Shown here: in pieces, positions 1-64,000 of the stretch
How positions within the stretch are numbered: position 1 is the first letter of the stretch
Layout of the letters: each line of letters starts with the position of its first letter
Assembly: GCA_019358985.1 (NCBI GenBank)
Contig: JAHHIJ010000010.1
Location: forward strand, 62,001-126,000
Length of the DNA stretch: 64,000 nucleotides
Direction of reading: 5' to 3'
DNA from: Tolypothrix brevis GSE-NOS-MK-07-07A
Lineage (GTDB): Bacteria > Cyanobacteriota > Cyanobacteriia > Cyanobacteriales > Nostocaceae
Translations under genes and position numbers: made by a program
The notes under the pieces: generated by a model
Seen by the model: the letters and a program-made list of their open reading frames with translations, nothing else
Databases searched by the model: none
What the model was told of the DNA's origin: nothing

Positions 1-1678
1 GACAAAATTCAATTAGTCGCTTATCCATGAATGGATGACGCGCTTCTAAAGAAAACATTGCCGCATATTGATCCGCTCGTTCTAAGGTATAAGGCAATAC
101 ACCTTGGGTAAGACCTCGCCAATGTTGCTCTTTAGCGGTGAGGGGTTCTTGATTCGATGCACCAAACTTCTGGATTCGCTCATTTAAACCAACATGTTCT
201 GCAAAGTTACCTTTGACAAGGGGAGTCTGGGAAACAAAGGGATTTGCGACTTTTGTTTGTTTGCGCTGCCAAAGTTGCCGTACTTGTTTTACAACAGGTT
301 TTAGTCCGTGATTTACGAGCAATTGTTTGCGCGAAACACCAAAATGTTTGTGGATTAGCCTTACTCCCTCGAAAAATGATATCCAACGGAAGTTTTTTGC
401 GAAATCTTTCAGATATGGCAGTCCATAACTCCGAAAAGCAGCGTAAGGTAAAACATTAAAGTGTGGTGAGAATGCTTTAACTTCCTGTATACATGTTTTC
501 CAATTTCCCTGACGTGCTAATTCGGTAATTCTACTTCCACCGTGGCAAACTGTAGTGTCCCCATCAAAACCATCTAGAGAAATCCGCAGTCCTAGTTCTT
601 TAACAGCGCGGTTTACAATCCAAGGATAAAAATGACTTGGACCGAGCAGAGCCTCATCTTCGTACCGGAAAATGCTATCTAGGTTAGATAACGGACCAAA
701 CTTGTCACCGTGGACGTAGTGGGGAATGAATCCCCCCTGCTCTAGCACCGCATTCATGAAAGGGCGCTCGTCACACTCACTTATTGTATCAAAAATAGTG
801 GAGATTGTGTGTAGCGGAGTTGTCTTTTTTTCCGCAAGTAAATTCCGCGCCACACAGGTAACAGCCGAAGAATCTAATCCACCGCTCAACTGGCTGGCGA
901 TGGGGAAGGCACTACGTAAGCGGCAACGTACTGCCTCGGTAAAAATTTCCCGAAACTTCTCTGCGTAAGCCTCATCAGAATCCATCTTAATCTCACGATG
1001 AGGATCGAGTTCCCAGTAAGACCTTATCTCCATCCCTGACTGACTGACAACCATAGTGTGAGCCGGGGGAAGCCGCAGAATATCTTTATAACTAGTGATG
1101 GCTCTGTCTTCCATCGTCAATGTCAAGTAATCGGCAATTCTCACTTCATTGACTTGACGCGGAACTTCTTGTAAACATAGTAGAGCCTTGATTTCTGAGG
1201 CAAATACAAAGGCTTTACCTGGTTGGTGGTAGTAATAGAAGGGCTTGACTCCGAAATGGTCTCTGGCACAAAACAGAGACTGTTGCTGTTTATCCCAGAT
1301 AGCAAAGGCAAAATCACCTAAAAGATGTTCTGGACAAGACTCCCGCCACTTTTCATAAGCCGCCAATATTAACTGGCTATCCGTAATTTTATCAGATGGA
1401 CAGTTATTTAATTGTAACTTATTTATAAGTTCATCGCGGTTATCTATGCGAGCATCTGACGTAATAATCAAATCGCCTGTGGAGTTAGCTAAAGGTAACT
1501 TTTCTAGCAAAGATTCAGGAGTAGTCCACAGCATCCGATGCCCAAAACCGATCGCCCCATTTATCCAGATATCTGCACCATCTGGTCCTCTGTGTGCAAG
1601 GGTTTCCACCATCATTCCCAGGTCTTCCCGGTCTACGGTGCGATCGCTTAGATAGTGAATACCCATGATACCACTCAT
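1..1678 (-). CDS. Lasso-peptide-type asparagine synthetase homologue (macrolactam cyclase), 3' end outside window
   Basis: The minus-strand frame is open from the ATG at 1678 to the window edge (at least 559 residues), so the gene is truncated by the window. It has the asparagine synthetase B layout: an N-terminal glutaminase-like domain (about residues 1-210) and a synthetase domain with the PP-loop SGGLDSS near residues 264-270. The N-terminus reads MSGIMGI where true AsnB has MCGI, so the glutaminase nucleophile Cys2 is replaced by Ser. McjC-type lasso cyclases likewise use ATP but not glutamine, to join the core N-terminus to an Asp/Glu side chain. Its ATG overlaps the TGA of the upstream B2 protease gene (ATGA), which indicates translational coupling. 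Together with the PqqD-like and B2 genes this makes a lasso-type maturation role likely. An amidotransferase of another pathway is the alternative. The substrate is not identified. Confidence 0.85.
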   Translation of the reverse strand, partial: MSGIMGIHYLSDRTVDREDLGMMVETLAHRGPDGADIWINGAIGFGHRMLWTTPESLLEKLPLANSTGDLIITSDARIDNRDELINKLQLNNCPSDKITDSQLILAAYEKWRESCPEHLLGDFAFAIWDKQQQSLFCARDHFGVKPFYYYHQPGKAFVFASEIKALLCLQEVPRQVNEVRIADYLTLTMEDRAITSYKDILRLPPAHTMVVSQSGMEIRSYWELDPHREIKMDSDEAYAEKFREIFTEAVRCRLRSAFPIASQLSGGLDSSAVTCVARNLLAEKKTTPLHTISTIFDTISECDERPFMNAVLEQGGFIPHYVHGDKFGPLSNLDSIFRYEDEALLGPSHFYPWIVNRAVKELGLRISLDGFDGDTTVCHGGSRITELARQGNWKTCIQEVKAFSPHFNVLPYAAFRSYGLPYLKDFAKNFRWISFFEGVRLIHKHFGVSRKQLLVNHGLKPVVKQVRQLWQRKQTKVANPFVSQTPLVKGNFAEHVGLNERIQKFGASNQEPLTAKEQHWRGLTQGVLPYTLERADQYAAMFSLEARHPFMDKRLIEFC

Positions 1679-2121
1679 AATTTCACTCCTTGGAGAGATG
1701 GCAGTGGCATAAAGCGGGAAAGGTCTGTAAGATTACCAATCACAATTAGTCCTTGATATTCAACCCAAGCGTGAGCTTCTAAGGTTCCTTTTTCTCCTTT
1801 AGCAACACCGATTCGCAGTTCACAAGAGTGACCGTAGCGACTCATTAGCACTTGAGTAGTCAAAGCGCGAGCCAAACATTTTACACCAGGCATATAGCGG
1901 CTAACTGCGTTTACGGAACAAGAAATTTTGCGGACGGAAACTGGATTTGTCACTTTTAGGCGATCGCGACTAATTTTTGCTAGCACTTTTAAAAGTGTGT
2001 GAAAGGGTATTAACCACAACCCTAGCCTGATGGTTGCTAGTATTATTAAGGTCATGATTAAAAGCTGGCGATCGCTAGCTCCCATCCGAAAAAATTTAAA
2101 CAGTTGTATTCTTTTTGACAT
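1675..2121 (-). CDS. Lasso peptide biosynthesis B2-type protein (transglutaminase-like leader peptidase)
   Basis: This 148-residue protein matches the B2 family of lasso-peptide leader peptidases, which cut the leader from the precursor before cyclisation. A hydrophobic N-terminal stretch (about residues 20-45) precedes the transglutaminase-like domain. The expected catalytic triad is visible: Cys82 in KCLARAL, His117 in EAHAWVEY and Asp133 in NLTD. The start at 2121 overlaps the end of the PqqD-like gene by 26 nt. A second ATG at 2085 (MGASDRQ) would remove the overlap, so the start is uncertain. The stop codon overlaps the start of the cyclase gene. The split B1/B2 arrangement is the one usual outside Proteobacteria. 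Confidence 0.85.
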   Translation of the reverse strand: MSKRIQLFKFFRMGASDRQLLIMTLIILATIRLGLWLIPFHTLLKVLAKISRDRLKVTNPVSVRKISCSVNAVSRYMPGVKCLARALTTQVLMSRYGHSCELRIGVAKGEKGTLEAHAWVEYQGLIVIGNLTDLSRFMPLPSLQGVKL

Positions 2122-2410
2122 CGATTAGTCCCGCAGCCCAAAGGTCTTCCAGCAATGCTTTCAGATCGCGATCGCACTGTATATCTTCAACTTCATACTC
2201 TTCCAAAAGCATCTGCTTAATATCAGATACAGCTTTTGGTTCCTGAATCAAAGTCCAAATCAGCGCTCCCACTTCATTCAATCCGTGATATATTCCAGTC
2301 TTGAGATTGAGAATTACTGCTTCCCCACCCAGATCAGAAGAAATTTGTTCTTGATTTGCCTCTACGATGGAAGACTCTGAGATTTTCTCATTTAGTTGTT
2401 TTGAGTTCAT
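2096..2410 (-). CDS. PqqD-family RiPP recognition protein (lasso B1-like)
   Basis: This 104-residue protein carries a PqqD-type RiPP recognition element. The diagnostic stretch runs from about residue 25 (SDLGGEAVILNL) through TGIYHGLNEVGALIW, followed by an acidic helical C-terminus. Such proteins bind the leader of a ribosomal precursor peptide and present it to the B2 protease and cyclase. It is the first recognisable gene of the three-gene minus-strand cassette, and an AAAGGA about 12 nt before the ATG could serve as ribosome-binding site. The precursor gene would be expected just upstream, at coordinates above 2410, but none is recognisable there. Family assignment is good; the peptide it serves is unknown. 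Confidence 0.85.
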   Translation of the reverse strand: MNSKQLNEKISESSIVEANQEQISSDLGGEAVILNLKTGIYHGLNEVGALIWTLIQEPKAVSDIKQMLLEEYEVEDIQCDRDLKALLEDLWAAGLIDVKKNTTV

Positions 2411-3080
2411 ATTCTCTAAATTTCCTTTGGCTATTTGATTAATGATGTATTTACCGTTGTATAAAAGACGTTGCTTTTATTTGCGTATATATCCGGAAAA
2501 TTTGACCATATATCGAATATATTTTCCAGCCTTAAGTAAATACTCATAAGCGAATTCACTACCTGTGGAGTATCGCCATACACAAGCTATCAAAATCGAA
2601 CTGCCCTTTGCATACTTGGAAGCAGAAGTTATTCGACAAAATCACTACCTTTAACAGCTAGACAATAATAAATGCAAAAATCGTCATCAAGCTTTGTTAA
2701 GCGATCGCATCGGTTAGATAGCAGTAATCAGCCCTGGTATAAAATCTTGAGAAGGTCTACTTGGCTACAATTCGCACAAGGGTAGATTTTACTAAAACAA
2801 GTAGCCTGGTACGCGTATTTGCTAGATACTTACGTACCTCTCTTATGGCAGTATACATACGTATGCTATCTTTGGATCTCAGGTTCATGAAAAAAACACG
2901 ACCACGTTAAGGGAATGTAAAGAAAAATAATTTATTATTGTTGGAAACTAACCTAGCATCCAAACTGGACAGAGGAGTGAAAAATAGTGGTTATACCATT
3001 TTTGTATGAAGATGCACTTAATGAGTGCCCACGCAGGTAAGCTTTCGTTTGTGTAGCCTCAGGCTGGAAGCCTGGGGATG
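2411..3080. other. Gap upstream of lasso-type cassette; no recognisable precursor gene
   Basis: I read both strands for a lasso precursor and found none with the usual leader (Tyr/Pro motif, Thr at the penultimate leader position) and a Gly-started core with Asp/Glu at position 7-9. Three short frames exist: minus 2431-2547 (38 residues, starting MSIYLRLENIFD), a minus frame of about 43 residues starting with the ATG at 2888, and plus 2672-2788 (38 residues, starting MQKSSSSF). None looks like a lasso precursor. Promoters of the cassette probably lie here. The segment 2990-3080 belongs to a repeat shared with 3958-4052. Confidence 0.5.
2990..3080 (+). repeat. Copy 1 of a roughly 90-bp direct repeat
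   Basis: The segment contains TTTGTATGAAGATGCA, then a GTGCC/GGTAAGC stretch, then AGCCTCAGGCTGGAAGCCTGGGG. The same order (GTATGAAGATGCA, GCCCGC hairpin, TAGCCCCAGGCTTCCAGCCTG) occurs at 3958-4052 in the same orientation. It looks like a small dispersed cyanobacterial hairpin repeat. The two copies bracket the 111-residue gene and the remnant-like region. Confidence 0.6.
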
Positions 3081-3416
3081 TTATGTGCTGTGCGATCGCT
3101 CAACGATTGCTTCACTAAGTAAAGCAATCCACATATCTGCCGGCTCAGAGTAGTAATCAATTTCTTCAACTTGATATTGACAAGAGTCAGAGCCTTTTTT
3201 TAAAATAATATAATCACCACGCTTGATACCTTTACCCTGTCCTGTCATATAACCTTTTTTCAGGTCATTTGCAGATTCAAATACATAGTCCTGTCCACTG
3301 ACGTATCGGGTATAATCATAAGTCTTATTCAGCTGCTGTTTGGGCTTGTTTAATAAAAAGTTAAACACCGATGAAAAAACAACCCTGAAGTTAATACTTG
3401 ACCTGGTAGAAGACAT
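3081..3416 (-). CDS. Conserved-looking hypothetical protein, 111 residues
   Basis: I do not recognise this family. The protein is basic in its first half (a KPKQQLNKTYDY stretch), has a short motif GQGKGIKRGDYIIL at about residues 60-73 reminiscent of small beta-barrel folds, and ends acidic. There is no signal peptide or membrane segment. It lies on the same strand as the lasso-type genes, but about 670 bp upstream and separated by a dispersed repeat, so it is probably not in their operon. No clear ribosome-binding site is visible. It is too long and lacks the core features for a lasso precursor. Coding status rests on length and composition only. Confidence 0.5.
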   Translation of the reverse strand: MSSTRSSINFRVVFSSVFNFLLNKPKQQLNKTYDYTRYVSGQDYVFESANDLKKGYMTGQGKGIKRGDYIILKKGSDSCQYQVEEIDYYSEPADMWIALLSEAIVERSHST

Positions 3417-3957
3417 AAGTAAATAAAAAATAATAATTTGGAAACAAATAAGCAGTTTCTTTTACCCTGATAATTAGCTCCCCTTCAATTTGGGTTATCT
3501 ATCACAATCATCGAAACTCCTTGCGGTCTGAAACCCCGTTCTTTAGTACTTGCTTTATATTTGCTCCATTACACGGGGATTGTTTAATTCGGTGTGCTAT
3601 TGTGTTGCACTTTCGCGCTCGACAATTACCATTTCAAATTTTACAATCCTGTACGCATAACGGTTTTGTTCCTTGCGGAACCTCCCTTACGCTCTTGATG
3701 TTAGCCTTGACCAGTTAAAAGAGCTTGTTAAGCTCTGCAACACTAAACCAGTGACCTTAGTTTTGTTTAATCACAAGCGACAGAGCGAGGGACTGGCTGC
3801 GCATCCCAGGGTGTCATGACTCAAATAACGTTTACCTATTACTAGGTGGTCGGGTCAGAATGGCTTGTTAGATTTCTCTTTCAAGCCTCAGCATGACGGC
3901 TGAGGTTCCTGACGGATAGTTATAACCTAAAAGGTATTATTATTTTAATCGAGTATT

Positions 3958-4052
3958 CCTATTTATCCCATTTCTGTATGAAGATGCATTTAATTAGCCC
4001 GCGTAGGCGGGCTTTGTTCCTATAGCCCCAGGCTTCCAGCCTGAGGGCGATA
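3958..4052 (+). repeat. Copy 2 of the roughly 90-bp direct repeat
   Basis: It matches 2990-3080 in order and orientation. The shared landmarks are GTATGAAGATGCA and the AGCCCCAGGCTTCCAGCCTG inverted repeat. A terminator-like hairpin sits inside this copy at 3996-4013. A shorter relative (AAGCCTGGGGCTACAC) lies at 4338-4356, downstream of tRNA-Gln. Confidence 0.6.
3996..4019 (+). terminator. Terminator-like hairpin inside repeat copy 2
   Basis: AGCCCGC (3996-4002), loop GTAG, GCGGGCT (4007-4013), then TTTGTTCC. The 7-bp GC-rich stem with a short T tract could stop transcription in the plus direction. No plus-strand gene ends just before it, so it may simply be part of the dispersed repeat. 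Confidence 0.35.
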
Positions 4053-4164
4053 TTCAATTATTGGTGCGTAAGTCCTGTAGGCATGGAGAGTAAAAGGACT
4101 CCGTAAGCTGTGGACAGCCATTATATGGCTTTAGTCAAGTGCTAAAAATCTGATTTTAAAACAC

Positions 4165-4195
4165 TTGACATTACACTAGGAGTAACTGCTATAAT
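4165..4195 (+). promoter_or_regulatory. Sigma-70-type promoter of tRNA-Gln
   Basis: A perfect TTGACA (-35) at 4165-4170 and a perfect TATAAT (-10) at 4190-4195 are separated by 19 bp, slightly more than optimal. They lie 18 nt before the tRNA start, which fits a vegetative promoter for the tRNA gene. Confidence 0.75.
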
Positions 4196-4212
4196 AATTT
4201 AAGTAAAATCAT

Positions 4213-4284
4213 TGGGGCGTAGCCAAGTGGTAAGGCAGCGGGTTTTGGTCCCGCCATTCCTAGGTTCGAATCCTAGCGCCCCAG
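4213..4284 (+). tRNA. tRNA-Gln (anticodon UUG)
   Basis: The 72-nt cloverleaf closes with acceptor stem TGGGGCG (4213-4219) and CGCCCCA (4277-4283), discriminator G4284. The D arm is GCC/GGC, the anticodon stem is GCGGG/CCCGC with TTG in the loop, and the T arm is TAGG-TTCGAAT-CCTA. CCA is not encoded. An IS607-type element starts about 170 bp downstream and a tRNA-like fragment with a related D arm lies at 7351-7400. Confidence 0.95.
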
Positions 4285-4477
4285 TTTGTGTAAGGGCTAC
4301 AACGTGTTTTCAAACTCCAAAAGTTAAGCCCACAGGGTGAAGCCTGGGGCTACACTTGTTTTAGTTATCTTAACAGAACCGTATTGGAATACCAGATACT
4401 TGCCCAAGCGTTGATCGGGTATTGACTGCACAACTAAAAATTAGGTAAACTTAGGCAATATTTATGATTTAACTTTT

Positions 4478-5116
4478 ATGCCTAAGATTTTGATAAACGA
4501 AGCAGCTAAAATACTAGGTGTCCATACTGATACATTACGACGTTGGGAGGAATCAGGAAAAATCAAGCCAGAACGAACTGTGGGAGGGCACAGACGTTAC
4601 GACTTAGCTGAATTGCTAGGAGTAGAGAATGATTCAGGACTAACTATTTGTTACGCTCGCGTCAGTACTAGACCCCAAAAAAAGGATTTAGAAACCCAAG
4701 CCGCTGTTTTATCTGCATATTGTCAGCGGATGGCTTGGAAGTATGAAACTATTAAAGATATAGGCTCTGGGATTAACTACAACAAAAAAGGTCTAAGTCG
4801 TTTGATTCAACTGATTACAACTAATCAAGTTAGGCGCTTAGTGTTAACTCATAAAGACAGATTATTACGTTTTGGTGCAGAAATTATTTTTGCTTTATGT
4901 GAACAGTTTGCAGTCGAGGTAGTAATATTAAATCGCGATTATGATAGCTCACCCGAACAAGATTTAGTACAAGACGTACTAGAAATTATAACTGTATTTT
5001 CAGCACGTTTGTATGGTTTACGCAGTCATCAAAACAAGGCGCTAATTGATGAATTAGACAAGACAACAACAAAAATTGGGAAAACTTATGGAATCACTCC
5101 TGAAAGTATGATGTAG
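4478..5116 (+). CDS. tnpA: IS607-family transposase (MerR-like HTH + serine recombinase)
   Basis: This 212-residue protein has an N-terminal MerR/excisionase-type helix-turn-helix (about residues 1-45, with DTLRRWEESGKI and VGGHRRYD). A small serine recombinase catalytic domain follows, containing CYARVST with the nucleophilic Ser of the family near residue 63. RLVLTHKDRLLRFG at about residues 125-138 matches the conserved LVVxxKDRLxRFG motif. It should catalyse excision and integration of the surrounding element as a Ser recombinase. Length is normal for the family and there is no internal disruption, so this half of the element may still be functional. Confidence 0.93.
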   Translation: MPKILINEAAKILGVHTDTLRRWEESGKIKPERTVGGHRRYDLAELLGVENDSGLTICYARVSTRPQKKDLETQAAVLSAYCQRMAWKYETIKDIGSGINYNKKGLSRLIQLITTNQVRRLVLTHKDRLLRFGAEIIFALCEQFAVEVVILNRDYDSSPEQDLVQDVLEIITVFSARLYGLRSHQNKALIDELDKTTTKIGKTYGITPESMM

Positions 5117-5157
5117 TCAGACAATCTTGATTTTTTTTGAAATCGGAGGAAAATTTC

Positions 5158-6846
5158 ATGTCATAAATTACAATCCAAACATTAATACCTACAACTAATG
5201 AAAATAAAATAGGTATTGACTATATCACTGAATTTGGTGTAATTTTTGGTCGCTGTATCCGCACAGCCTTTAATATTCGGAACAATAAGGGTAAAGTTGA
5301 AACCCCAAGTCAACAATTAAAAACAGATATCGCAAAAGAATTAGAAAGTAGATATGGAGTTTCTAATACTGAAGCTCGTTGTGCCGCTGTTTTAGGTTTA
5401 GCAAATTATGACAGTCAAGCATCTTTAGTTGATACCTACATCACTTCAAAGTATGAAGCAATCAAAGGTATTAAACGCAGTATCATCAAGCTAGAAAGCA
5501 AGCTGAAAAAAGCCACGAAAATTAATGATACTTGGACAGTCAAAAATCTCAAAAAAACAATCAACTATAAACATCAAAAAATACAGCATCTTTCAGCAGA
5601 GATTGCCCAGTTAAAAATAGACAGAGCTAATGGTAAATACCACGTTGCTTTTGGGACTAAAAAATTATTTGGTGCTCAATTTCGTTTAGAGAAAAATAGT
5701 TATAACGACCATCAAGAATGGTTGAAAGAATGGCAGCAGTCAAGGTCGCACATTGTTTACTACGAAGGGGCAGCAATTTTTCAAACAGGTAATCAACTTG
5801 TTCGCTATAATACTGATACACAAACATTAACTGTTACCGTATCTCCAGCTTTACGGCAAAAATACGGGGAAAAAATTGTTTTAACTGGTGTTAATTTTCC
5901 TCGTGGTCATGAATGGTTAGAAGCAGCAATTGCACCTGTAATAAAAACATCTACCCGCAAAGATAAAAAAGGTCAGATTAAACAATCAGAGCGCACTGCT
6001 TCCGCACAGGCTGTTACTTATCGTTTTGTTATAAATAGTAGTAAAATTTATCTTAATGCTACCATTGATGCACCAACAAAAGCTAACAGTACGTCATTAA
6101 AAAATGGAGCATTAGGTGTTGATTTTAACCCTGATTCTCTTGATTGGGCTGTAATCGATAAGCAGGGTAATTTCAAGCGTCACGGAACAATTAAAATCAA
6201 TGTTCAAGATAAGCGGACTAACCAAACATCCGATATTATTGGTAAGGCTTGTGCTGAGTTAGTCAGGCTTGCAGAATTCTATCAAATACCTATAGTTATT
6301 GAAGATTTAGATTTGGAGAAAAAGAAAGCATCGATGAAAGAAAAGGGTGCTAAATACGCACGTATGCTTTCAAATATGGCTTATAGTAAGTTCAACCAAA
6401 TGTTAGAAAGTCGCTGCAACAAATTTGGTATTGAACTATTAAAAGTTGATGCTGCTTATACTAGCGTAATTGGGGTTACAAAGTATATGGCAATGTATAG
6501 TTTGAGTTCGGGTTGCGCTGCTGCTTTAGTGATAGCTCGGCGCGGTCAGAATCGAACTGAAAATCTTCCTAAGTCCCATGCAACTTTCTTTAAGAAACCA
6601 GAGGATTTGTCTAAGCCGGGTGCGTGGAAAAAGGTAGCTCGCAAGATAAACATTGTTGGCGGTTTTAATCGTCATCGATGGTACTCAAACGGGAAAAAAC
6701 AGGTTTCGAGTAACTCTCGAATGCTCCGCAAGCTACGGCAAAATTCGCCTTCGGGTGGTACGGTGCAGCTTATAGAAAGCCCTCATATACCAAAAACTTC
6801 CGCGCTGAAAGTTAGCCTAGAACTGGTTTTAAGCCTCGTTGCTTAA
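5158..6846 (+). pseudogene. tnpB: TnpB-like accessory protein of the IS607 element, early stop at codon 3
   Basis: The frame runs open from 5167 to 6846, but the only ATG with a good ribosome-binding site (CGGAGGA, ATG at 5158) is followed by TCA TAA, so translation would stop after two residues. A change of one base restores an ORF of about 562 codons. Without it, translation must start internally; a TTG at 5722 would give 374 residues. RuvC-I is present (GVDFNPD, Asp about 322 in full numbering) and RuvC-II is present (VIEDLDL, Glu about 382). The usual four-Cys zinc finger and the following Asp of RuvC-III are absent. The sequence there reads AAYTSVIGVTKYMAMYSLSSGCAAALVIARRG in segments, as in a known group of TnpB-related proteins. 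TnpB enzymes are RNA-guided nucleases, and this one is probably catalytically weakened or inactive. Confidence 0.8.
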
Positions 6847-6855
6847 TATTGCCTA

Positions 6856-7350
6856 GTTTTTTGATAGCGCCTAAACAAAGTATTAATGAAAATCAGTGTT
6901 AATTTGTATTAAAAGTTACATCTAAGGATTTTCCCGTATTGAATGTGACTAATGCATACTGAAATAACTCAACTAAAATCTTTATACTTTTTGTTTTATC
7001 CGGAAAAGTTTAAAGTTAATTAGTAACATTAAATAAAATGGTTCAACTTGCAACACTTGGGTTTCAATACCAAGCATGTCTAGCTTGATTGGAACATAAT
7101 TAGCCCATATTTCACCCCGAATATGGGTGTATAAAAGATATTCATACCGTTGAGTAGCGATGTACAATGAACCAAGCAATTTATCCTGCCTAATGTTACT
7201 GTAGTTGTAGTGCATCGCTCAAAAAAAGATCGGATCGTAAATACTGTCTTCCAGGGTAATGGGTCTATCAAGTTGGTATGAAGCAATACTCAAGTTCGGC
7301 TTGAGATTATTTGGACTATAAAATTAGTCAGTTTATTCAGTAATTAACCA
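6856..7350. other. AT-rich gap between the IS607 element and the wzc-like gene
   Basis: Only short overlapping minus-strand frames are present around 6982-7286 (77 and 68 codons, in different frames). They have no recognisable domain, so I do not call them genes. The promoter of the downstream kinase gene is expected in the right-hand part. Confidence 0.4.
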
Positions 7351-7400
7351 GGGTGTGCCAAAAGGTAGGGCAGCGGAGGAGACATCAAACTCCTGATGCC
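7351..7400 (+). other. Truncated tRNA-like fragment
   Basis: The segment reads like the 5' half of a tRNA. A D arm GCCAAAAGGTAGGGC closely resembles that of tRNA-Gln at 4213 (GCCAAGTGGTAAGGC), and it is followed by an anticodon-arm-like hairpin AGGAG/CTCCT with an 8-nt loop. No T arm or 3' acceptor half follows; the sequence becomes AT-rich. It may be the relic of a tRNA split or duplicated by a mobile element. It is not a functional tRNA. Confidence 0.35.
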
Positions 7401-7460
7401 AAATTTTAATCAACACATACACTTGCGTGATTACTGTTAGTAATTTAATTTACCATTGCC

Positions 7461-9668
7461 ATGCTGAAGTCAGAAAAATATCCTCACCCTTTGTCACAAG
7501 CGAATAAGACACAGTTAAATGATGTTGAAGAAGGTGGATTGAACTTGGGTCAAGTTGGATCTGCTCTGCGTCGTCGAGCATTTTTGATTGTTGGTTTAAC
7601 AGCCATAGTCGCAACCGGAGCGGTGTTGAAGGCAGAACATGATCCTCCAGCGTATCAAGGCGAATTTGAGATTTTAACCAAGCCTTTGACTGGTGAGAAT
7701 AAGGCTCTAGCCGATGTTCCTCAAACTCTGGGTTCCCAACCGAAGATAGCAGATGCGCAGACAACAAAAACCACGATCGCAGTTTTACAAAGTCGTAAAG
7801 TCCTAGCTCCCATTGTCGAAGAGCTTCAGGCTAAATATCCAAAGCTCACTTACGAGAAACTGATTAAGAACTTAACTATTGAACCCGAGCAGGAAAGTAT
7901 TTTACAAGTCCAATATCTAAATGCAGATGAAAAGCAAGTTATCGATGTTTCCCAAGCACTTGCTAAAACTTTTTTGCAGCATAGTTTGGCAGAGCGTCAA
8001 GCAGACGTAGCTCAGGCAATTAAGTTCGTTAAGCAAGAAAAACTGCCCATAGAGCGACGGGTTATATCATGGCAAAATCAACTGGGAAACCTGCGACTGC
8101 AAAATAACTTAATTGACCCGACCCAGAAAGCTGGAGAGCTATCTACTCATATTACGACTTTGACGCAACAGCAACTCGAGAATCGGGTGCAGCTAGCACA
8201 AATGGTATCTAAGTATCAGGTTTTGCAAACAGAGTTAGCGCGACGATCGGGTGAGAGGGCTGGTAATTTAGTGCTGAGTGAAAATCCTCGCTACCAAAAG
8301 ATACTCGATCAGATCCAGGAAGTAGATGTTGAGATTAAAAAACAATCCGCCAAATTTACGGATTTTAACCCTACCATCGGGACTTTACAGGATAGAAAAG
8401 ACAACTTACTCCCATTGCTTTTAGCGGAAGAAGACCGGGTTCAGAGAGATTTTCAAAGCCGCATCCAGGAACTGCAAGCTAGAGATAGAGAATTGGGTGT
8501 AAAAATCAATAATTTAAATAATTCCGTCAAGAATTTGGCAATTATTACCCGTAATTACGATAACATTCAGCGGGAATTACAAGTTGCCACTCAAGGTCTG
8601 ACTCAATTTACAACCAAAGAACAAGCATTGCAGCTCGAAAAAGCCCAAAAGCAACAACCTTGGCAGTTACTCGATCCTAAACTCACGAAAGTGACTGAAC
8701 CTGATGCTGTTTCAGAAAGTGCTAGGAAAAACTTGGCATTGGGGGGAATGTTAGGTTTGCTGTTGGGCGTAGGGGCAGCTTTAGTTGTAGATAAACTCAG
8801 TAATGTCTTTTATACCTCTAAGGATCTCAAAGAAGCTACTAGACTGCCCTTATTAGGTGTAGTTCCCTTAAGAAAAGAACTAGCACTGACAACTAAAGAA
8901 AATGCACCTAAAGGAGTACAACCAGTAAGTAGCATTTCCTTTTTTGAGGTGTTTCGTTCTCTCTACACAAATATTCTTCTTTTGGGTTCGGATACGCCAA
9001 TTCGCTCTCTAGTAATCAGTTCGGCAGCACAGGGGGACGGTAAATCTACTGTGGCTATACAGTTAGCCCAGGCAGCAGCAGCGATGGGGCAACGAGTATT
9101 ATTAGTGGATGCGAATCTACGTTGTCCGACTTTGCACAATCGAGTCGGGCTGATGAATATTCAGGGATTGACTGATGTGATTTCCCAGGATTTAGAGTGG
9201 AGTAATGTAATTGAGCGATCGCCTTTAGAAGAAAATCTCTTTGTCATGAGTGCCGGTCCGGTTCCACCAGACTCGGTAAGGTTACTTGCATCTGGAAAAA
9301 TGCAAGATTTAATGGACGATCTGCAAGCCAGTTTTGATTTGGTAATCTATGACACACCCCCAGTTTTGGGCTTTGCTGATGCCTATTTACTAGCGGCTAA
9401 TACCAATGGTATGGTGCTAGTTGCTGGTTTAGGTAAGCTCAAACGTACTGTACTTCAACAAGCATTAGAAGAGATTCAAGTTTCTGGCACTGTCATTTTA
9501 GGGTTAATCGCTAATAAATCTAAAGATTCCACACCATCGTCTTATACCCACTATCAGCAGTATTACAGACAGAGCGTGAGTGCTGAACGAGTTGGTGTCG
9601 ATACAGATGACGACACCGCTAATTCCGCATCAACCTCTGCTTCAATGTCAAACAGAAAACGACGTTAA
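7461..9668 (+). CDS. Wzc/ExoP-like polysaccharide co-polymerase with tyrosine autokinase domain
   Basis: This 735-residue protein has the layout of bacterial tyrosine kinases that control exopolysaccharide chain length and export. A first membrane segment lies at about residues 38-56. A long periplasmic region with coiled-coil helices (about 165-400) follows, then a Gly-rich second membrane segment at about 425-447, then the cytoplasmic BY-kinase. The kinase shows Walker A SAAQGDGKST (about 518-527), Walker A' VLLVDANLRCP and Walker B LVIYDTPP (about 627-634). A C-terminal tyrosine cluster (YTHYQQYY, about 694-702) is the likely autophosphorylation site. No glycosyltransferase genes lie beside it here, so the polymer is unknown. 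A role in exopolysaccharide or sheath formation is inferred from the family. Confidence 0.9.
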   Translation: MLKSEKYPHPLSQANKTQLNDVEEGGLNLGQVGSALRRRAFLIVGLTAIVATGAVLKAEHDPPAYQGEFEILTKPLTGENKALADVPQTLGSQPKIADAQTTKTTIAVLQSRKVLAPIVEELQAKYPKLTYEKLIKNLTIEPEQESILQVQYLNADEKQVIDVSQALAKTFLQHSLAERQADVAQAIKFVKQEKLPIERRVISWQNQLGNLRLQNNLIDPTQKAGELSTHITTLTQQQLENRVQLAQMVSKYQVLQTELARRSGERAGNLVLSENPRYQKILDQIQEVDVEIKKQSAKFTDFNPTIGTLQDRKDNLLPLLLAEEDRVQRDFQSRIQELQARDRELGVKINNLNNSVKNLAIITRNYDNIQRELQVATQGLTQFTTKEQALQLEKAQKQQPWQLLDPKLTKVTEPDAVSESARKNLALGGMLGLLLGVGAALVVDKLSNVFYTSKDLKEATRLPLLGVVPLRKELALTTKENAPKGVQPVSSISFFEVFRSLYTNILLLGSDTPIRSLVISSAAQGDGKSTVAIQLAQAAAAMGQRVLLVDANLRCPTLHNRVGLMNIQGLTDVISQDLEWSNVIERSPLEENLFVMSAGPVPPDSVRLLASGKMQDLMDDLQASFDLVIYDTPPVLGFADAYLLAANTNGMVLVAGLGKLKRTVLQQALEEIQVSGTVILGLIANKSKDSTPSSYTHYQQYYRQSVSAERVGVDTDDDTANSASTSASMSNRKRR

Positions 9669-9700
9669 AATGGGCATGGGGCAATTTGAGGAGGGGGAAA

Positions 9701-9760
9701 GGGGAGGCAGTGCGTTGCGCGGGTTAAGCGCGTTGTAGCAACTGCCGTGAAAGGGAAAGG
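9701..9760 (-). repeat. Dispersed GC-rich repeat shared with 55107-55169
   Basis: Read on the minus strand, this holds CACGGCAGTTGCTACAACG, a variable GC-rich palindromic centre, and GCAACGCACTGCCTCCCC. The same arms with a different centre occur on the plus strand at 55107-55169. It is an intergenic repeat with no coding role seen. Confidence 0.6.
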
Positions 9761-9851
9761 GGGAAAAATATTCCCTTTTGGATTTCAATAACTCTTTATT
9801 TCCATACCTTTACCCTTTAACCTTTGACCCAAATTAAAATTGCCCCAGTCC

Positions 9852-10331
9852 TTATTTTTCCGGCGATTTGAGAGCCTGATCGAGAACTTGCCTTGCTTGT
9901 TCTGCTTTAGTTCGGGCTTCTTGATAACGCATATTAGCTTGGGCAAAATTTTTCAGAACTTTAAAACCTTCCTTGAGACGGGTAATTTCCTCCTCAGTGA
10001 CTGACTGATCGCTAAAGAGGACATCAACTGCTTTGCGAATTTCCAATGCTTCAGCGCGAGAATCTTGAACTTTGAGTTTGAGTGTAGCAAGATTGCTCAA
10101 AACTTGGACAGCTTGTGTAATTGCATCCTCGGCACTACCAGTGTCAATTGATGCTTCTTTCACCTCAATTAATTGTTGAGCACCAAACCCCTCTTCTAAT
10201 TCCGTAGGTAGGTTGCCTGCTTCCATCAGTTCCATCAGTTGATCCATCGCTTTTTCACGGGCTTTAGCTGAATCTTTACCGGGAACAGTGAGAATAATTT
10301 CTGGGCTTTGAGCGAGAGTGTACTGAACCAT
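9852..10331 (-). CDS. Conserved cyanobacterial hypothetical protein, helical
   Basis: This 159-residue protein starts at the ATG giving MVQYTLAQSPEIILTV. An upstream in-frame ATG at 10376 would add 15 residues of unlikely composition, so the inner start is preferred. The first part forms a short strand motif ending in PGKD. The rest is predicted mostly alpha-helical and charged (KAREKAMDQLMELMEAG, QEARTKAEQARQVLDQ), compatible with a coiled coil. There is no signal peptide or membrane segment. I recognise it only as a type of protein common in cyanobacteria, without known function. It is transcribed divergently from the membrane protein gene at 10538. Confidence 0.75.
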   Translation of the reverse strand: MVQYTLAQSPEIILTVPGKDSAKAREKAMDQLMELMEAGNLPTELEEGFGAQQLIEVKEASIDTGSAEDAITQAVQVLSNLATLKLKVQDSRAEALEIRKAVDVLFSDQSVTEEEITRLKEGFKVLKNFAQANMRYQEARTKAEQARQVLDQALKSPEK

Positions 10332-10537
10332 ATCTAAGCAAAAAAGTTGCTGGTTAACCAAGCCTAGGCAAATCATTGTAACATGAAGTCAGTAACAATA
10401 CGTTAATTAAAAATTTCCAAAATAATTTTAGATTTTGTACTCAAGTTGAGGCGATCGCCCCGCAGAGTTTACAAAGGAACAAAAATAAAACTTTATACTA
10501 AAAAAGGGAGAATAAATTTTCATAGGAGGGAAGAGCA

Positions 10538-11812
10538 ATGGCTCCCAATCCCACCATTATGCAAGCTGTGGAACAATTGGGCTACCGTGTCACCCTTGGT
10601 GATGTGGCAACCCAGGCAGGATTGAATGTTGCGGAGGCGAATCAGGGCTTATTAGCTTTTGCAAGTGAAACTGGCGCACATTTGCAGGTAGCAGAAACAG
10701 GTGATATTGTTTACCTGTTTCCAAAACACTTTCGGGTAATTTTACGGAACAAGTATTGGCAGTTGCGATTGCAGGAATGGTGGAAAAAGGTCTGGAGTAT
10801 CCTATTTTACCTAATTCGCATTTCCTTTGCAATTTTCTTAATTGCTTCCATCGCCTTAATAGCGATCGCCACGATCATCATTATTACTGCGATCAACTCA
10901 GATCGCGACAGTAACGGTGGAGGTAATTCTAACAGTCATGGCGGCGGTTGGGGCTTTTTCTATTTTCCCGATTTATTCTGGTATTTTAGCCCAGATTATC
11001 GCACTCACTACCAAGAACGGCGGCGAGCGAAAAGCGATCTAAATTTCTTTGAAGCTGTTTTTTCATTTTTGTTTGGTGATGGCAATCCTAACACCAAATT
11101 AGAAGAACGCCGCTGGCGAGAAATTGGAAGTGTAATTCGCAACAACCGTGGTGCAGTGGTAGCTGAACAAATTTCTCCCTATCTAGATAATATCGGTGAG
11201 AAATATCAACAAGAATACGAAGACTATATGTTGCCTGTTCTCACTCGCTTTAATGGGCAACCAGCAGTAAGTCCTCAAGGGGAGATTGTCTATTACTTCC
11301 CAGAGTTGCAGGTGAGTGCTGCAAAAAAACGTCCTCAGTCGGAATCGGTTTATCTGGAGGAATTTCCTTGGCGTTTTAGTGCGGCAAGTTCCGGACAAAT
11401 TCTGCTCAGTGCTGGGTTGGGTGGAGTAAATTTGGTTGGTGCTTTGGTGTTGGGAAGTTTGTTGCGAGGTGGTATTGTTGCTGCAAAACTGGGTGGACTT
11501 GTCGCTTTTGTCCAAGGAATTTACTGGTTGCTTTTGGCTTACGGAATCGGTTTCTTGGGGATACCGATCGCGCGTTATTTTTGGATTCAATGGCGCAATC
11601 GTCAAATTATCGCACGTAACCGCGATCGCCTTGAGCGTGCCAGACTATTAGTAAGCGACAAAGATGCTTCTTTACAAGATAAAATCGACTATGCCCACCA
11701 GTTTGCGGCTGAAAAAGTCATTGGACATGAAGATTTAGCATACACCACAGAAACTGACTTATTAGAACAAGAGGATGCTGAATGGCAAAGGCGTCTTGAG
11801 GAGGGGAGTTAG
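10538..11812 (+). CDS. Conserved cyanobacterial membrane protein of unknown function
   Basis: The 424-residue protein begins with a winged-helix-like repeat (about residues 1-70, LGYRVTLGDVATQAGLNVAEANQGLL, ending DIVYLFP). One long hydrophobic segment follows at about residues 85-118, then a Gly/Asn/Ser/His-rich loop. A second copy of the N-terminal fold appears near residues 220-260 (GAVVAEQISPYL to GEIVYYFPELQ). Two further membrane segments lie around 285-345. The paired HTH-like modules on either side of a membrane anchor are visible directly. The start ATG at 10538 follows a GGAGG ribosome-binding site. The biochemical role is unknown. Confidence 0.8.
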   Translation: MAPNPTIMQAVEQLGYRVTLGDVATQAGLNVAEANQGLLAFASETGAHLQVAETGDIVYLFPKHFRVILRNKYWQLRLQEWWKKVWSILFYLIRISFAIFLIASIALIAIATIIIITAINSDRDSNGGGNSNSHGGGWGFFYFPDLFWYFSPDYRTHYQERRRAKSDLNFFEAVFSFLFGDGNPNTKLEERRWREIGSVIRNNRGAVVAEQISPYLDNIGEKYQQEYEDYMLPVLTRFNGQPAVSPQGEIVYYFPELQVSAAKKRPQSESVYLEEFPWRFSAASSGQILLSAGLGGVNLVGALVLGSLLRGGIVAAKLGGLVAFVQGIYWLLLAYGIGFLGIPIARYFWIQWRNRQIIARNRDRLERARLLVSDKDASLQDKIDYAHQFAAEKVIGHEDLAYTTETDLLEQEDAEWQRRLEEGS

Positions 11813-11833
11813 TGGTTGGTATTCTTTAACCAC

Positions 11834-12055
11834 AGGACTTACGCAAGCGTCACAAAATACAGCAGATTGCGTTGTCATGAAATACATGTAGAGACGTAGC
11901 AATGCTACGTCTGTATAGGGTTTTGGGTTTTACGTATGTACCTCATCTACCCGAAATTTGCTGTAATGTCAATTGGCACATATATGAGGAGAGGGGTTTT
12001 ATATATGTACTTCATTTACCTCAAATCTGCTGTATGTGCCAGTTGCGTAAGTCCT
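11834..12055. mobile_element. Nested MITE, copy A (AGGACTTACGCAA ends)
   Basis: The ends AGGACTTACGCAA (11834) and TTGCGTAAGTCCT (to 12055) are perfect inverted repeats. Inside lies a second palindromic element with ATACAGCAGATT-type ends (11857-11965, plus a further end at about 12034). Inside that sits a GTAGAGACG palindrome (about 11889-11915). This is the only long copy; the other four in the window are 92-93 bp. It fills the gap between two converging genes. Confidence 0.75.
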
Positions 12056-12059
12056 ATAG

Positions 12060-13625
12060 TTAGTTATTAATTAGCCCTGAATATTCCCCGCTATAGTTTG
12101 TAAATTCATTCTTTGATCTGCGAATCTTAGATAGACGAATTTGCCAGTCGGAAACCTGCTCGTAGGTAAGGTGATGAGTATTGCAAGTCGGTGTCCATAG
12201 CCCTCCCCAAACACAGGAGTCTTCAAACTGCAACAGACCTAACTTACGTAAGTTGTGGGATTGGGGAGTTCCTGGCAAGGGGGCTATGCTATACACAGCA
12301 ATCTGAAATTCCAATTCCGGGTTAATCTCTACCAGTTCATCCACGAGTCCTGATATCGCTTCCTCAAGACGTAACAAGCTATCATCGTCATCATCTGGTA
12401 GTCCGATAATAATGCCATAAGCAATAACAGGTATGCCAGTTCTGACGACAGATTTCATCAACGTACAATGCTCTTGCCACGGCAACAACTTGCTGTATGA
12501 TTCTCGCCCAAAAACGGGACGTTCAGCAGGGATATAAGCTAAAGGACAACCGACTTTGCCATCCCAGCCAAATAGTGCTTGAATAACTTCCTCGTCAGGG
12601 CTGAGATCGGTATTGTCGTAGTTGCGTCCATGTCCCACCGTGGCTTTCCGCAGTTCTAAACCATTAGGCCACATCAGAGATATTCCCATCTCCCGCGCCC
12701 CATTGGTAATTTCGAGGATCTCTTCTCGCCCCCCAGGGAAGAGTCCACGAGCGAGGAATTGATCGGAACCGATATTGATCGAACGAGCGCCCGCTTCTTT
12801 CTGAATAGCCAGCCATTTGAGGGCGGTTTTTGGGGTCATTCTGCGATAGCCAGTGCCGTAGGTGGGTGTCATGCAAAAATCGCAGGTGCGATCGCAACCA
12901 ATGTCAGCCACTAACGAACCAATCGGCACAACTCCCTGTACATTTGGTAGTACCCCTAAACATTCTTTAGCCACCTCCACAGAGGGTAGAGTCCAATCTT
13001 CTGGACTTTTAGCTTTAGTCTTCCTGGCAAATTGTCTACCATCTGCGAGAATTACCCCCGTCAGTTCTTCCCGTGGGGTTTTTCCGAGTACATAGTCGAG
13101 AATAGCCCAATTAGCTGCACCGGATTTATCCTGAACTACTGCTGCTGCTCCAGCCTGTAAGTAGTGTTGCGGTTCTGCCACAGCATCAGATCCCCCAACA
13201 ATAATGGGACGACCACCTTTGGCAAGATGCTCAACAATCATACAGCTTACTTGACGGTCTTGGGAGAAATTAACTGTAATTCCCCAGGCATCATAAGCGT
13301 GAGGATCGAGAGCGAAAATTTCGCCACCTACATAAGTTTTCCGCAAGGTCATCCCTTTCCAGAAAATCTGCCCAAATTCTTGACTATAATCCCCATCTCT
13401 AAGGTTGACCAATCGCGCATCAAATCCCCCTGCTTGCAAGTCAGCGATCAAAACTTGCTTGCTGATTAAAGAACGATGTCTATATAAAGAAGTCCAATTA
13501 TTGCCTTCTGCATCGTATAGTCCCGTTGCTGGAACTTCAATCAATCCAATTGTTGGATACTTGTTAGATACCATATTCGAGGGTGTCGAATGTGGGATAA
13601 GAGCAGGGGCTTTTTGATGCACCAT
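12060..13625 (-). CDS. Radical SAM protein with N-terminal cobalamin-binding-like domain
   Basis: The 521-residue protein has the radical SAM cluster motif C244-DRT-C248-DF-C251 (CX3CX2C), which binds a 4Fe-4S cluster for reductive cleavage of SAM. Upstream, residues about 25-180 resemble a B12-binding Rossmann domain (GGRPIIVGGSDAVAEP). I do not see the DxHxxG cobalamin-ligand motif, so cobalamin may bind base-off or not at all. The C-terminal part includes GIIIGLPDDDDDSL, a typical radical SAM beta-strand region. Such proteins are widespread in cyanobacteria; the substrate is not known to me. A second in-frame ATG at 13574 (MVSNKYPTIGLIEVPATG) may be the true start. Confidence 0.8.
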   Translation of the reverse strand: MVHQKAPALIPHSTPSNMVSNKYPTIGLIEVPATGLYDAEGNNWTSLYRHRSLISKQVLIADLQAGGFDARLVNLRDGDYSQEFGQIFWKGMTLRKTYVGGEIFALDPHAYDAWGITVNFSQDRQVSCMIVEHLAKGGRPIIVGGSDAVAEPQHYLQAGAAAVVQDKSGAANWAILDYVLGKTPREELTGVILADGRQFARKTKAKSPEDWTLPSVEVAKECLGVLPNVQGVVPIGSLVADIGCDRTCDFCMTPTYGTGYRRMTPKTALKWLAIQKEAGARSINIGSDQFLARGLFPGGREEILEITNGAREMGISLMWPNGLELRKATVGHGRNYDNTDLSPDEEVIQALFGWDGKVGCPLAYIPAERPVFGRESYSKLLPWQEHCTLMKSVVRTGIPVIAYGIIIGLPDDDDDSLLRLEEAISGLVDELVEINPELEFQIAVYSIAPLPGTPQSHNLRKLGLLQFEDSCVWGGLWTPTCNTHHLTYEQVSDWQIRLSKIRRSKNEFTNYSGEYSGLINN

Positions 13626-14038
13626 ATTGTTTTAACGAAAATTGTATGGTCAGGGCGCAGCTATTAGCTGCGCTAGATACAATATTGCATAAATTCTGAC
13701 GAAAATTTATTACAAAAACTCTGCGTCACTCCTTTGCTCCTGTGTGTTTAAAAACGCTAGGAATTTATGCGATCCTAAGTAGGTCGGCGTGAATATTTAT
13801 CGTTGAGACAAGGCAGAAGGCAGAGGGCAGAAGGCAGAAGGGAAGAGGCTTTCAGGTAAGTTTACTTTTCGTTACATACTTCGGTTTTTTTGCGCCTTTC
13901 TACTTATACTAAATCCTGAACCACTATCAACTAACCACTAGACATCTGGTAAAAATTAAATATGCGTTATCCAGAACCCTTGTAGAGACGTAGCAGTGCT
14001 ACGTCTCTACATTTATTTTCACGACGTTTGTCTACTAA
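13626..14038. other. Intergenic region with short repeats
   Basis: No gene is seen. A short purine-rich repeat (AGGCAGAAGGCAGAGGGC type) lies at about 13808-13842. The right half (about 13940-14037) looks like a small element bounded by AGACATCTGG and inner GTTTGTCTACT. A GTAGAGACG palindrome lies at 13981-14010. Confidence 0.5.
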
Positions 14039-15184
14039 CTACTTCGCTCGAATTGGGGTTAGGGCTACACCTTGATAATAATGCCCCAAAATTTGTAGAT
14101 GGTTTGCTCCTCGCCGAGCTAAATTATACGCACCCCATTGACTCATCCCTAAAGCATGACCGTAGCCGAGTCCTTGGAGTACAAAACTACCACCTGTTCC
14201 CTTGCTGACTCGAAAGCGAGTACTTTTCAGTTTTAGTGCTGTACGTACTTCTTCGCCTTGTAATACTTTAGTACCTTTGTCGCCGACAATTTTTAAGGTT
14301 TTAACGCTGCCGAAGGGGGAAAACGCCTCTGTAAGCATATCTTTGACATTGCCCACAGAAGGAATCATGGCACTGATTTCGTTACTAGATAAGGTTTTGA
14401 CCCAACTACACTCGCTAATATTTTGGTCGAAGTCTTGAACTGCACGCAGATAAGGCAGGGTGTTTCCCCAAACATCTTCAACGTTTTCGGTGTGTCCGCC
14501 AGAACAAGCGTGAAAAACTGAAAGAATAATTTGATTTCTATAAGTTAATACTTGTCCGGCTGTGGCATCGACTGCTTTATAAATACCACCGGATTCACTA
14601 ATTACGCCTTTGTAAATTTGCCAGCGATCTGGGGTATCGCCGACATCGTAAATGGGATTGCTGCGCTGTTTTTGGCGTTCGTAGAGGGCATAGGTACGAG
14701 CTGCGATCGCCTGTGCTTGTAGCGCTTCTTGGGGCCATCTGGCATCCATTTCGCCACCGATGACGCTGTAGAGGTATTCTTCGATATCAACCCAGTTAAC
14801 AGCGGTTACGCCTTTGTCTGTGGGAATAACCAGAGTTCTGCCTCGATACCAGCGTGAGCCTATATAAACGAAACCCTTCCCTGTTGGCTCAATCCAAAAT
14901 AAACCAGATCGCCATCTATCCAAAGCAACTCCCCCAGGAATCGCTTGAGCATAATAGGAACTCATAGACGGTAATTGTCCTAAAGTGCGACCAGAACCAT
15001 CTTTCACGATGGCTGTTGTGGAACTGCCAACTTTTACCTGATTCACGCCTCTTTCAATTGCTACACGCAATATTACAGATGCTTGAGCTGGTGCAACCAA
15101 AACAATCCAAAAAAGAATGCCTATCCACCAATAGCGGACTTGAATCTGGGAAAATAAAGAGCCTAATAACAGTTGAAACTTCAT
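14039..15184 (-). CDS. SpoIID/LytB-domain protein (cell-wall amidase enhancer / lytic transglycosylase-like)
   Basis: This 381-residue protein has an N-terminal signal sequence or anchor (about residues 18-35, IGILFWIVLVAPAQAS). The SpoIID/LytB domain follows, recognisable from VDIEEYLYSVIGGEM, then AQAIAARTYAL, then HACSGGHTENVEDVWG and, near the C-terminus, GYGHALGMSQWGA. In Bacillus SpoIID cleaves glycan strands; in cyanobacteria related proteins act at the cell wall or septum. An exported role in peptidoglycan remodelling is inferred from the family. It faces tpiA divergently across a long intergenic region. Length and motifs are complete. Confidence 0.88.
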   Translation of the reverse strand: MKFQLLLGSLFSQIQVRYWWIGILFWIVLVAPAQASVILRVAIERGVNQVKVGSSTTAIVKDGSGRTLGQLPSMSSYYAQAIPGGVALDRWRSGLFWIEPTGKGFVYIGSRWYRGRTLVIPTDKGVTAVNWVDIEEYLYSVIGGEMDARWPQEALQAQAIAARTYALYERQKQRSNPIYDVGDTPDRWQIYKGVISESGGIYKAVDATAGQVLTYRNQIILSVFHACSGGHTENVEDVWGNTLPYLRAVQDFDQNISECSWVKTLSSNEISAMIPSVGNVKDMLTEAFSPFGSVKTLKIVGDKGTKVLQGEEVRTALKLKSTRFRVSKGTGGSFVLQGLGYGHALGMSQWGAYNLARRGANHLQILGHYYQGVALTPIRAK

Positions 15185-15621
15185 GCTGGTAACTTATTCA
15201 CATTTATATACGTTTACGCTTCTGGTTTACAGTAATTTTCCGGAGATTGCATCGCCACCTCACTAAAATAATATAGATGGTGTGAATTTTGATGACTTGA
15301 CACAAGTATTTAATTGCTGGGCAAACTAGTTTCGAGCAAACACAAATTCGTAGTGAGCGGTTTACCGCTCGTCGAGTCGCGATTTTAACGGCTGAAGCCG
15401 TTACTACGTTAAGGAGTATTCTGCCCATAACATTCTATTACTATTTTCCTTTTTAGAATGAAGCATCCCTGCCCTTACAGGGTGAGGTTGTGATATGAAA
15501 GTTGTATAACGTGCAACCCGTATCCAAACTCGCGTCATATGCAATTTAAACACCTGTGCCATAAAGTAGTACATTGAAAAATGCATCTAGAGTCGCGTTA
15601 TTGTTCTTGACGAAATTACCT
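15185..15621. other. Intergenic region between spoIID-like gene and tpiA
   Basis: No gene is seen. It holds a small repeat (TAGTGAGCGG/CCGCTC followed by AACGGCTGAAGCCGTTACTACG, about 15350-15411). The last bases of the window repeat its first part (GTAGTGAGCGGTT). Confidence 0.4.
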
Positions 15622-16353
15622 GTGCGAAAAATAGTTATTGCCGGCAACTGGAAAATGTTCAAAACTCAGGCAGAATCCCAAGAGTTTTTACAAGGATTTA
15701 TGCCCACCTTACAAGAAACACCCGAAGAGCGAGAAGTCGTTTTATGTGTACCCTTCACTGATTTAAGCGCTTTGTCCATGAATCTGCATGGAAGTCTTGT
15801 GCAGCTAGGAGCGCAAAATGTCCACTGGGAAGAAAGCGGAGCATATACCGGTGAAATTTCCGGTCCCATGCTCACAGAAATTGGGGTACGTTATGTAATT
15901 GTCGGTCATAGCGAACGCCGACAATACTTTGGGGAAACGGATACTACCGTTAATTTGCGTCTCAAAGCTGCTCAAAAGTATGGTCTTACCCCAATTTTGT
16001 GTGTAGGTGAAACTAAGCAACAACGAGATGCAGGAGAAACCGAACTTCTGATTATGACTCAGTTAGAAAAAGACTTGGTGGATGTTGACCAAACTAATTT
16101 GGTGATTGCTTACGAACCGATTTGGGCGATCGGGACTGGTGACACTTGCGAAGCAAAAGAAGCTAATCGGGTAATTGGTTTAATTCGCAGTCAGTTGACA
16201 AATCCCAATGTTCCCATTCAATATGGCGGTTCAGTCAAGCCAAATAATATTGACGAAATTATGGCTCAACCGGAAATTGATGGTGCTTTGGTGGGAGGAG
16301 CAAGTTTAGAAGCTGCGGATTTTGCCCGAATCGTTAACTACAAAGTAATCTGA
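15622..16353 (+). CDS. tpiA: Triosephosphate isomerase
   Basis: It interconverts glyceraldehyde-3-phosphate and dihydroxyacetone phosphate in glycolysis and the Calvin cycle, in the cytosol. All signature elements are present: AGNWKMF (substrate Lys), GHSERR (catalytic His), [11 protein letters not shown] (catalytic Glu) and GGSVKPNN (phosphate loop). I chose the GTG at 15622 because it gives the family's usual [12 protein letters not shown] beginning and 243 residues. An upstream ATG at 15574 would add 16 atypical residues. folP follows about 130 bp downstream on the same strand. Confidence 0.97.
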
Positions 16354-16481
16354 TGTTGCATCTTCTCGTTCCCATGCTCTGCGTGGGAATGCAAATTTGT
16401 GGGGTGCTGTCGTCTAGCTTTGATGAATGTTTTAAGCACTAAAGTCCTTAAATAAAGCACTGAAGTGCTTACTACGTGTTT

Positions 16482-17339
16482 ATGCCAAGTAATTTGATAA
16501 TTCGCGATCGCTGTTTCGATTGGGGACAGCGGACTTATCTCATGGGCGTTTTAAATGTGACGCCTGATAGCTTTAGTGATGGCGGCGATTTTAACAGCGT
16601 TACTGCGGCTTTAATACAAGCAAAAACACTGGTAGCCGCTGGTGCTGACATTATCGATATCGGTGGTCAATCGACTCGACCCGGAGCGGTGCAAATCTCT
16701 GTGGCTGAAGAGCTTGAGCGGGTGCTGCCGGTCTTGGAAGTACTCAGAAATGAAGTAGACGTGCCGATTTCTGTAGATACAACCAGAGCAGTTGTAGCAA
16801 AAGCATCAATTGAAGCTGGAGCGGATATAGTCAATGATATCTCTGGGGGCACCTTTGACTTAGAAATGTTGCCAACAGTTGCTAAATTAAACGTGCCAAT
16901 TATTCTAATGCATATCCGGGGAAACCCAGAGACAATGAATCAACTTACAGATTATCAGGATTTGATGGGGGAGATTTATGCTTTTTTAGAAAGGCAAATT
17001 GCAGCGGCAACAGCTGCGGGTATTGGCTTTGAGAAAATAATTATCGATCCTGGTATTGGCTTTGCCAAGAACTACGAGCAAAACTTAGAAATATTTCGCA
17101 GCTTGCGATCGCTTACAATACTAAACTGCCCCATCCTCGTCGGATCATCCCGTAAAAGTTTCATTGGTCGCATTTTAAATCAACCAGATGCAAAAGCACG
17201 AGTTTGGGGAACGGCAGCAGCATGTTGTGCTGCTATCTTTAATGGTGCTGATATCCTCAGAGTCCACGATGTCAAAGAAATGCGCGATGTATCCCTAGTT
17301 GCTGATGCACTTATGCGACATTCTGCACATCGTGATTAA
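16482..17339 (+). CDS. folP: Dihydropteroate synthase
   Basis: It condenses 6-hydroxymethyl-dihydropterin pyrophosphate with p-aminobenzoate in folate synthesis. Visible motifs are GVLNVTPDSFSDGG near the N-terminus, DIGGQSTRPGA, NDISGG, LMHIRGNP and, later, DPGIGFAK and GSSRKSFIG. Length (285 residues) is normal. The ATG at 16482 (MPSNLII) is preferred; a GTG two codons upstream at 16476 is possible. The gene converges with the stomatin-like gene, with only 15 bp between the stops. Confidence 0.96.
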   Translation: MPSNLIIRDRCFDWGQRTYLMGVLNVTPDSFSDGGDFNSVTAALIQAKTLVAAGADIIDIGGQSTRPGAVQISVAEELERVLPVLEVLRNEVDVPISVDTTRAVVAKASIEAGADIVNDISGGTFDLEMLPTVAKLNVPIILMHIRGNPETMNQLTDYQDLMGEIYAFLERQIAAATAAGIGFEKIIIDPGIGFAKNYEQNLEIFRSLRSLTILNCPILVGSSRKSFIGRILNQPDAKARVWGTAAACCAAIFNGADILRVHDVKEMRDVSLVADALMRHSAHRD

Positions 17340-17354
17340 ATCTTTGACTTGAGA

Positions 17355-18197
17355 TTAGACAGAACCATTCTCAGAGGTATTGCCATTACCTTCATGAGCT
17401 ACAGTGTCACCAACCATCTGATCAAGCGCTCCCTCTGATAGTCCTGAATTAAGAAAGACAATTTTGGCATTGTTACTAGCTCCAAGTCTTTGGTTCGCTT
17501 CTACTTGTTCTTGAGCTACGAGATACTTAAGGATTTCTCTAGTTTCTGGTTTGGAATTTATCGCGTCAGAAAGTATCCGAATTGACTCCTTAGTTGCTTC
17601 CGCTCTCTTAATTGCAGCTTGCTGCTCTCCTTCTGCTGTGGTAATAGCTGCCTGTTTTCTGATTACAGCCGCTTGCTGCTCTGCCATTGACTTCTGTACA
17701 CTCTCAGGGGGTGTAATACTTTGAATATCTACCCGAAGAATCTCAACTCCCCATTCTAAGCTTACCTGATTCAAAACCTGCAACAGCGATTGGTTCATCT
17801 GATTTCTAGAAGAAATCGTTTCCGTTAAAGTTCTATCGGCAATATTGGCACGAAGTTCAACCGTTGCCAGGTTTGCTAGGGATATTTGGATATCATCAAT
17901 TTTGTAAAAGCTTTTCTCCATACTCATGATCTTCCAGTTCACAACGCCATCAACTTCTAGATAAACATTATCTTTGGTGATCACTTTCTGAGGCTTAATG
18001 TCTAAAATCTGCTCTCGTGTAGTATCTTCCATCACAATACTATCTACCAAGGGAACGATAAAGTTTAGACCTGGCTTAAGTTTACGATGATACCGCCCTA
18101 AACGCTCAACTAAGGCTTCATTACCTTCATTAATCAGTTTTGCAGACCCTAACGCATAGCCTATAAGGACTAAGACTATAGCAACAATCGGCTCCAT
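17355..18197 (-). CDS. SPFH/band 7 (stomatin-like) membrane protein
   Basis: This 280-residue protein has an N-terminal hydrophobic anchor (about residues 1-18). The SPFH core follows: NEALVERLGRYHRKLKPGLNFIVPLVD, then TREQILDIKPQKVITKDNV and the ANIADRTLTETISSR region. A helical, Ala/Glu/Gln-rich stretch (EQQAAVIRKQAA to AAIKRAEATKES) is typical of oligomerising slipins/paraslipins. Such proteins form membrane-bound ring assemblies and organise membrane microdomains. No NfeD-like partner gene is adjacent, so its precise role is open. Confidence 0.9.
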   Translation of the reverse strand: MEPIVAIVLVLIGYALGSAKLINEGNEALVERLGRYHRKLKPGLNFIVPLVDSIVMEDTTREQILDIKPQKVITKDNVYLEVDGVVNWKIMSMEKSFYKIDDIQISLANLATVELRANIADRTLTETISSRNQMNQSLLQVLNQVSLEWGVEILRVDIQSITPPESVQKSMAEQQAAVIRKQAAITTAEGEQQAAIKRAEATKESIRILSDAINSKPETREILKYLVAQEQVEANQRLGASNNAKIVFLNSGLSEGALDQMVGDTVAHEGNGNTSENGSV

Positions 18198-18548
18198 ATA
18201 TGCTCCTATTCAGCTTTTGGCAGAATTCAAATTTAATCTAAAGGACATAGTACTAACTTGTCCTACCTTTAAGTCTAGTGTGTTGAATGTGTAATCTTAT
18301 TATCACAACCAGCAGTGTAAGGCAAGACACGATAACCCAAGGCAATGGCTATTAAAGCACTTGAGTGTCACGCTGGCAAGTATTTTTTTGTAAAAGTGGA
18401 TAGGGGATAGTGGGGAAATCTCAGGTTGTGGCTGTTGTTCAGGCATCTCGTGCCTTTTTGATTTGAGCGTTGGGAGAGGAATTTCAAGCAGGCGATCGCA
18501 CTCGTGACAATTGAAACGAGAGCGAGTTTCCACTCTTCGAGTAGGGAC

Positions 18549-18720
18549 TCAGATAAAACGTAGATATTTTGATACGCGATAACCAAGCCAAATCCCCACA
18601 ATGCCACCAATGACGCTAAAGAATATCGAGGTGAACGATAGCAAACTTCCACCCCACAGGGATGTAGCTCCCAATCGTAGAGCCAAGAAACATCCCAATT
18701 CCGATGATGAATTTATTCAT
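18549..18720 (-). pseudogene. Small membrane protein (GlsB/YeaQ-like) with a frameshift
   Basis: Reading from the ATG at 18720 gives MNKFIIGIGMFLGSTIGSYIP, a Gly-rich hydrophobic start, but the frame then runs into an early stop. From about position 18660 another frame continues convincingly: LWGGSLLSFTSIFFSVIGG, then IVGIWLGYRVSKYL, ending at 18549. Joining them needs a single indel in the CCTGTGGGGTGG stretch and gives a protein of about 57 residues with the two Gly-rich membrane helices of small GlsB/transglycosylase-associated or related membrane proteins. Either the gene is broken or there is a sequencing indel in the G run. The family name is tentative. Confidence 0.55.
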
Positions 18721-18736
18721 TCAATAAAAGCCTCAC

Positions 18737-18829
18737 AGGACTTACGCAAAATTAACCAATTGTAGGGGCAAAACCTTGAATTGCCCCTACGTCAATTCAA
18801 GGTTTTGGCGAGATGAGTGCGTAAGTCCT
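18737..18829. mobile_element. 93-bp MITE, copy B
   Basis: The ends AGGACTTACGCA and TGCGTAAGTCCT are perfect inverted repeats (extendable by AC/GT outside). The centre is itself palindromic (CCTTGAATTG and CAATTCAAGG), so the whole can fold into a long hairpin. It has the same length as copies C and D, within one base of copy E. Confidence 0.75.
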
Positions 18830-18841
18830 GTTTATTTAGTT

Positions 18842-19024
18842 TTACTCTTGTTGTTCTTGTTGTCTGCGTATTACATCTGGCAGTTGTTCTGGAGAATCTA
18901 ACTTTACTCCATTTGCTTCAACTCGGTTTGCTAGAGCGTTGATCGCGTTTTGGTCATCTCGGTGTGCTAAAACATAAGTCCGCAACTCCTTTGTGGTCAT
19001 TCCTTCATAGTTCGGGCTGATCAT
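18842..19024 (-). CDS. DUF6887-type small protein
   Basis: This 60-residue, highly charged protein begins MISPNYEGMTTKELRTYVLAHRDD in outline and ends in a Gln/Glu-rich tail. I recognise it as the small cyanobacterial family usually found directly downstream of a DUF6888-type partner, as here, with a 20-nt overlap. The Lys/Arg/Glu pattern suggests an all-helical fold. The function is unknown. The overlapping two-gene arrangement recalls toxin-antitoxin pairs, but that is only inference from architecture. Confidence 0.8.
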   Translation of the reverse strand: MISPNYEGMTTKELRTYVLAHRDDQNAINALANRVEANGVKLDSPEQLPDVIRRQQEQQE

Positions 19025-19193
19025 AACTGAGTTCTCCTTGCTTATTTATGACAATTACTGACTCTTCACCCGCGATGATTACTATTCTCGCGTTTCTAGA
19101 ATCAAGCGTTACAAGATAGACAGGTAAATACATTTTCGTTAGCCAGTAGCAGGCTATATACACCGCTCTTAGCTGCTGTGGTGTTGGCTCCAT
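19005..19193 (-). CDS. DUF6888-type small protein
   Basis: This 62-residue protein begins MEPTPQQLRAVYIACYWLT and ends with NKQGELSYDQPEL. It matches the family that pairs with DUF6887 in cyanobacterial genomes. The middle part (RNARIVIIAGEESVIVINKQGEL) looks like a small beta-hairpin unit. It overlaps its partner by 20 nt, so the two are translated together. No experimental role is known to me. Confidence 0.8.
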   Translation of the reverse strand: MEPTPQQLRAVYIACYWLTKMYLPVYLVTLDSRNARIVIIAGEESVIVINKQGELSYDQPEL

Positions 19194-19555
19194 ATCCTCT
19201 TTTATAGCTGTTTTATTTTACCCTAGACAAATATCACAACGAAGGATATAAATCAAAAGCGATCGCCCGACTACCAATCAGATTGCTGGTGGAGACGGCA
19301 TTCTGGATAAGGATGGTTTCCATTAATTCAACTTCCGAAGAAGTTTAAAGGGCTAGCTTCTAAAAGCTTTACCCAGAGGTAATCCTACAGCAGATTTTCG
19401 GGGCTTGTCAAATTTATCCAAAATAAATGCCCTAAATTGAGGATTACCTCTGATAGAAAAAGTCTGAAACCCTTAATTGATCGGCTTGCCGGGGCTGCCA
19501 ACGAAAGAATAAGGGTTTGGGGCTTTGGACTTCAGCCCCGAAACAAGTAAGTAGT
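19194..19555. other. Intergenic region with a distant inverted repeat
   Basis: No gene is seen. AGAGGTAATCCT (19375-19386) and AGGATTACCTCT (19440-19451) are perfect inverted repeats 53 bp apart, which may be the ends of a small element. A CAGCAGATTTT motif, as in other repeats of the window, follows the left arm. Confidence 0.45.
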
Positions 19556-21202
19556 TTACTTAATTACAAACTTCAGCCACGGTTTAATATTTGCCGGCAA
19601 CTCAGAAACTAGACGCAACGGCAGTTGTGGTGTAGAAAGAGATTGGGCGTAAGCTGGTGTAAGAAAGGGTTGATAAATTTTCGCTTCTGGTGTAAGCTGT
19701 TCAATAAAAGCTAAACTGACACCACGAGTTAGTTGACGTAAAGGTTCTGTTTCTACACCACGCCGTTCTTTAACGATCGCAGTAGCTGCTGTTCCTACAT
19801 ACGCTGGATCGGTAATACTCAAGTGAGTACCACCTATAGCAGTTAAGAGATATTTGGTTCCTCGCAGTTGAGTAAAAGGTTGGATTTGATGGTTTAGCGC
19901 TGGGGTTAGGGAGTCTTCAGTGCCGGTTAAAATTAAAACGGGCTTAGTAATTTTACTTAAACCGTTTTTGCCAAATAGTTTACCCACTAGAGGATTAAGA
20001 GCGATCGCACTTTTTACCCTTTCATCTTTTAATTGTCTAATCTTATCTCCCAAAGGTGCCGCTGTACATTGCAACCAATCTCCCGGTGATTCACCAAAGC
20101 TAAGAGAATTTTGACAATATTGTCGTAAATCCTTTAAGTCTAATTCTCCCCCAACCAAAGCCAAAGCCGTATGACCTCCCAAAGAATGACCTATAATAGT
20201 CACTTTCTCGGTATTTAGCTTTCCTTGAAGTTGTCCTGGTTGAGAATTTAGTTTTGCCAGTTCATTCAATAAAAATGTCACATCTTTGGGACGGTCAATA
20301 AATTCTGATGGTGGCATCAAATCTGCTAAATTACCAGATGCGGAAGCGTTATTAACAGATGTCAGGTTACTACCAGGATGTTCAATTGCCGCAACCGTGA
20401 CACCGTGAGATGCTAAATGAAGCGCTAAATATTCCGCAAATTTGCGATTTGCCCCAAAACCGTGGGAAATTACTACTAAGGGTGTTTGCGCTTCAACCCG
20501 ACTTGAATATATATCTACAGGAATAATTCTATTTCGTTGTCTGTCGGTAAACGTTAAAGTTTGTACTTGAACTGTTTCTTTGCCTCTTGCCCCAGGGTCG
20601 AAAGTTGCCCGAAACGGGATATTATTGTCAACAGCTAATTCTCGTGCTAGTAAGACACCCAAAGCTTGACTTTGCAAACGATTGGCGCTAAATTGAACCG
20701 CTAAACCGATCGCTTGAGTTGCATCTACGGTAACATCGGATTGTGGGTAAGCCCGTAAAAAACCAAGTGCGCTTAAACCGTTGAATTGTCGTAGTGCGAT
20801 GTTAAGTGTTCCTTGTAAGCTTTCCACTGTACTACCCGGAATTGCTACTCCCAAAGATGCAATTAATTGTTTACCTTCTGGGGTTCGCACTAAATCAGCG
20901 ATAAACTTGTCTGCTACAGTCGGATCTACTTGCAAACGCCTTGTCAGGAATTTTTGCACTTCTGGTGACAGTACAGAAGACAAAATTTCCAGCTTTTCTG
21001 GTAGTTTACCAGTTTTGGCGTATTTTTCTAAATCAGCGATCGCTACTGATTGCTCAAATGGACCTAAGCGGATAATAACCCTTTGAGCGGCTAAAGTAGA
21101 AGGCATCCCCACACCCAAACCGAAAGCTAGGGACAAACTACACAATAATTTTTGTGCGATCGCAATTTTACGCCGATTTTTTCCCTTAAGCTGAAATTGC
21201 AT
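19556..21202 (-). CDS. DUF1400 + alpha/beta-hydrolase (lipase/PAF-acetylhydrolase-like), exported
   Basis: The 548-residue protein starts with a signal peptide (about residues 15-40, ending TLAAQ). The cyanobacterial DUF1400 domain follows (about 40-165, VIIRLGPFEQSVAIADLEKYA onward). An alpha/beta-hydrolase domain comes next, with VVISHGFG (oxyanion region, about 244-250), the nucleophile elbow GHSLGG with Ser340, LTGTEDSLTP (acid residue) and GGTHLSI (His). These suggest an extracytoplasmic esterase or lipase; the natural substrate is unknown. It is monocistronic, with MITE copy C upstream. Confidence 0.88.
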   Translation of the reverse strand: MQFQLKGKNRRKIAIAQKLLCSLSLAFGLGVGMPSTLAAQRVIIRLGPFEQSVAIADLEKYAKTGKLPEKLEILSSVLSPEVQKFLTRRLQVDPTVADKFIADLVRTPEGKQLIASLGVAIPGSTVESLQGTLNIALRQFNGLSALGFLRAYPQSDVTVDATQAIGLAVQFSANRLQSQALGVLLARELAVDNNIPFRATFDPGARGKETVQVQTLTFTDRQRNRIIPVDIYSSRVEAQTPLVVISHGFGANRKFAEYLALHLASHGVTVAAIEHPGSNLTSVNNASASGNLADLMPPSEFIDRPKDVTFLLNELAKLNSQPGQLQGKLNTEKVTIIGHSLGGHTALALVGGELDLKDLRQYCQNSLSFGESPGDWLQCTAAPLGDKIRQLKDERVKSAIALNPLVGKLFGKNGLSKITKPVLILTGTEDSLTPALNHQIQPFTQLRGTKYLLTAIGGTHLSITDPAYVGTAATAIVKERRGVETEPLRQLTRGVSLAFIEQLTPEAKIYQPFLTPAYAQSLSTPQLPLRLVSELPANIKPWLKFVIK

Positions 21203-21681
21203 AGATTTATTTGCCCAAGTTTTGTGAAAGCGTGGATTCTCAGTAGTTCAGGACTTACGCACGGACTACGTATTTCCGTCCCTATCGACGCTTCGGTTGC
21301 AATCTCAAAGTCTTGTTTTCTGGTAACCAGTGCGTAAGTCCTATAGTTGTCAGAACTAATTGCTCCAATTACCGCTATGGAGATGAATGCCAACCTTCTA
21401 CAACTTATAGCAAAAATTTACTTGAGTATTTTTCAGGCGTTGCATCTGTCAAACCCGAAGACAAGAGTCTGTAAGTGCTTATGCCCCAAATTGTCTCATA
21501 CTATAGTACACTGATTCAAATCGAACATGAGTCTTAATTTTTACAATTTCATTTGGCAGGGTCATATTTTTACTCATACAATCGATAAAATAGCGATCGG
21601 TGTATAAAACATCAGCCTCAATATCATAAATTTATTACTTTATTAAAAATTCAGGGTTAAAAAGCTATCGTTAAACTTCAA
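21203..21681. other. Intergenic region with MITE copy C
   Basis: Apart from the 93-bp MITE at 21250-21342 no gene or clear signal is seen. Divergent promoters for the hydrolase (minus) and the hypothetical gene (plus) must lie here. Confidence 0.4.
21250..21342. mobile_element. 93-bp MITE, copy C
   Basis: AGGACTTACGCA (21250) and TGCGTAAGTCCT (to 21342) form the ends. Its interior, read in reverse complement, aligns with copy E at 38923-39014 (shared ACTTTGAGATTGC and GTCGATAGGGACG), so C and E are homologous copies in opposite orientation. Confidence 0.8.
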
Positions 21682-22614
21682 ATGACAGACCGGATAAATG
21701 ATATCGCGTGGCAAGCTCATCTCGGTAGCGTTGCTGCGATTATTCAAGTATTGAACGAAAAATTAGCCAATTCTGGTGTCAGAACCAGAGCCATTTTTGC
21801 TGATGGTGTCTTACAACTTCTTTGTGAGGCGCGTACAGTTGATAAACTTGAACAATCAACTCTAGTCAAGCAAATTCAGCAAATTCTCGAATCAATCGCA
21901 CCACGTAACATTCGTCGAGTTAACATCAACAGTCGAATTGTTCAAGAACAGCAATTGCTATGGCTAGAGGAAATTAGCCACCCTGGAGAAAATAATTTAC
22001 TTTGGTCAGAAGAAATTATATTAGCTCAACCAGGTATTTTACAGCAAGTAATTCAAGATTTCCAAGAGCGTAAAATCGAACTAGCAAAGCCAAATTTACC
22101 CAAATCGCAATATTCTAGTTCTTTAGTAGTTATCAACAAACATAAGCGCAAAACATCCCCCAGTGGACAGATGCTAAATACGGTGGGTTTATGCTTATTT
22201 TTATTTTTCCTTGGTTGGAGTGCTTATGTTTGGTTGGCTGGTAAATCAAATTTGACGCCAGAACAAGTGCTTAAATTTTTATCACCGACGGTAAAATCTT
22301 CACAGCCAGCTTTGACTAACGAAGAACCAGAAATACCACCTATGGTGGCTATACCGAGTGATTCTACCCTAAATGAAGATTTTTTTGCAGCATCTGTGAG
22401 AATTGCCAATCAAGCTTCCACAATGGGGAAAAATGCTCAAACATCAATTCAATGGTTGGATCTAGCTGCTAGGTGGCAAAGAGCTTCTGATTTGATGAGT
22501 AAAGTCCCATCCAATCATAGTCGATATAAAGAAGCTCAAATTCGCACTAAGTTGTATCGAGAATATAGTGAAGCGGCACAGAAAGAGGCAGATAAGAATA
22601 AAAAAAGTCAGTAG
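21682..22614 (+). CDS. Hypothetical single-pass membrane protein
   Basis: This 310-residue protein has a soluble N-terminal domain (about residues 1-155) with a regular alpha/beta pattern, including ILESIAPRNIRRVNINSRIV. One membrane segment lies at about 168-188 (GLCLFLFFLGWSAYVWLAG). The C-terminal part is helical and charged, with AARWQRASDLMSKVP and a Lys-rich end, and may form a short TPR-like unit. I recognise no family. It is preceded by a long intergenic region and is not in an operon. Confidence 0.7.
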   Translation: MTDRINDIAWQAHLGSVAAIIQVLNEKLANSGVRTRAIFADGVLQLLCEARTVDKLEQSTLVKQIQQILESIAPRNIRRVNINSRIVQEQQLLWLEEISHPGENNLLWSEEIILAQPGILQQVIQDFQERKIELAKPNLPKSQYSSSLVVINKHKRKTSPSGQMLNTVGLCLFLFFLGWSAYVWLAGKSNLTPEQVLKFLSPTVKSSQPALTNEEPEIPPMVAIPSDSTLNEDFFAASVRIANQASTMGKNAQTSIQWLDLAARWQRASDLMSKVPSNHSRYKEAQIRTKLYREYSEAAQKEADKNKKSQ

Positions 22615-22962
22615 TCAAGAGTCAGAAGTCAAAAGTCAAAAGTCAAGAGTCTAACTGCTAAATTTTGACAGAACTGGGTGTTTTGCTCCCGTCACGAAAG
22701 TGCGAATTTGCTGCGCGTCGAAGCTGTTCTCAACAACAAAAGACGTAGAGACGTAGCAATGCTACGTCTAATTAAGGGTTTTGGGCAACGCATAGTTCAT
22801 TTATACCAGATGTCTAAAGAACATCTGCTTAAAGGACACATCCATCTAATTGATGTTTTGATGTGGTGGAACCCACAAATAAAGTCTTTATCCACTATAG
22901 CCCCACCATTCCAGTCTGAGTGCGCTTAAATTCTCAACAACACAAAACAACATCACAAATAC
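22615..22962. other. Intergenic repeats
   Basis: No gene is seen. GTCAAGAGTC/GTCAAAAGTC tandem motifs lie at 22615-22652. A GTAGAGACG palindrome lies at 22745-22770, followed by GGGTTTTGGGCAACGCATAGTTCATTT and CAGATGTCTAAAG, the right part of the TAGACATCT-type element also seen at 13.9, 39.2 and 45.6 kb. Confidence 0.5.
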
Positions 22963-23808
22963 TTAACTAATGAATTTCCCCAAAGAAGCAACGATTGGCT
23001 TCCAAAAGATACCAGTCAACACATAAGGAGCATATCGCAATAAAGGTAAACTATATTGCTTTGACTGCCTTATTGGTAGACACTCTAACAAAAAAGGCAC
23101 TATACAAGTAAGTCCGTAAGCAGTTGCTAAGGCTGTATTAAATTTCGGAGATTCACCAGGTATCGGACTGTAATAAATACCCAATAAGATGAAACAAATC
23201 ATTAAAAATTGCTCCCACATGAACCAAGATTGAGGTGATAAAAAATAAACTATCCGAGGAAAGCTTTTATCTATTTTTTGTCGCATTCCTAATAGCACAG
23301 CCCAAGTTGCGGCTCCAACCATACCATCATCTTTTAGCCCATACATTCTTTGAAAGCGTTTAACTGCTCTTTCAGTTTCTCTGCAAAAATATCCATCAGG
23401 TTGTTTTTTAGAAAATCCCTCTTCTCCAAGAATAGTTTGCAGTTCCTTAACTGCATCCTGTGATTCTGAAGACATTTGTTTGTAACTACGGGAAAGCTTT
23501 GGGTAAAAAAGGCAAGCCCAACTTAATGGTCCGACTATCCCATCCACTTGGAGATTATTTTTTTTCTGAAATTCGATTACAGCTACTTCTGTTTCTAAGT
23601 CAAATTTACCACTAATTTTTGCTAGAATTCCCTGAGCTTGCAAACGTGCTTGTAGTTCATCGATTGAGTCCTGTACAGAGTTTGGCGTAAAACCTCGGTA
23701 AAGTATGGGACGTTTATTAAATACACAAATTTGTTTTTCTTCGGGGAAATAAGGCTTGGGTTGTTTCAGCCCTAGTAACAGAGTTAATGATCTAAATGCT
23801 CTATTCAT
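22963..23808 (-). CDS. Peptidoglycan-binding domain protein with C-terminal membrane segments
   Basis: The 281-residue protein has two peptidoglycan-binding type 1 modules: about residues 43-98 (VIEFQKKNNLQVDGIVGPLSW) and about 113-172 (AVKRFQRMYGLKDDGMVGAATW). Three hydrophobic segments follow in the last 100 residues (FLMICFILLGIYYS, TCIVPFLLECLPI and YVLTGIFWKPIVASLG). There is no catalytic domain. The modules normally bind murein, so the N-terminus would need to be periplasmic although no signal peptide is apparent, which leaves topology open. Confidence 0.82.
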   Translation of the reverse strand: MNRAFRSLTLLLGLKQPKPYFPEEKQICVFNKRPILYRGFTPNSVQDSIDELQARLQAQGILAKISGKFDLETEVAVIEFQKKNNLQVDGIVGPLSWACLFYPKLSRSYKQMSSESQDAVKELQTILGEEGFSKKQPDGYFCRETERAVKRFQRMYGLKDDGMVGAATWAVLLGMRQKIDKSFPRIVYFLSPQSWFMWEQFLMICFILLGIYYSPIPGESPKFNTALATAYGLTCIVPFLLECLPIRQSKQYSLPLLRYAPYVLTGIFWKPIVASLGKFIS

Positions 23809-24184
23809 TCAGTTCTCCTTGTAGTAATCTGTGAAAAGAATAATCTGACATCTCTACGAAAGGTCGGACGTTATATCTGCATCCAGCTTGACACCACAAA
23901 TAAAGGACTTATAAATTAGCTTACCGAGTTTTTTTCAGACACATAATTCACAGTGTTCAAAAAATGTTAATAATTTGTGAACAAAACGTTGTTAATTTGA
24001 TAGATAAATTCCAAATTTTTGCGAACAGTTTATAAGCCTTGTCCCTTATTTGTAGAGACTTCCATCAAAAAGTGTCCTTCGATAAATTTGTGATTCATAC
24101 CTGCTATGAGAGCAGCGCGTGAAGATTTTGTTCGTTAAAATGTTGCTAATACCAGATTTATAACGGACTGAGAGGGTGATATTT
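23809..24184. other. Divergent promoter region
   Basis: This stretch separates the peptidoglycan-binding gene (minus) from the STAND gene (plus). One good sigma-70-like match is listed separately at 23888-23915. No small gene is seen. Confidence 0.4.
23888..23915 (+). promoter_or_regulatory. Candidate sigma-70 promoter for the STAND gene
   Basis: A perfect TTGACA (23888-23893) is followed after 16 bp by TATAAA (23910-23915). It would give a leader of about 260 nt before the ATG at 24185. The assignment rests on sequence match only. Confidence 0.35.
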
Positions 24185-26506
24185 ATGTCAGATCAGTCAG
24201 AGGGTTGGAATCTACCTAGAAGTTGGAATTGCAGAGTTTTGAAGGACTGGCAAATAGATCGGCTACTGACTGATTTGGAGGCAAGAACTCGAAAGCGTTA
24301 CAGGCAAAACACCAGGAAAGACTTATTACTTGGGTTATTGTGTGGATATAGAATCAAGAAGATAAGCAAAGATTTACACAAGGATAACGCTGTTGTGAGA
24401 GCGGGTCTTAGTAATATCTACCGAGATATTGAAACTTTGACCGAAGAGCCAAACTATAGCGTCAAATCTAGCAATTTAATCTACGTTTTGGAGAGATATG
24501 GATATCGCAGAGGTTGCGCTGCATATGTTGGGAATAATTACCGTCCCATCCCCAGTAATCTGCCAGCACCTACCTACACACAATTTATTGGTCGTGAGGA
24601 AGAGATGGAAACGCTACTAGAACGTCTTTCTCTGAATCATGCGGCACATATGATTACGGTGCATGGTATTGGTGGTGTGGGAAAAACGGCACTGGTGTTA
24701 GAAGCTGCTCGTTTGTGCTTAAAAGCTAGTTGTGAAAATCTTGCTGACGCACCAAAATTTGAAGCGATTATTTTTACTTCAGCTAAACAACAGGAACTCG
24801 TCCCGAATAGAATCTTTCAGCGACAGCAGGGACAGCGTAACCTGCGCGGTATTTTTCGGGAAATTGCTCACACTTTAGACGACGTAACGATTATTCAGTC
24901 TCCCCCCAATGAGCAATTTGATCGGGTGCGTCGTAGTCTCTCCAGACAGCGATCGCTTTTAATTGTAGACAACATGGAAACTATCGATGATCGAGATGAG
25001 GTCATAGAGTTTCTCTACAATCTGCCTGTTTGTGTCAAAGTCGTAATTACTACTCGCGAACGAATTGCTTTACTGCCGATTAGTTTGCAAAACTTACCTT
25101 TAAATGATGGTTTGCAATTAATACAGCAACAAGCTGAAGAAAAAAGTATAACTCTCAATGAGCAAGATTCTCAAGACCTCTACCATCGCACTGGTGGAAT
25201 TCCCCTCGCGATTGTTTATGCTCTAGGTCAAGTCTCTAGTGGCTATTCTCTCACATCAGTGTTAACACAGCTAGCTTTAGCTACAGGTGATGTGGCTCGT
25301 TTCTGCTTTGATCAATCGGTGCAAGGAATCAAAAAACAGCCACCACATCAGCTGTTAATGTCACTGGCAATTTTTCCTGACTTTCCCTTACAAACTGCTG
25401 TGGCTGAGGTTGCTGGATTAACTGCAAAGCCTGATTGTGTAAATGATGGTTTAGGACGTTTGCAGCACCTGTCTCTGATCACTCAAAATCAAAAAACTGG
25501 GCGATATGAGATGCTTTCTCTCACTCGCGAGTACGCTTTAGCACAACTAGCTGCTGACCCAAATTTTGAGAAAGAAGCACGGCAACGCTGGGTAAAATGG
25601 TATCTCGATTTTGCCCACACTTACGCTGGAGAAGATTGGGAAAAGTTGATATGTTACAACAAGCTAGAGGAAGAACATGGAAATTTGCGTGCGGTACTTT
25701 ATTGGTGTAAAGACCAAGGTTATTATGAACAAGTTAGAGATTTATGGCTTCTGTTAAATCACTATGCAAATCTTTACGCCGATTGGGATGAGCGTCTAGA
25801 TTGGTTGCAATGGCTGATAGAAGAATCAAAACGACGTTGTGAATGGTCATCTTTTGTCAAAATCGTTATCCGCAAAAGTTGGTTGTTGATTCGAGAGTGT
25901 TCAAACCAAAGTTTGAAAGAAGCAGAGGAAATTTTGCAGGAAACGTGGGTTTTGCGCCACCATGCAGACTTGTGCGTTCAAGCTGATTTAGCTGAAAGTA
26001 TGGTCAGGTTGCAAATCAGATATAAAAATTATGAAGATGCGCGTCATTGGCTGACGGTGGAAGAAAGTTTAGTAAATGAAGCTCACTTAGACGATCGCTC
26101 GCATATCCGTTATTTTATCCCCGTTCTCTACCACCGCGCTGAAATCTTCTATAAAGAAGCTAAATATCCCGAAGCTAAAACGCTTTTTCAACAAGCGATG
26201 CAAAGTGCAGAACAAATAAACTGGCATCGGGTAATTAACTCGGCTCAAAATTGGCTGGCTGATATTGCCATTGTAGAAGGCGATCGCGATGAAGCTCAAC
26301 AACTATTAATTCAAGGCTTGGCTGTAGCCGAAAGCCATAAAAATAAACGCCGTCTTGCTCGCTATCAACGCTCTCGCGCTTATTGGGAAAAAAAATGGGG
26401 AAGTCCCGAAGAAGTACACAAATTCGCCATCAAAGCAATAGATGGTTTTGAGCATCTAGGGATGACGCGAGATGCTGAAGAAATGCAATTTTTACTTAAT
26501 TGCTGA
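24185..26506 (+). CDS. STAND NTPase (NB-ARC) with C-terminal TPR-like repeats
   Basis: The 773-residue protein begins with an uncharacterised basic N-terminal domain (about residues 1-115, many Arg/Lys, helix-turn-helix-like). An NB-ARC ATPase follows: FIGREEEMETLLERL, P-loop GIGGVGKT (161-168), Walker B LLIVDNMETI and TTRERIALLP. The GxP element reads RTGGIPLAIVYAL. The C-terminal half is made of helical repeats of TPR type (for example AKYPEAKTLFQQAMQSAEQ). Such proteins are sensors that oligomerise on ligand binding, used in regulation or antiphage defence. No effector nuclease or protease domain is visible, so the N-terminal domain would have to carry the output. I prefer the ATG at 24185 to one three codons upstream. 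Confidence 0.87.
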   Translation: MSDQSEGWNLPRSWNCRVLKDWQIDRLLTDLEARTRKRYRQNTRKDLLLGLLCGYRIKKISKDLHKDNAVVRAGLSNIYRDIETLTEEPNYSVKSSNLIYVLERYGYRRGCAAYVGNNYRPIPSNLPAPTYTQFIGREEEMETLLERLSLNHAAHMITVHGIGGVGKTALVLEAARLCLKASCENLADAPKFEAIIFTSAKQQELVPNRIFQRQQGQRNLRGIFREIAHTLDDVTIIQSPPNEQFDRVRRSLSRQRSLLIVDNMETIDDRDEVIEFLYNLPVCVKVVITTRERIALLPISLQNLPLNDGLQLIQQQAEEKSITLNEQDSQDLYHRTGGIPLAIVYALGQVSSGYSLTSVLTQLALATGDVARFCFDQSVQGIKKQPPHQLLMSLAIFPDFPLQTAVAEVAGLTAKPDCVNDGLGRLQHLSLITQNQKTGRYEMLSLTREYALAQLAADPNFEKEARQRWVKWYLDFAHTYAGEDWEKLICYNKLEEEHGNLRAVLYWCKDQGYYEQVRDLWLLLNHYANLYADWDERLDWLQWLIEESKRRCEWSSFVKIVIRKSWLLIRECSNQSLKEAEEILQETWVLRHHADLCVQADLAESMVRLQIRYKNYEDARHWLTVEESLVNEAHLDDRSHIRYFIPVLYHRAEIFYKEAKYPEAKTLFQQAMQSAEQINWHRVINSAQNWLADIAIVEGDRDEAQQLLIQGLAVAESHKNKRRLARYQRSRAYWEKKWGSPEEVHKFAIKAIDGFEHLGMTRDAEEMQFLLNC

Positions 26507-27136
26507 TGAGGAATTGAGGGGAGGAGTTGGGTAGAATGGCGATGGCGAAAGTCTGCATCCGTACTTCTACCCAAAAAGCTGCGACTTCCAAGTTCAGAAC
26601 ACGAAGTTCCGAGTTCTAAGCACGAAGTTCCAAGTTCAGAACACAAAGTTCCGAGTTCAGAACACAAAGTTCCGAGTTCAGAACACAAAGTTCCGAGTTC
26701 AGAACACAAAGTTCCGAGTTCTACAGCAGATCGCATTATTATTAAATACATGTAAAGACGTTCCGGACGGAACGTCTCTAGAGAGTTTTGGGTTTTACTC
26801 AATAAACAGTTATAAACAACACCACACATATAGTAGAGACGTTCCGGTGGAACGTCTCTACTATATGGGCAACAAAACTGATGTAATATCAAAAACAAAA
26901 TTTCGTCTTCCAAGGTAAAAATAATCCTTGGTAGCATAACACACTACCCTAAGTAAGCCAGTGTGTTACGCTTTCTATAGAAATTGCACATTAATAAATT
27001 CAGAATTTTTAGCGATCGCCTTACCACTATAAATCTTGGGGGGAAACCAGGGCAAACACTAATAGATAAATTTTGTTTCAATAGTTATAGAGAAACGATT
27101 AGCGAAGTTGTCCTATTTTCAGGGAAAATAATTTTT
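26507..27136. other. Repeat-filled intergenic region before gor
   Basis: It contains the 21-bp tandem array at 26583-26721, a CAGCAGATCGC motif and a GTAAAGACG...CGTCTCTA palindrome at 26751-26780. A second palindrome with TTCCGGTGGAA centre lies at 26829-26865. No gene is called: the open minus frame across the array only reflects its 21-bp period. Confidence 0.55.
26583..26721. repeat. 21-bp tandem repeat array (about 6.5 units)
   Basis: The unit is AGTTCCGAGTTCAGAACACAA. The last four units are identical; the first two differ at a few bases. Because 21 is a multiple of three, the minus strand reads a heptad repeat ELGTLCS, but there is no surrounding gene. Confidence 0.85.
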
Positions 27137-28513
27137 ATGACGTATGATTACGACTTGTTTGTCATTGGTGCTGGTTCTGGTGGTTTAGCAGCTTCTAAGC
27201 GGGCAGCTAGCTACGGTGCAAAAGTGGCGATCGCAGAAAATGATTTAGTTGGTGGTACTTGTGTGATTCGCGGCTGTATTCCCAAAAAACTCATGGTTTA
27301 CGGCTCTCACTTTCCCGCATTATTTCATGATGCCGCAGGTTATGGCTGGAAAGTCGGTGAACCAGAGTTGGATTGGGAACATTTCATCACTTCTATAGAT
27401 AAAGAAGTCCGCAGACTATCCAAACTACATATCGGTTTTTTAGAAAAAGCCGGCGTCGATCTAATTCCCGCTCGTGCTACTTTAGTAGATCATCACACCG
27501 TAGAAGTTGATGGACGCACAGTTACCGCAGATAAAATTTTAATTGCTGTAGGTGGACGTCCGGTTAAACCAGATTTACCTGGTATGGAATATGGCATTAC
27601 CTCCAACGAAATCTTTCACCTGAAAGAACAACCGAAGCACATGGTTATTGTTGGAGCGGGTTACATCGGCACAGAATTTGCTTGCATCATGCGTGGGCTT
27701 GGTTCCGAAGTGACACAGATTACCAGAGGTAAGAAAATTTTGAAAGGCTTTGATGATGACATCCGCAGCCAAATTGAAGAGGGAATGACGAATCACGGCA
27801 TTCGCTTGATCAAGAATAATCTGATCGAAACAGTTGAGAAAGTACCCTCTGGCTTAAAGTTGACTTTATCTGAAGCAGATCAAGAACCGATAACTGCCGA
27901 CGTGTTTTTAGTTGCCACCGGTCGGATGCCGAATGTCGAGGGATTGGGTTTAGAAAACGCCGGAATCCAGCTTGTTGAAGGTAATATCGAAGGACCCGGA
28001 TACAGTAGTATGATGGCGATCGCTGTCAATGAATTTAGTCAAACTTCCCAAGAAAATATCTTTGCCGTCGGTGATGTCACTGACAGAATTAACTTAACTC
28101 CGGTAGCAGTTGGTGAAGGTCGCGCTTTTGCTGATAGCGAATTTGGCGGCATACGTCGTTTATTCAGCCACGAAACTGTTCCTACAGCCATATTTTCCAA
28201 CCCAGAAGCGGCTACAGTCGGTTTAACAGAAGCCGAAGCACAAGAAAAGTACGGAGATGCCGTCAAAGTATATCGTAGTCGCTTCCGCCCATTGTTTCAT
28301 AGTTTAACGGGCGCTCAAGAAAAAACCATGATGAAGTTGGTAGTCGATGGCAACACCGACAAAGTAGTAGGCGCTCACATGGTAGGAGAACACGCAGCTG
28401 AGATAATTCAAGGTGTAGCGATCGCTGTTAAAATGGGTGCAACCAAAAAAGACTTTGACGCCACCGTTGGTATCCATCCCTCATCCGCAGAAGAATTTGT
28501 CACCATGCGGTAA
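27137..28513 (+). CDS. gor: Glutathione reductase
   Basis: It reduces glutathione disulfide with NADPH in the cytosol and supports redox defence. The FAD motif GAGSGG (11-16), the redox-active pair Cys42/Cys47 in GGTCVIRGCIPKK, the second nucleotide fold GAGYIGTEFA and the C-terminal HPSSAEEFVT with the catalytic His are all present. Length (458 residues) equals that of the known Anabaena enzyme. I chose the ATG at 27137 because it gives the normal MTYDYDLFVIGAG start; an upstream in-frame codon at 26984 adds 51 unrelated residues. Confidence 0.96.
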   Translation: MTYDYDLFVIGAGSGGLAASKRAASYGAKVAIAENDLVGGTCVIRGCIPKKLMVYGSHFPALFHDAAGYGWKVGEPELDWEHFITSIDKEVRRLSKLHIGFLEKAGVDLIPARATLVDHHTVEVDGRTVTADKILIAVGGRPVKPDLPGMEYGITSNEIFHLKEQPKHMVIVGAGYIGTEFACIMRGLGSEVTQITRGKKILKGFDDDIRSQIEEGMTNHGIRLIKNNLIETVEKVPSGLKLTLSEADQEPITADVFLVATGRMPNVEGLGLENAGIQLVEGNIEGPGYSSMMAIAVNEFSQTSQENIFAVGDVTDRINLTPVAVGEGRAFADSEFGGIRRLFSHETVPTAIFSNPEAATVGLTEAEAQEKYGDAVKVYRSRFRPLFHSLTGAQEKTMMKLVVDGNTDKVVGAHMVGEHAAEIIQGVAIAVKMGATKKDFDATVGIHPSSAEEFVTMR

Positions 28514-28597
28514 TTAAAGTTACGAGGAGCAAAGTTGTAGAGACGTTCCGCCGGAACGTCTGTACTAAAGTTAGGAGCAGCGGAGTTAATTATCTCC

Positions 28598-29269
28598 TTG
28601 TCCCCCACACACCACACTTCCCCCTTGCAGTACATCTACCTTCACGGTTTCGCATCTAGTCCAAATTCTGCCAAAGCGCGGGATATAAGCTCGCGCTTTG
28701 CCCAAATTGACACTCCTTTAAAGATTCCCGATTTGAATTTGGGCGATTTTTCCCATCTTACAATCACCCGACAGCTAAAACAAGTTGCTGCTGAATTTCC
28801 CCTAAATGCTACACCAGTGACTTTAATCGGTTCGAGTTTGGGTGGTTTAACCGCAGCTCATTTAGGACAACAATATTCCCAAGTGCAGCGGATCATTTTG
28901 TTAGCGCCGGCTTTTGGATTTTTATCTCATTGGTTGCCAAAGTTGGGAGATGAAAAATTGCAGCGTTGGCAACAAGAAAAATATTTAGAAGTTTACCACT
29001 ATGGTGAAAAGCGATCGCTTCCCCTTCATTACAATTTCGTTACCGATGCTGCCCAATATCAAGAACAATACCTGCAACGTCCCATCCCTACCCTAATTTT
29101 GCATGGAAAAGAAGATGAAGTTATCCCCATTCAAGCAAGCCGCGATTTTGCATGTTTACGTCCTTGGGTAGAGTTAATTGAACTTGACAGCAATCACGCT
29201 TTAGGCAATGTCACATCAGAAATTTGGCAAGCAATTCGCTTATATCTGCCAGATGCCATTAAGCTGTAA
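28598..29269 (+). CDS. YqiA/YcfP-like alpha/beta-hydrolase (esterase)
   Basis: The 223-residue protein has a compact alpha/beta-hydrolase fold: YIYLHGFASSPNSAKA near the N-terminus, nucleophile elbow GSSLGG, LHGKEDEVIP (acid residue) and DSNHAL (His). This matches the UPF0227/YqiA group of small esterases. The start is uncertain, since no ATG is close. TTG at 28598 or TTG at 28625, just before QYIYLHG, are candidates. It lies 84 bp after gor on the same strand, with a GTAGAGACG palindrome (28537-28565) between them. The substrate is unknown. Confidence 0.85.
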   Translation: MSPTHHTSPLQYIYLHGFASSPNSAKARDISSRFAQIDTPLKIPDLNLGDFSHLTITRQLKQVAAEFPLNATPVTLIGSSLGGLTAAHLGQQYSQVQRIILLAPAFGFLSHWLPKLGDEKLQRWQQEKYLEVYHYGEKRSLPLHYNFVTDAAQYQEQYLQRPIPTLILHGKEDEVIPIQASRDFACLRPWVELIELDSNHALGNVTSEIWQAIRLYLPDAIKL

Positions 29270-29386
29270 AATATTAAGTTATTACCAATTTTCAAAGTCA
29301 AGAGTCCTAACTCCTGTAGAGACGCGAAATTACCCTGCGGGTTCTCCAAAGGAGTACGCGTCTCTACTCCTAACTCCTAACTAACT

Positions 29387-30529
29387 ATGCTGCCATTTAT
29401 CCGATCAGATTTAGCTAAATTTAGCGCTTATAAACCTCATCCCGGTAGTAGTACAGCAGAACCAGTTGCATCGCAATTGGATCGGCTAGATACGAATGAA
29501 AGCCCTTATGATTTGTCACCTGAGTTAAAAGAAAAGCTTGCTTGGGAGTATCAGCAAAGAATTGAAACGAACCGTTATCCTGATGGCGGACATGAGACAC
29601 TTAAGAATGCGATCGCTCTTTATGTCAATGAATCAGCTAATGTCGCACCATCTTTTTTCACTGCTGCGAATATTTCCGTTGGCAATGGTTCAGATGAACT
29701 AATTCGCTCAATTTTAATTGCCAGTTGTGTCGGGGGAGAAGGTTCGGTTTTAGTTGCTACTCCCACTTTCTCGATGTACGGGATTTTGGCGCAAACTTTG
29801 GGCATTCCCGTTGTGACGGTGGGTAGAAATGAAGCGAATTTTGAAATTGATTTACAAGCGGCTGATAAAGCCATAGAACAAACCCAAAATCCGCCGATTC
29901 GGGTGATTTTTGTAGTTCATCCTAATTCTCCCACAGCCAATGCTTTAACTGCGGCAGAATTAGCATGGTTAAGAAGTTTGAGCGATGGCATTTTGGTCGT
30001 AATTGATGAGGCTTACTTTGAATTTAGCCAGACTACCTTAGCTAGCGAATTACCACAACGTCCTAACTGGATGATAATGCGGACATTTTCTAAAGCCTTC
30101 CGCTTGGCTGCTCATCGGGTTGGCTATTGCCTCGCTCATCCGGAGTTAATCACTATTCTAGAAAAAGTCCGCTTACCTTACAATCTTCCCAGCGTTTCTA
30201 TGGCTGCGGCGTTAATTGCTCTGCAAAATCGGCAATTGTTATTGAAGTCAATTCCCGAAACGCTGGTTGAACGAGCTAAACTTATCGAAGCTTTATCTCA
30301 ATACCCTACATTACAAGTTGCCGAAAGCGCTGCTAACTTTATTTACCTGCGACTAAAACCAAATACCTTGAACCAACAAGACGATTATTTAATAAATCTT
30401 ATTCAAAAACTGAAAACTGCCGGCACTCTTGTGCGACATATCAGTGGAGGATTGCGAATTACAGTAGGAACCCCAGAGGAAAACCTCCGCACGCTGAGTC
30501 GGCTACAAACGGCTTTAACAAATCTTTAA
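29387..30529 (+). CDS. hisC: Histidinol-phosphate aminotransferase
   Basis: This PLP enzyme converts imidazole-acetol phosphate to histidinol phosphate in histidine synthesis. The fold type I features are clear: [13 protein letters not shown] at the N-terminus, [27 protein letters not shown] and the PLP-lysine motif [17 protein letters not shown]. Length (380 residues) is normal. It is preceded by a repeat with GTAGAGACGCG arms at about 29315-29366 and is not in a his operon. Confidence 0.95.
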
Positions 30530-30612
30530 TATTAACAACCTGCTTTTAATTCGGGAAAAAGCAAGAAAAATTTTTAATTCGGGAAAAGGAAAGCGCAGTT
30601 TATGTTGGCTAG

Positions 30613-31164
30613 TTAATTAAATCGTGTATACTGACCGCTGCCCAAACGACGTACTATTCCCACTGTCTGTGGCAGCACACCTACCAAAAGAGCAAAAGCT
30701 ATATCAGGCAACTTATCCACCGTTTCTGGTGCAAAGTATTGCTCAAATTGATCGAGAATCTTTTGAACTCGCTGAATAGCCACTGGGTTTTCTGTAATTT
30801 GCTTGATTAACCGAATCCACTGCCGTCTAATCAAGTAAGCTTTTTGGCGCTCGTCATTGGACTCGGGAGTCAAGAGCTGCAAATTACCTATCGGCAACAA
30901 ATTTTGGCAATCGCGATCATAATCACCTCCCACTGCTGCCCCAGGTCCGGCAAATTCTGCATGGTAGCGTTTGAATAGTATTAACCCATTTCGCCGACGA
31001 CTGTTAACGATAAAGACCTTTCCGCTATGAAGCTGTGTGAGGATATCCGAGCCTGGAGATTGCTCAGTTCCATTAGGCATGACAATACAGTCAAGGAAAC
31101 TAGTTTCAGGGTAATAAGTTGATACCATAGTAGTTTGATAGCGTTGGCGGTTTTCGCTATCCAT
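30613..31164 (-). CDS. Conserved cyanobacterial hypothetical protein
   Basis: The protein of about 183 residues starts at MDSENRQRYQTTMVSTYY. A further upstream ATG at 31212 would add 16 residues. A middle part with basic stretches (NSRRRNGLILFKRYHAEF) is followed by an Arg-rich helix (AYLIRRQWIRLIKQI) and a hydrophobic C-terminus (DIAFALLVGVLPQTVGIV). I do not recognise a named domain. It converges with hisC. Confidence 0.65.
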   Translation of the reverse strand: MDSENRQRYQTTMVSTYYPETSFLDCIVMPNGTEQSPGSDILTQLHSGKVFIVNSRRRNGLILFKRYHAEFAGPGAAVGGDYDRDCQNLLPIGNLQLLTPESNDERQKAYLIRRQWIRLIKQITENPVAIQRVQKILDQFEQYFAPETVDKLPDIAFALLVGVLPQTVGIVRRLGSGQYTRFN

Positions 31165-32292
31165 GTTTTCTAAATATTTGAAAGAATTTTGTAGTAGTCT
31201 GCACTTCAACACTTAACTTGTTTTAAATCAAAATGATTGGTTCTATCTTAATTATCGAGAGTTTTTGCTTTATTTAACTAGGAAAAAATTAAATGAACTT
31301 TTTTCAGCAATTAATTAATCATATTTTATGAGATTTAAGTGGCTTTGTCTTGAATTAAACGAGTTATTTTTTTAAAGCTTTTATAAAGATAAATATCTAA
31401 AATACAAAGTTATTATGAGGAATTGAAACTTTCTTCTCGTATTTTTACTGACATGACAATTACAATCATTTTATTTCATCTAAATAAAAATTATTTTTAA
31501 TATTTGCATATCCCAAACTAACCTATCATATAAATAAGGTAAAAATTACATTATTATTTAATTTTTATTAATTACTATATTTCTGAAAAAACTAGAAGAA
31601 TGATGCATAAAAATAAAGCGTTTTCTCCGTGTGATGAAACGACTTAGATACACGAGCGATCGCATAGCGATTATAAACGCCACATCTCATAAATCGACTT
31701 TCTTGATTCACCCCATCGCACCCGTCAATGAGGACTTAGAATGCTCGTGGTATTAATGTGACGTTGCTACAATACGTATAATTACATATGCAGCTATTAG
31801 CATTTATTTCTTCTTCCTTGGCGCTAGCCTCTCCATGAGGGAGGAGGGGAGACGCGGAGCGAAGGCATTATGCTAAATAAAAATTATTCCTTTTAATGGT
31901 CAAAAAGTACATATGTGAATGAGAAAATCTTTGATAAATTAATATTTTGTAAATTTAATTAATAACTATCTATTTATGCCTAAAGAAACGATAAAGATAT
32001 AATTTTTGTAAAAATTAAGCATTCAGCAAATAACCCTTTTTATTGTGTGAATCCTTAATCAAGCTACTACTGTACTAGTAGCCTGTCAATTATATTTTGA
32101 TGGTTGTGTACAAATCCACAACCCGCTCACAGACGTAGCACTGCTACATCTCTACAACCATCATTTTTATCTTGACATACTAGGTCAGGACTTACGCAAG
32201 ATGTGACCGAAAACCTTATTCTTCCATAGCGGTAATTCATGAATTACCGCAAATGCGCGTTATGTTTTGCGTAAGTCCTGTAGGTGAAAAAT
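31165..32292. other. Long AT-rich intergenic region
   Basis: More than 1.1 kb without a convincing gene on either strand. The left part (31210-31620) is very AT-rich. A short GC-rich stretch with GCGATCGC lies around 31640-31760, and a repeat of the type GGCGCTAGCCTCTCC...GGGGAGACGCGG lies at 31818-31866. A weak CAGACGTAGC palindrome lies near 32130. MITE copy D closes the region at 32187-32279. It may hold an untranslated RNA, but I see no definite structure. Confidence 0.45.
32187..32279. mobile_element. 93-bp MITE, copy D
   Basis: AGGACTTACGCAA (32187) and TTGCGTAAGTCCT (to 32279) are the ends. The centre has its own palindrome GGTAATTCATGAATTACC. It differs in the interior from copies C and E but keeps the 93-bp length. 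Confidence 0.75.
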
Positions 32293-32937
32293 TCAGATAG
32301 TTGAGGAATCTCGTAAGTACTTGTGCAAGAATATCTGTCGGGAGCGTCCCAGAAAAAATGTATTCCAATAAGATTCGACTTGATGCACCTGATATCCTGC
32401 CTTAAAATAAAGCTGTCGTGCCTGATGGTTATTTTCCAAAACGTGGAGGTATAAGTCTCTAAAACCCCACAAAAGGGCAACTTTTTCACAAGCTTTAAGC
32501 AACTCCGACGCAGCACCCATCCTCCGATATTTTGGGTGAATAGCTAAATTAGACAAATAAGGAAAACTCTTGCCAACAGCCGTCCAAGAATCACCAAAAC
32601 GCATACCCAGTTCTATAGTTCCAACTAAATTATCAGTTGTAGCAGTAGTATCAACGGCAACTAAACAAACGTGATGGGGTGCGCTTGATGCTAGACGATG
32701 CCTTAAATCTTCGTAAATACCCAAGCGTAGTAACGGGAAAGCCCATCCCCAGATACCATTTGGGGAGTGAAAGCTTTCGGTAATGATTTCGGTAATATTA
32801 GTCAAATCAGCAGGGATAGCCGCACGAATTTGGAATTGGTTAAAAGCTTGATTTGCGGCGGTATTTATCGGTACTTGGTCGGATGGGTGAAAAAACCAGG
32901 GTTTCGTCAAAGCTAATTTAGGATTGATTTTATTCAA
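32293..32937 (-). CDS. GNAT-family N-acetyltransferase
   Basis: The 214-residue protein contains a complete GNAT fold from about residue 35 (QIRAAIPADLTNITEII). The acetyl-CoA motif A is LSNLAIHPKYRRMGAASELL at about 130-150, followed by LHVLENNHQARQLYFKAGYQ. The acceptor substrate cannot be told. The 30-residue N-terminal extension is unusual and the start may be further in. MITE copy D lies directly beyond its stop codon. Confidence 0.88.
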   Translation of the reverse strand: MNKINPKLALTKPWFFHPSDQVPINTAANQAFNQFQIRAAIPADLTNITEIITESFHSPNGIWGWAFPLLRLGIYEDLRHRLASSAPHHVCLVAVDTTATTDNLVGTIELGMRFGDSWTAVGKSFPYLSNLAIHPKYRRMGAASELLKACEKVALLWGFRDLYLHVLENNHQARQLYFKAGYQVHQVESYWNTFFLGRSRQIFLHKYLRDSSTI

Positions 32938-33687
32938 GGAAAATTTTATATAATATCCCCAAATCCATTTTCTTTCAAGCGATCGCTCTCCTTGTGTACT
33001 TGTACAAAACTTGACACCAATTTCAGGCTTGTGGAATGCAACGAGATTATTTTTGATAATAATATAACTTAATCAACCTAAATCTGCATATTTTTCGATA
33101 AACGAAAAACCTTGACCAGACGCGACACCCTTGGGTCTTTACATCCCCAAAATCACCACGAAAAATCAGACGAGGGAACCCTATTGCCACAAGCCCTAGA
33201 GACTACCAAGTGCTACGTCTCTACAATGGTATTACTTGTATATAAGACTTACGCCGGCAATCGCCAAATAACTCAGTTTTTGCCAAGTTTATGCCATGCG
33301 ATCGCGTTCGTGTAGCCAGGAAGCGAGATTTTCTTCTCTCTTTCCCCCGCAAACAGATACTTGTCTAATATTATACTGTAAATTGAAATCTTATTCTTAT
33401 AATATTGCTCATACCATCACTGCTATAAATAAAATTTACCTGGAAATGTTAGTGGAACTGTTCCGGGGGGAAAACTTAATATGCAGCTCCAGATGGATTT
33501 TTAAGCCAGATTGGATATCTGTATATATTATTAATCGGTTCTCGCTATGAAGGTGAAGGGATTAGCAAGCAAATATGTATTCTGTAAGAGTAACCAGCAC
33601 CAAATTAATTGGGGTGCATCAAAGCAAATGGCGATCACAGATCAGATTATTCTTTAATCGACTGCCGTTGCAGCAGGAAAGCGGTGC
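32938..33687. other. Intergenic region upstream of cyaC
   Basis: No convincing gene is seen; short plus frames at 33112-33315 and 33296-33550 lack features. A degenerate CTACGTCTCTAC half-palindrome lies near 33213. The long leader before cyaC may hold its promoter and regulatory sites, but none is clear enough to call. Confidence 0.4.
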
Positions 33688-36600
33688 ATGAAATCCCAAT
33701 CAGACAGTAAGCCGAAAATTTTGGTTGTCGATGACGAACCAGACAACCTTGACTTGCTTTACCGCACCTTCTATCGCGACTATCAGGTGCTTAAGGCATC
33801 CTCTGGTCCAGCGGCATTAGAACTGCTTCAGCAAGAAGGAGAAGTCTCCGTGATCATCTCCGATCAGCGGATGCCAATGATGAGCGGTACGGAATTTTTG
33901 AGCCTAACCGCGACTCAGTATCCAGATATCATCCGGATTATATTAACTGGCTACACCGATGTCGAAGACTTGGTGGAAGCGATTAATGCTGGTAAAGTAT
34001 TCAAATATGTTACCAAACCGTGGGAAGCAGAGGAACTTAAAGCAGTGGTACGCCAAGCTTTGGATACCCATAACGTCCTCAAAACCCGTACCCGCGAACT
34101 TACCCGCACCCTGCGTCAAGAATCGCTACTCAACACGGTAACAAACACGATTCGCAGCGCATTAGACTATCGGCAAATTCTGCAAACAATTGTGGATACC
34201 GTGGGTCATATGCTGGAAGTGGATGTTTGCTTGTTGCGTCCTTTCCAAGATGGGCAGTTGGTGGATGAAAATTTTATTTACCAAAGGGGGATTTCCGAGG
34301 ACTCCTTGGAGAGGGGGGGAACAGGGGACAAGGGGACAAGAGGACAAAAAGAGCAATTCTTTTCCTTTTCTCCCCCCCTCTCCCCCTCCTCCACTCTCCC
34401 CCTCCCCATCCCCCACTCCCCCACTTCCCATCCCGCTCTACTAGCGCAGACAGTATGGGAAATCCAGGAAGTGCAGGTGATTCATGATGTAGCAAAAGAT
34501 GAGCGGATTCAGGGCGATACTGCCGAACTATTAAGCCGTACTGCTGCTTTTGCTACAGCTAATATTTGCTCTAGCTTGGTAGTTCCACTGCTTTGCCGAC
34601 AAGAACTTATGGCGGTGCTGGCTCTGCACCAGTGCAAGCAGCCCCGCGTGTGGTCTGAAGACGAGGTGCAGTTAGTGGTGATGGTGGCGGATCAGGCAGC
34701 TTTAGCTTTATCTCAAGCTTATGCTTACGAGCAAGTACGTGCTTTGGCGAAACGGGAATCGCTAATTAATACAATTACGAGCGCGATTCGCTCTAGCTTA
34801 GATCCTGAAGATATTTTTGCAGCGATCACCCAACAATTAGGACAAGCTTTGCAAGTTGATGGTTGTGTTTTGTCTTTGTGGACAGAGGAAGATGAGTATG
34901 TTCAGTGTGCGGGCTTGTATGAAAGTTCTTACAGTTGCGAGGATTCTTTCAAACTAGATCATGCGTGGGAAACAGGTAGTAAGAATTACGTATCAAATCA
35001 GGAATTACCTCAGTCTCAGTCACCGATTCGGGAAAATCCAATTCTGCAAGAAATGTTGCGGACACAAGAGCCTGTGGTAATTATAGATATGAGTCAGTGT
35101 CCGCCAGAAATCAAAGGGTCTGATTTGCCTTTGAGAGGAAAAGCCCGATCGCTCATGGTGGTTCCTTTACTAGCTGATGGCAAAAGCATCGGTAGTATTA
35201 CTTTGCGTCAAGATAGTAGATCGCGCAAGTGGCTAACTACAGAAATTGAGTTAGCAAAAGCAGTTGCAGCTCAAGCAGCGATCGCTGTACAACAGTCACA
35301 TTTATACCAAAAAACTCGCGAACAAGCTGAACGCTTGCTGGAATTAGATAAACAAAAAACCGAATTTTTCCAAAATATTTCTCACGAGTTCCGCACTCCT
35401 ATAACCTTAATTCAGGGACCCTTAGAATCGGCGGTAGCGACAAAACAAGGGTTATCATACGCCCAAAGTGCGATCGCCTTACGCAACTCAAGACGCTTGC
35501 TAAGATTGGTAAATCAGTTACTCGATTTGCAACGCCTTGATGCTAAAAGGATGCAGCCTAGTTTCCGTCCCTGCGATTTAGTTGAATTTGTCAACCAAAT
35601 TATCGAATCGTTTCGTCCCTATTGCGAGAAAAAGGGACTTAATTTGATAACCGAACTAGAAGCATCTCCTATAGTGTATCTAGATATGGAAAAATTCGAC
35701 AAAGTAATTTATAATCTTCTGTCGAATGCCATGAAATTTACAGAGGTAGGTAGTATTACTGTGAGATTGCAATCTCAAGGCGATCGCTGTAGATTGCAAG
35801 TACAAGATACGGGAATTGGTATTGTAACTGAACAAATTCCCTACTTATTTGAACGCTTTCGCCAAGCTGAAGGCTCAGAAAATCGCTCTTATGAAGGTAG
35901 CGGCTTAGGTTTGGCTTTAGTTAAAGAACTTGTGGAAATGCACGGCGGCAAAGTCACCGTGGAATCAGTTTACGGCAAAGGTACTATCTTTAGCTTATGG
36001 CTAGTTAGCGGATGCGCTCATCTACCGTCTGAACAGTTGCTAGAAGCGCCTTGTGAATTGAACACCAGCCGCGCTAACGTTGAATTAGCTGATTTAGAAT
36101 TACAATCAATAGACGAATTTGAAAATATTAAAAAAGATTTATTAAATAGTGTTAATACTCAAGAAAATGAACCAAAGACTGGCGAATCAATTTTGGTGGT
36201 AGACGATAACCCAGATTTGCGGACTTACGTATCAGAAATTCTCCGCGCTAGTGGCTATGGAGTGCATACAGCGCGTAACGGTTCCGAAGGGTTCTTGATG
36301 GCTAAGGAAATAATACCACGCCTGATTGTCAGCGATTTGATGATGCCTTTGGTGTCAGGAATGGAGATGATTCGGATGATCCGCAACGAGGAAAAGTTGA
36401 AAGGGATTCCCATTATACTGTTAACGGCGAAAGTTGATGAAGAAACCCGCATCGAAGGTACAGAAAAAGGTGCAGATGCTTATTTAGCTAAACCATTTAA
36501 CGATCGCGAACTTCTGGCTGAGGTGCGAAATCTTTTAGCCTTGAAAGAAAATGAACGCCGAGTTTTGGAGTTAAATACTTACCTGACAGAATCGGTGCTT

Positions 36601-37263
36601 AAGCGCTTTTTACCGAGTGCGTTGGTGCAAAAAGCCGCAATGGGAGATTTAGCCCTGGATTTGCGACCGGAACCGCGTTTGATTACAGTTTTATTTAGTG
36701 ATATTGTGGGTTTTACCCAACTATCAAACACCCTCAGGTCGCGACGTGTGGCAGAATTGCTGAATGAATATTTAGAATCAATGACCAAAGTGATCTTTGA
36801 TAATGGCGGCACCATCGATAAATTTATGGGAGATGCTATCTTAGCTTTATATGGAGCGCCGGAAGAACTAACGCCTAATGAACAGGTGCGTCGCTCAATC
36901 AATACAGCAAGAGGAATGCATCGCTCATTGAATGAGTTAAATCAGCGTTGGCGAGAACAAGGTATATTTGACTCTGACGGACGTGATGGCTTACAGTTTC
37001 GCTGTGGTATCCACCAAGGTACAGCAGTTGTCGGAATGTTTGGTAGCGCCCAACGTGCTGATTATACTGCAATTGGTCCCAGTGTGAATATTGCTTCTAG
37101 ATTGCAAGTTGCTGCTGTTCCTGGTACTATCCTCGTCTCTGCTGCGGTTGCAGATTATTTGGATGAAAATGAAATAATCAAAGGTAGTCCGCTAGAACTT
37201 AAAGGAATAGATGAAACAGTTTTGACGTTTGTTGTCAAAGCAGAAATCACTCTTAGGGGTTAG
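33688..37263 (+). CDS. cyaC: CyaC-type multidomain adenylate cyclase (REC-GAF-GAF-histidine kinase-REC-cyclase)
   Basis: The 1191-residue protein carries, in order: a receiver domain (phospho-Asp59 in IISDQRMP), two GAF domains (about 150-345 and 365-545), and a histidine kinase with HisKA motif NISHEFRTP (His near 566) plus HATPase motifs NLLSNAMKF, DTGIG and GSGLGLAL. A second receiver (Asp near 883 in VSDLMMP) and a class III cyclase domain (FSDIVGFTQ near 1006, DKFMGDAI near 1046, YTAIGPSVNIASRL) complete it. This is the layout of CyaC of Anabaena and Spirulina, a phosphorelay-controlled cAMP synthase. GAF1 contains an unusual in-frame insertion (about residues 207-250) described separately. 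It is transcribed alone. Confidence 0.92.
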   Translation: MKSQSDSKPKILVVDDEPDNLDLLYRTFYRDYQVLKASSGPAALELLQQEGEVSVIISDQRMPMMSGTEFLSLTATQYPDIIRIILTGYTDVEDLVEAINAGKVFKYVTKPWEAEELKAVVRQALDTHNVLKTRTRELTRTLRQESLLNTVTNTIRSALDYRQILQTIVDTVGHMLEVDVCLLRPFQDGQLVDENFIYQRGISEDSLERGGTGDKGTRGQKEQFFSFSPPLSPSSTLPLPIPHSPTSHPALLAQTVWEIQEVQVIHDVAKDERIQGDTAELLSRTAAFATANICSSLVVPLLCRQELMAVLALHQCKQPRVWSEDEVQLVVMVADQAALALSQAYAYEQVRALAKRESLINTITSAIRSSLDPEDIFAAITQQLGQALQVDGCVLSLWTEEDEYVQCAGLYESSYSCEDSFKLDHAWETGSKNYVSNQELPQSQSPIRENPILQEMLRTQEPVVIIDMSQCPPEIKGSDLPLRGKARSLMVVPLLADGKSIGSITLRQDSRSRKWLTTEIELAKAVAAQAAIAVQQSHLYQKTREQAERLLELDKQKTEFFQNISHEFRTPITLIQGPLESAVATKQGLSYAQSAIALRNSRRLLRLVNQLLDLQRLDAKRMQPSFRPCDLVEFVNQIIESFRPYCEKKGLNLITELEASPIVYLDMEKFDKVIYNLLSNAMKFTEVGSITVRLQSQGDRCRLQVQDTGIGIVTEQIPYLFERFRQAEGSENRSYEGSGLGLALVKELVEMHGGKVTVESVYGKGTIFSLWLVSGCAHLPSEQLLEAPCELNTSRANVELADLELQSIDEFENIKKDLLNSVNTQENEPKTGESILVVDDNPDLRTYVSEILRASGYGVHTARNGSEGFLMAKEIIPRLIVSDLMMPLVSGMEMIRMIRNEEKLKGIPIILLTAKVDEETRIEGTEKGADAYLAKPFNDRELLAEVRNLLALKENERRVLELNTYLTESVLKRFLPSALVQKAAMGDLALDLRPEPRLITVLFSDIVGFTQLSNTLRSRRVAELLNEYLESMTKVIFDNGGTIDKFMGDAILALYGAPEELTPNEQVRRSINTARGMHRSLNELNQRWREQGIFDSDGRDGLQFRCGIHQGTAVVGMFGSAQRADYTAIGPSVNIASRLQVAAVPGTILVSAAVADYLDENEIIKGSPLELKGIDETVLTFVVKAEITLRG
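34309..34434 (+). repeat. Low-complexity insertion within cyaC (GAF1)
   Basis: Within otherwise ordinary coding sequence lies a purine-rich half (GGGGGGAACAGGGGACAAGG) followed by a pyrimidine-rich half (CTCCCCC, CCTCC, CCCCATCCCC). It encodes a Gly/Thr/Lys then Ser/Pro-rich stretch, about residues 207-250. The same kind of sequence occurs in intergenic DNA of this window and in purL. The reading frame is preserved. Confidence 0.7.
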
Positions 37264-37651
37264 TGGATAGTGGTTAGTGGTTAGGGGTTAGTGGGTAGTG
37301 GTTACAGTTTTTCCAACTAAAAACTATCAACCAACAACCATCAACTATCAACCAATTATCTAATGTAACCATTCCCCGACCTGAAGTACGGGGCTTTGTC
37401 CCCCTCCCAACACTACAACAATTGCTTGTTCACTTGTGTTGTTTGCGGAATTTACGGGCGCGGTTACGGTTGGCTAGAGGATGTACTCATCCCCACGCCC
37501 CACGACTCAATTTTCGTGGATACGCGTTATCTCACTCAGTTACTACTTAAGCCTTGGAAACGAGTCAATTTCCTGCATTTAGTAATTTCACCGTATCCTA
37601 ATTTTACAGTAAACCACTACTTAAAGGACGGGGTTTCTACCCAAATTTCTG
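37264..37651 (+). other. Intergenic region with possible insertion-element end
   Basis: GTTAGTGG/GTGGTTAG motifs fill 37264-37305. From about 37372 the sequence contains CCCCGACCTGAAGTACGGGG, a hairpin, and near 37625-37645 GGACGGGGTTTCTACCC. Such structured ends resemble right ends of IS200/IS605-type elements, but no transposase is present. The plus frame running through it has no recognisable domain. Confidence 0.35.
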
Positions 37652-38914
37652 ATGACTCAATCGGTTGACCAAATTTCAATAAAAGATGTAGAATCAAGGC
37701 GACACAACGATCCGCCGGGTTTGTGGGTTGCTGTATTCACGAGTTCAGTTGCATTGCATTTGCTGCTGTTCTGGCTAATACGCTATAGTAATGCGTTTAA
37801 TCTGTGGTTTCCACGAGATAGTCAAGCAATTATTCCGATTGAGATTATCGAGATTTCTCCAACAACATCAAAAGCTAAACCACAATTAAAAGCTAAAACA
37901 GTCTCTCCACCATCAGCAAATCAACAATCTTCAACAGTGACGCCAAGAAATGAAAATTCTGGTGGGATAAATGTTGGTGCTATTCGCAAACAGAGAGAAA
38001 GAAATACTTCTGTCTCTAAATCTAATACTCAACTCGTTCCTAAAGAATCAGTTTACATACCGAAACCGATATTCTCACCAACAACCACAGCAACACAGAG
38101 TCAGTCAATTGGGGAAGATTCCCAAACTCCACGTCAACCAATTGGGGAAGATTCACAAACTCCAACTCGCAGAACTCCACGTCAACCAATTGGGGAAGAT
38201 TCACAAACTCCAACTCGCAGAACTCCACGTCAACCGATTGGGGAAGATACCCAAACTCCCCGTCGGAGAACTCCACGTCAACCGATTGGGGAAGATACCC
38301 AAACTCCCCGTCGGAGAACTCCACGTCAACCGATTGGGGAAGATACCCAAACTCCCCGTCGGAGAACTCCACGTCAACCGATTGGGGAAGATTCCCAAAC
38401 TCCAACTCGCAGAACTCCACGTCAACCGATTGGGGAAGATTCCCAAACTCCAACTCGCAGAACTCCACGTCAACCGATTGGGGAAGATTCCCAAACTCCT
38501 CCCACTAGCGGTAAAACTCCACAACCGGCAACAGGAGGAGGAATAATAGCTATTTCGCGTTTTTTAAGTCGAGAAGAACAGAAAAGTTTGATGGGAAGTC
38601 CTTTACCCGAAGGTTTGATTCTACCTGAGCATATAGGGAGTAACGAAAAACAAATTGACTCAATTTCCCTCAAACCCAATTTGGAGCTTCCAGAAAAAGA
38701 GTTTCTAGTTAGCTTGGTGATTGATGAAACTGGCAATTTTCAAGAAGCATCAGTTGTAGATCGAGCGATCGCACCAGCGGAAAGAGGCAAATATCAGCAA
38801 TTCGCTAACTATATTTTCCAAGGTGAAAAATTTCAGCCTGCTCGCTACCAAAATGGTACTCCAGTACTAGAGTGGACTAATCGCTTTGTGCGGATCAAAA
38901 TACAGCGTCGTTAA
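37652..38914 (+). CDS. TonB-like energy-transducing protein with long repeat linker
   Basis: The 420-residue protein has a short cytoplasmic start, one membrane helix at about residues 24-44 (LWVAVFTSSVALHLLLFWLI) and a Pro/Lys-rich periplasmic part. A 16-residue repeat region (about 151-283, units around RQPIGEDSQTPTRRTP) follows, and then a C-terminal domain (about 330-420) resembling TonB/TolA C-terminal folds. TonB proteins transmit proton-motive force to outer-membrane transporters; no exbB, exbD or receptor gene is adjacent. The N-terminus and overall plan support the call; the exact partner is unknown. Confidence 0.78.
   Translation: MTQSVDQISIKDVESRRHNDPPGLWVAVFTSSVALHLLLFWLIRYSNAFNLWFPRDSQAIIPIEIIEISPTTSKAKPQLKAKTVSPPSANQQSSTVTPRNENSGGINVGAIRKQRERNTSVSKSNTQLVPKESVYIPKPIFSPTTTATQSQSIGEDSQTPRQPIGEDSQTPTRRTPRQPIGEDSQTPTRRTPRQPIGEDTQTPRRRTPRQPIGEDTQTPRRRTPRQPIGEDTQTPRRRTPRQPIGEDSQTPTRRTPRQPIGEDSQTPTRRTPRQPIGEDSQTPPTSGKTPQPATGGGIIAISRFLSREEQKSLMGSPLPEGLILPEHIGSNEKQIDSISLKPNLELPEKEFLVSLVIDETGNFQEASVVDRAIAPAERGKYQQFANYIFQGEKFQPARYQNGTPVLEWTNRFVRIKIQRR
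38102..38500 (+). repeat. 48-bp tandem repeat within the TonB-like gene
   Basis: Seven full 48-bp units plus partial ones at both ends give nine IGED motifs. Three central units share GATACCCAAACTCCCCGTCGG, and the outer units GATTC and CCAACTCGC. The period is 16 codons, so copy-number changes keep the frame. Confidence 0.92.
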
Positions 38915-38922
38915 TTGATTAT

Positions 38923-39014
38923 AGGACTTACGCGATCATAACGAGAAAACAGGACTTTGAGATTGCTTCCTTACGTCGATAGGGACGTAACTACCTAGCC
39001 TTTTCGTAAGTCCT
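38923..39014. mobile_element. 92-bp MITE, copy E
   Basis: The ends are AGGACTTACG and CGTAAGTCCT. The interior matches copy C in reverse complement. It lies between the TonB-like gene and the tRNA-Gly promoter. Confidence 0.78.
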
Positions 39015-39025
39015 GGATTAATTGC

Positions 39026-39055
39026 TTGAACTATTATCACGCATTGTGTTATATT
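39026..39055 (+). promoter_or_regulatory. Promoter of tRNA-Gly
   Basis: TTGAAC (39026-39031) and TATATT (39050-39055) are spaced by 18 bp and lie 17 nt before the tRNA start. Confidence 0.6.
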
Positions 39056-39072
39056 ATTTAAGTTGGAATGTT

Positions 39073-39143
39073 GCGGGCGTAGTTTAGTGGTAAAACTTTA
39101 GCCTTCCAAGCTAATAATGCGGGTTCGATTCCCGCCGCCCGCT
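39073..39143 (+). tRNA. tRNA-Gly (anticodon UCC)
   Basis: The acceptor stem GCGGGCG (39073-39079) pairs with CGCCCGC (39136-39142), discriminator T39143. The anticodon arm is TTAGC-CTTCCAA-GCTAA, giving TCC. The T arm is GCGGG-TTCGATT-CCCGC. CCA is not encoded. Confidence 0.95.
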
Positions 39144-39564
39144 TTGCAGATATACATTAGACATCTCCAGAAAAGATGTAGTAGTGTGTCAAAGACTAAT
39201 TGACATCGACCGAATTTAATTATGCGTTGCCCGAAACCCTTGATTAGACGTTCCGCCGGAACGTCTTTACGTATGAATCTGGAGATTTCTATTAGACATC
39301 TCCAGAAACCCTTGTAGAGACGCGAAATTTCGCGTCTCTACAAGGGTTTCGGGCAACGCATAATTAAATTCGGTCAAAGACTAATTGACGGATAGATTTT
39401 CTGGCGTTGCTGAATCGCAGTATGAATCCGGATGTAGAGAGACGTAGCATTGCTACGTCTCTACATTGTTTTCCACTCCTATGTCTAATGCGTATTTGAA
39501 TTCGGTCGATGTCTATTTCACCAATTAAGCAACTTGATCACACTTCGTTCAATTTATTACTTTT
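39144..39564. repeat. Compound inverted and direct repeats between tRNA-Gly and the PatG-like gene
   Basis: AATTATGCGTTGCCCGAAACCC (about 39217-39238) is mirrored by GGGTTTCGGGCAACGCATAATT (about 39345-39366). Outside these arms GTCAAAGACTAATTGAC occurs as a 17-bp direct repeat (about 39187 and 39375). Within and beyond lie TTAGACATCTCCAG ends (about 39155 and 39292) and three palindromes with different centres (TTCCGCCGGAA near 39246, CGAAATTTCG at 39310-39345, GTAGCATTGCTAC near 39440). No gene is present. Confidence 0.7.
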
Positions 39565-41016
39565 ATGCCTGACCTTAATACCATTCCCGGTTTTGCCGCC
39601 CTGCAAGCTCTTACCCTCGGTGATTCTCGCATCAAAATTGCTGTTTTAGATGGACCAGCCGATCTGGATCGTGCTTGCTTTCAATGTGCAAACTTGAGCA
39701 AAGCCAAAGCTTTTTGGCAAACAGATTTAGAGCCAATCGAGCCGATTTATATTGAACGGGAGCTTCAAATTAGGAAGTTGGGAGACAAAAAAAAGGCTTT
39801 AAAGAAAGCATTGAAGCAGAGCGAAAAACCTAATGCTGAAACTGTTCGTCAAGCTATTTTAAATAGTGCTATTAAGTGCGATCCTAACGAAGTTGCAGAA
39901 CCGGAACGCTGTTTAGTTGGTAAATTAAATATTCCCGGAGCCTATCAATTACTAACTGGGCAGCTTTTACCCAACATTCAAGCCAGTGGAGTTGTTCTTG
40001 CACAAATTATTTTACCAGCCATTCCAGATAGTTCCAAATCTGCGGTAATAAGTGCCTCCCAACCTCTCAATGAGATTCACAGTTCCACCGCGACTCAACT
40101 CGTCACCGCCTCTGCCACAATTGCAGACATTCCCCCTGCTCCCCTTTCCCCCTCCACCATCACCCCCAGTGCCGTCTCCAGCAAAGTCTACGCCCTCGGC
40201 AGCCTTGGCTACGATTTCGGAACTGAAGCCCGCCGCGATACCTTCAAACAACGGATGTCTGCGGTCAGTATCGATGGCGTATTAATTCCTGCTAATCCCT
40301 ACGATACCCGCCAAATGGTTAATCATTTGGATTTGAATCCCTCTGAAGGTAAATCTCTTATTTGGACGCTGAATCAGGAACTTACCCCAATTTACGCCCT
40401 AGAACCCCAAAAGGCTTTTGCCAGTGAGATATATGAAGTCTTTCAGATGCTTTTGGCTGGACAAATTCAGCCCGAAGAGAGCGATGATTACATTGAGCAA
40501 ATCAGCATTCCCGGCAATCTAACCGATCGCACCGTCGAACTTTTTTCCGGACAAGTCGTTCCTATCCTGGCACTGCCCAATATTCGAGGGATGTATGGTT
40601 GGCAAGTCAATGCCCTTGTGGAAGCAGCCGTTGCCACCGTTAGCCCGGAAGCAAGCGTTCCTGACAACGTGAGAATGCGGCGTTCCCTCAAGAGTTTCCT
40701 CCATCGCATCTACTATGACCTCCGCAACTTAGGACACCTCGATCGCGATCGCGCTCTTAATTTTGCTGCTACAAACGCCTTCCAAGCTGCCTCCACTTTT
40801 GCTGAAGCCATTAATAGCGGCATGGGACTAGACAGCATTGAGATTGAAAAAAGCCCCTTCTGTCGCTTGAATAGTAATTGTTGGGACGTGATGCTGAAGT
40901 TTTTCGACTCAGAAAACAGCCGACGCGCTAAAAAGGTGTATCGATTCACAATCGACGTTGCTAATATTATGCCAGTCACCTTGGGTACAGTGCGATCGTG
41001 GTCAGTGCCACGTTAG
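39565..41016 (+). CDS. PatG/PatA-like cyanobactin maturation protein lacking the subtilisin core
   Basis: The 483-residue protein begins like a cyanobactin maturation protease: IPGFAALQALTLGDSRIKIAVLDGPADLDRACF, with Asp29 at the position of the subtilisin Asp. The parts that carry the catalytic His and Ser are missing; residues about 50-205 are a non-homologous, partly low-complexity linker. The C-terminal 275 residues match the conserved non-protease domain of PatG-type proteins (YALGSLGYDFGTEARRD, RALNFAATNAFQAASTFAEAI, SPFCRLNSNCWDV, FENSRRAKKVYRFT-like region, VRSWSVP). It cannot be an active serine protease as written. No cyanobactin precursor or cyclase gene is adjacent. The family assignment is good; the role is unknown. 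Confidence 0.8.
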   Translation: MPDLNTIPGFAALQALTLGDSRIKIAVLDGPADLDRACFQCANLSKAKAFWQTDLEPIEPIYIERELQIRKLGDKKKALKKALKQSEKPNAETVRQAILNSAIKCDPNEVAEPERCLVGKLNIPGAYQLLTGQLLPNIQASGVVLAQIILPAIPDSSKSAVISASQPLNEIHSSTATQLVTASATIADIPPAPLSPSTITPSAVSSKVYALGSLGYDFGTEARRDTFKQRMSAVSIDGVLIPANPYDTRQMVNHLDLNPSEGKSLIWTLNQELTPIYALEPQKAFASEIYEVFQMLLAGQIQPEESDDYIEQISIPGNLTDRTVELFSGQVVPILALPNIRGMYGWQVNALVEAAVATVSPEASVPDNVRMRRSLKSFLHRIYYDLRNLGHLDRDRALNFAATNAFQAASTFAEAINSGMGLDSIEIEKSPFCRLNSNCWDVMLKFFDSENSRRAKKVYRFTIDVANIMPVTLGTVRSWSVPR

Positions 41017-41217
41017 CCAGGGCAAAATCCATCATCAAAAACGGTTCGGTTAAGGCAAGAGACGCAAGGGAATCGAAAAGACTGATATCATGTTCGGGCA
41101 ATTAACATTAATAAAAATATCGCAACCCTTGTGATAGTTCGTCAAATTAGGGCTGGGGAGGTTCAAAGAATTGTAGAGACGTTCCGCTGGAACGTCTCTA
41201 CATTTAGTTAATATATA

Positions 41218-42024
41218 TTAACCGAAGCGACCGCTAATGTAATCTTGGGTTGCTTTCTGTTTGGGGTCATTGAAAATTAACTCTGTTCTGTCGAATTCCA
41301 CTAAATAGCCCATACGAGCGCCTTTTTCTGTGGGTTCAACGTTGAAAAATGCTGTGACATCTGATACCCGTGTAGCTTGTTGCATGTTGTGGGTAACGAT
41401 GATGATGCTATACTGTTCTTTGAGTTCGGTAATCAGTTCTTCAACTCTGATGGTGGAGAGGGGGTCAAGTGCCGAACAAGGTTCATCCATAAGGATAACA
41501 TCTGGCTGTACAGCGATCGCTCGCGCAATACACAAGCGTTGCTGTTGTCCACCTGACAAAGATAAACCACTTTGCTTGAGTTTATCCTTGACTTCATCCC
41601 ACAAAGCTGCTTTTCGCAAGCTGGTTTCTACCAATTCATCCATATCGCCTTTGTAGCCGTTAATTTTTGCGCCAAAAGTGATATTGTCATAAATTGATTT
41701 GGGAAATGGGTTTGGTCTTTGAAACACCATTCCAATCCGACGACGCACTTCTACTGGATCGACATCGGGTGCGTATAAATTCTTCCCACAGTAAAAAATC
41801 TTACCTTCTGCTCGAAAGCTATCAATTAAATCGTTCAGCCGATTATAGCACCGTAACAAAGTACTTTTACCACAACCAGAGGGACCAATAAAGGCTGTCA
41901 CCTTATTTTTCGGGATATCTAGCCAAATGTCTTTTACAGCTAAGAAATTGCCGTAATAAACGTTGACACCCTCTGTGCGTAATACTGTCTCCGTATCTTT
42001 TACCGTATCGATGTTAGTAGTCAT
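41218..42024 (-). CDS. pstB: Phosphate ABC transporter ATP-binding protein
   Basis: This 268-residue ATPase drives phosphate import by the PstSCAB complex. Walker [10 protein letters not shown], the Q loop ([10 protein letters not shown]), signature LSGGQQQR, Walker B VILMDEP and the H loop (VTHNMQQA) are complete. I chose the ATG at 42024 ([10 protein letters not shown]), since an upstream ATG at 42087 adds 21 atypical residues. It is the last gene of the minus-strand pstS-pstC-pstA-pstB order. A GTAGAGACG palindrome (41172-41202) follows its stop. Confidence 0.96.
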
Positions 42025-42182
42025 AAATAAGGAAGGTTCAAGTTTTGTAAAATAGGGTTCTAAGCACCCATCCTCACCAAGCATCAAATATTTTCATTGC
42101 TCTATCAAAATCTTCCCAGAGGAGGATGTCAATAAAGCAGTTAATTTTCCAAACTCTGAATGATATCAATTCTCGGAACTGA

Positions 42183-43088
42183 CTAAACTTTCTCACGAGT
42201 AGCCCAACGAGTGATGATGCTGGTTAATAAAACCAACAGCACTAATATTAAAGAAGCTGCCCAAGCTAATGACTGCCAATTTTTAAATGGAGAGATAGCA
42301 TAATTATAAACCAAAACAGCAAGGGAAGCTGTGGGTTTGAATAAGCCATCGGGCCAAAACGGAGAAAATAAAGCTGTGAAAATTAGTGGTGCTGTTTCTC
42401 CAGATGCGCGGGCGATCGCTAGCGTCGAGCCGGTTACAATTGCTGGTAAAGCTGCTGGCAAAACTACCTGGGATACTGTTTGAAACTTAGTTGCACCAAT
42501 ACCTACAGCTGCTTGTCGCAAATCTTGTGATACTAATTGTAAAGCTTCGTCTGTCGTTCGCAAAATAATCGGTAACATCAAAATTGACAGAGCTGCGCCT
42601 CCAGCTAAAGCTGAGTAGGAACCTAACCCCAGCTTATTGAATGTGAGAACCAAAATCCCATAAGCAAATACCCCCGCAATAATCGAGGGAACTCCACTGA
42701 GAACGTTAGTCGCAAAACGTATTACACGCGCTGTCTTTCCAGAGCTAAACTCTGTCAAATAAATTGCCGCCATCACTCCCACAGGAATGCTAATCGCTGC
42801 GGCAATTCCTACCATTAAAATTGTTCCCAAAATGGCATTCCCAAAGCCTCCACCTTTTCTTAAGGGAGGTGGGGGTAGTTCAGTAAATACACTAAGGTTA
42901 AGACTACTAAAGCCTTGAAAAATAACGTAACCGAGTACAGCTAACAATGGTATAACCGCCATAGCCACACAAATAAAGGCGACAACGGTCATAATTGTGT
43001 TAAACATCGTCCGGGGAGACGAAGGAGCGCGAGTCAAGCTACCGCTGCTGTATCCAGATTGAGAATTGCCGGAAATATTAGAAGCCAT
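42183..43088 (-). CDS. pstA: Phosphate ABC transporter permease
   Basis: The 301-residue protein shows six hydrophobic segments and the permease loop region GVPSIIAGVFAYGI, typical of PstA. After its first membrane helix it has an unusual stretch ELPPPPLRKGGGFGNAI. Together with PstC it forms the membrane channel of the phosphate importer. It lies 17 bp after pstC and about 160 bp before pstB, on the same strand. Confidence 0.95.
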   Translation of the reverse strand: MASNISGNSQSGYSSGSLTRAPSSPRTMFNTIMTVVAFICVAMAVIPLLAVLGYVIFQGFSSLNLSVFTELPPPPLRKGGGFGNAILGTILMVGIAAAISIPVGVMAAIYLTEFSSGKTARVIRFATNVLSGVPSIIAGVFAYGILVLTFNKLGLGSYSALAGGAALSILMLPIILRTTDEALQLVSQDLRQAAVGIGATKFQTVSQVVLPAALPAIVTGSTLAIARASGETAPLIFTALFSPFWPDGLFKPTASLAVLVYNYAISPFKNWQSLAWAASLILVLLVLLTSIITRWATREKV

Positions 43089-43105
43089 GATTTAATACCA
43101 ATTAT

Positions 43106-44056
43106 CTACAGCCGCTTGACTCGGAGAACGACTAACTCTGCCAAAATGTTGACAATCAGCGTCAACACAAATAAAACTAAGGCAGCATACATTAAAGATG
43201 CAACTTGCAAACCACCAGCTTCAGCAAATTGGTTGGCAAGTAAAGAAGAAATCGTGTTCGCTGGGGCAAATAGCGAGGCACTAATGTTGTTGGAGTTACC
43301 AATCAACATGGTGACAGCCATAGTTTCGCCCATCGCTCGACCAAGTGCAAGCATTACAGCACCGACAATCCCAGAAAAAGCTGCTGGGATGAGAACTTGC
43401 AAAATTGTTTCCCAACGAGTTGAACCCAACCCTATAGCTGCTTGACGCAAGCTAGGAGGTACAGAAATTAACGCATCGCGGGAAATTGCGGTAATAATCG
43501 GCAAAGTCATGATAGCGAGGATAAATCCGGCAATCAGTAAGTTTGGACCGGTTGGTGCAGTGCTAAAAATTGGCAAAAAGCCAAAAGAAGCATTCAGCCA
43601 TTTTCCGAAGCTGGTTAAGGGGGGAACCAAGACGAAAATACCCCAGACACCATAGACAACGCTGGGAATTGCTGCTAGCAGTTCTACTAAGAAAACTAGT
43701 ACCAGCTTAATTTTGGGTGGGAGAAAATTCTCGCTGAGGATAACAGCGGTACCAACACCAATGGGTACAGCTATCAACAAACCTATGAACGAACTCATGA
43801 GAGTTCCGTAAACTTGAGGTAGGACGCCATAATCATCATTGACTGGGTTCCAAACACTTTTACCTAAGAAACTCAGACCAAAGTTTTGGATTGCTGGGAT
43901 AGCTCCGACGAATACTTGGAATGCTATCCATAATAAAGTAAAGGCGATCGCGAAAGCAAAAATCCGAGTCAGCCAAACAAAGACAATATCTACTGACTTT
44001 TCTGCTTGCGATCGTTGTCTAAGTCCTGATGGAATATTCTGAGATTGTGTGGTCAT
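43106..44056 (-). CDS. pstC: Phosphate ABC transporter permease
   Basis: The 316-residue protein has six membrane helices and the motifs AAIPSVVYGVWGIFVLVP and AIGLGSTRWETI, typical of PstC. It pairs with PstA to form the transmembrane part of the phosphate importer in the plasma membrane. It starts 119 bp after pstS; this gap contains GTCAATAGTC/GACTCTTGAC-type short repeats. Confidence 0.95.
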   Translation of the reverse strand: MTTQSQNIPSGLRQRSQAEKSVDIVFVWLTRIFAFAIAFTLLWIAFQVFVGAIPAIQNFGLSFLGKSVWNPVNDDYGVLPQVYGTLMSSFIGLLIAVPIGVGTAVILSENFLPPKIKLVLVFLVELLAAIPSVVYGVWGIFVLVPPLTSFGKWLNASFGFLPIFSTAPTGPNLLIAGFILAIMTLPIITAISRDALISVPPSLRQAAIGLGSTRWETILQVLIPAAFSGIVGAVMLALGRAMGETMAVTMLIGNSNNISASLFAPANTISSLLANQFAEAGGLQVASLMYAALVLFVLTLIVNILAELVVLRVKRL

Positions 44057-44175
44057 AAAGACGCAAAAATCAAATAGTTGCGAAAATGCGGGAGCGAACC
44101 TTATATTTAGTCAATGGTTAATAGTTAGTGGTCAATAGTCAATAGTGCAAAAACTCTTGACTCTTGACTCTTGAC

Positions 44176-45363
44176 TTATTTGCTAGCGCTGTTATTATTG
44201 GTAGCTCCAACAGAAATTTTATAATCTGGGCTGATGGCATCGGCAGCAGCAGCTACCTTACTAACCACAGTTGCAGGTAAAGGAACATATCCCAATTCTG
44301 GAGATACCTTCTGACCATCAGTCAAGGCATACTCAACCATCGCTTCTACAGCCTTTGCTTTTGCTGCATCGGGATATTTTTTATAAACCAGAAGCCAACT
44401 GTAGCTGACGATAGGATAGGAATCTGCTCCTTCTGGGTCTGGAACGAAAGCGCGGAGATTTTCTGGTAACGTTACTGCTTCTAGGGTTTTAGCGCCTATC
44501 TCGTCGTTGTATGTGACAATTTTACCAGCCTTATTTTCCAAAGCAGCAAACTTAATTCCATTTTGTTTGGCATAGCCGTACTCTATGTAACCAATTGAAC
44601 CTTGAGTTTGGTTGATTTGAGCTGTAACGCCTTCATTACCTTTACCACCAACTCCAACGGGCCAATTTACGCTTTTACCTTCCCCAACTTTAGTTTTCCA
44701 TTCTGGGCTGATAGTACTCATATGTTTTGTGAACACACCTGTAGTACCACTACCATCAGAACGATAGATAACTGTGATTGGCTGTTTAGGAAGTTTAGCA
44801 CCAGCATTTGCTTTAGCGATCGCTGGATCGTCCCAAGACTTAATTTTGCCGAGTAAAATATCTGTATAAACTGCCCGTGGTAACGTTAGTTCTGGAACGT
44901 CGGGCAGATTGTAAGCCAGTACAATGCTACCAGCTGTTACTGGCAGCAAAAGTACGCCTTTATCCTGCGGCACTTTCTGGATTTCGTCATCCTTCATTGC
45001 CACATCGCTGGCGCCAAAGTCTACAGTACCTTTGATAAATTGCTCGACACCAGCCCCGCTACCAACTGACTGATAGTTTACTCGCAGGCTTGGGTATTTT
45101 TTGTTTAAGGCATCGAACCAAGTTAAATATAGCGGTGCGGGGAAAGTTGCACCTGCGCCAGTTAGCGATACGTTTCCACCCAAATCCAATTTGCCGGGGT
45201 TGGAAGCAGTAGTCTCAGTAGCAGTACCAGAAGGTGATTCTTTAGTGCCTGGATTTTCTGCGGTTTGCTGTCCACCGCAAGCTGCTAGGCTCAATGTCAG
45301 TGTTATCATTGACATTGGAATTGCTAAACGGGTAATTTTATTTACATTAAACAGTGATGTCAT
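44176..45363 (-). CDS. pstS: Phosphate-binding lipoprotein
   Basis: This 395-residue protein has a lipoprotein signal with LAAC (Cys29) and a linker rich in Thr/Glu. The PstS fold follows: TGAGATFPAPLY, the phosphate-binding loops GSGAGVEQFIKGTVDFGASD and YRSDGSGTTGVFT, and IGYIEYGYA. It captures phosphate at the outer face of the plasma membrane and passes it to PstCA. It is the first gene of the operon, with a candidate Pho box upstream. Confidence 0.96.
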   Translation of the reverse strand: MTSLFNVNKITRLAIPMSMITLTLSLAACGGQQTAENPGTKESPSGTATETTASNPGKLDLGGNVSLTGAGATFPAPLYLTWFDALNKKYPSLRVNYQSVGSGAGVEQFIKGTVDFGASDVAMKDDEIQKVPQDKGVLLLPVTAGSIVLAYNLPDVPELTLPRAVYTDILLGKIKSWDDPAIAKANAGAKLPKQPITVIYRSDGSGTTGVFTKHMSTISPEWKTKVGEGKSVNWPVGVGGKGNEGVTAQINQTQGSIGYIEYGYAKQNGIKFAALENKAGKIVTYNDEIGAKTLEAVTLPENLRAFVPDPEGADSYPIVSYSWLLVYKKYPDAAKAKAVEAMVEYALTDGQKVSPELGYVPLPATVVSKVAAAADAISPDYKISVGATNNNSASK

Positions 45364-45413
45364 TTTTTCGATTTTATGTAAATTTTTAGGTAGGCGCTTC
45401 TAAGATACCGCTT

Positions 45414-45434
45414 TATGGTAAACAGAAGGTTAAC
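45414..45434 (-). promoter_or_regulatory. Candidate Pho box upstream of pstS
   Basis: On the minus strand GTTAACCTTCT is followed directly by GTTTACCATAA, two imperfect 11-bp direct repeats with TTAACC/TTTACC cores. This resembles the PhoB (SphR)-binding repeats of cyanobacteria (core TTAACC at 11-bp spacing). It lies about 50 bp before the pstS ATG. The site is assigned by sequence and location only. Confidence 0.5.
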
Positions 45435-45703
45435 AAACTAATTATTTTTTAGTTTGTTTGAAAATCCAAAATTCAATTGTATCACTTCAGTATAAAGTAA
45501 TACGTTTTTCTTGAGATATATTCCAATACAGTTCAGTTAAGCCCAAAATACCAGTGTAGAGACGCCAAATTTCGCGTCTTTATAGGTCTAAAATCAGTAG
45601 ACATCTCCAGAAAACAATGTAGAGACGTAGCAGTGCTACGTCTAATCAAGGGTTTGGGGCAATGCATAGTTCATTTTCGGAGATATCTAATGGGGAATTT
45701 TAG

Positions 45704-45781
45704 ATACAGCAGATTGCAGGTAAATGAATTGCATGTATCAAAAACTCTATGTGTGTTCGATTAAATCGCAATCTGCTGTAT
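45704..45781. mobile_element. 78-bp palindromic element with ATACAGCAGATTGC ends
   Basis: ATACAGCAGATTGC and GCAATCTGCTGTAT are perfect inverted ends. Related copies lie at 11857-11965 (inside MITE A) and 63561-63671 (with an internal palindrome). It is too short to encode anything. Confidence 0.7.
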
Positions 45782-45802
45782 TTTGTTTCTAACAGGATTT
45801 GC

Positions 45803-46963
45803 TCAAGTTTTGTTGCGAAAACTTGACAGAAATGGTCGTTCAAATACTAAAAAAAACAAATAGGCGATCGCTAACGACATTGGCACTGCTATCAGATAAA
45901 ATGTTACTGTAAAATTGACTGGAGTTAGTTCCCGACTGAGGAGAAAATGACCTAATAGCGTTACTACTACTCCATGAGTAAGATAGAGACTATAAGAAAA
46001 TGAGCCTAATCCAACTATTAAAGGATGCTCAAGTAATTGTAACATTATGGGTAATTTTTTAGATTCCATTATTGATTTAGTGCAGTAAATCAGCAGAAAA
46101 GCAGTCACCAAACCACAAAAACCATCAGAAATCCATACGTCTAATCCGAATTTTTTCCATTCAGTTAAGAATGCAATAGGAGAGAATACAATAATCAGTA
46201 AAATCCAAGGATACGAATTTTTTATGGCAATTAATTTAGGTTTTTGAGAAAATCCAATATCCGCAGCAGCCATTCCCAAAGCGAATAAGCCGATAAACCA
46301 AGGACTACCTGCTGTAAATAATCCATTCAACAGATACAATGGCGCTATTCCAATTAAAAAACCGACAATTACAACTGATATTAAGCCAAATCGTCGCCAG
46401 CAAGGTATTAATAAGATTGGAAATAAAAAATAAATTTGCCATTCAGTAGCAACGGTCCACATTGGTGAATTAATAGAACCAAGTGTCTCCCGACTAAGAT
46501 TATGAATTAGTAAAAGATGAGTTAATACATCAACATAGGAAAAAAATGGATGAAAATCCCCATAATTAGGAGATTCATGCCACTTAAAAATCGAAAAATG
46601 ATTGAGAACTAATACAACAACTGCGATTAAAAGACTCAAAAAAAGAGCAGCATAATAAGGTGGCAAAATTCTCCGCGCTCGTCGTTTAATATAATCAATA
46701 AATCCTCTGGACATGTAATTATTTGACGAGCGAATTACTGGCAGCATCAAACAATAGCCAGAAAGGACAATAAAAATTGCAACGGCAAAACGACCATATC
46801 TGAGAGTTTTTCCAAAAAGTAATAAAAATAGAGGTAATTGGTCTCCTACGTAGCGATTTATGTGAACCAATACTACATATAAAGCTGTTATTCCACGTAA
46901 TCCGTCTAAGTAGTGAAGACGTAATCGCTGTTCGTCATACTTTCGAGAGGTCAATATTTGCAT
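45803..46963 (-). CDS. Acyltransferase 3 family membrane protein
   Basis: The protein of about 386 residues has about ten hydrophobic segments. The N-terminal signature of the family reads LHYLDGLRGITALYVVLVHINR, with the expected His; later motifs are FAVAIFIVLSGYCLMLPV and RRARRILPPYYAALF. Such enzymes transfer acyl groups to cell-surface sugars or lipids. I chose the ATG at 46963 (MQILTSRKYDEQ), three codons inside an earlier ATG. No polysaccharide cluster is adjacent, so the target is unknown. Confidence 0.9.
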   Translation of the reverse strand: MQILTSRKYDEQRLRLHYLDGLRGITALYVVLVHINRYVGDQLPLFLLLFGKTLRYGRFAVAIFIVLSGYCLMLPVIRSSNNYMSRGFIDYIKRRARRILPPYYAALFLSLLIAVVVLVLNHFSIFKWHESPNYGDFHPFFSYVDVLTHLLLIHNLSRETLGSINSPMWTVATEWQIYFLFPILLIPCWRRFGLISVVIVGFLIGIAPLYLLNGLFTAGSPWFIGLFALGMAAADIGFSQKPKLIAIKNSYPWILLIIVFSPIAFLTEWKKFGLDVWISDGFCGLVTAFLLIYCTKSIMESKKLPIMLQLLEHPLIVGLGSFSYSLYLTHGVVVTLLGHFLLSRELTPVNFTVTFYLIAVPMSLAIAYLFFLVFERPFLSSFRNKT

Positions 46964-47259
46964 ATGACACATTTCCTATACCCTTATGTCAAGTATTGCA
47001 CGTTACATTGACGGATTTATTGCCAAACTATGACGAAATATGACTAATTTGAGCGATCGCACTACCGAAAAGCGAAAATAGATGGTTTTATATGGTAGAA
47101 TATAAAATATTTATTTGAAGAATGGCGATCGCTGTTGTTTGCTTTTTCACCATCGCAAGCCAAAAGCGCTAATTGCTAAATAACTTATAAATTATTCTTA
47201 ACTCAAAGTATTAATTGTCATACAACTTGTTGCTTTTAGCGATCGCTATTGTCTTGTAA

Positions 47260-47850
47260 ATGTTTGCTGCTTCCAATCAATTACTATGGTCGATGATTGG
47301 CTTACTCCTGACAATAGGTGGCACCTTCCTAGAAGCTTATGGTATCACTTTACCTTGGGGTTGGAGTCAGCATGGAATTGAAACTTTTTCTTTAGGTGTT
47401 AAATATCAAATCGGTGCAGTGCTACTGGTAGGTTGTTTAGGAGGCAAAAATGCTGGTGCGCTATCGCAAATTGCCTATTTAGTTATGGGGTTGACTTTGC
47501 TACCCGTTTTTGCTGAAGGTGGGGGTATCGGTTATGTTAAGCTATCTCAGTTTGGCTATTTGTTGGGCTTTATTCCTGGAGCTTGGATTTGTGGCTTGTT
47601 AGCTTTTAAAGCTAGACCTAAACTAGAAACTTTAGCCTTTAGTTGCTTTTGTGGCTTGTTAATTGTTCACGTTTGCGGTATTACTTATTTGATTATTAGC
47701 TATGTTTTTCACTCTCAAGGCACAGAAACTCTGCCTTTGATGATGCAAGCAATCCTCACATACTCCTGGTTTGCTCTACCAGGTCAATTAGCTGTAGTTT
47801 GCGCCGTCAGTGTAATAGCATATCTATTAAGACATTTAATGTTTTATTAG
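47260..47850 (+). CDS. bioY: Biotin transporter BioY
   Basis: The 196-residue protein has six hydrophobic segments and the BioY pattern of an early QIGAVLLVGCLGGKNAGALSQIAYLVMGL motif followed by GYLLGFIPGAWICGLLAF. BioY is the substrate-specific S-component for biotin uptake, alone or with ECF module proteins. It is followed 60 bp later by lspA on the same strand, with a short spacer of TGACTTTTGACACTTGAC repeats, so they may be co-transcribed. Confidence 0.9.
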   Translation: MFAASNQLLWSMIGLLLTIGGTFLEAYGITLPWGWSQHGIETFSLGVKYQIGAVLLVGCLGGKNAGALSQIAYLVMGLTLLPVFAEGGGIGYVKLSQFGYLLGFIPGAWICGLLAFKARPKLETLAFSCFCGLLIVHVCGITYLIISYVFHSQGTETLPLMMQAILTYSWFALPGQLAVVCAVSVIAYLLRHLMFY

Positions 47851-47910
47851 TTCAAAAGCTCGTGACCAATAACTAATGACACCTGACTTTTGACACTTGA
47901 CTAACTTGCC

Positions 47911-48435
47911 ATGCGTTTAAAAAATCGCTTCTTTTGGATTGCTGCCTTTGTAATTGTTATTTTAGACCAACTGACGAAAAACCAAGTAGTATCAGCCGCA
48001 AAATCTTGGCAGTTGGAAACTATAATCGAATCAAAAACAGGAAATATAATATACAGACCTACTTTGGCACTCATACAGGGGATATTTCATTTTACCTACG
48101 TAAAAAACGATGGTGCAGCTTGGAGTATACTAAGTGGGCAAATAGATTTATTACGCTTTTTATCATTTGCCGTAAGTTTAGTTTTGATCGCAGTAGCGTG
48201 CTTTGGTCCAGCCTTAAATTTTTGGGATCAACTAGGCTATGGCTTTATTTTAGGTGGAGCGATGGGCAATGGCATCGATCGCTTTATTTTAAGTTACGTA
48301 GTTGATTTTCTCGATTTTCGATTGATCAACTTTCCTGTATTTAATGTAGCAGATTCATTTATTAGTATCGGCATTGTTTGCCTGCTGATTTCCTCATTTC
48401 AAAAAACACCAGCTTCAAATAACCGATTGCCTTAA
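47911..48435 (+). CDS. lspA: Signal peptidase II (lipoprotein signal peptidase)
   Basis: This membrane aspartyl protease removes signal peptides from prolipoproteins. The 174-residue protein has four membrane segments. Conserved motifs are DQLTK near the start, VKNDGAAWS, GNGIDRFILSYVVDFLDF (first catalytic Asp) and FNVADSFISIG (second catalytic Asp). Length is normal. A strong hairpin lies 48 bp after the stop. Confidence 0.95.
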   Translation: MRLKNRFFWIAAFVIVILDQLTKNQVVSAAKSWQLETIIESKTGNIIYRPTLALIQGIFHFTYVKNDGAAWSILSGQIDLLRFLSFAVSLVLIAVACFGPALNFWDQLGYGFILGGAMGNGIDRFILSYVVDFLDFRLINFPVFNVADSFISIGIVCLLISSFQKTPASNNRLP

Positions 48436-48482
48436 TATTCGTAGTGAGGACTGAAGTCCTCATCTTAATAATCTCATTACCA

Positions 48483-48526
48483 AAGCCTGCTTACTTTTTT
48501 GGATAACCCCAAGAGTAAGCAGGCTT
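48483..48526 (+). terminator. Hairpin terminator candidate after lspA
   Basis: AAGCCTGCTTACT (48483-48495) and AGTAAGCAGGCTT (48514-48526) form a 13-bp perfect stem with an 18-nt loop. The following TAATTTTC is only partly T-rich. It would work in either direction. Confidence 0.55.
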
Positions 48527-48598
48527 AATTTTCGATCTGACGTTTTTCGTCATAACCGAGCGTATTGGTGTTTACGAATTGGTGGTAAAAAATAACAT

Positions 48599-48730
48599 GT
48601 AGAGACGTAGCAATGCTACGTCTCTAGGTAGCAATGCTACGTCTCTAGGTAGCAATGCTACGTCTCTAGGTAGCAATGCTACGTCTCTAGGTAGCAATGC
48701 TACGTCTCTAGGTAGCAATGCTACGTCTCG
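48599..48730. repeat. 21-bp tandem array derived from the GTAGCAATGCTAC palindrome
   Basis: A normal GTAGAGACG palindrome starts the array; the unit GTAGCAATGCTACGTCTCTAG is then repeated so that GTAGCAATGCTAC occurs six times at 21-bp spacing (first at 48607, last at 48712). The last arm ends CTCGAG. This is tandem amplification of half of a dispersed palindrome. Confidence 0.9.
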
Positions 48731-48769
48731 AGAAGGATTTAATGCTTAACACCAACGATTATGTTTGAA

Positions 48770-49774
48770 TTAGCGTGGAGCTAACATTTTTGCTCCACCA
48801 GTAGGAACTTTTTCCGAATCGGAATTTGGAAGTGTACTTGGAGAACTGGTGTTTGGTTCGATTGTGCTACCTGGGGTACTCGAATCAGGACTTGTCGTGC
48901 TACCTGGAATTGGAGTAATTTTGGTTGGACTACTCGAATCAGGACTTGTCGTACTACCTGGGGTACTGTTTTCAGGAGTTGTCGTAGTATCTGGGTTAGT
49001 CGAATCAGGAGTTGTCGTAGTATCTGGGTTAGTCGAATCAGGAGTTGTCGTACTACCTGGAATTGGAGTAATTTTGGTAGGGCTACTCGAATCAGGAGTT
49101 GTCGTGCTACCTGGGGTACTGTTTTCAGGAGTTGTCGTGCTACCTGGAGTAGTATTTTCAGGAGTTGTCGTGCTACCTGGAGTAGTATTTTCAGGAGTTG
49201 TCGTGCTACCTGGAGTAGTATTTTCAGGAGTTGTCGTGCTACCTGGAGTAGTATTTTCAGGAGTTGTCGTGCTACCTGGGGTACTGTTTTCAGGAGTTGT
49301 CGTGCTACCTGGAACTGGAATAATTTTGGTAGGATTGCTTGAATCAGGAGTTGTAGTGCTTCCTGGAGTAGTATTTTCAGGAGTTGTCGTGCTACCTGGG
49401 GTACTGTTTTCAGGAGTTGTGGGAACTGGAGTACTGTTTTCCGGAGTTGTGGGAGCTGGAGTACTGTTTTCCGGAGTTGTCGAGTTGCTGGGAGTGCTGT
49501 TTTCGGGAGTTGTGGGAACTGGTGCGGTTTCGTTGGCTGGAGTGTTTGGAGTGGAACCAGCGGTGCTTGCTTGACAACGGGAGTTCAGTGGGAAATTTTT
49601 ACACAAAATTTCCATAGCATCGGCATTCAGCTTGATCTCCGTTGGCGAGGTGCTTGTAGATTCGCTTATTAGTTGCTTTGATTCTGGGAATTTGGATGAT
49701 TGGGCAACAGCAACATTACTGGTAACTGCTAGGGTAAAGGCTGTACCTATTAGGGTCAGGTATTTTCCCTTCAT
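48770..49774 (-). CDS. Exported Thr/Pro/Ser repeat protein
   Basis: The protein of about 334 residues starts at MKGKYLTLIGTAFTLAVTS and has a signal peptide ending near VAVAQ. A short conserved segment follows (LNADAMEILCKNFPLNSRC) with two Cys, like a motif seen in various exported cyanobacterial proteins. The rest (about 75-310) consists of imperfect repeats of TPENTTPGSTT and TPDSSSPTKI type, likely an extended, surface-exposed or wall-spanning region. An earlier ATG at 49789 adds five residues. The function is unknown. Repeat number probably varies among strains. Confidence 0.75.
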   Translation of the reverse strand: MKGKYLTLIGTAFTLAVTSNVAVAQSSKFPESKQLISESTSTSPTEIKLNADAMEILCKNFPLNSRCQASTAGSTPNTPANETAPVPTTPENSTPSNSTTPENSTPAPTTPENSTPVPTTPENSTPGSTTTPENTTPGSTTTPDSSNPTKIIPVPGSTTTPENSTPGSTTTPENTTPGSTTTPENTTPGSTTTPENTTPGSTTTPENTTPGSTTTPENSTPGSTTTPDSSSPTKITPIPGSTTTPDSTNPDTTTTPDSTNPDTTTTPENSTPGSTTSPDSSSPTKITPIPGSTTSPDSSTPGSTIEPNTSSPSTLPNSDSEKVPTGGAKMLAPR

Positions 49775-50210
49775 GTTATTTAACCTCAACGGAACACTGC
49801 GCCCATTAAACCAAACAATATAATTTATAAAATCTTCCTAAATGAAGATGTATATTTTTAATTTTAAACATCTATAGATGCTAAAGCTATAAAATTTACA
49901 AAAATCTTAGCAGTATTGGTAGTTATGATCAACACAACTTCAAATAATTATATTTTGTTCGGAAACCAAATATAGTTGACGAAATAGGGATTAGAGAATT
50001 TGGACAAGAATTATTACTTAGAGGAAAATGTCACAAGCTTAACAAGCCCAGTACGATCGCCTGATATGGTATTGGTATCAGATAAAAATTAAATAATTCC
50101 GTACAGCAAAATTCTACTTTGGCTTATGAGTAAAATGGTGAAATACCAGCATCTGCTGTGCGCTAGAAGCAACTATTTCTTGACTAACTAACCGTGGTGT
50201 GATATAGCCA
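49775..50210. other. Divergent intergenic region
   Basis: AT-rich DNA between the repeat protein gene (minus) and the penicillin-binding protein gene (plus). It must hold both promoters. I see no repeat or small gene. Confidence 0.4.
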
Positions 50211-52481
50211 ATGAGTTCCCCCCACCCTCCTCAAAAGCCAAAAACTTTGCTTGGTCAGGTGACTCAAGCAGTACAAACAATTCAAGCGAGAGTAGATTTT
50301 TCCAAACTAGCGCTACGACCTAATGCCAGAGTACCAGAATTATTGGTGCAGGATTCGGGGGCTCCTAAGGCGGAGGTATATCCATTATTAGGCGATCGCT
50401 ACGTATTAGGTCGCAGTTCCAAATCCTGCGATATCGTCATCCGCAACCCAGTTGTCAGCCAAATTCATCTGTCACTGTCCCGGGATTCTACTCAACGAAC
50501 TCCCGTTTTTATCATCAAAGACGAAAACTCAACTAATGGCATTTATCGCGGCAAACGTCGCGTCACTTCCCTAGAACTGCGACACGGTGACACCTTCACC
50601 CTCGGACCACCAGAACTTGCCGCTTCTGTGCGACTGCAATACGTCGATCCACCACCTTGGTATGTAAAAGCTGCCACATGGAGCGCTTACGGTGTCGGTG
50701 GTGCCACAGCCTTATTTGCCTTGGCAATTGGCGTAGAATGGCTCAAATTCTCCGTTAGACCTTTACCCACAGCCACCCGTGCCCCGGTAATCGTTTACGC
50801 TCGTGATGGACAAAAACCATTACGGGAACCTCGCTCTACTTCTCACATCGACAAAAAGCGGTTAGAAGACTTTGGTCCTTATTTACCCGCTGCTGTAGTA
50901 GCCTCAGAAGATAGCCGTTATAATTGGCACTTCGGGGTTGACCCATACGGAATTTTGCGAGCAGTATTAATTAATAGCCGCAGTGGAGATGTGCAGCAAG
51001 GTGCTAGTACTGTAACTCAGCAAGTCGCCAGAAGTTTATTTCGCGATTATGTCGGCAGCCAAGATTCCCTTGGTCGAAAATTGCGAGAGGCTGTAGTTGC
51101 TCTGAAATTAGAAACGTTTTACAGTAAAGATGAAATTTTACTGACTTATTTAAATCGGGTGTTTTTGGGGGTTGATACCTCCGGCTTTGAGGATGCGGCT
51201 CGATTTTACTTCGATAAGTCGGCAAAAGAATTAACTTTGGCAGAAGCAGCCACGTTGGTAGGAATTTTACCCGCTCCCAATGGCTTTAATTTTTGTGGAG
51301 AAAGTCGAAATAAATTAGAAGCGATCGAATATCGCAATCGTGTGCTGAAGCGGTTGCTGGAGATGGGAAAAATCAAACAAGATGAGTATAACCGCGCTAG
51401 GCGATCGCCTATCGAAATTAGCCCCAAAGTTTGCGAACAGCAAGCGAAAACAATTGCACCCTATTTCTACAGTTACGTCTTTCAAGAACTCAGATCAATT
51501 TTGGGTGAAGAGTTAGCCACAGAAGGCAACTTTATTATAGAAACTCAGCTAGACCCAGCAATTCAAGCTCAAGCCGAAGCTGCATTGCGAAAGTCTGTTA
51601 ACAACGGTGGCTCAAGTTTTCGTTATTCCCAAGGTGCAGTGGTAACTCTTGATTCTAGCACCGGTGCCATACTCGCGATGGTAGGGGGAACTGATTACAA
51701 AAAAAGTCAGTTTAATCGGGCTATCCAGGCAAAAAGACAACCCGGTTCTACTTTTAAAATTTTTGCTTACACTGCTGCCCTTGAGCAAGGAATTTCTCCT
51801 GGAAGAAGTTATTCGTGTGATTCTTTTCCTTGGCAAGGTTTCACCTACAAACCTTGTCGCAGTGGTGCTGGTGGCAGTTTAGATATCGCTACCGGTCTTG
51901 CGCTTTCGGAAAACCCCATCGCTTTACGAGTTGCCAAAGAAGTCGGCTTGAATAAAGTTGTCGCAATGGCACAGCGTTTGGGGGTGAAATCTAGCCTCGA
52001 TCCGGTTCCTGGCTTAATTCTCGGTCAAAGTGTCGTTAATGTCACGGAGATGACTGGTGCTTTTGGCGCCATTGGTAATCGTGGTGTCTGGAATCGTCCC
52101 CACGCAATTAGCCGGATTTTAGATAGCAGTGATTGTCGCGATCGCAATGATTTAAAAACTTGCCGCGTCATCTACTCTTTTGACCAAGATCCAGGAGCAA
52201 ACAAGCGCGTACTCAAAGCGGAAATAGCCAATACCATGACCAATTTGCTACGCGGCGTCATCACCAGAGGTACTGGACGCAGTGCGGCTATTGGATTAGG
52301 TGAAGCTGGTAAAACAGGCACAACAAATGACAACGTTGACCTGTGGTTTATAGGCTTTATTCCTAGTAGACGACTCGTGACTGGTATTTGGCTCGGAAAT
52401 GATAATAATTCTCCCACATCTGGCAGCAGCGCTCAAGCAGCTCAACTCTGGGGAAATTATATGGGACGAATTACAAAATAG
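50211..52481 (+). CDS. FHA-domain class A penicillin-binding protein (transglycosylase/transpeptidase)
   Basis: This 756-residue bifunctional peptidoglycan synthase has an N-terminal cytoplasmic FHA domain (about residues 55-145, with GRSSKSCDIVI and NSTNG), a membrane helix at about 160-178 and a GT51 glycosyltransferase domain (catalytic Glu233 in ASEDSRYNWH, then QGASTVTQQVAR). The transpeptidase domain has STFK (near 514), SEN in LALSENPIAL and KTGTT (near 702). FHA modules bind phosphothreonine, which suggests control of cell-wall synthesis by Ser/Thr kinases. The FHA-PBP fusion is typical of cyanobacteria. Confidence 0.93.
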   Translation: MSSPHPPQKPKTLLGQVTQAVQTIQARVDFSKLALRPNARVPELLVQDSGAPKAEVYPLLGDRYVLGRSSKSCDIVIRNPVVSQIHLSLSRDSTQRTPVFIIKDENSTNGIYRGKRRVTSLELRHGDTFTLGPPELAASVRLQYVDPPPWYVKAATWSAYGVGGATALFALAIGVEWLKFSVRPLPTATRAPVIVYARDGQKPLREPRSTSHIDKKRLEDFGPYLPAAVVASEDSRYNWHFGVDPYGILRAVLINSRSGDVQQGASTVTQQVARSLFRDYVGSQDSLGRKLREAVVALKLETFYSKDEILLTYLNRVFLGVDTSGFEDAARFYFDKSAKELTLAEAATLVGILPAPNGFNFCGESRNKLEAIEYRNRVLKRLLEMGKIKQDEYNRARRSPIEISPKVCEQQAKTIAPYFYSYVFQELRSILGEELATEGNFIIETQLDPAIQAQAEAALRKSVNNGGSSFRYSQGAVVTLDSSTGAILAMVGGTDYKKSQFNRAIQAKRQPGSTFKIFAYTAALEQGISPGRSYSCDSFPWQGFTYKPCRSGAGGSLDIATGLALSENPIALRVAKEVGLNKVVAMAQRLGVKSSLDPVPGLILGQSVVNVTEMTGAFGAIGNRGVWNRPHAISRILDSSDCRDRNDLKTCRVIYSFDQDPGANKRVLKAEIANTMTNLLRGVITRGTGRSAAIGLGEAGKTGTTNDNVDLWFIGFIPSRRLVTGIWLGNDNNSPTSGSSAQAAQLWGNYMGRITK

Positions 52482-52518
52482 GGCATGGGGCTTTTTTAAG
52501 AGGGGAAAAGGTTAAACC

Positions 52519-52550
52519 AATTCGCAATTCGCAATTCGCAATTCGCAATT
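52519..52550. repeat. 7-bp microsatellite (AATTCGC)n
   Basis: AATTCGC is repeated four times, then AATT. It lies between the converging PBP and DUF4335 genes, together with CCCCTTTCCCCTTTACCCC-type low-complexity DNA. Confidence 0.85.
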
Positions 52551-52706
52551 AAGTTTTGTGACGGGGATTTAGACCCCGACCCAAAACTTTCTGCCCTTCT
52601 TAGACAGGGGACTTAAACCCCTAAAGTTCGTTAAAGGGTAAAGGGAAGAAAAGAAAGTTTTTTTATTCCTTTCCCCCTTCCCCTTTACCCCTTCCCCATT
52701 CCCCAA

Positions 52707-54149
52707 TTACCGATATCCCTGCCAAGGTGTGACTTCTAGATTGCCGTTGGGCTGAAATACTACTTGGTAGTGAGCGAGGGGTTGTTTCGTGTTGGGAGGT
52801 GCTACATTTGAACCGTAAAGCGCGTTGAATATCTTGGGAAGCGGTGTTTCCCGGAAATAATCAAAGGCTACTTGGTTAAGTGGTTCATAATCAGCGATTG
52901 TGCCATCTTTGTTGACGGCGACTCGATACTTCAAATTTTGTGAAAAACTGGGAGTTCCGCCCCAATTTTGGCGAATTGTATCATAAAGCTTCTTATTTAA
53001 ATCTTTGACGGCGTTAGCATCTGTGATTTTTGCGCCGATAACCTGTGGTGTGTTGGCGTATCCCCGCCAAGGGCTAACTTGTAGCACACCTTGCTGTGTA
53101 AATACTACTCGAAATTGAGCGATCGGTTCATTATTAATGACACCACCTTTGGCAGGATTATAAAGCAGTTTTGGCAGAGGAGTTTTTTCTATTGCCTGAT
53201 TTGCTTCTTTATTCGTCGCTTTATAACCAACGATGGCACCATCTGCCGTCACACCGATACGATAGACTAAATCCTCATTTAATCCTGAGTTATTAGCCCA
53301 ACCAGGACTAATTTGATTGTAAACTTGGCGATTTAATGCCCGCAGTTGCGAGGGATCAGTAATTTCGGGAACTGTTTTTAAAAGAGCTTCTAAATCTCTT
53401 GTAACTGCCGATGTTGCAGTTGGTGTGGGAGTAGCATTTGCAATGGGCGTAGCAGATGGTGTCGGGATAGCAGATGGTGTGGGATTTGTAGCGTCTGTTG
53501 CTGAGGTAGTAGCGCTGGGTGTTGTAGAGTTAGTCTGCTGTTGTGGTTGACGCAATTGTGGATTTGGAATCAAACCGAATGCAAGAGCACATACTGCCAA
53601 ACTCGATACTCCCACACCCGCTGGTACTGCTTGCTTGATAAATGCTTGACTAGCAATACCAGAACCTTTGGCAACAGGTTGTAATTCTAGTGACAACTCT
53701 GGTAAAGTTTGGCTATCAGCAAAAAACTGATCCACCGCCTCGACTAAATCAAACAACTGCACACTATTCAAATCGATTTGAATTGGTGCTTTACCATTAT
53801 TAGATTTAAGTTCTGCACTTTTTTGTACATCTGAATGCACAATCAATCTATGTCGATTGCTGTGAATTTTCTGAAACTGCACTAACTCCGATTCTGTGTT
53901 GTGTGCGAGTGGGTTCGGCACACTGCTCAAAAATTCTTGAGCATAACCACTAACAGCTCTCACCAAACTTTCAAAAAATTCTCTTCCTCCCACCAATGGC
54001 TCATTGTTGCCAGATAAATGGCATTCTGCATTTACCAAAATTGATAATTCTGGGCGCATTTCTTGGAAGTGTACCGCTCTACTGGCATCACTTAAACCTT
54101 CTAAAAGCAGTGTGCAATTAGGTAAACTATACTTACGTTGAATATTCAT
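52707..54149 (-). CDS. DUF4335 domain protein
   Basis: This 480-residue protein starts with the conserved DUF4335 region (NIQRKYSLPNCTLLLEGLSD). One hydrophobic segment lies near residues 172-192, followed by a low-complexity Thr/Pro/Ala/Ser linker (about 205-250). Two similar C-terminal modules of about 110 residues follow (each with KLY/QVYNQI, YRI/AV...DGTI/AIVGY and VVFxxxG-like VTPW or VSPW motifs). In cyanobacteria DUF4335 and DUF3038 genes lie side by side, as here, with a 4-nt overlap. The function is unknown. Confidence 0.85.
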   Translation of the reverse strand: MNIQRKYSLPNCTLLLEGLSDASRAVHFQEMRPELSILVNAECHLSGNNEPLVGGREFFESLVRAVSGYAQEFLSSVPNPLAHNTESELVQFQKIHSNRHRLIVHSDVQKSAELKSNNGKAPIQIDLNSVQLFDLVEAVDQFFADSQTLPELSLELQPVAKGSGIASQAFIKQAVPAGVGVSSLAVCALAFGLIPNPQLRQPQQQTNSTTPSATTSATDATNPTPSAIPTPSATPIANATPTPTATSAVTRDLEALLKTVPEITDPSQLRALNRQVYNQISPGWANNSGLNEDLVYRIGVTADGAIVGYKATNKEANQAIEKTPLPKLLYNPAKGGVINNEPIAQFRVVFTQQGVLQVSPWRGYANTPQVIGAKITDANAVKDLNKKLYDTIRQNWGGTPSFSQNLKYRVAVNKDGTIADYEPLNQVAFDYFRETPLPKIFNALYGSNVAPPNTKQPLAHYQVVFQPNGNLEVTPWQGYR

Positions 54150-54775
54150 TCTACTTCCCCGTCAAAAAGACTAATCCAGAAGCGTTGCATTCCCGCTGTA
54201 CCTGTACAAAATAATAATTTACCTAACAAATTAATCGCCAGTTCATCTATTTTATCATCAGAAGTTAATGCCAAAAAACCAGAACGGCGGGGATTCATGC
54301 GGCTTTTAAAATGCGCTCTAAATCGTTCTAGATAATTAGAAAGCCGCAAATTTTGTTCTAAAGGAATCTGTTTATCATTCATTTGTTGATAAATCATGAG
54401 CATCTGACGAATGACAACTGTCAACCGTCGCGACAAATAGCAAGCGATTACTACCAAAGCTTTTGCCTCGATAATTGTCAAAGGACGGCGAATATTTGCT
54501 CTCCGTAACGGGTTAGTGCTACGCATTCGCCATAAATTCACCCGGTCTTTAATAATACCGTTGAGTTCCAATTCTTCAGCAAATCCCAAAATTGCTTCAG
54601 AGCCACCCAGTTCTAAAGCTTCAATTGCTAGTAAAATAAGGTCAATTTGCACGCGGGTTGTACGGGGACATCCTTGTCCCTCAATTGCAGGATCGGGGAG
54701 AGTGTCCAGAATCATCGGTGCTGATTTTTGCGTGGGACTAGTGTTGAACGGCGTTAAACTTGCGGAAACATTCAT
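54146..54775 (-). CDS. DUF3038 domain protein
   Basis: The 209-residue protein matches the cyanobacterial DUF3038 family, recognisable by LILLAIEALELGGSEAILGFAEEL and the following helical, Arg-rich region (NLWRMRSTNPLRR). It is the first gene of a two-gene operon with DUF4335, whose ATG overlaps its stop. A cytosolic role can be assumed; nothing else is known to me. Confidence 0.87.
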   Translation of the reverse strand: MNVSASLTPFNTSPTQKSAPMILDTLPDPAIEGQGCPRTTRVQIDLILLAIEALELGGSEAILGFAEELELNGIIKDRVNLWRMRSTNPLRRANIRRPLTIIEAKALVVIACYLSRRLTVVIRQMLMIYQQMNDKQIPLEQNLRLSNYLERFRAHFKSRMNPRRSGFLALTSDDKIDELAINLLGKLLFCTGTAGMQRFWISLFDGEVE

Positions 54776-55193
54776 TATAAATACCTTGTGCGATCGCGAC
54801 AGACTAGGTAAAACTAATTTAAGATAGCTAGTCTAAAAAAAAGAACATTTTCACTTGTCGCAGTAGTAGGACTGCCTGATATATAGATTACTTACTGGTT
54901 CTACTCAAAGATTTCCGTATATTGAAATTGTAAGTTTTTAAAACATAAGTTCAATAGCAACAAGAGGTAGTATAATTCCATCTTCAGCTTGGTGTAGATT
55001 CTGATAATCGTCAATGGATTGTGCTGTATGAAGCAATGATGCCAAGGGTATGACATTATAGTGTACGATTTTTCAGGTATCAGGGATTAGGAATTGGGCA
55101 TCTCCCCTTTCCCCTTTCACGGCAGATGCTACAACGGGGGGAACCCCCGCAACGCACTGCCTCCCCTTTCTCTCTCTACAGTTCCCCATTCTT
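54776..55193. other. Divergent intergenic region with GC-rich repeat
   Basis: No gene is seen. The right part contains the dispersed repeat of 55107-55169, with arms CACGGCAG and CACTGCCTCCCC and a CGGGGGGAACCCCCG centre, shared with 9701-9760. Confidence 0.5.
55107..55169 (+). repeat. Dispersed GC-rich repeat shared with 9701-9760
   Basis: CACGGCAGATGCTACAACG and GCAACGCACTGCCTCCCC flank a GGGGGG/CCCCCG palindrome. Compared with the other copy the arms are conserved while the centre is different, as in the other palindrome families of the window. It ends 24 bp before the apt start. Confidence 0.6.
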
Positions 55194-55712
55194 ATGGATT
55201 TAAAATCTCTAATTCGTGACATCCCAGATTTTCCTAAACCCGGAATTGTCTTTCGGGATATCACCACACTGCTGCGCGATCCTCAAGGACTGCGTTACAC
55301 TATTGACTTTCTTGCCGAAAAATGCATTGATGCCGGAATAAAAGCTGATTATATTGTGGGGATGGAGTCACGGGGCTTCATTTTTGGTACACCTCTAGCT
55401 TATAAATTAGGACTTGGTTTTATTCCAGTTCGCAAACCAGGTAAGTTGCCAGCAGCAATTCATTCGGTTGAATATGAGCTAGAGTATGGTACGGACTGTT
55501 TGGAAATCCATCAGGACGCTTTGCACCCCAATAGCCGGGTTTTAATTGTAGATGATTTGATTGCCACAGGTGGAACCGCCGGTGCGACGGCAAAGTTAAT
55601 AGAGAAGATTGGCTGCGAACTTGTGGGATTTGGGTTTATCATCGAGCTACGGGATTTGCAAGGACGAAAAAATCTGCCGGATGTGCCGATTATTAGCCTT
55701 GTGGAATATTAG
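55194..55712 (+). CDS. apt: Adenine phosphoribosyltransferase
   Basis: This purine salvage enzyme converts adenine and PRPP to AMP. The 172-residue protein shows [20 protein letters not shown] at the N-terminus, the loop [10 protein letters not shown] and the PRPP motif [16 protein letters not shown]. Length is normal and the start ATG is unambiguous. A spacer of GTCCAAAGTCC/TTGACCCTTGAC repeats leads to the ABC permease gene on the same strand. Confidence 0.96.
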
Positions 55713-55817
55713 TGAAGAGTCTAAGGTCAATAGTCCAAAGTCCAAAGTCCAAAGATTGACCCTTGACTATTCACCCTTGACTATTGACCCTTGACTGTTG
55801 ACCTTTGACAAACTACT

Positions 55818-56864
55818 ATGACTTCTACCAGAATTTCCTTAGAAGCGGGTCGAGATTGGCTGTATAGGCTGGTCACTAGCGAAACCTTTATTTATGTCAC
55901 CAAGCGGCTATTACAGGCGCTTTTGACATTGTTTTTAGCATCAGCATTGTCATTTTTTATTATGCAGCTCGCACCAGGGGATTATGTCAGTTCCTTGGAG
56001 GCAAATCCGAAAATTTCTAAAGAACGAATTGACGAACTGCGACGACAATTTGGTTTAGATAAGTCTTGGCTAGAACAATTTGGACTTTGGTTGTGGAATA
56101 TTTTGACACGGGGCGATTTTGGGACGAGTTTTTCTTATAATCGTTCTGTGGCATCTTTATTGTGGGAACGCGTGCCGGCAACATTGCTGATGGCGATCGC
56201 TTCTTTAATTGTAACTTGGGCGATCGCTATCCCCTTAGGCATCACCGCCGCCGTCAAGCAAAATCGCGCTTATGACCGGATTTTGCAAGTCTTAAGCTAC
56301 CTCGGACAAGGATTTCCCAGTTTCATTGCCGCTTTGTTTTTACTGTTCTTTGCCCAAATCACCACCCCCCTATTTCCCGTAGGTGGTATGACCAGCATTT
56401 ATCACACCGATCTCTCCCCAATTGGGAAAATTATAGATATAGGCTGGCACTTAATTTTACCCACCATCGCTTTAAGCATCACTAGCTTTGCTGGTTTACA
56501 GCGAATCACTCGCGGCGAAATGTTAGATGTACTCCGTCAAGATTACATCCAAACGGCTCGCGCTAAAGGGCTACCCGAAAACCGCGTTATTTATGTTCAT
56601 GCCCTTCGTAACGCCATTAACCCCTTAATTACGTTATTGGGCTTTGAATTGGCTGGTTTATTAAGCGGTGCTTTCATTACTGAGCAGTTTTTTAACTGGC
56701 CCGGTTTGGGAAAGTTAACTTTACAAGCTTTATTGAATTTAGATGTGCCTCTCGCAATGGCAAGCTTGGTAATGGGTGCAGTACTCCTAATAGTCGGCAA
56801 TTTAGTCGCCGATTTAATGCTGAAAGCAGCCGATCCGCGCATTCGCCTAGAAAATTTGAATTAG
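55818..56864 (+). CDS. ABC transporter permease (DppB/OppB family)
   Basis: The 348-residue protein has six membrane segments and the binding-protein-dependent permease loop (RARGLPENRV-like: [20 protein letters not shown]). The N-terminal region [21 protein letters not shown] is typical of peptide/nickel-type DppB permeases. It would be half of a membrane channel, but no partner permease, ATPase or binding protein gene is adjacent, so the components must be elsewhere. The substrate is unknown. Confidence 0.9.
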
Positions 56865-56936
56865 TTAGTTATAGGGCATTGGGCATTGGGCGTTGGGCAT
56901 TGGGCATCGCGCATCGGGCAAAATTCCTCTTCCTCT

Positions 56937-57087
56937 GCTCCCTCTGCTCCCTCTGCTCCCCCTTCTCCCTCTGTTCCCCCTGCTTCCCCTGCTCCCTCTG
57001 CTCCCCCTGCTCCCCCTGCTCCCCCTTCTCCCTCTGTTCCCCCTGCTTCCCCTGCTCCCTCTGCTCCCCCTGCTCCCCCTGCTCCCC
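56937..57087 (+). repeat. Polypyrimidine repeat, 63-bp duplication of CTGCTCCC units
   Basis: Short units such as CCTCTGCTCC and CCCCTGCT fill the stretch, and a 63-bp block starting CCTTCTCCCTCTGTTCCCCC occurs twice (56961 and 57024). It is open in all three plus frames. It lies immediately before the ATG of the following gene. Confidence 0.85.
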
Positions 57088-57369
57088 ATGCTGTCCGAAT
57101 TTTATTATCTAATACGCTCAAAATCTGACGGTAGTTATCTTACTGCCCGTCCTAACTCGCAAGGATCGGGCTATTTGTTGCTATTTAGCGAAAACTTTGA
57201 TGCTCTGAGCTACCTCAACACCCACGCCGCAGAATTGGCAAGCCGCTTTTCTGTAGAATCTATTTCAGGGACGCAGGTCAAAAGTTTGCTGAAACGTTGG
57301 GGTTTCAGCGGTGTGGGCATTGTTACAGATCCGTTGTTACCTAATGTAGAATTTTTGCAGCAAAGCTGA
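57088..57369 (+). CDS. Small conserved-looking hypothetical protein
   Basis: The 93-residue protein starts at [21 protein letters not shown] and continues with [20 protein letters not shown] and [20 protein letters not shown]. It looks like a compact alpha/beta domain without signal peptide. I recognise no named family. The frame extends upstream through the polypyrimidine repeat as a Leu/Pro stretch, which I take to be non-coding since the ATG at 57088 starts directly after the repeat. Confidence 0.7.
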
Positions 57370-57444
57370 ACGAATTTTGGATTTTGGATTGGGCGTTGCC
57401 TATTTAGGGGATGATTTTGCAATATACGTCGATAAATTTAACGT

Positions 57445-57479
57445 ATTGTAGAGACGTTCCGCCGGAACGTCTCTACAAT
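57445..57479. repeat. Palindrome with TTCCGCCGGAA centre
   Basis: ATTGTAGAGACG, centre TTCCGCCGGAA and CGTCTCTACAAT form an almost perfect hairpin. It lies between the 93-residue protein gene and purF, which converge. It belongs to the dispersed family with GTAGAGACG arms. Confidence 0.8.
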
Positions 57480-57502
57480 ACATCCTCCAAAATCTAAAAT
57501 TG

Positions 57503-58975
57503 CTATACTGCTGCTTTTTCTAATATCAATTTAGAACCCTTCACTGCTTCGGGAATTGAGGTGGGGTAATCGCCGGTAAAGCAGGCAGAACAAAAATTAT
57601 TGGTGTCTTCTCGCGTTGCTTCTAGCATTCCCTCCCAACTGAGATAGGCTAGGCTATCTACTTCTAGTTGTTTAGCAATTTCTTCTACTGATTTGGTGGC
57701 AGCAATTAGCTGATCCTGGGTGTCAGTGTCGATACCGTAGAAACAAGGGTGAGTTACTGGGGGGGAAGAAATTCGCATATGCACTTCCACTACACCCGCA
57801 TCCCGCAAGGTTTTGACGAGTTTTCGGCTGGTTGTACCCCGGACTATGGAATCATCCACAATCACGACTTTTTTGCCGTATAGGACATCTTTGAGGGGAT
57901 TCAGTTTCATTTTGATTCCCGACTCACGCATCATTTGTGTTGGCTGAATGAAGGTGCGTCCAACGTAACGATTCTTAATCAATCCTTCGGCGTAGGGAAT
58001 ACCAGAAGCTTGAGAAAAGCCGATGGCAGCTGGGATGCCAGAATCAGGGACACCAAAAACAATATCTGCTTCTACAGCAGATTCTTCAGCGAGTCGCCGC
58101 CCTAACCGCAGTCGATAACTGTATAATGTTTCATTGTGCATCATACTATCAGGGCGGGCGAAGTATATCATCTCAAAGATACACAGCTTCTTTTGGGGCT
58201 GTTGAGTCCAGGGGAAGGAAGCTAAACCTTCTTCGGTAATCCAAACTAATTCCCCCGGTTCCACCTCGCGCAAATAATCGGCACCAATAATATCTAGTCC
58301 ACAGGTTTCTGATGCGAGTACGTAGCGAACTGGATTTTCACCCAATGTGCCAATTACTAGGGGACGAATGCCATTAGGATCGCGAACACCCATAATGCCA
58401 GTTGGAGTGCCGATTACTAAACTAAAAGCACCTTGGCAGCGGTTAAATGCACGAATGCAGCTTTCTAACCACTCTGCACCAGCATTAATTTCTTCAGCGA
58501 TCGCAAAAGCAATCATTTCTGAATCGGTTGTTGTCACTAAGTTGCATTTTGTCTTTAGCAACTCTTCCCGTAAGTGCGCTGTATTTACTAAATTTCCATT
58601 ATGTGCTAACGCTATTGAACCCAGACGAGTTTCGACAACAGCAGGCTGGGCATTAACTTTCCGGCTAGAACCTGTAGTTGAGTAACGAGTGTGACCAACG
58701 GCTAAGTTACCCGGTAACTTACTCAAAATGGATTCGTTAAACACATGGGATACTAAACCCATATCTTTGTGCAGGTGTACTTGTTCCCCTGCAAATGTGG
58801 CAATTCCCGCTGACTCTTGACCTCGATGTTGGAGGGCATAAAGTCCAAAGTAGGTCAGTTTAGCGACGTCTTCCCCTGGTGCGTAGATGCCAAAAACACC
58901 GCAAGCTTCTTCTGGCTTGTCAGGACGGGTTTCAATTACGTGGTCATCCAAGGAGACGGAATGGTTAGAAATCAT
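57503..58975 (-). CDS. purF: Amidophosphoribosyltransferase
   Basis: It catalyses the first step of de novo purine synthesis (PRPP and glutamine to phosphoribosylamine). The 490-residue protein has a short propeptide before Cys25 in EEACGVFGIYAPG, the glutaminase N-terminal nucleophile exposed by processing. The glutaminase part shows LQHRGQESAGI; the PRPP site VVIVDDSIVRGTT follows. Late Cys residues (FCSACFTGDYP) fit the Fe-S type of PurF. It is on the same strand as purL, 252 bp downstream of it. Confidence 0.97.
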   Translation of the reverse strand: MISNHSVSLDDHVIETRPDKPEEACGVFGIYAPGEDVAKLTYFGLYALQHRGQESAGIATFAGEQVHLHKDMGLVSHVFNESILSKLPGNLAVGHTRYSTTGSSRKVNAQPAVVETRLGSIALAHNGNLVNTAHLREELLKTKCNLVTTTDSEMIAFAIAEEINAGAEWLESCIRAFNRCQGAFSLVIGTPTGIMGVRDPNGIRPLVIGTLGENPVRYVLASETCGLDIIGADYLREVEPGELVWITEEGLASFPWTQQPQKKLCIFEMIYFARPDSMMHNETLYSYRLRLGRRLAEESAVEADIVFGVPDSGIPAAIGFSQASGIPYAEGLIKNRYVGRTFIQPTQMMRESGIKMKLNPLKDVLYGKKVVIVDDSIVRGTTSRKLVKTLRDAGVVEVHMRISSPPVTHPCFYGIDTDTQDQLIAATKSVEEIAKQLEVDSLAYLSWEGMLEATREDTNNFCSACFTGDYPTSIPEAVKGSKLILEKAAV

Positions 58976-59202
58976 GCTACAGCTTTGCTCCAGATGAGAT
59001 TTTGAGTCAGTGGGATGGATATATAAGGGAATGTTTTCAGAAATATTAACTGACCTTAATAAATCGTTAACAATCCATATACATATAACAGTACCTTAAT
59101 CATGCTTGGGGATAGCAAACATTCGTGGTGAATAGTCAAGAGTCAAGAGTCATAAGTCAAAAGTCAAGAGTCAAGAGTCAAGAGTCTTCACTTCGCTCCT
59201 GG

Positions 59203-59232
59203 TGTAGAGACGCGACCGGTCGCGTCTCTACA
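59203..59232. repeat. Palindrome with CGACCGGTCG centre overlapping the purL stop
   Basis: TGTAGAGACG, centre CGACCGGTCG and CGTCTCTACA form a perfect 30-bp palindrome. The minus-strand TAG stop of purL (59230-59228) lies inside its right arm, so insertion of this repeat fixed the end of PurL. Confidence 0.8.
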
Positions 59233-61654
59233 ACTCGGCACATTTTAAACGTCTTTCGATCGCATGGGAATAGCGATCGCTCATATCTTCGATCCTAACG
59301 TTAATTAAACTTTGGCTATCAGAGGTTAGCACACTAAAATCAGTGTTGGAATTACTAACCTTGCCAAGTTTCTGCCAATAATTAGCCAATCGTTCATTTA
59401 ATAAAGATTCCCAAATCTCTTGCTGTTCTAACCCTACAGAAACGACAATTCGCGCTCCACCTTCACCAAACAGCACTTCGTCCCATCGAAGTTGTGAATT
59501 GCTTGATGGTAATCCTAAATTAATTTGGGCACCAAGTTTCCCAGCAATGCAACATTCTGCCAGTGCAACAGCCAAACCACCTTCAGCACAATCATGAGCT
59601 GAACGAATCCAACAAGAGCGAATTCCTTCACGGCAAATTTGTTGTACACACCTTTCCAATTCAAAATCTACCCGTGGAGGGCGTCCAGCTACGGTATTAT
59701 GGATAGTGGCTAAATATTCGGATGCGCCCAATTCAACTTTAGATTTCAAAGGCAATCCTAAAAGATAAATAATATCACCTCCGGCTTGCCATGCTTGACC
59801 GCAAATTTTGCTTAAATCAGGAATCAACCCGACCATCCCCACAACCGGGGTAGGATAAATTGGTTGCGGATTGCCTTGTGAGTCGAAAGTTTCATTGTAA
59901 AGTGAGACATTACCCCCAGTAACCGGCGTTGCTAATTCTCGGCAACCTTCAGCCAAACCGCGACAAGATAAAGCTAATTGCCAATAACCAATGGGTTTTT
60001 CTGGACTGCCGAAATTTAAGTTATCTGTCACCGCTATAGGTTCAGCACCCACACAACTCAGATTGCGTGCAGCTTCAGCCACAACTGCCTTAGCACCCTC
60101 GTAGGGGTCAAGATAGACGTAACGAGGATTGCAATCAACTGTGGCAGCAACGGCACTTTGGGGAGTGGGGGTTTTGGAGGGAGATAAGGGAGATGGGGGA
60201 GATGAGGAGAAAGAAGAATAATTCTCCTTGTCTCCTTGTCCCCCACTCCCCCGCTCCTCAAGGGGACGCAAGCGGACGACAGCGGCATCAGCGCCACCTG
60301 GTAAGATGACGGTGTTATTTTGGACTTGATGATCGTATTGGCGATAAACCCAACGTTTTGATGCGATCGTTGGTGTATCGAGTAAAGTCAAAAGGATATC
60401 ATTCCAACTTTGCAGGCTTTTTTGAATTTCAATGCCAGCAGTTGTGCAAGCAGGAAGAGAATCAGGTGTCCATTCCCAAGCTTTTAAAGCATATTCTGGT
60501 GGTTCTGTCAATAATTCTCGTTCATACAATGGGGTATTTTCTGCCAAAGCTTCAGCGGGAATTTCTGCTGCTATTTCACCTTGAAATAATATTCTAACAA
60601 TGGGTTCAGCAATAACTTCCCCGGCAACGACTGCTTGCAATCCCCAACGGTGGAAAATATCAATTAACTCTTGTTCCCGTCCCTTGTGTGCCACAAACAG
60701 CATTCTTTCTTGAGATTCGGAAAGCAGATATTCGTAGGGAACCATACCCGATTCCCGCGCCGGTATTTTATCTAAATCTAGTTCAATGCCGACACCGCCT
60801 TTTGCAGCCATTTCTGATGTGGAACAGGTGATGCCAGCTGCTCCCATATCTTGCGCTGCGACGACTGCACCTGTTTTAAAGGCTTCCAAACAAGCTTCAA
60901 TTAACGATTTTTCTAAAAATGGGTCGCCAACTTGCACGGCTGGACGGTTATCTAGTGATTCATCGCTGAGTTCTGCACTGGCAAAACTTGCACCACCCAT
61001 ACCATCGCGTCCCGTGGTAGAACCAACATACAGCACCGGGTTGCCCAAACCAGATGCCCCAGATTTGACAATTTCTGGAGTTTCCATTAATCCTAGTGCC
61101 ATGACGTTTACTAGGGGATTTCCGGAATAAGCGACATCAAAATAAACTTCGCCACCGACAGTGGGAACCCCGACGCAATTACCGTAGTGACTTATACCTG
61201 CAACGACACCGCTGAAAAGCCGTTGAGTTTTGGCATCTTCCAGGGAACCGAAGCGCAAGGAGTTTAAAAGAGCAATGGGACGCGCACCCATTGTAAATAT
61301 ATCTCTGAGGATGCCTCCTACGCCAGTGGCGGCGCCTTGAAAAGGTTCGACGGCTGAGGGGTGATTATGAGATTCAATTTTAAAGGCAAGTTGTAACCCA
61401 TTGCCTAAATCGACAACGCCAGCATTTTCACCTGGACCAACGAGAATGCGCGATCCTGTTGTGGGAAACTGTTTTAATAAGGGTCGTGAATTTTTGTAAC
61501 AACAATGCTCTGACCACATCACCCCAAACATTCCTAATTCGGCTTTGTTGGGATGACGTCCTAACCTGCGGACAATTTCTTCATATTCATCAGGCTTTAA
61601 ACCTTCTTTGGCGATTTCTTCGGCGGAAAAGGCTGGTTTTGAGGTTGCAGTCAT
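59228..61654 (-). CDS. purL: Phosphoribosylformylglycinamidine synthase subunit PurL
   Basis: It converts FGAR to FGAM with ATP in purine synthesis, together with PurQ and PurS. The 808-residue protein is a complete small-type Pur[67 protein letters not shown], then [13 protein letters not shown]-type end (in pieces). It is some 30 residues longer than usual because of a low-complexity insertion (about residues 462-500), described separately. The stop codon is inside a palindromic repeat. purF follows downstream. Confidence 0.96.
60156..60265 (-). repeat. Low-complexity insertion within purL
   Basis: Between RLRPLE and [12 protein letters not shown] the gene carries a purine-rich then pyrimidine-rich stretch (on the plus strand GGGGAGTGGGGG, GGAGATGGGGGAG, then CCTTGTCTCC, CCCCCACTCCCCC). 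It encodes about 35 Gly/Ser/Pro/Lys-rich residues. The same type of DNA lies inside cyaC at 34309-34434. The frame is intact. Confidence 0.7.
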
Positions 61655-61694
61655 GAAAATGCACTCTGGGGGGACAGAGAATTATTCTATCGAT

Positions 61695-62087
61695 TTACTT
61701 GCCTGGTAGATGCAGTTCCAGAAATCCAGATAATTCTTCTTTGGATATTTCTTTCTGAACTACTCGAATCACCAAGTTGTAAGCTTGCTCTTGAGATAAG
61801 TTCAAACTGTAGCCGTTTAAGGTTATGAAGGTATCCATAACCGCAAATGCAGTGCGTTTGTTGCCATCAATAAACGGATGGTTCATCGCTAAATGGTACA
61901 GGTACGCTGCTGCTTGCTCACCAATTGTCGGATGAAGAAGTTCACCGCCAAAAGTGGCTTGAGGTTGTGCTAGTGCTGAATCTAGCAAACCTTCATCTCT
62001 GACACCAGATGTTCCACCAAATCTTTGAATTTGGCGTTGGTGAATATCTAAAACTTGGGAAATAGTGAGAAATTTAGGAGTCTGCAA
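61695..62087 (-). CDS. Doc-type toxin (Fic/Doc family) of a toxin-antitoxin pair
   Basis: The 130-residue protein is a death-on-curing toxin homologue, with the Fic/Doc motif HPFIDGNKRTA at residues 70-80 (His70 and Arg78) and the N-terminal ILDIHQRQIQRFGG-like region (LTISQVLDIHQ). Doc proteins phosphorylate elongation factor Tu and stop translation. All key residues are present. The gene overlaps its upstream partner by 14 nt, which supports co-translation with an antitoxin. Confidence 0.9.
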   Translation of the reverse strand: MQTPKFLTISQVLDIHQRQIQRFGGTSGVRDEGLLDSALAQPQATFGGELLHPTIGEQAAAYLYHLAMNHPFIDGNKRTAFAVMDTFITLNGYSLNLSQEQAYNLVIRVVQKEISKEELSGFLELHLPGK

Positions 62088-62388
62088 GACGACGATATAC
62101 CTCTTCCCATTTTTTTTCAGAAGCTAAATAAGCCTGCCATACTTCCTCATCTGAGGCAATCTGATTTGAGGCAGTATTTTCTAATTTGTCTTCATTTTGT
62201 TCAACTTCGCGGAAAGATTCGGCAAAATCAGGAATATTTAATAATAGTTTTTCAGTAGCTTCGCTTTCTTCTGTTTTTTGCAGATAAGCAAGAATTGCAA
62301 CTGCCACTCGCAACTTCTCAAGAGAAAGTTGACGCAAACGACTTTCAGCTTCTGATAAATAAGTGCTGTGCTTTTGTTCTGTTGCCAT
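62074..62388 (-). CDS. Putative antitoxin partner of Doc
   Basis: The 104-residue protein is highly charged and helical, with RLRQLSLEKLRVAVAILAYLQKTEES near the N-terminus and a Trp/Glu-rich end (EEVWQAYLASEKKWEEVYRRL). It lies directly upstream of the Doc gene with a 14-nt overlap, the place of the antitoxin. The sequence is not of the Phd type, so the assignment rests mostly on position, and on resemblance to small cyanobacterial proteins found next to Doc. Confidence 0.7.
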   Translation of the reverse strand: MATEQKHSTYLSEAESRLRQLSLEKLRVAVAILAYLQKTEESEATEKLLLNIPDFAESFREVEQNEDKLENTASNQIASDEEVWQAYLASEKKWEEVYRRLADS

Positions 62389-62625
62389 CGTTACCCCAAG
62401 TTAGGTTTGTTGCAAGTTGTGAATCAGTTTTACTGCTAACTCTAGCTTATATCACAATACCTTTGGTGTTAAGGATTTTTGGTACTGATTTGTGACCTGT
62501 AGAGACGCGAAATTTGGCATCCCTACGCTCGTATTTTGGGATGCTAATTAAATTATATTTGAAATAGCGATCGCACTTCAACTTTTCTATAAATAAAAGT
62601 GCGATCGCTCTCTATTAAACTCTCA

Positions 62626-63444
62626 CTAAATTGCTGTATCTTCACCTTGGGAATTATCACTCTTAAACGCTTGTGCAGCCTTTCTTACTGCCTCAACATC
62701 CAAGCTTAATCTTTCGGCTATCTGTTCGACAGTCAAGCCCAATTCCAATAACAGGGGTACTGTTTCTAGTTTGCCCTCTACTTTAGCATCTTCTGCGACT
62801 TCTCGAAAATACCTTGTTTGCTTTAACTCACTTAATCCAAACATAGCTTCTATCTCCTCGCGGCTTAAGCTGGTAAATTTATAAACCAATATCGTCTCTA
62901 TCAATTCTAAAACTTTCTGCCTGAGGGCAACATCTTCAAGTTCTTGCTGTGCTTTTTGAAGTAATTGTCTAGCTTGTTCATTAGCCGTCGCTTCCTCCTC
63001 AACCACTAATTGCACTATTCCTAAACCAAGGGACGTATTTGCTGTTTCTTCTAATTCATCTAAGTATACAAACTTAACTTGCTGACTCATCAGCAATCCC
63101 CTATACTGCATCGGTACACCTGGATCTAAACTTCGTTTGGCAAACACTGCTACTGCATACCAATCTTGAATCGGTTGGTATTGATTTAGGTAAACGAAGT
63201 TTTCGGCAAAAAATCGCCAATAAAAATTGGTTTTGGGTTGAAACTGAACTTCTACAAAGTAGATGGGTTGTTCAGGAAAATCCGCTAAAGGTAAAAACAA
63301 ACCATCGAAGCGAAATGCTAGTTCTTTGATTTCAGCAGATGCAAACTGATAAGCTTCTGCTTCAGTAGCAGATTGACCGATGAGTTCAAAGAGAATACCA
63401 GGTAAAGTTTGGAAAAGTTGATAAAATATTGTGTCAGTTTTCAC
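62626..63444 (-). CDS. DUF2887 / Rpn-family putative nuclease
   Basis: The 272-residue protein belongs to the PD-(D/E)XK-like DUF2887 group related to Rpn (PDDEXK transposase-like) proteins. The N-terminus begins MKTDTIFYQLFQTLPGILFEL and shows Asp47 (FRFDG), then Glu65-x-Gln67 (VEVQ) and Lys71 as likely catalytic residues. The C-terminal part carries helices such as EEIEAMFGLSELKQTRYFRE and VEQIAERLSLDVEAV. Rpn proteins promote RecA-independent recombination. These genes occur in many copies in cyanobacteria. A GCGATCGC-rich spacer separates it from the Doc pair. Confidence 0.88.
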   Translation of the reverse strand: MKTDTIFYQLFQTLPGILFELIGQSATEAEAYQFASAEIKELAFRFDGLFLPLADFPEQPIYFVEVQFQPKTNFYWRFFAENFVYLNQYQPIQDWYAVAVFAKRSLDPGVPMQYRGLLMSQQVKFVYLDELEETANTSLGLGIVQLVVEEEATANEQARQLLQKAQQELEDVALRQKVLELIETILVYKFTSLSREEIEAMFGLSELKQTRYFREVAEDAKVEGKLETVPLLLELGLTVEQIAERLSLDVEAVRKAAQAFKSDNSQGEDTAI

Positions 63445-63560
63445 AGGTTTTATTTTTGAAATTCAAAATATTTTGAGTTATGACTGGCATCAATACTATT
63501 GAATGTAGCTGTAATGTTGTCAAGTCGCTTGCCTCCAATCCAAAAAAGGTCATCAGGTAG

Positions 63561-63671
63561 ATACAGCAGATTTTAGGTAAATGAAGTACATATATATAAA
63601 ACCCAAAGCCTTGTAGAGACGTAGCAGTGCTACGTCTTTACGTGTATTCGATGAAAACGCAATCTGCTGTA
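63561..63671. mobile_element. 111-bp palindromic element with ATACAGCAGATT end and internal palindrome
   Basis: ATACAGCAGATT (63561) and AATCTGCTGTA (to 63671) are the ends. A TTGTAGAGACG...CGTCTTTACG palindrome (about 63611-63642) sits in the centre. It is a longer relative of the 78-bp element at 45704-45781. Confidence 0.7.
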
Positions 63672-63938
63672 AGTTTATGCATTTTCCATTAAATGTGTTG
63701 ATGTTGAGAAAAGTTTATAATTGTTAATTAAAAAATACAGTTTTAAATCGCATAATATGCATTAGCTAGCTCGGAAGTAAGAAATTTCTTTTTTAGGCGA
63801 ATACAGTTTCGTTGCAACAATTATGTGATGACAATCACTGATGCCCTTGATTAAGATCGTCTTCCAAAAACGGGTAAACCAGCATAATTACATATAACTG
63901 AACTCTAGCCGAGTCATTAATAGGGAACACACTAATTG

Positions 63939-63972
63939 CCGACAGCCTTTTGAAGAAGTCTGTCGGTTTTTT
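63939..63972 (+). terminator. Rho-independent terminator-like hairpin, possible small RNA end
   Basis: CCGACAG (63939-63945), a 14-nt loop and CTGTCGG (63960-63966) are followed by six T. This is a classical terminator in the plus direction, yet there is no plus-strand gene upstream for several kb, so it may end a small untranslated RNA or an antisense transcript. Confidence 0.6.
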
Positions 63973-64000
63973 CTTGGCTCGTAGTTTGTAGTGAGCGGTT

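Follow-up and report, generated by a model that had tools for sequence, protein, structure and literature searches.

The genes at the left end of the window, by which we mean the whole stretch of 64,000 nucleotides analysed (C29:62001-126000, from a genome of 6.52 Mb in 74 contigs), very likely form part of a cyanobacterial-type gene cluster for lasso-peptide biosynthesis, in which an HprK-like kinase probably phosphorylates a Ser in the tail of the peptide, two tail cysteines probably pair as a disulfide, and an ABC transporter would export the product. That the peptide made by this cluster is a lasso product is almost certain. The genes follow the order B1-B2-C-A1-A2-A3-K-D-N, and the precursor is missing from the window because the left edge cuts through C, ahead of the precursors. 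The features are as follows.

window 2096..2410, minus strand: B1, PqqD-like leader-binding protein (RRE), 104 aa; PF05402 66.5 bits, over the gathering cut-off of 23.4
window 1675..2121, minus strand: B2, leader peptidase, 148 aa, with Cys82/His117/Asp133; NF033537 109.8 bits (cut-off 33), PF13471 81.5 bits
window 1..1678, minus strand: C, lasso macrolactam synthetase, 673 aa in full, of which the first 559 are encoded in the window; 1071.4 bits on NF033535 (lass_lactam_cya), whose cut-off is 525
C29:61334-61528, same strand as C, outside the window: precursor A1, NF033528 match
C29:60732-60926, same strand as C, outside the window: precursor A2, NF033528 match
C29:60128-60325, same strand as C, outside the window: precursor A3, NF033528 match
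C29:58776-59711, same strand as C, outside the window: K, HprK-like kinase, 311 aa; PF07475 27.6 bits, below the threshold of 33.3
C29:56698-58572, same strand as C, outside the window: D, ABC transporter, 624 aa
C29:55435-56673, same strand as C, outside the window: N, nucleotidyltransferase, 412 aa, adjoining the kinase and transporter genes; PF14907 201.5 bits (cut-off 31.2)

The family matches of B1, B2 and C are not due to chance, even though B1 falls under the cut-off of both lasso-specific PqqD models (NF033536, 73.6 bits against 80). The preliminary description of three overlapping minus-strand genes agrees with the positions found here, including the overlaps of 26 nt between B1 and B2 (2096-2121) and of ATGA between B2 and C (1675-1678). 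The Cys82, His117 and Asp133 residues were counted in the B2 translation, and the AsnB-like C protein does begin with MSGIMGI and does run past the left edge, the full gene occupying C29:61657-63678 (673 aa) with 344 bases beyond the window. With C, B2 and the precursors all over curated lasso cut-offs, the proposal of a lasso-type maturation system is upheld.

The same description had also suggested that the peptide is an unknown one and that its precursor may be of an unusual type or lie far away. It was right that no lasso precursor lies upstream, as no leader was detected in ORFs of at least 40 aa 5' of B1, and the leftward extension that it suggested brought out both short ORFs and an ABC transporter on the parent contig. 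However, three precursors begin 128 bp downstream of C, shortly beyond the window edge, and this suggestion is not supported. When all six frames of the genome were searched with NF033521 and NF033528, these three were the only precursors, and the idea of one lying upstream of B1 or at a distant site was rejected. A1, A2 and A3 (64, 64 and 65 aa) are near-identical copies in a tandem repeat with a spacing of 601-605 bp, each opens with MKSSYTAPKLTVHGNVA(D/E)ITQVLGNPT and scores 64.6-65.2 bits on NF033528 (lasso_cyano; cut-off 33), and all three carry the lasso leader YxxPxLxxxGxxxxxT with Thr at position -2. Past N there is a convergent gene run that includes five glycosyltransferase genes, and on the other flank a tRNA-Gln is followed by a Wzz/Wzc-like gene, so that the cluster lies among polysaccharide genes, as was also reported for some lasso clusters of Bacilli in the part of PMC13381572 available to us.

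The arrangement recurs in related cyanobacteria. A contig search with C gave 15 loci, of which 10 were cyanobacterial (L034-L043, 45-92% identity, the best relative among them being that of Plectonema radiosum NIES-515); the cyclase relatives of 26-34% identity (L044-L048; Cytophagales, Gammaproteobacteria and the like) were excluded. In the order sample of 388 genomes, 46 had a cyclase-family match over cut-off, and the precursor family was found in 18 of 386 genomes of the phylum sample, over cut-off in 9; in the genus of the strain itself, four of five genomes had precursor matches, three of them over cut-off. Gene neighbourhoods were compared by phmmer (E 1e-4, the proteins of the present cluster as queries) at 61 loci, namely the present one, the 10 cyanobacterial loci and 50 regions from the order sample, which together hold 68 cyclase ORFs longer than 400 aa (two of these are duplicates, L095 being the same contig as L037). 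Since many contigs are short, the counts must be read as minimum values: 62 of the 68 cyclase ORFs have a precursor no more than 3.5 kb downstream (2 have one upstream), 64 have a kinase downstream, 59 have B1 and 53 have B2 upstream, 53 have an ABC gene, and 34 have N within 10 kb. The synteny comparison suggested earlier therefore returns the order B1-B2-C-A-K-D-N. The cluster belongs to a known cyanobacterial lasso kind that has been reported in silico, as far as the accessible parts of PMC9332814 and PMC11392904 describe it. The literature searched, with subscription papers mostly outside its scope, yielded no characterised cyanobacterial lasso peptide, which is no proof that none exists. 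If confirmed, the combination of a long tail of the disulfide type and an internal Ser would make the cluster a variant of this kind.

Gene identities, gene order, precursors, motifs and recurrence are read from the sequence, and from them we infer the ring, the threading, the cleavage point, the Ser as kinase site, the sugar, the disulfide and the export. B1 would bind the YxxPxL leader and hand the precursor to B2, which would remove the leader, most likely one residue past the conserved Thr (Thr at -2). C, an AsnB-like ligase with the ATP site SGGLDS and without the glutaminase Cys, would then activate an Asp side chain (that of Asp9 if the core begins at Val1) and close the ring between it and the freed N-terminus, with the tail threaded through. 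K would probably phosphorylate the conserved tail Ser in the motif [G/D]S-x-[D/N] (Ser26 of the present core), N may add a sugar onto the Ser phosphate by analogy with PsmK/PsmN of pseudomycoidin, where the sugar is placed on the phosphate (PMC9266682, as available), the two tail cysteines would probably pair as a disulfide, and D would export the product. Lasso kinases accompanied by nucleotidyltransferases have precedents in the available parts of PMC9266682 and PMC10368454. The addition of a sugar by N, for which this analogy argues, is possible but has somewhat less than an even chance; against it stands the presence of N near no more than 34 of the 68 cyclases. The complete picture, a full-length lasso of 43-44 residues with a class IV-like tail disulfide and a mid-tail phospho-Ser that is sugar-capped by N, recurring in Nostocales and relatives, must be regarded as tentative and is less likely than not.

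To describe the cores, 10 antisense or unrelated ORFs and two exact duplicates were removed from the precursor pattern matches, and 4 of 23 further HMM matches were omitted (two L095 duplicates, an L132 peptide identical to one of L130, and a weak L134 match). Of the resulting 103 peptides, three (L118 and two of L127) have no Thr at which to divide leader from core; the other 100 were divided there, and 82 were non-redundant after removal of cores about 80% alike. Characterised lasso precursors as a rule have the leader Thr at -2 (PMC10368454, as available), which places a Val1-Asp9 ring in the present precursors, with predicted cores of 43, 43 and 44 residues and Asp9 in three of three. We consider it likely that the core begins at Val1. 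Counted in this way, residue 1 of the 82 cores is A in 19, G in 14, I in 12, Q in 9, V in 8 and another residue in 20; Asp or Glu occurs at core positions 7-9 in 72, solely at 10 in 5, and at none of 7-10 in 5. A less probable, although not negligible, alternative is that the core of the same lasso cluster starts at Gly3 (GNPTRGD...), which would give a seven-residue ring from Gly1 to Asp7 and a product of 41-42 residues. Of the 45 long cores, 40 have Gly3, while position 1 is variable. In four long cores the sole acid among positions 7-10 is at position 10, outside the 7-9 of known lasso rings; these four would need a 10-residue ring with a Val1 start, while a Gly3 start would give rings of 7 or 8 residues, those of 8, a known size, being formed by the cores having Asp at 10. 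However, a Gly3 start would depart from the Thr(-2) rule of the characterised precursors described in PMC10368454 (in its accessible part), Gly3 is absent from five long cores, and six of the seven TFS-type cores have Gly at position 1 when split by that rule.

The long-core group (n = 45) was set automatically and has cores of 30-58 residues; two L135 peptides in it look unlike the others. Two Cys were found in the tails of 24 of these cores, none in 21, and a single one in no case; when one long core was taken per locus, 16 of 29 had two Cys and 13 had none. Random placement of Cys gave on average 19.9 odd tails for n = 45 and 13.0 for n = 29, and none of 20,000 draws was free of odd tails. 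Each precursor of the present cluster has two tail Cys, and on this pattern a tail disulfide is probable. Pandonodin, a class IV lasso peptide with a tail-tail disulfide, likewise has a long tail and two Cys after its ring, but it has 33 residues against the 43-44 predicted here (PMC13352647, as available). According to this 2026 review, in its available part, the longest lasso tail is that of pandonodin, with 18 of 33 residues. Class IV clusters with a kinase or a nucleotidyltransferase are not described in the accessible part of PMC9266682.

The motif [G/D]S-x-[D/N] occurs in the tails of 30 of the 45 long cores, against 5.4 expected from shuffles (maximum 14 in 2,000), and in 17 of the 24 cores that do not have the LNG/FNG-type stretch of the present cluster's own family, against 2.1 expected; its support is overstated by these figures, as the choice of the motif rested on these very cores and relatedness among them was left uncorrected. 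In its strict form it is absent from 15 of the 45. In the present precursors the conserved Ser, Ser26 of the core, lies 17-18 residues ahead of the C-terminus. The patterns make this Ser a reasonably probable kinase site. What opposes such a step is that the last residues of the three precursors are Lys, Lys and Asn, and not the C-terminal Ser that is the site of PadeK and PsmK. Among the short cores, Ser24 is present in all seven TFS-type ones, being terminal in four, with 3 or 6 further residues after it in the others, the DVPxGT cores have a terminal Ser in 5/5, and in the W-leader cores the last Ser is at most 2 residues from the end in 7/7; the remaining 18 cores are mixed, some being without a fitting Ser (for instance, two L131 peptides with an adjoining kinase gene). 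Furthermore, at L108 one kinase gene accompanies one precursor with a terminal Ser and two with an internal Ser. The short-core positions and the mixture at L108 suggest that the lasso kinase recognises Ser in context rather than the C-terminus. Should K act on the internal Ser, it would read a motif beyond the C-terminus alone, and if the long tail also stays, the range of lasso sizes and modifications would be widened.

Alternatively, the same lasso cluster could trim the tail at or near the conserved Ser and release a lasso of usual size with a C-terminal Ser or phospho-Ser. The endings of the short-core relatives in or near Ser (four of the seven TFS-type and all DVPxGT cores) agree with such trimming, as does the action of paeninodin-type kinases on a C-terminal Ser (PMC9266682, as available). 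Against it, the stretch after the Ser holds the two-or-none Cys pattern, which indicates that this stretch is under constraint, and no second protease was found among the cluster genes. Trimming is therefore unlikely, and retention of the full tail in the product is, on balance, slightly favoured.

K has sub-threshold HprK matches alone among family models. The residues named for lasso kinases in the available part of PMC10368454, namely a His, G..G.GKS and Asp-Asp, are all present in it, the sequence reading HASCININNKGVAFMGGSGWGKST...TDD. The strict pattern was found in 59 of 66 kinase ORFs, and the other 7 keep GK[ST] with changes around it. For the K homologue of L034, an AlphaFold model from a ten-row alignment reached modest confidence (mean pLDDT 63.1, pTM 0.65). 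Its top fold match was the HPr kinase 3tqf (E 1.9e-6, TM 0.34/0.61), followed by other HPr kinases and PEPCKs, so that the predicted fold fits the HPr kinase family, with modest scores.

Among known systems, the phosphorylated and glycosylated paeninodin and pseudomycoidin likewise have B1, B2, C and an HprK-like kinase, and pseudomycoidin also has a nucleotidyltransferase like N (PMC9266682, as available). In those two the kinase modifies the C-terminal Ser, whereas the conserved Ser is internal here and the precursors end in Lys or Asn, for which reason we did not file the cluster as paeninodin-type. The Bsf cluster of Bradymonas has the same content of A, B1, B2, C, D, K and N and a kinase acting on a non-terminal Ser, but that Ser is core Ser3 and residue -2 is Ile, in contrast to the tail Ser and Thr(-2) of the present precursors (PMC10368454, in its accessible part). 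Phosphorylation of core Ser3 in the manner of BsfK was rejected, Ser3 being found in 1 of the 45 long cores. The cluster of Cyanocohniella sp. LLY (L040) has the same cyclase and precursor families (NF033535 and NF033528), B1 and B2, and its C is 65% identical; a cleaved lasso peptide of 36 residues was predicted for it (PMC9332814, as available). The present cluster differs in its three near-identical tandem precursors and cores of 43-44 residues, and the kinase, the nucleotidyltransferase, the Cys pair and the tail Ser are not discussed in the accessible part of that paper.

The linear polyphosphorylated peptides (LPP) of Bacilli share B1, an HprK-like kinase, an NTP-transferase, an ABC transporter and a lasso-like leader motif with the present cluster (PMC13381572, as available). 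It could be argued that the product here is also linear, with C being inactive or serving something else, since the same family includes sister clusters in which a lasso-type leader, B1, K and B2 occur and C was not found in the stretch fetched. However, core clusters of the LPP type lack a cyclase and employ an SpI-type peptidase (same source), whereas C and B2 are both found here. In addition, C is intact with its SGGLDS, and the three precursors keep Asp9, which the cyclase-less precursors do not have except in one copy. A linear product is thus very improbable, and a threaded lasso remains the preferred reading.

The Ser in place of the glutaminase Cys of C, to which attention had been drawn earlier, is real, but it is not special to this cluster. 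Ser directly follows the start residue in 67 of the 68 cyclase ORFs, the start of the L120 cyclase missing from its ORF because the gene is split between frames, and it is followed by Gly (49) or Ala (18); Cys was found in 0 of 68. Ser2 thus does not set the cluster apart, and with the precursor downstream and Ser2 normal for these cyclases the earlier puzzle is resolved. SGGxDS is found in 68/68. When C was aligned to the solved amidotransferase 7ylz, the Gly-Glu pair, whose Glu we take to be part of the glutamine pocket, corresponded to Ala-Arg, and 64 of the 68 cyclases have (D/E)-x-R-x-DNR at this site. AsnB-type glutamine hydrolysis by C was ruled out, as it has no Cys2. That the gene could encode a glutamine-using amidotransferase of the adjoining polysaccharide operon and no lasso cyclase, as its score over the TIGR01536 cut-off (280.7 against 267.1 bits) and the neighbouring glycosyltransferase genes would favour, is extremely improbable in view of the NF033535 score, the absence of Cys2 when GlmS and PurF of the same genome retain theirs, and the co-occurrence of B1, B2, C and A in relatives, where an unrelated amidotransferase operon had been considered.

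The comparison provides a concrete, testable collection of cyanobacterial lasso precursors. Some weak NF033528 matches, MSQSENAKKNYSEPELKAHGKISGLTQQVGGSGGFGTT..., come from a different kind of cluster. Twelve loci (L139, L140, L142 and L163-L171) have lasso-type leaders, B1 and a kinase, and no C match in the fetched stretch. Their order is B1-GT4-A(1-4)-K-GT2-(epimerase, sometimes broken or missing)-B2-D-N; B2 is present in 11 of the 12, L168 ending at a contig end, and at L140 it scores 114.3 bits on NF033537 and N scores 194 bits on PF14907. Asp and Glu are absent from core positions 1-10 of their precursors, the one exception being Asp9 in a single copy of the four at L165. A search of 217 family genomes with precursors of this type gave matches in 15; the two lowest-scoring (L172, L173) proved to be ordinary lasso clusters with C, and the thirteenth strong genome, G374, is represented by a 3.7 kb contig alone (L141). 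In the order-sample search, a cyclase over cut-off was absent in six of these 13 genomes (G030, G127, G278, G374, G643, G664), and G101 has a lasso cyclase elsewhere in its genome. The literature search for such clusters yielded just the LPP paper, available in part (PMC13381572), and LPP, with its SpI-type peptidase, is the closest precedent; unlike LPP, the cyclase-less clusters keep the lasso B2 and have sugar genes in addition. They would show the Ser-modifying module apart from ring formation, with the lasso B2 peptidase retained.

The lasso cluster is embedded in polysaccharide genes: five glycosyltransferases are encoded on one side, in the stretch termed L002, and a Wzz/Wzc-like gene lies on the other.

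L002:5812-13476, five glycosyltransferases, one flank
Window 7461-9668, Wzz/Wzc-like gene, opposite flank

The window has two further features, the second of which we take to resemble an IS607-type element.

Window 3081-3416, minus strand, ORF of 111 aa upstream of B1; its sole match, to DUF7601, is below threshold
Window 4478-6846, gene for a MerR-type resolvase and, after it, an ORF whose Cas12f1-like (TnpB) match falls below the cut-off

Twelve related clusters outside the window (loci L139, L140, L142 and L163-L171) combine a lasso-type leader with B1, kinase and glycosyltransferase genes. B2 was found in 11 of them, and no cyclase was detected within the fetched stretch of any of the 12; residues 1-10 of the precursor cores contain no acid, except in one copy in L165. 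The product of these clusters is perhaps a linear phospho-glycopeptide, of a kind similar to the linear polyphosphorylated peptides (LPP) of Bacilli that retains the lasso peptidase.

TFS-type lasso precursors, a group with short cores, were noted at two loci from related genomes.

L108:8029-8813, TFS-type lasso precursors
L042:13402-13635, TFS-type lasso precursors

Ser24 of the core is invariant in the precursors of both loci; it is C-terminal once and is otherwise followed by GTF or ETPMRG. L108 contains only one kinase gene, alongside its TFS-type precursors.

In precursors of L122-L126, L128, L130, L132 and L133, also loci from related genomes, Trp replaces Tyr in the leader (WxxPx). These precursors adjoin NF033535-type cyclases, and several of them end in GS, either directly or with one further residue after it.
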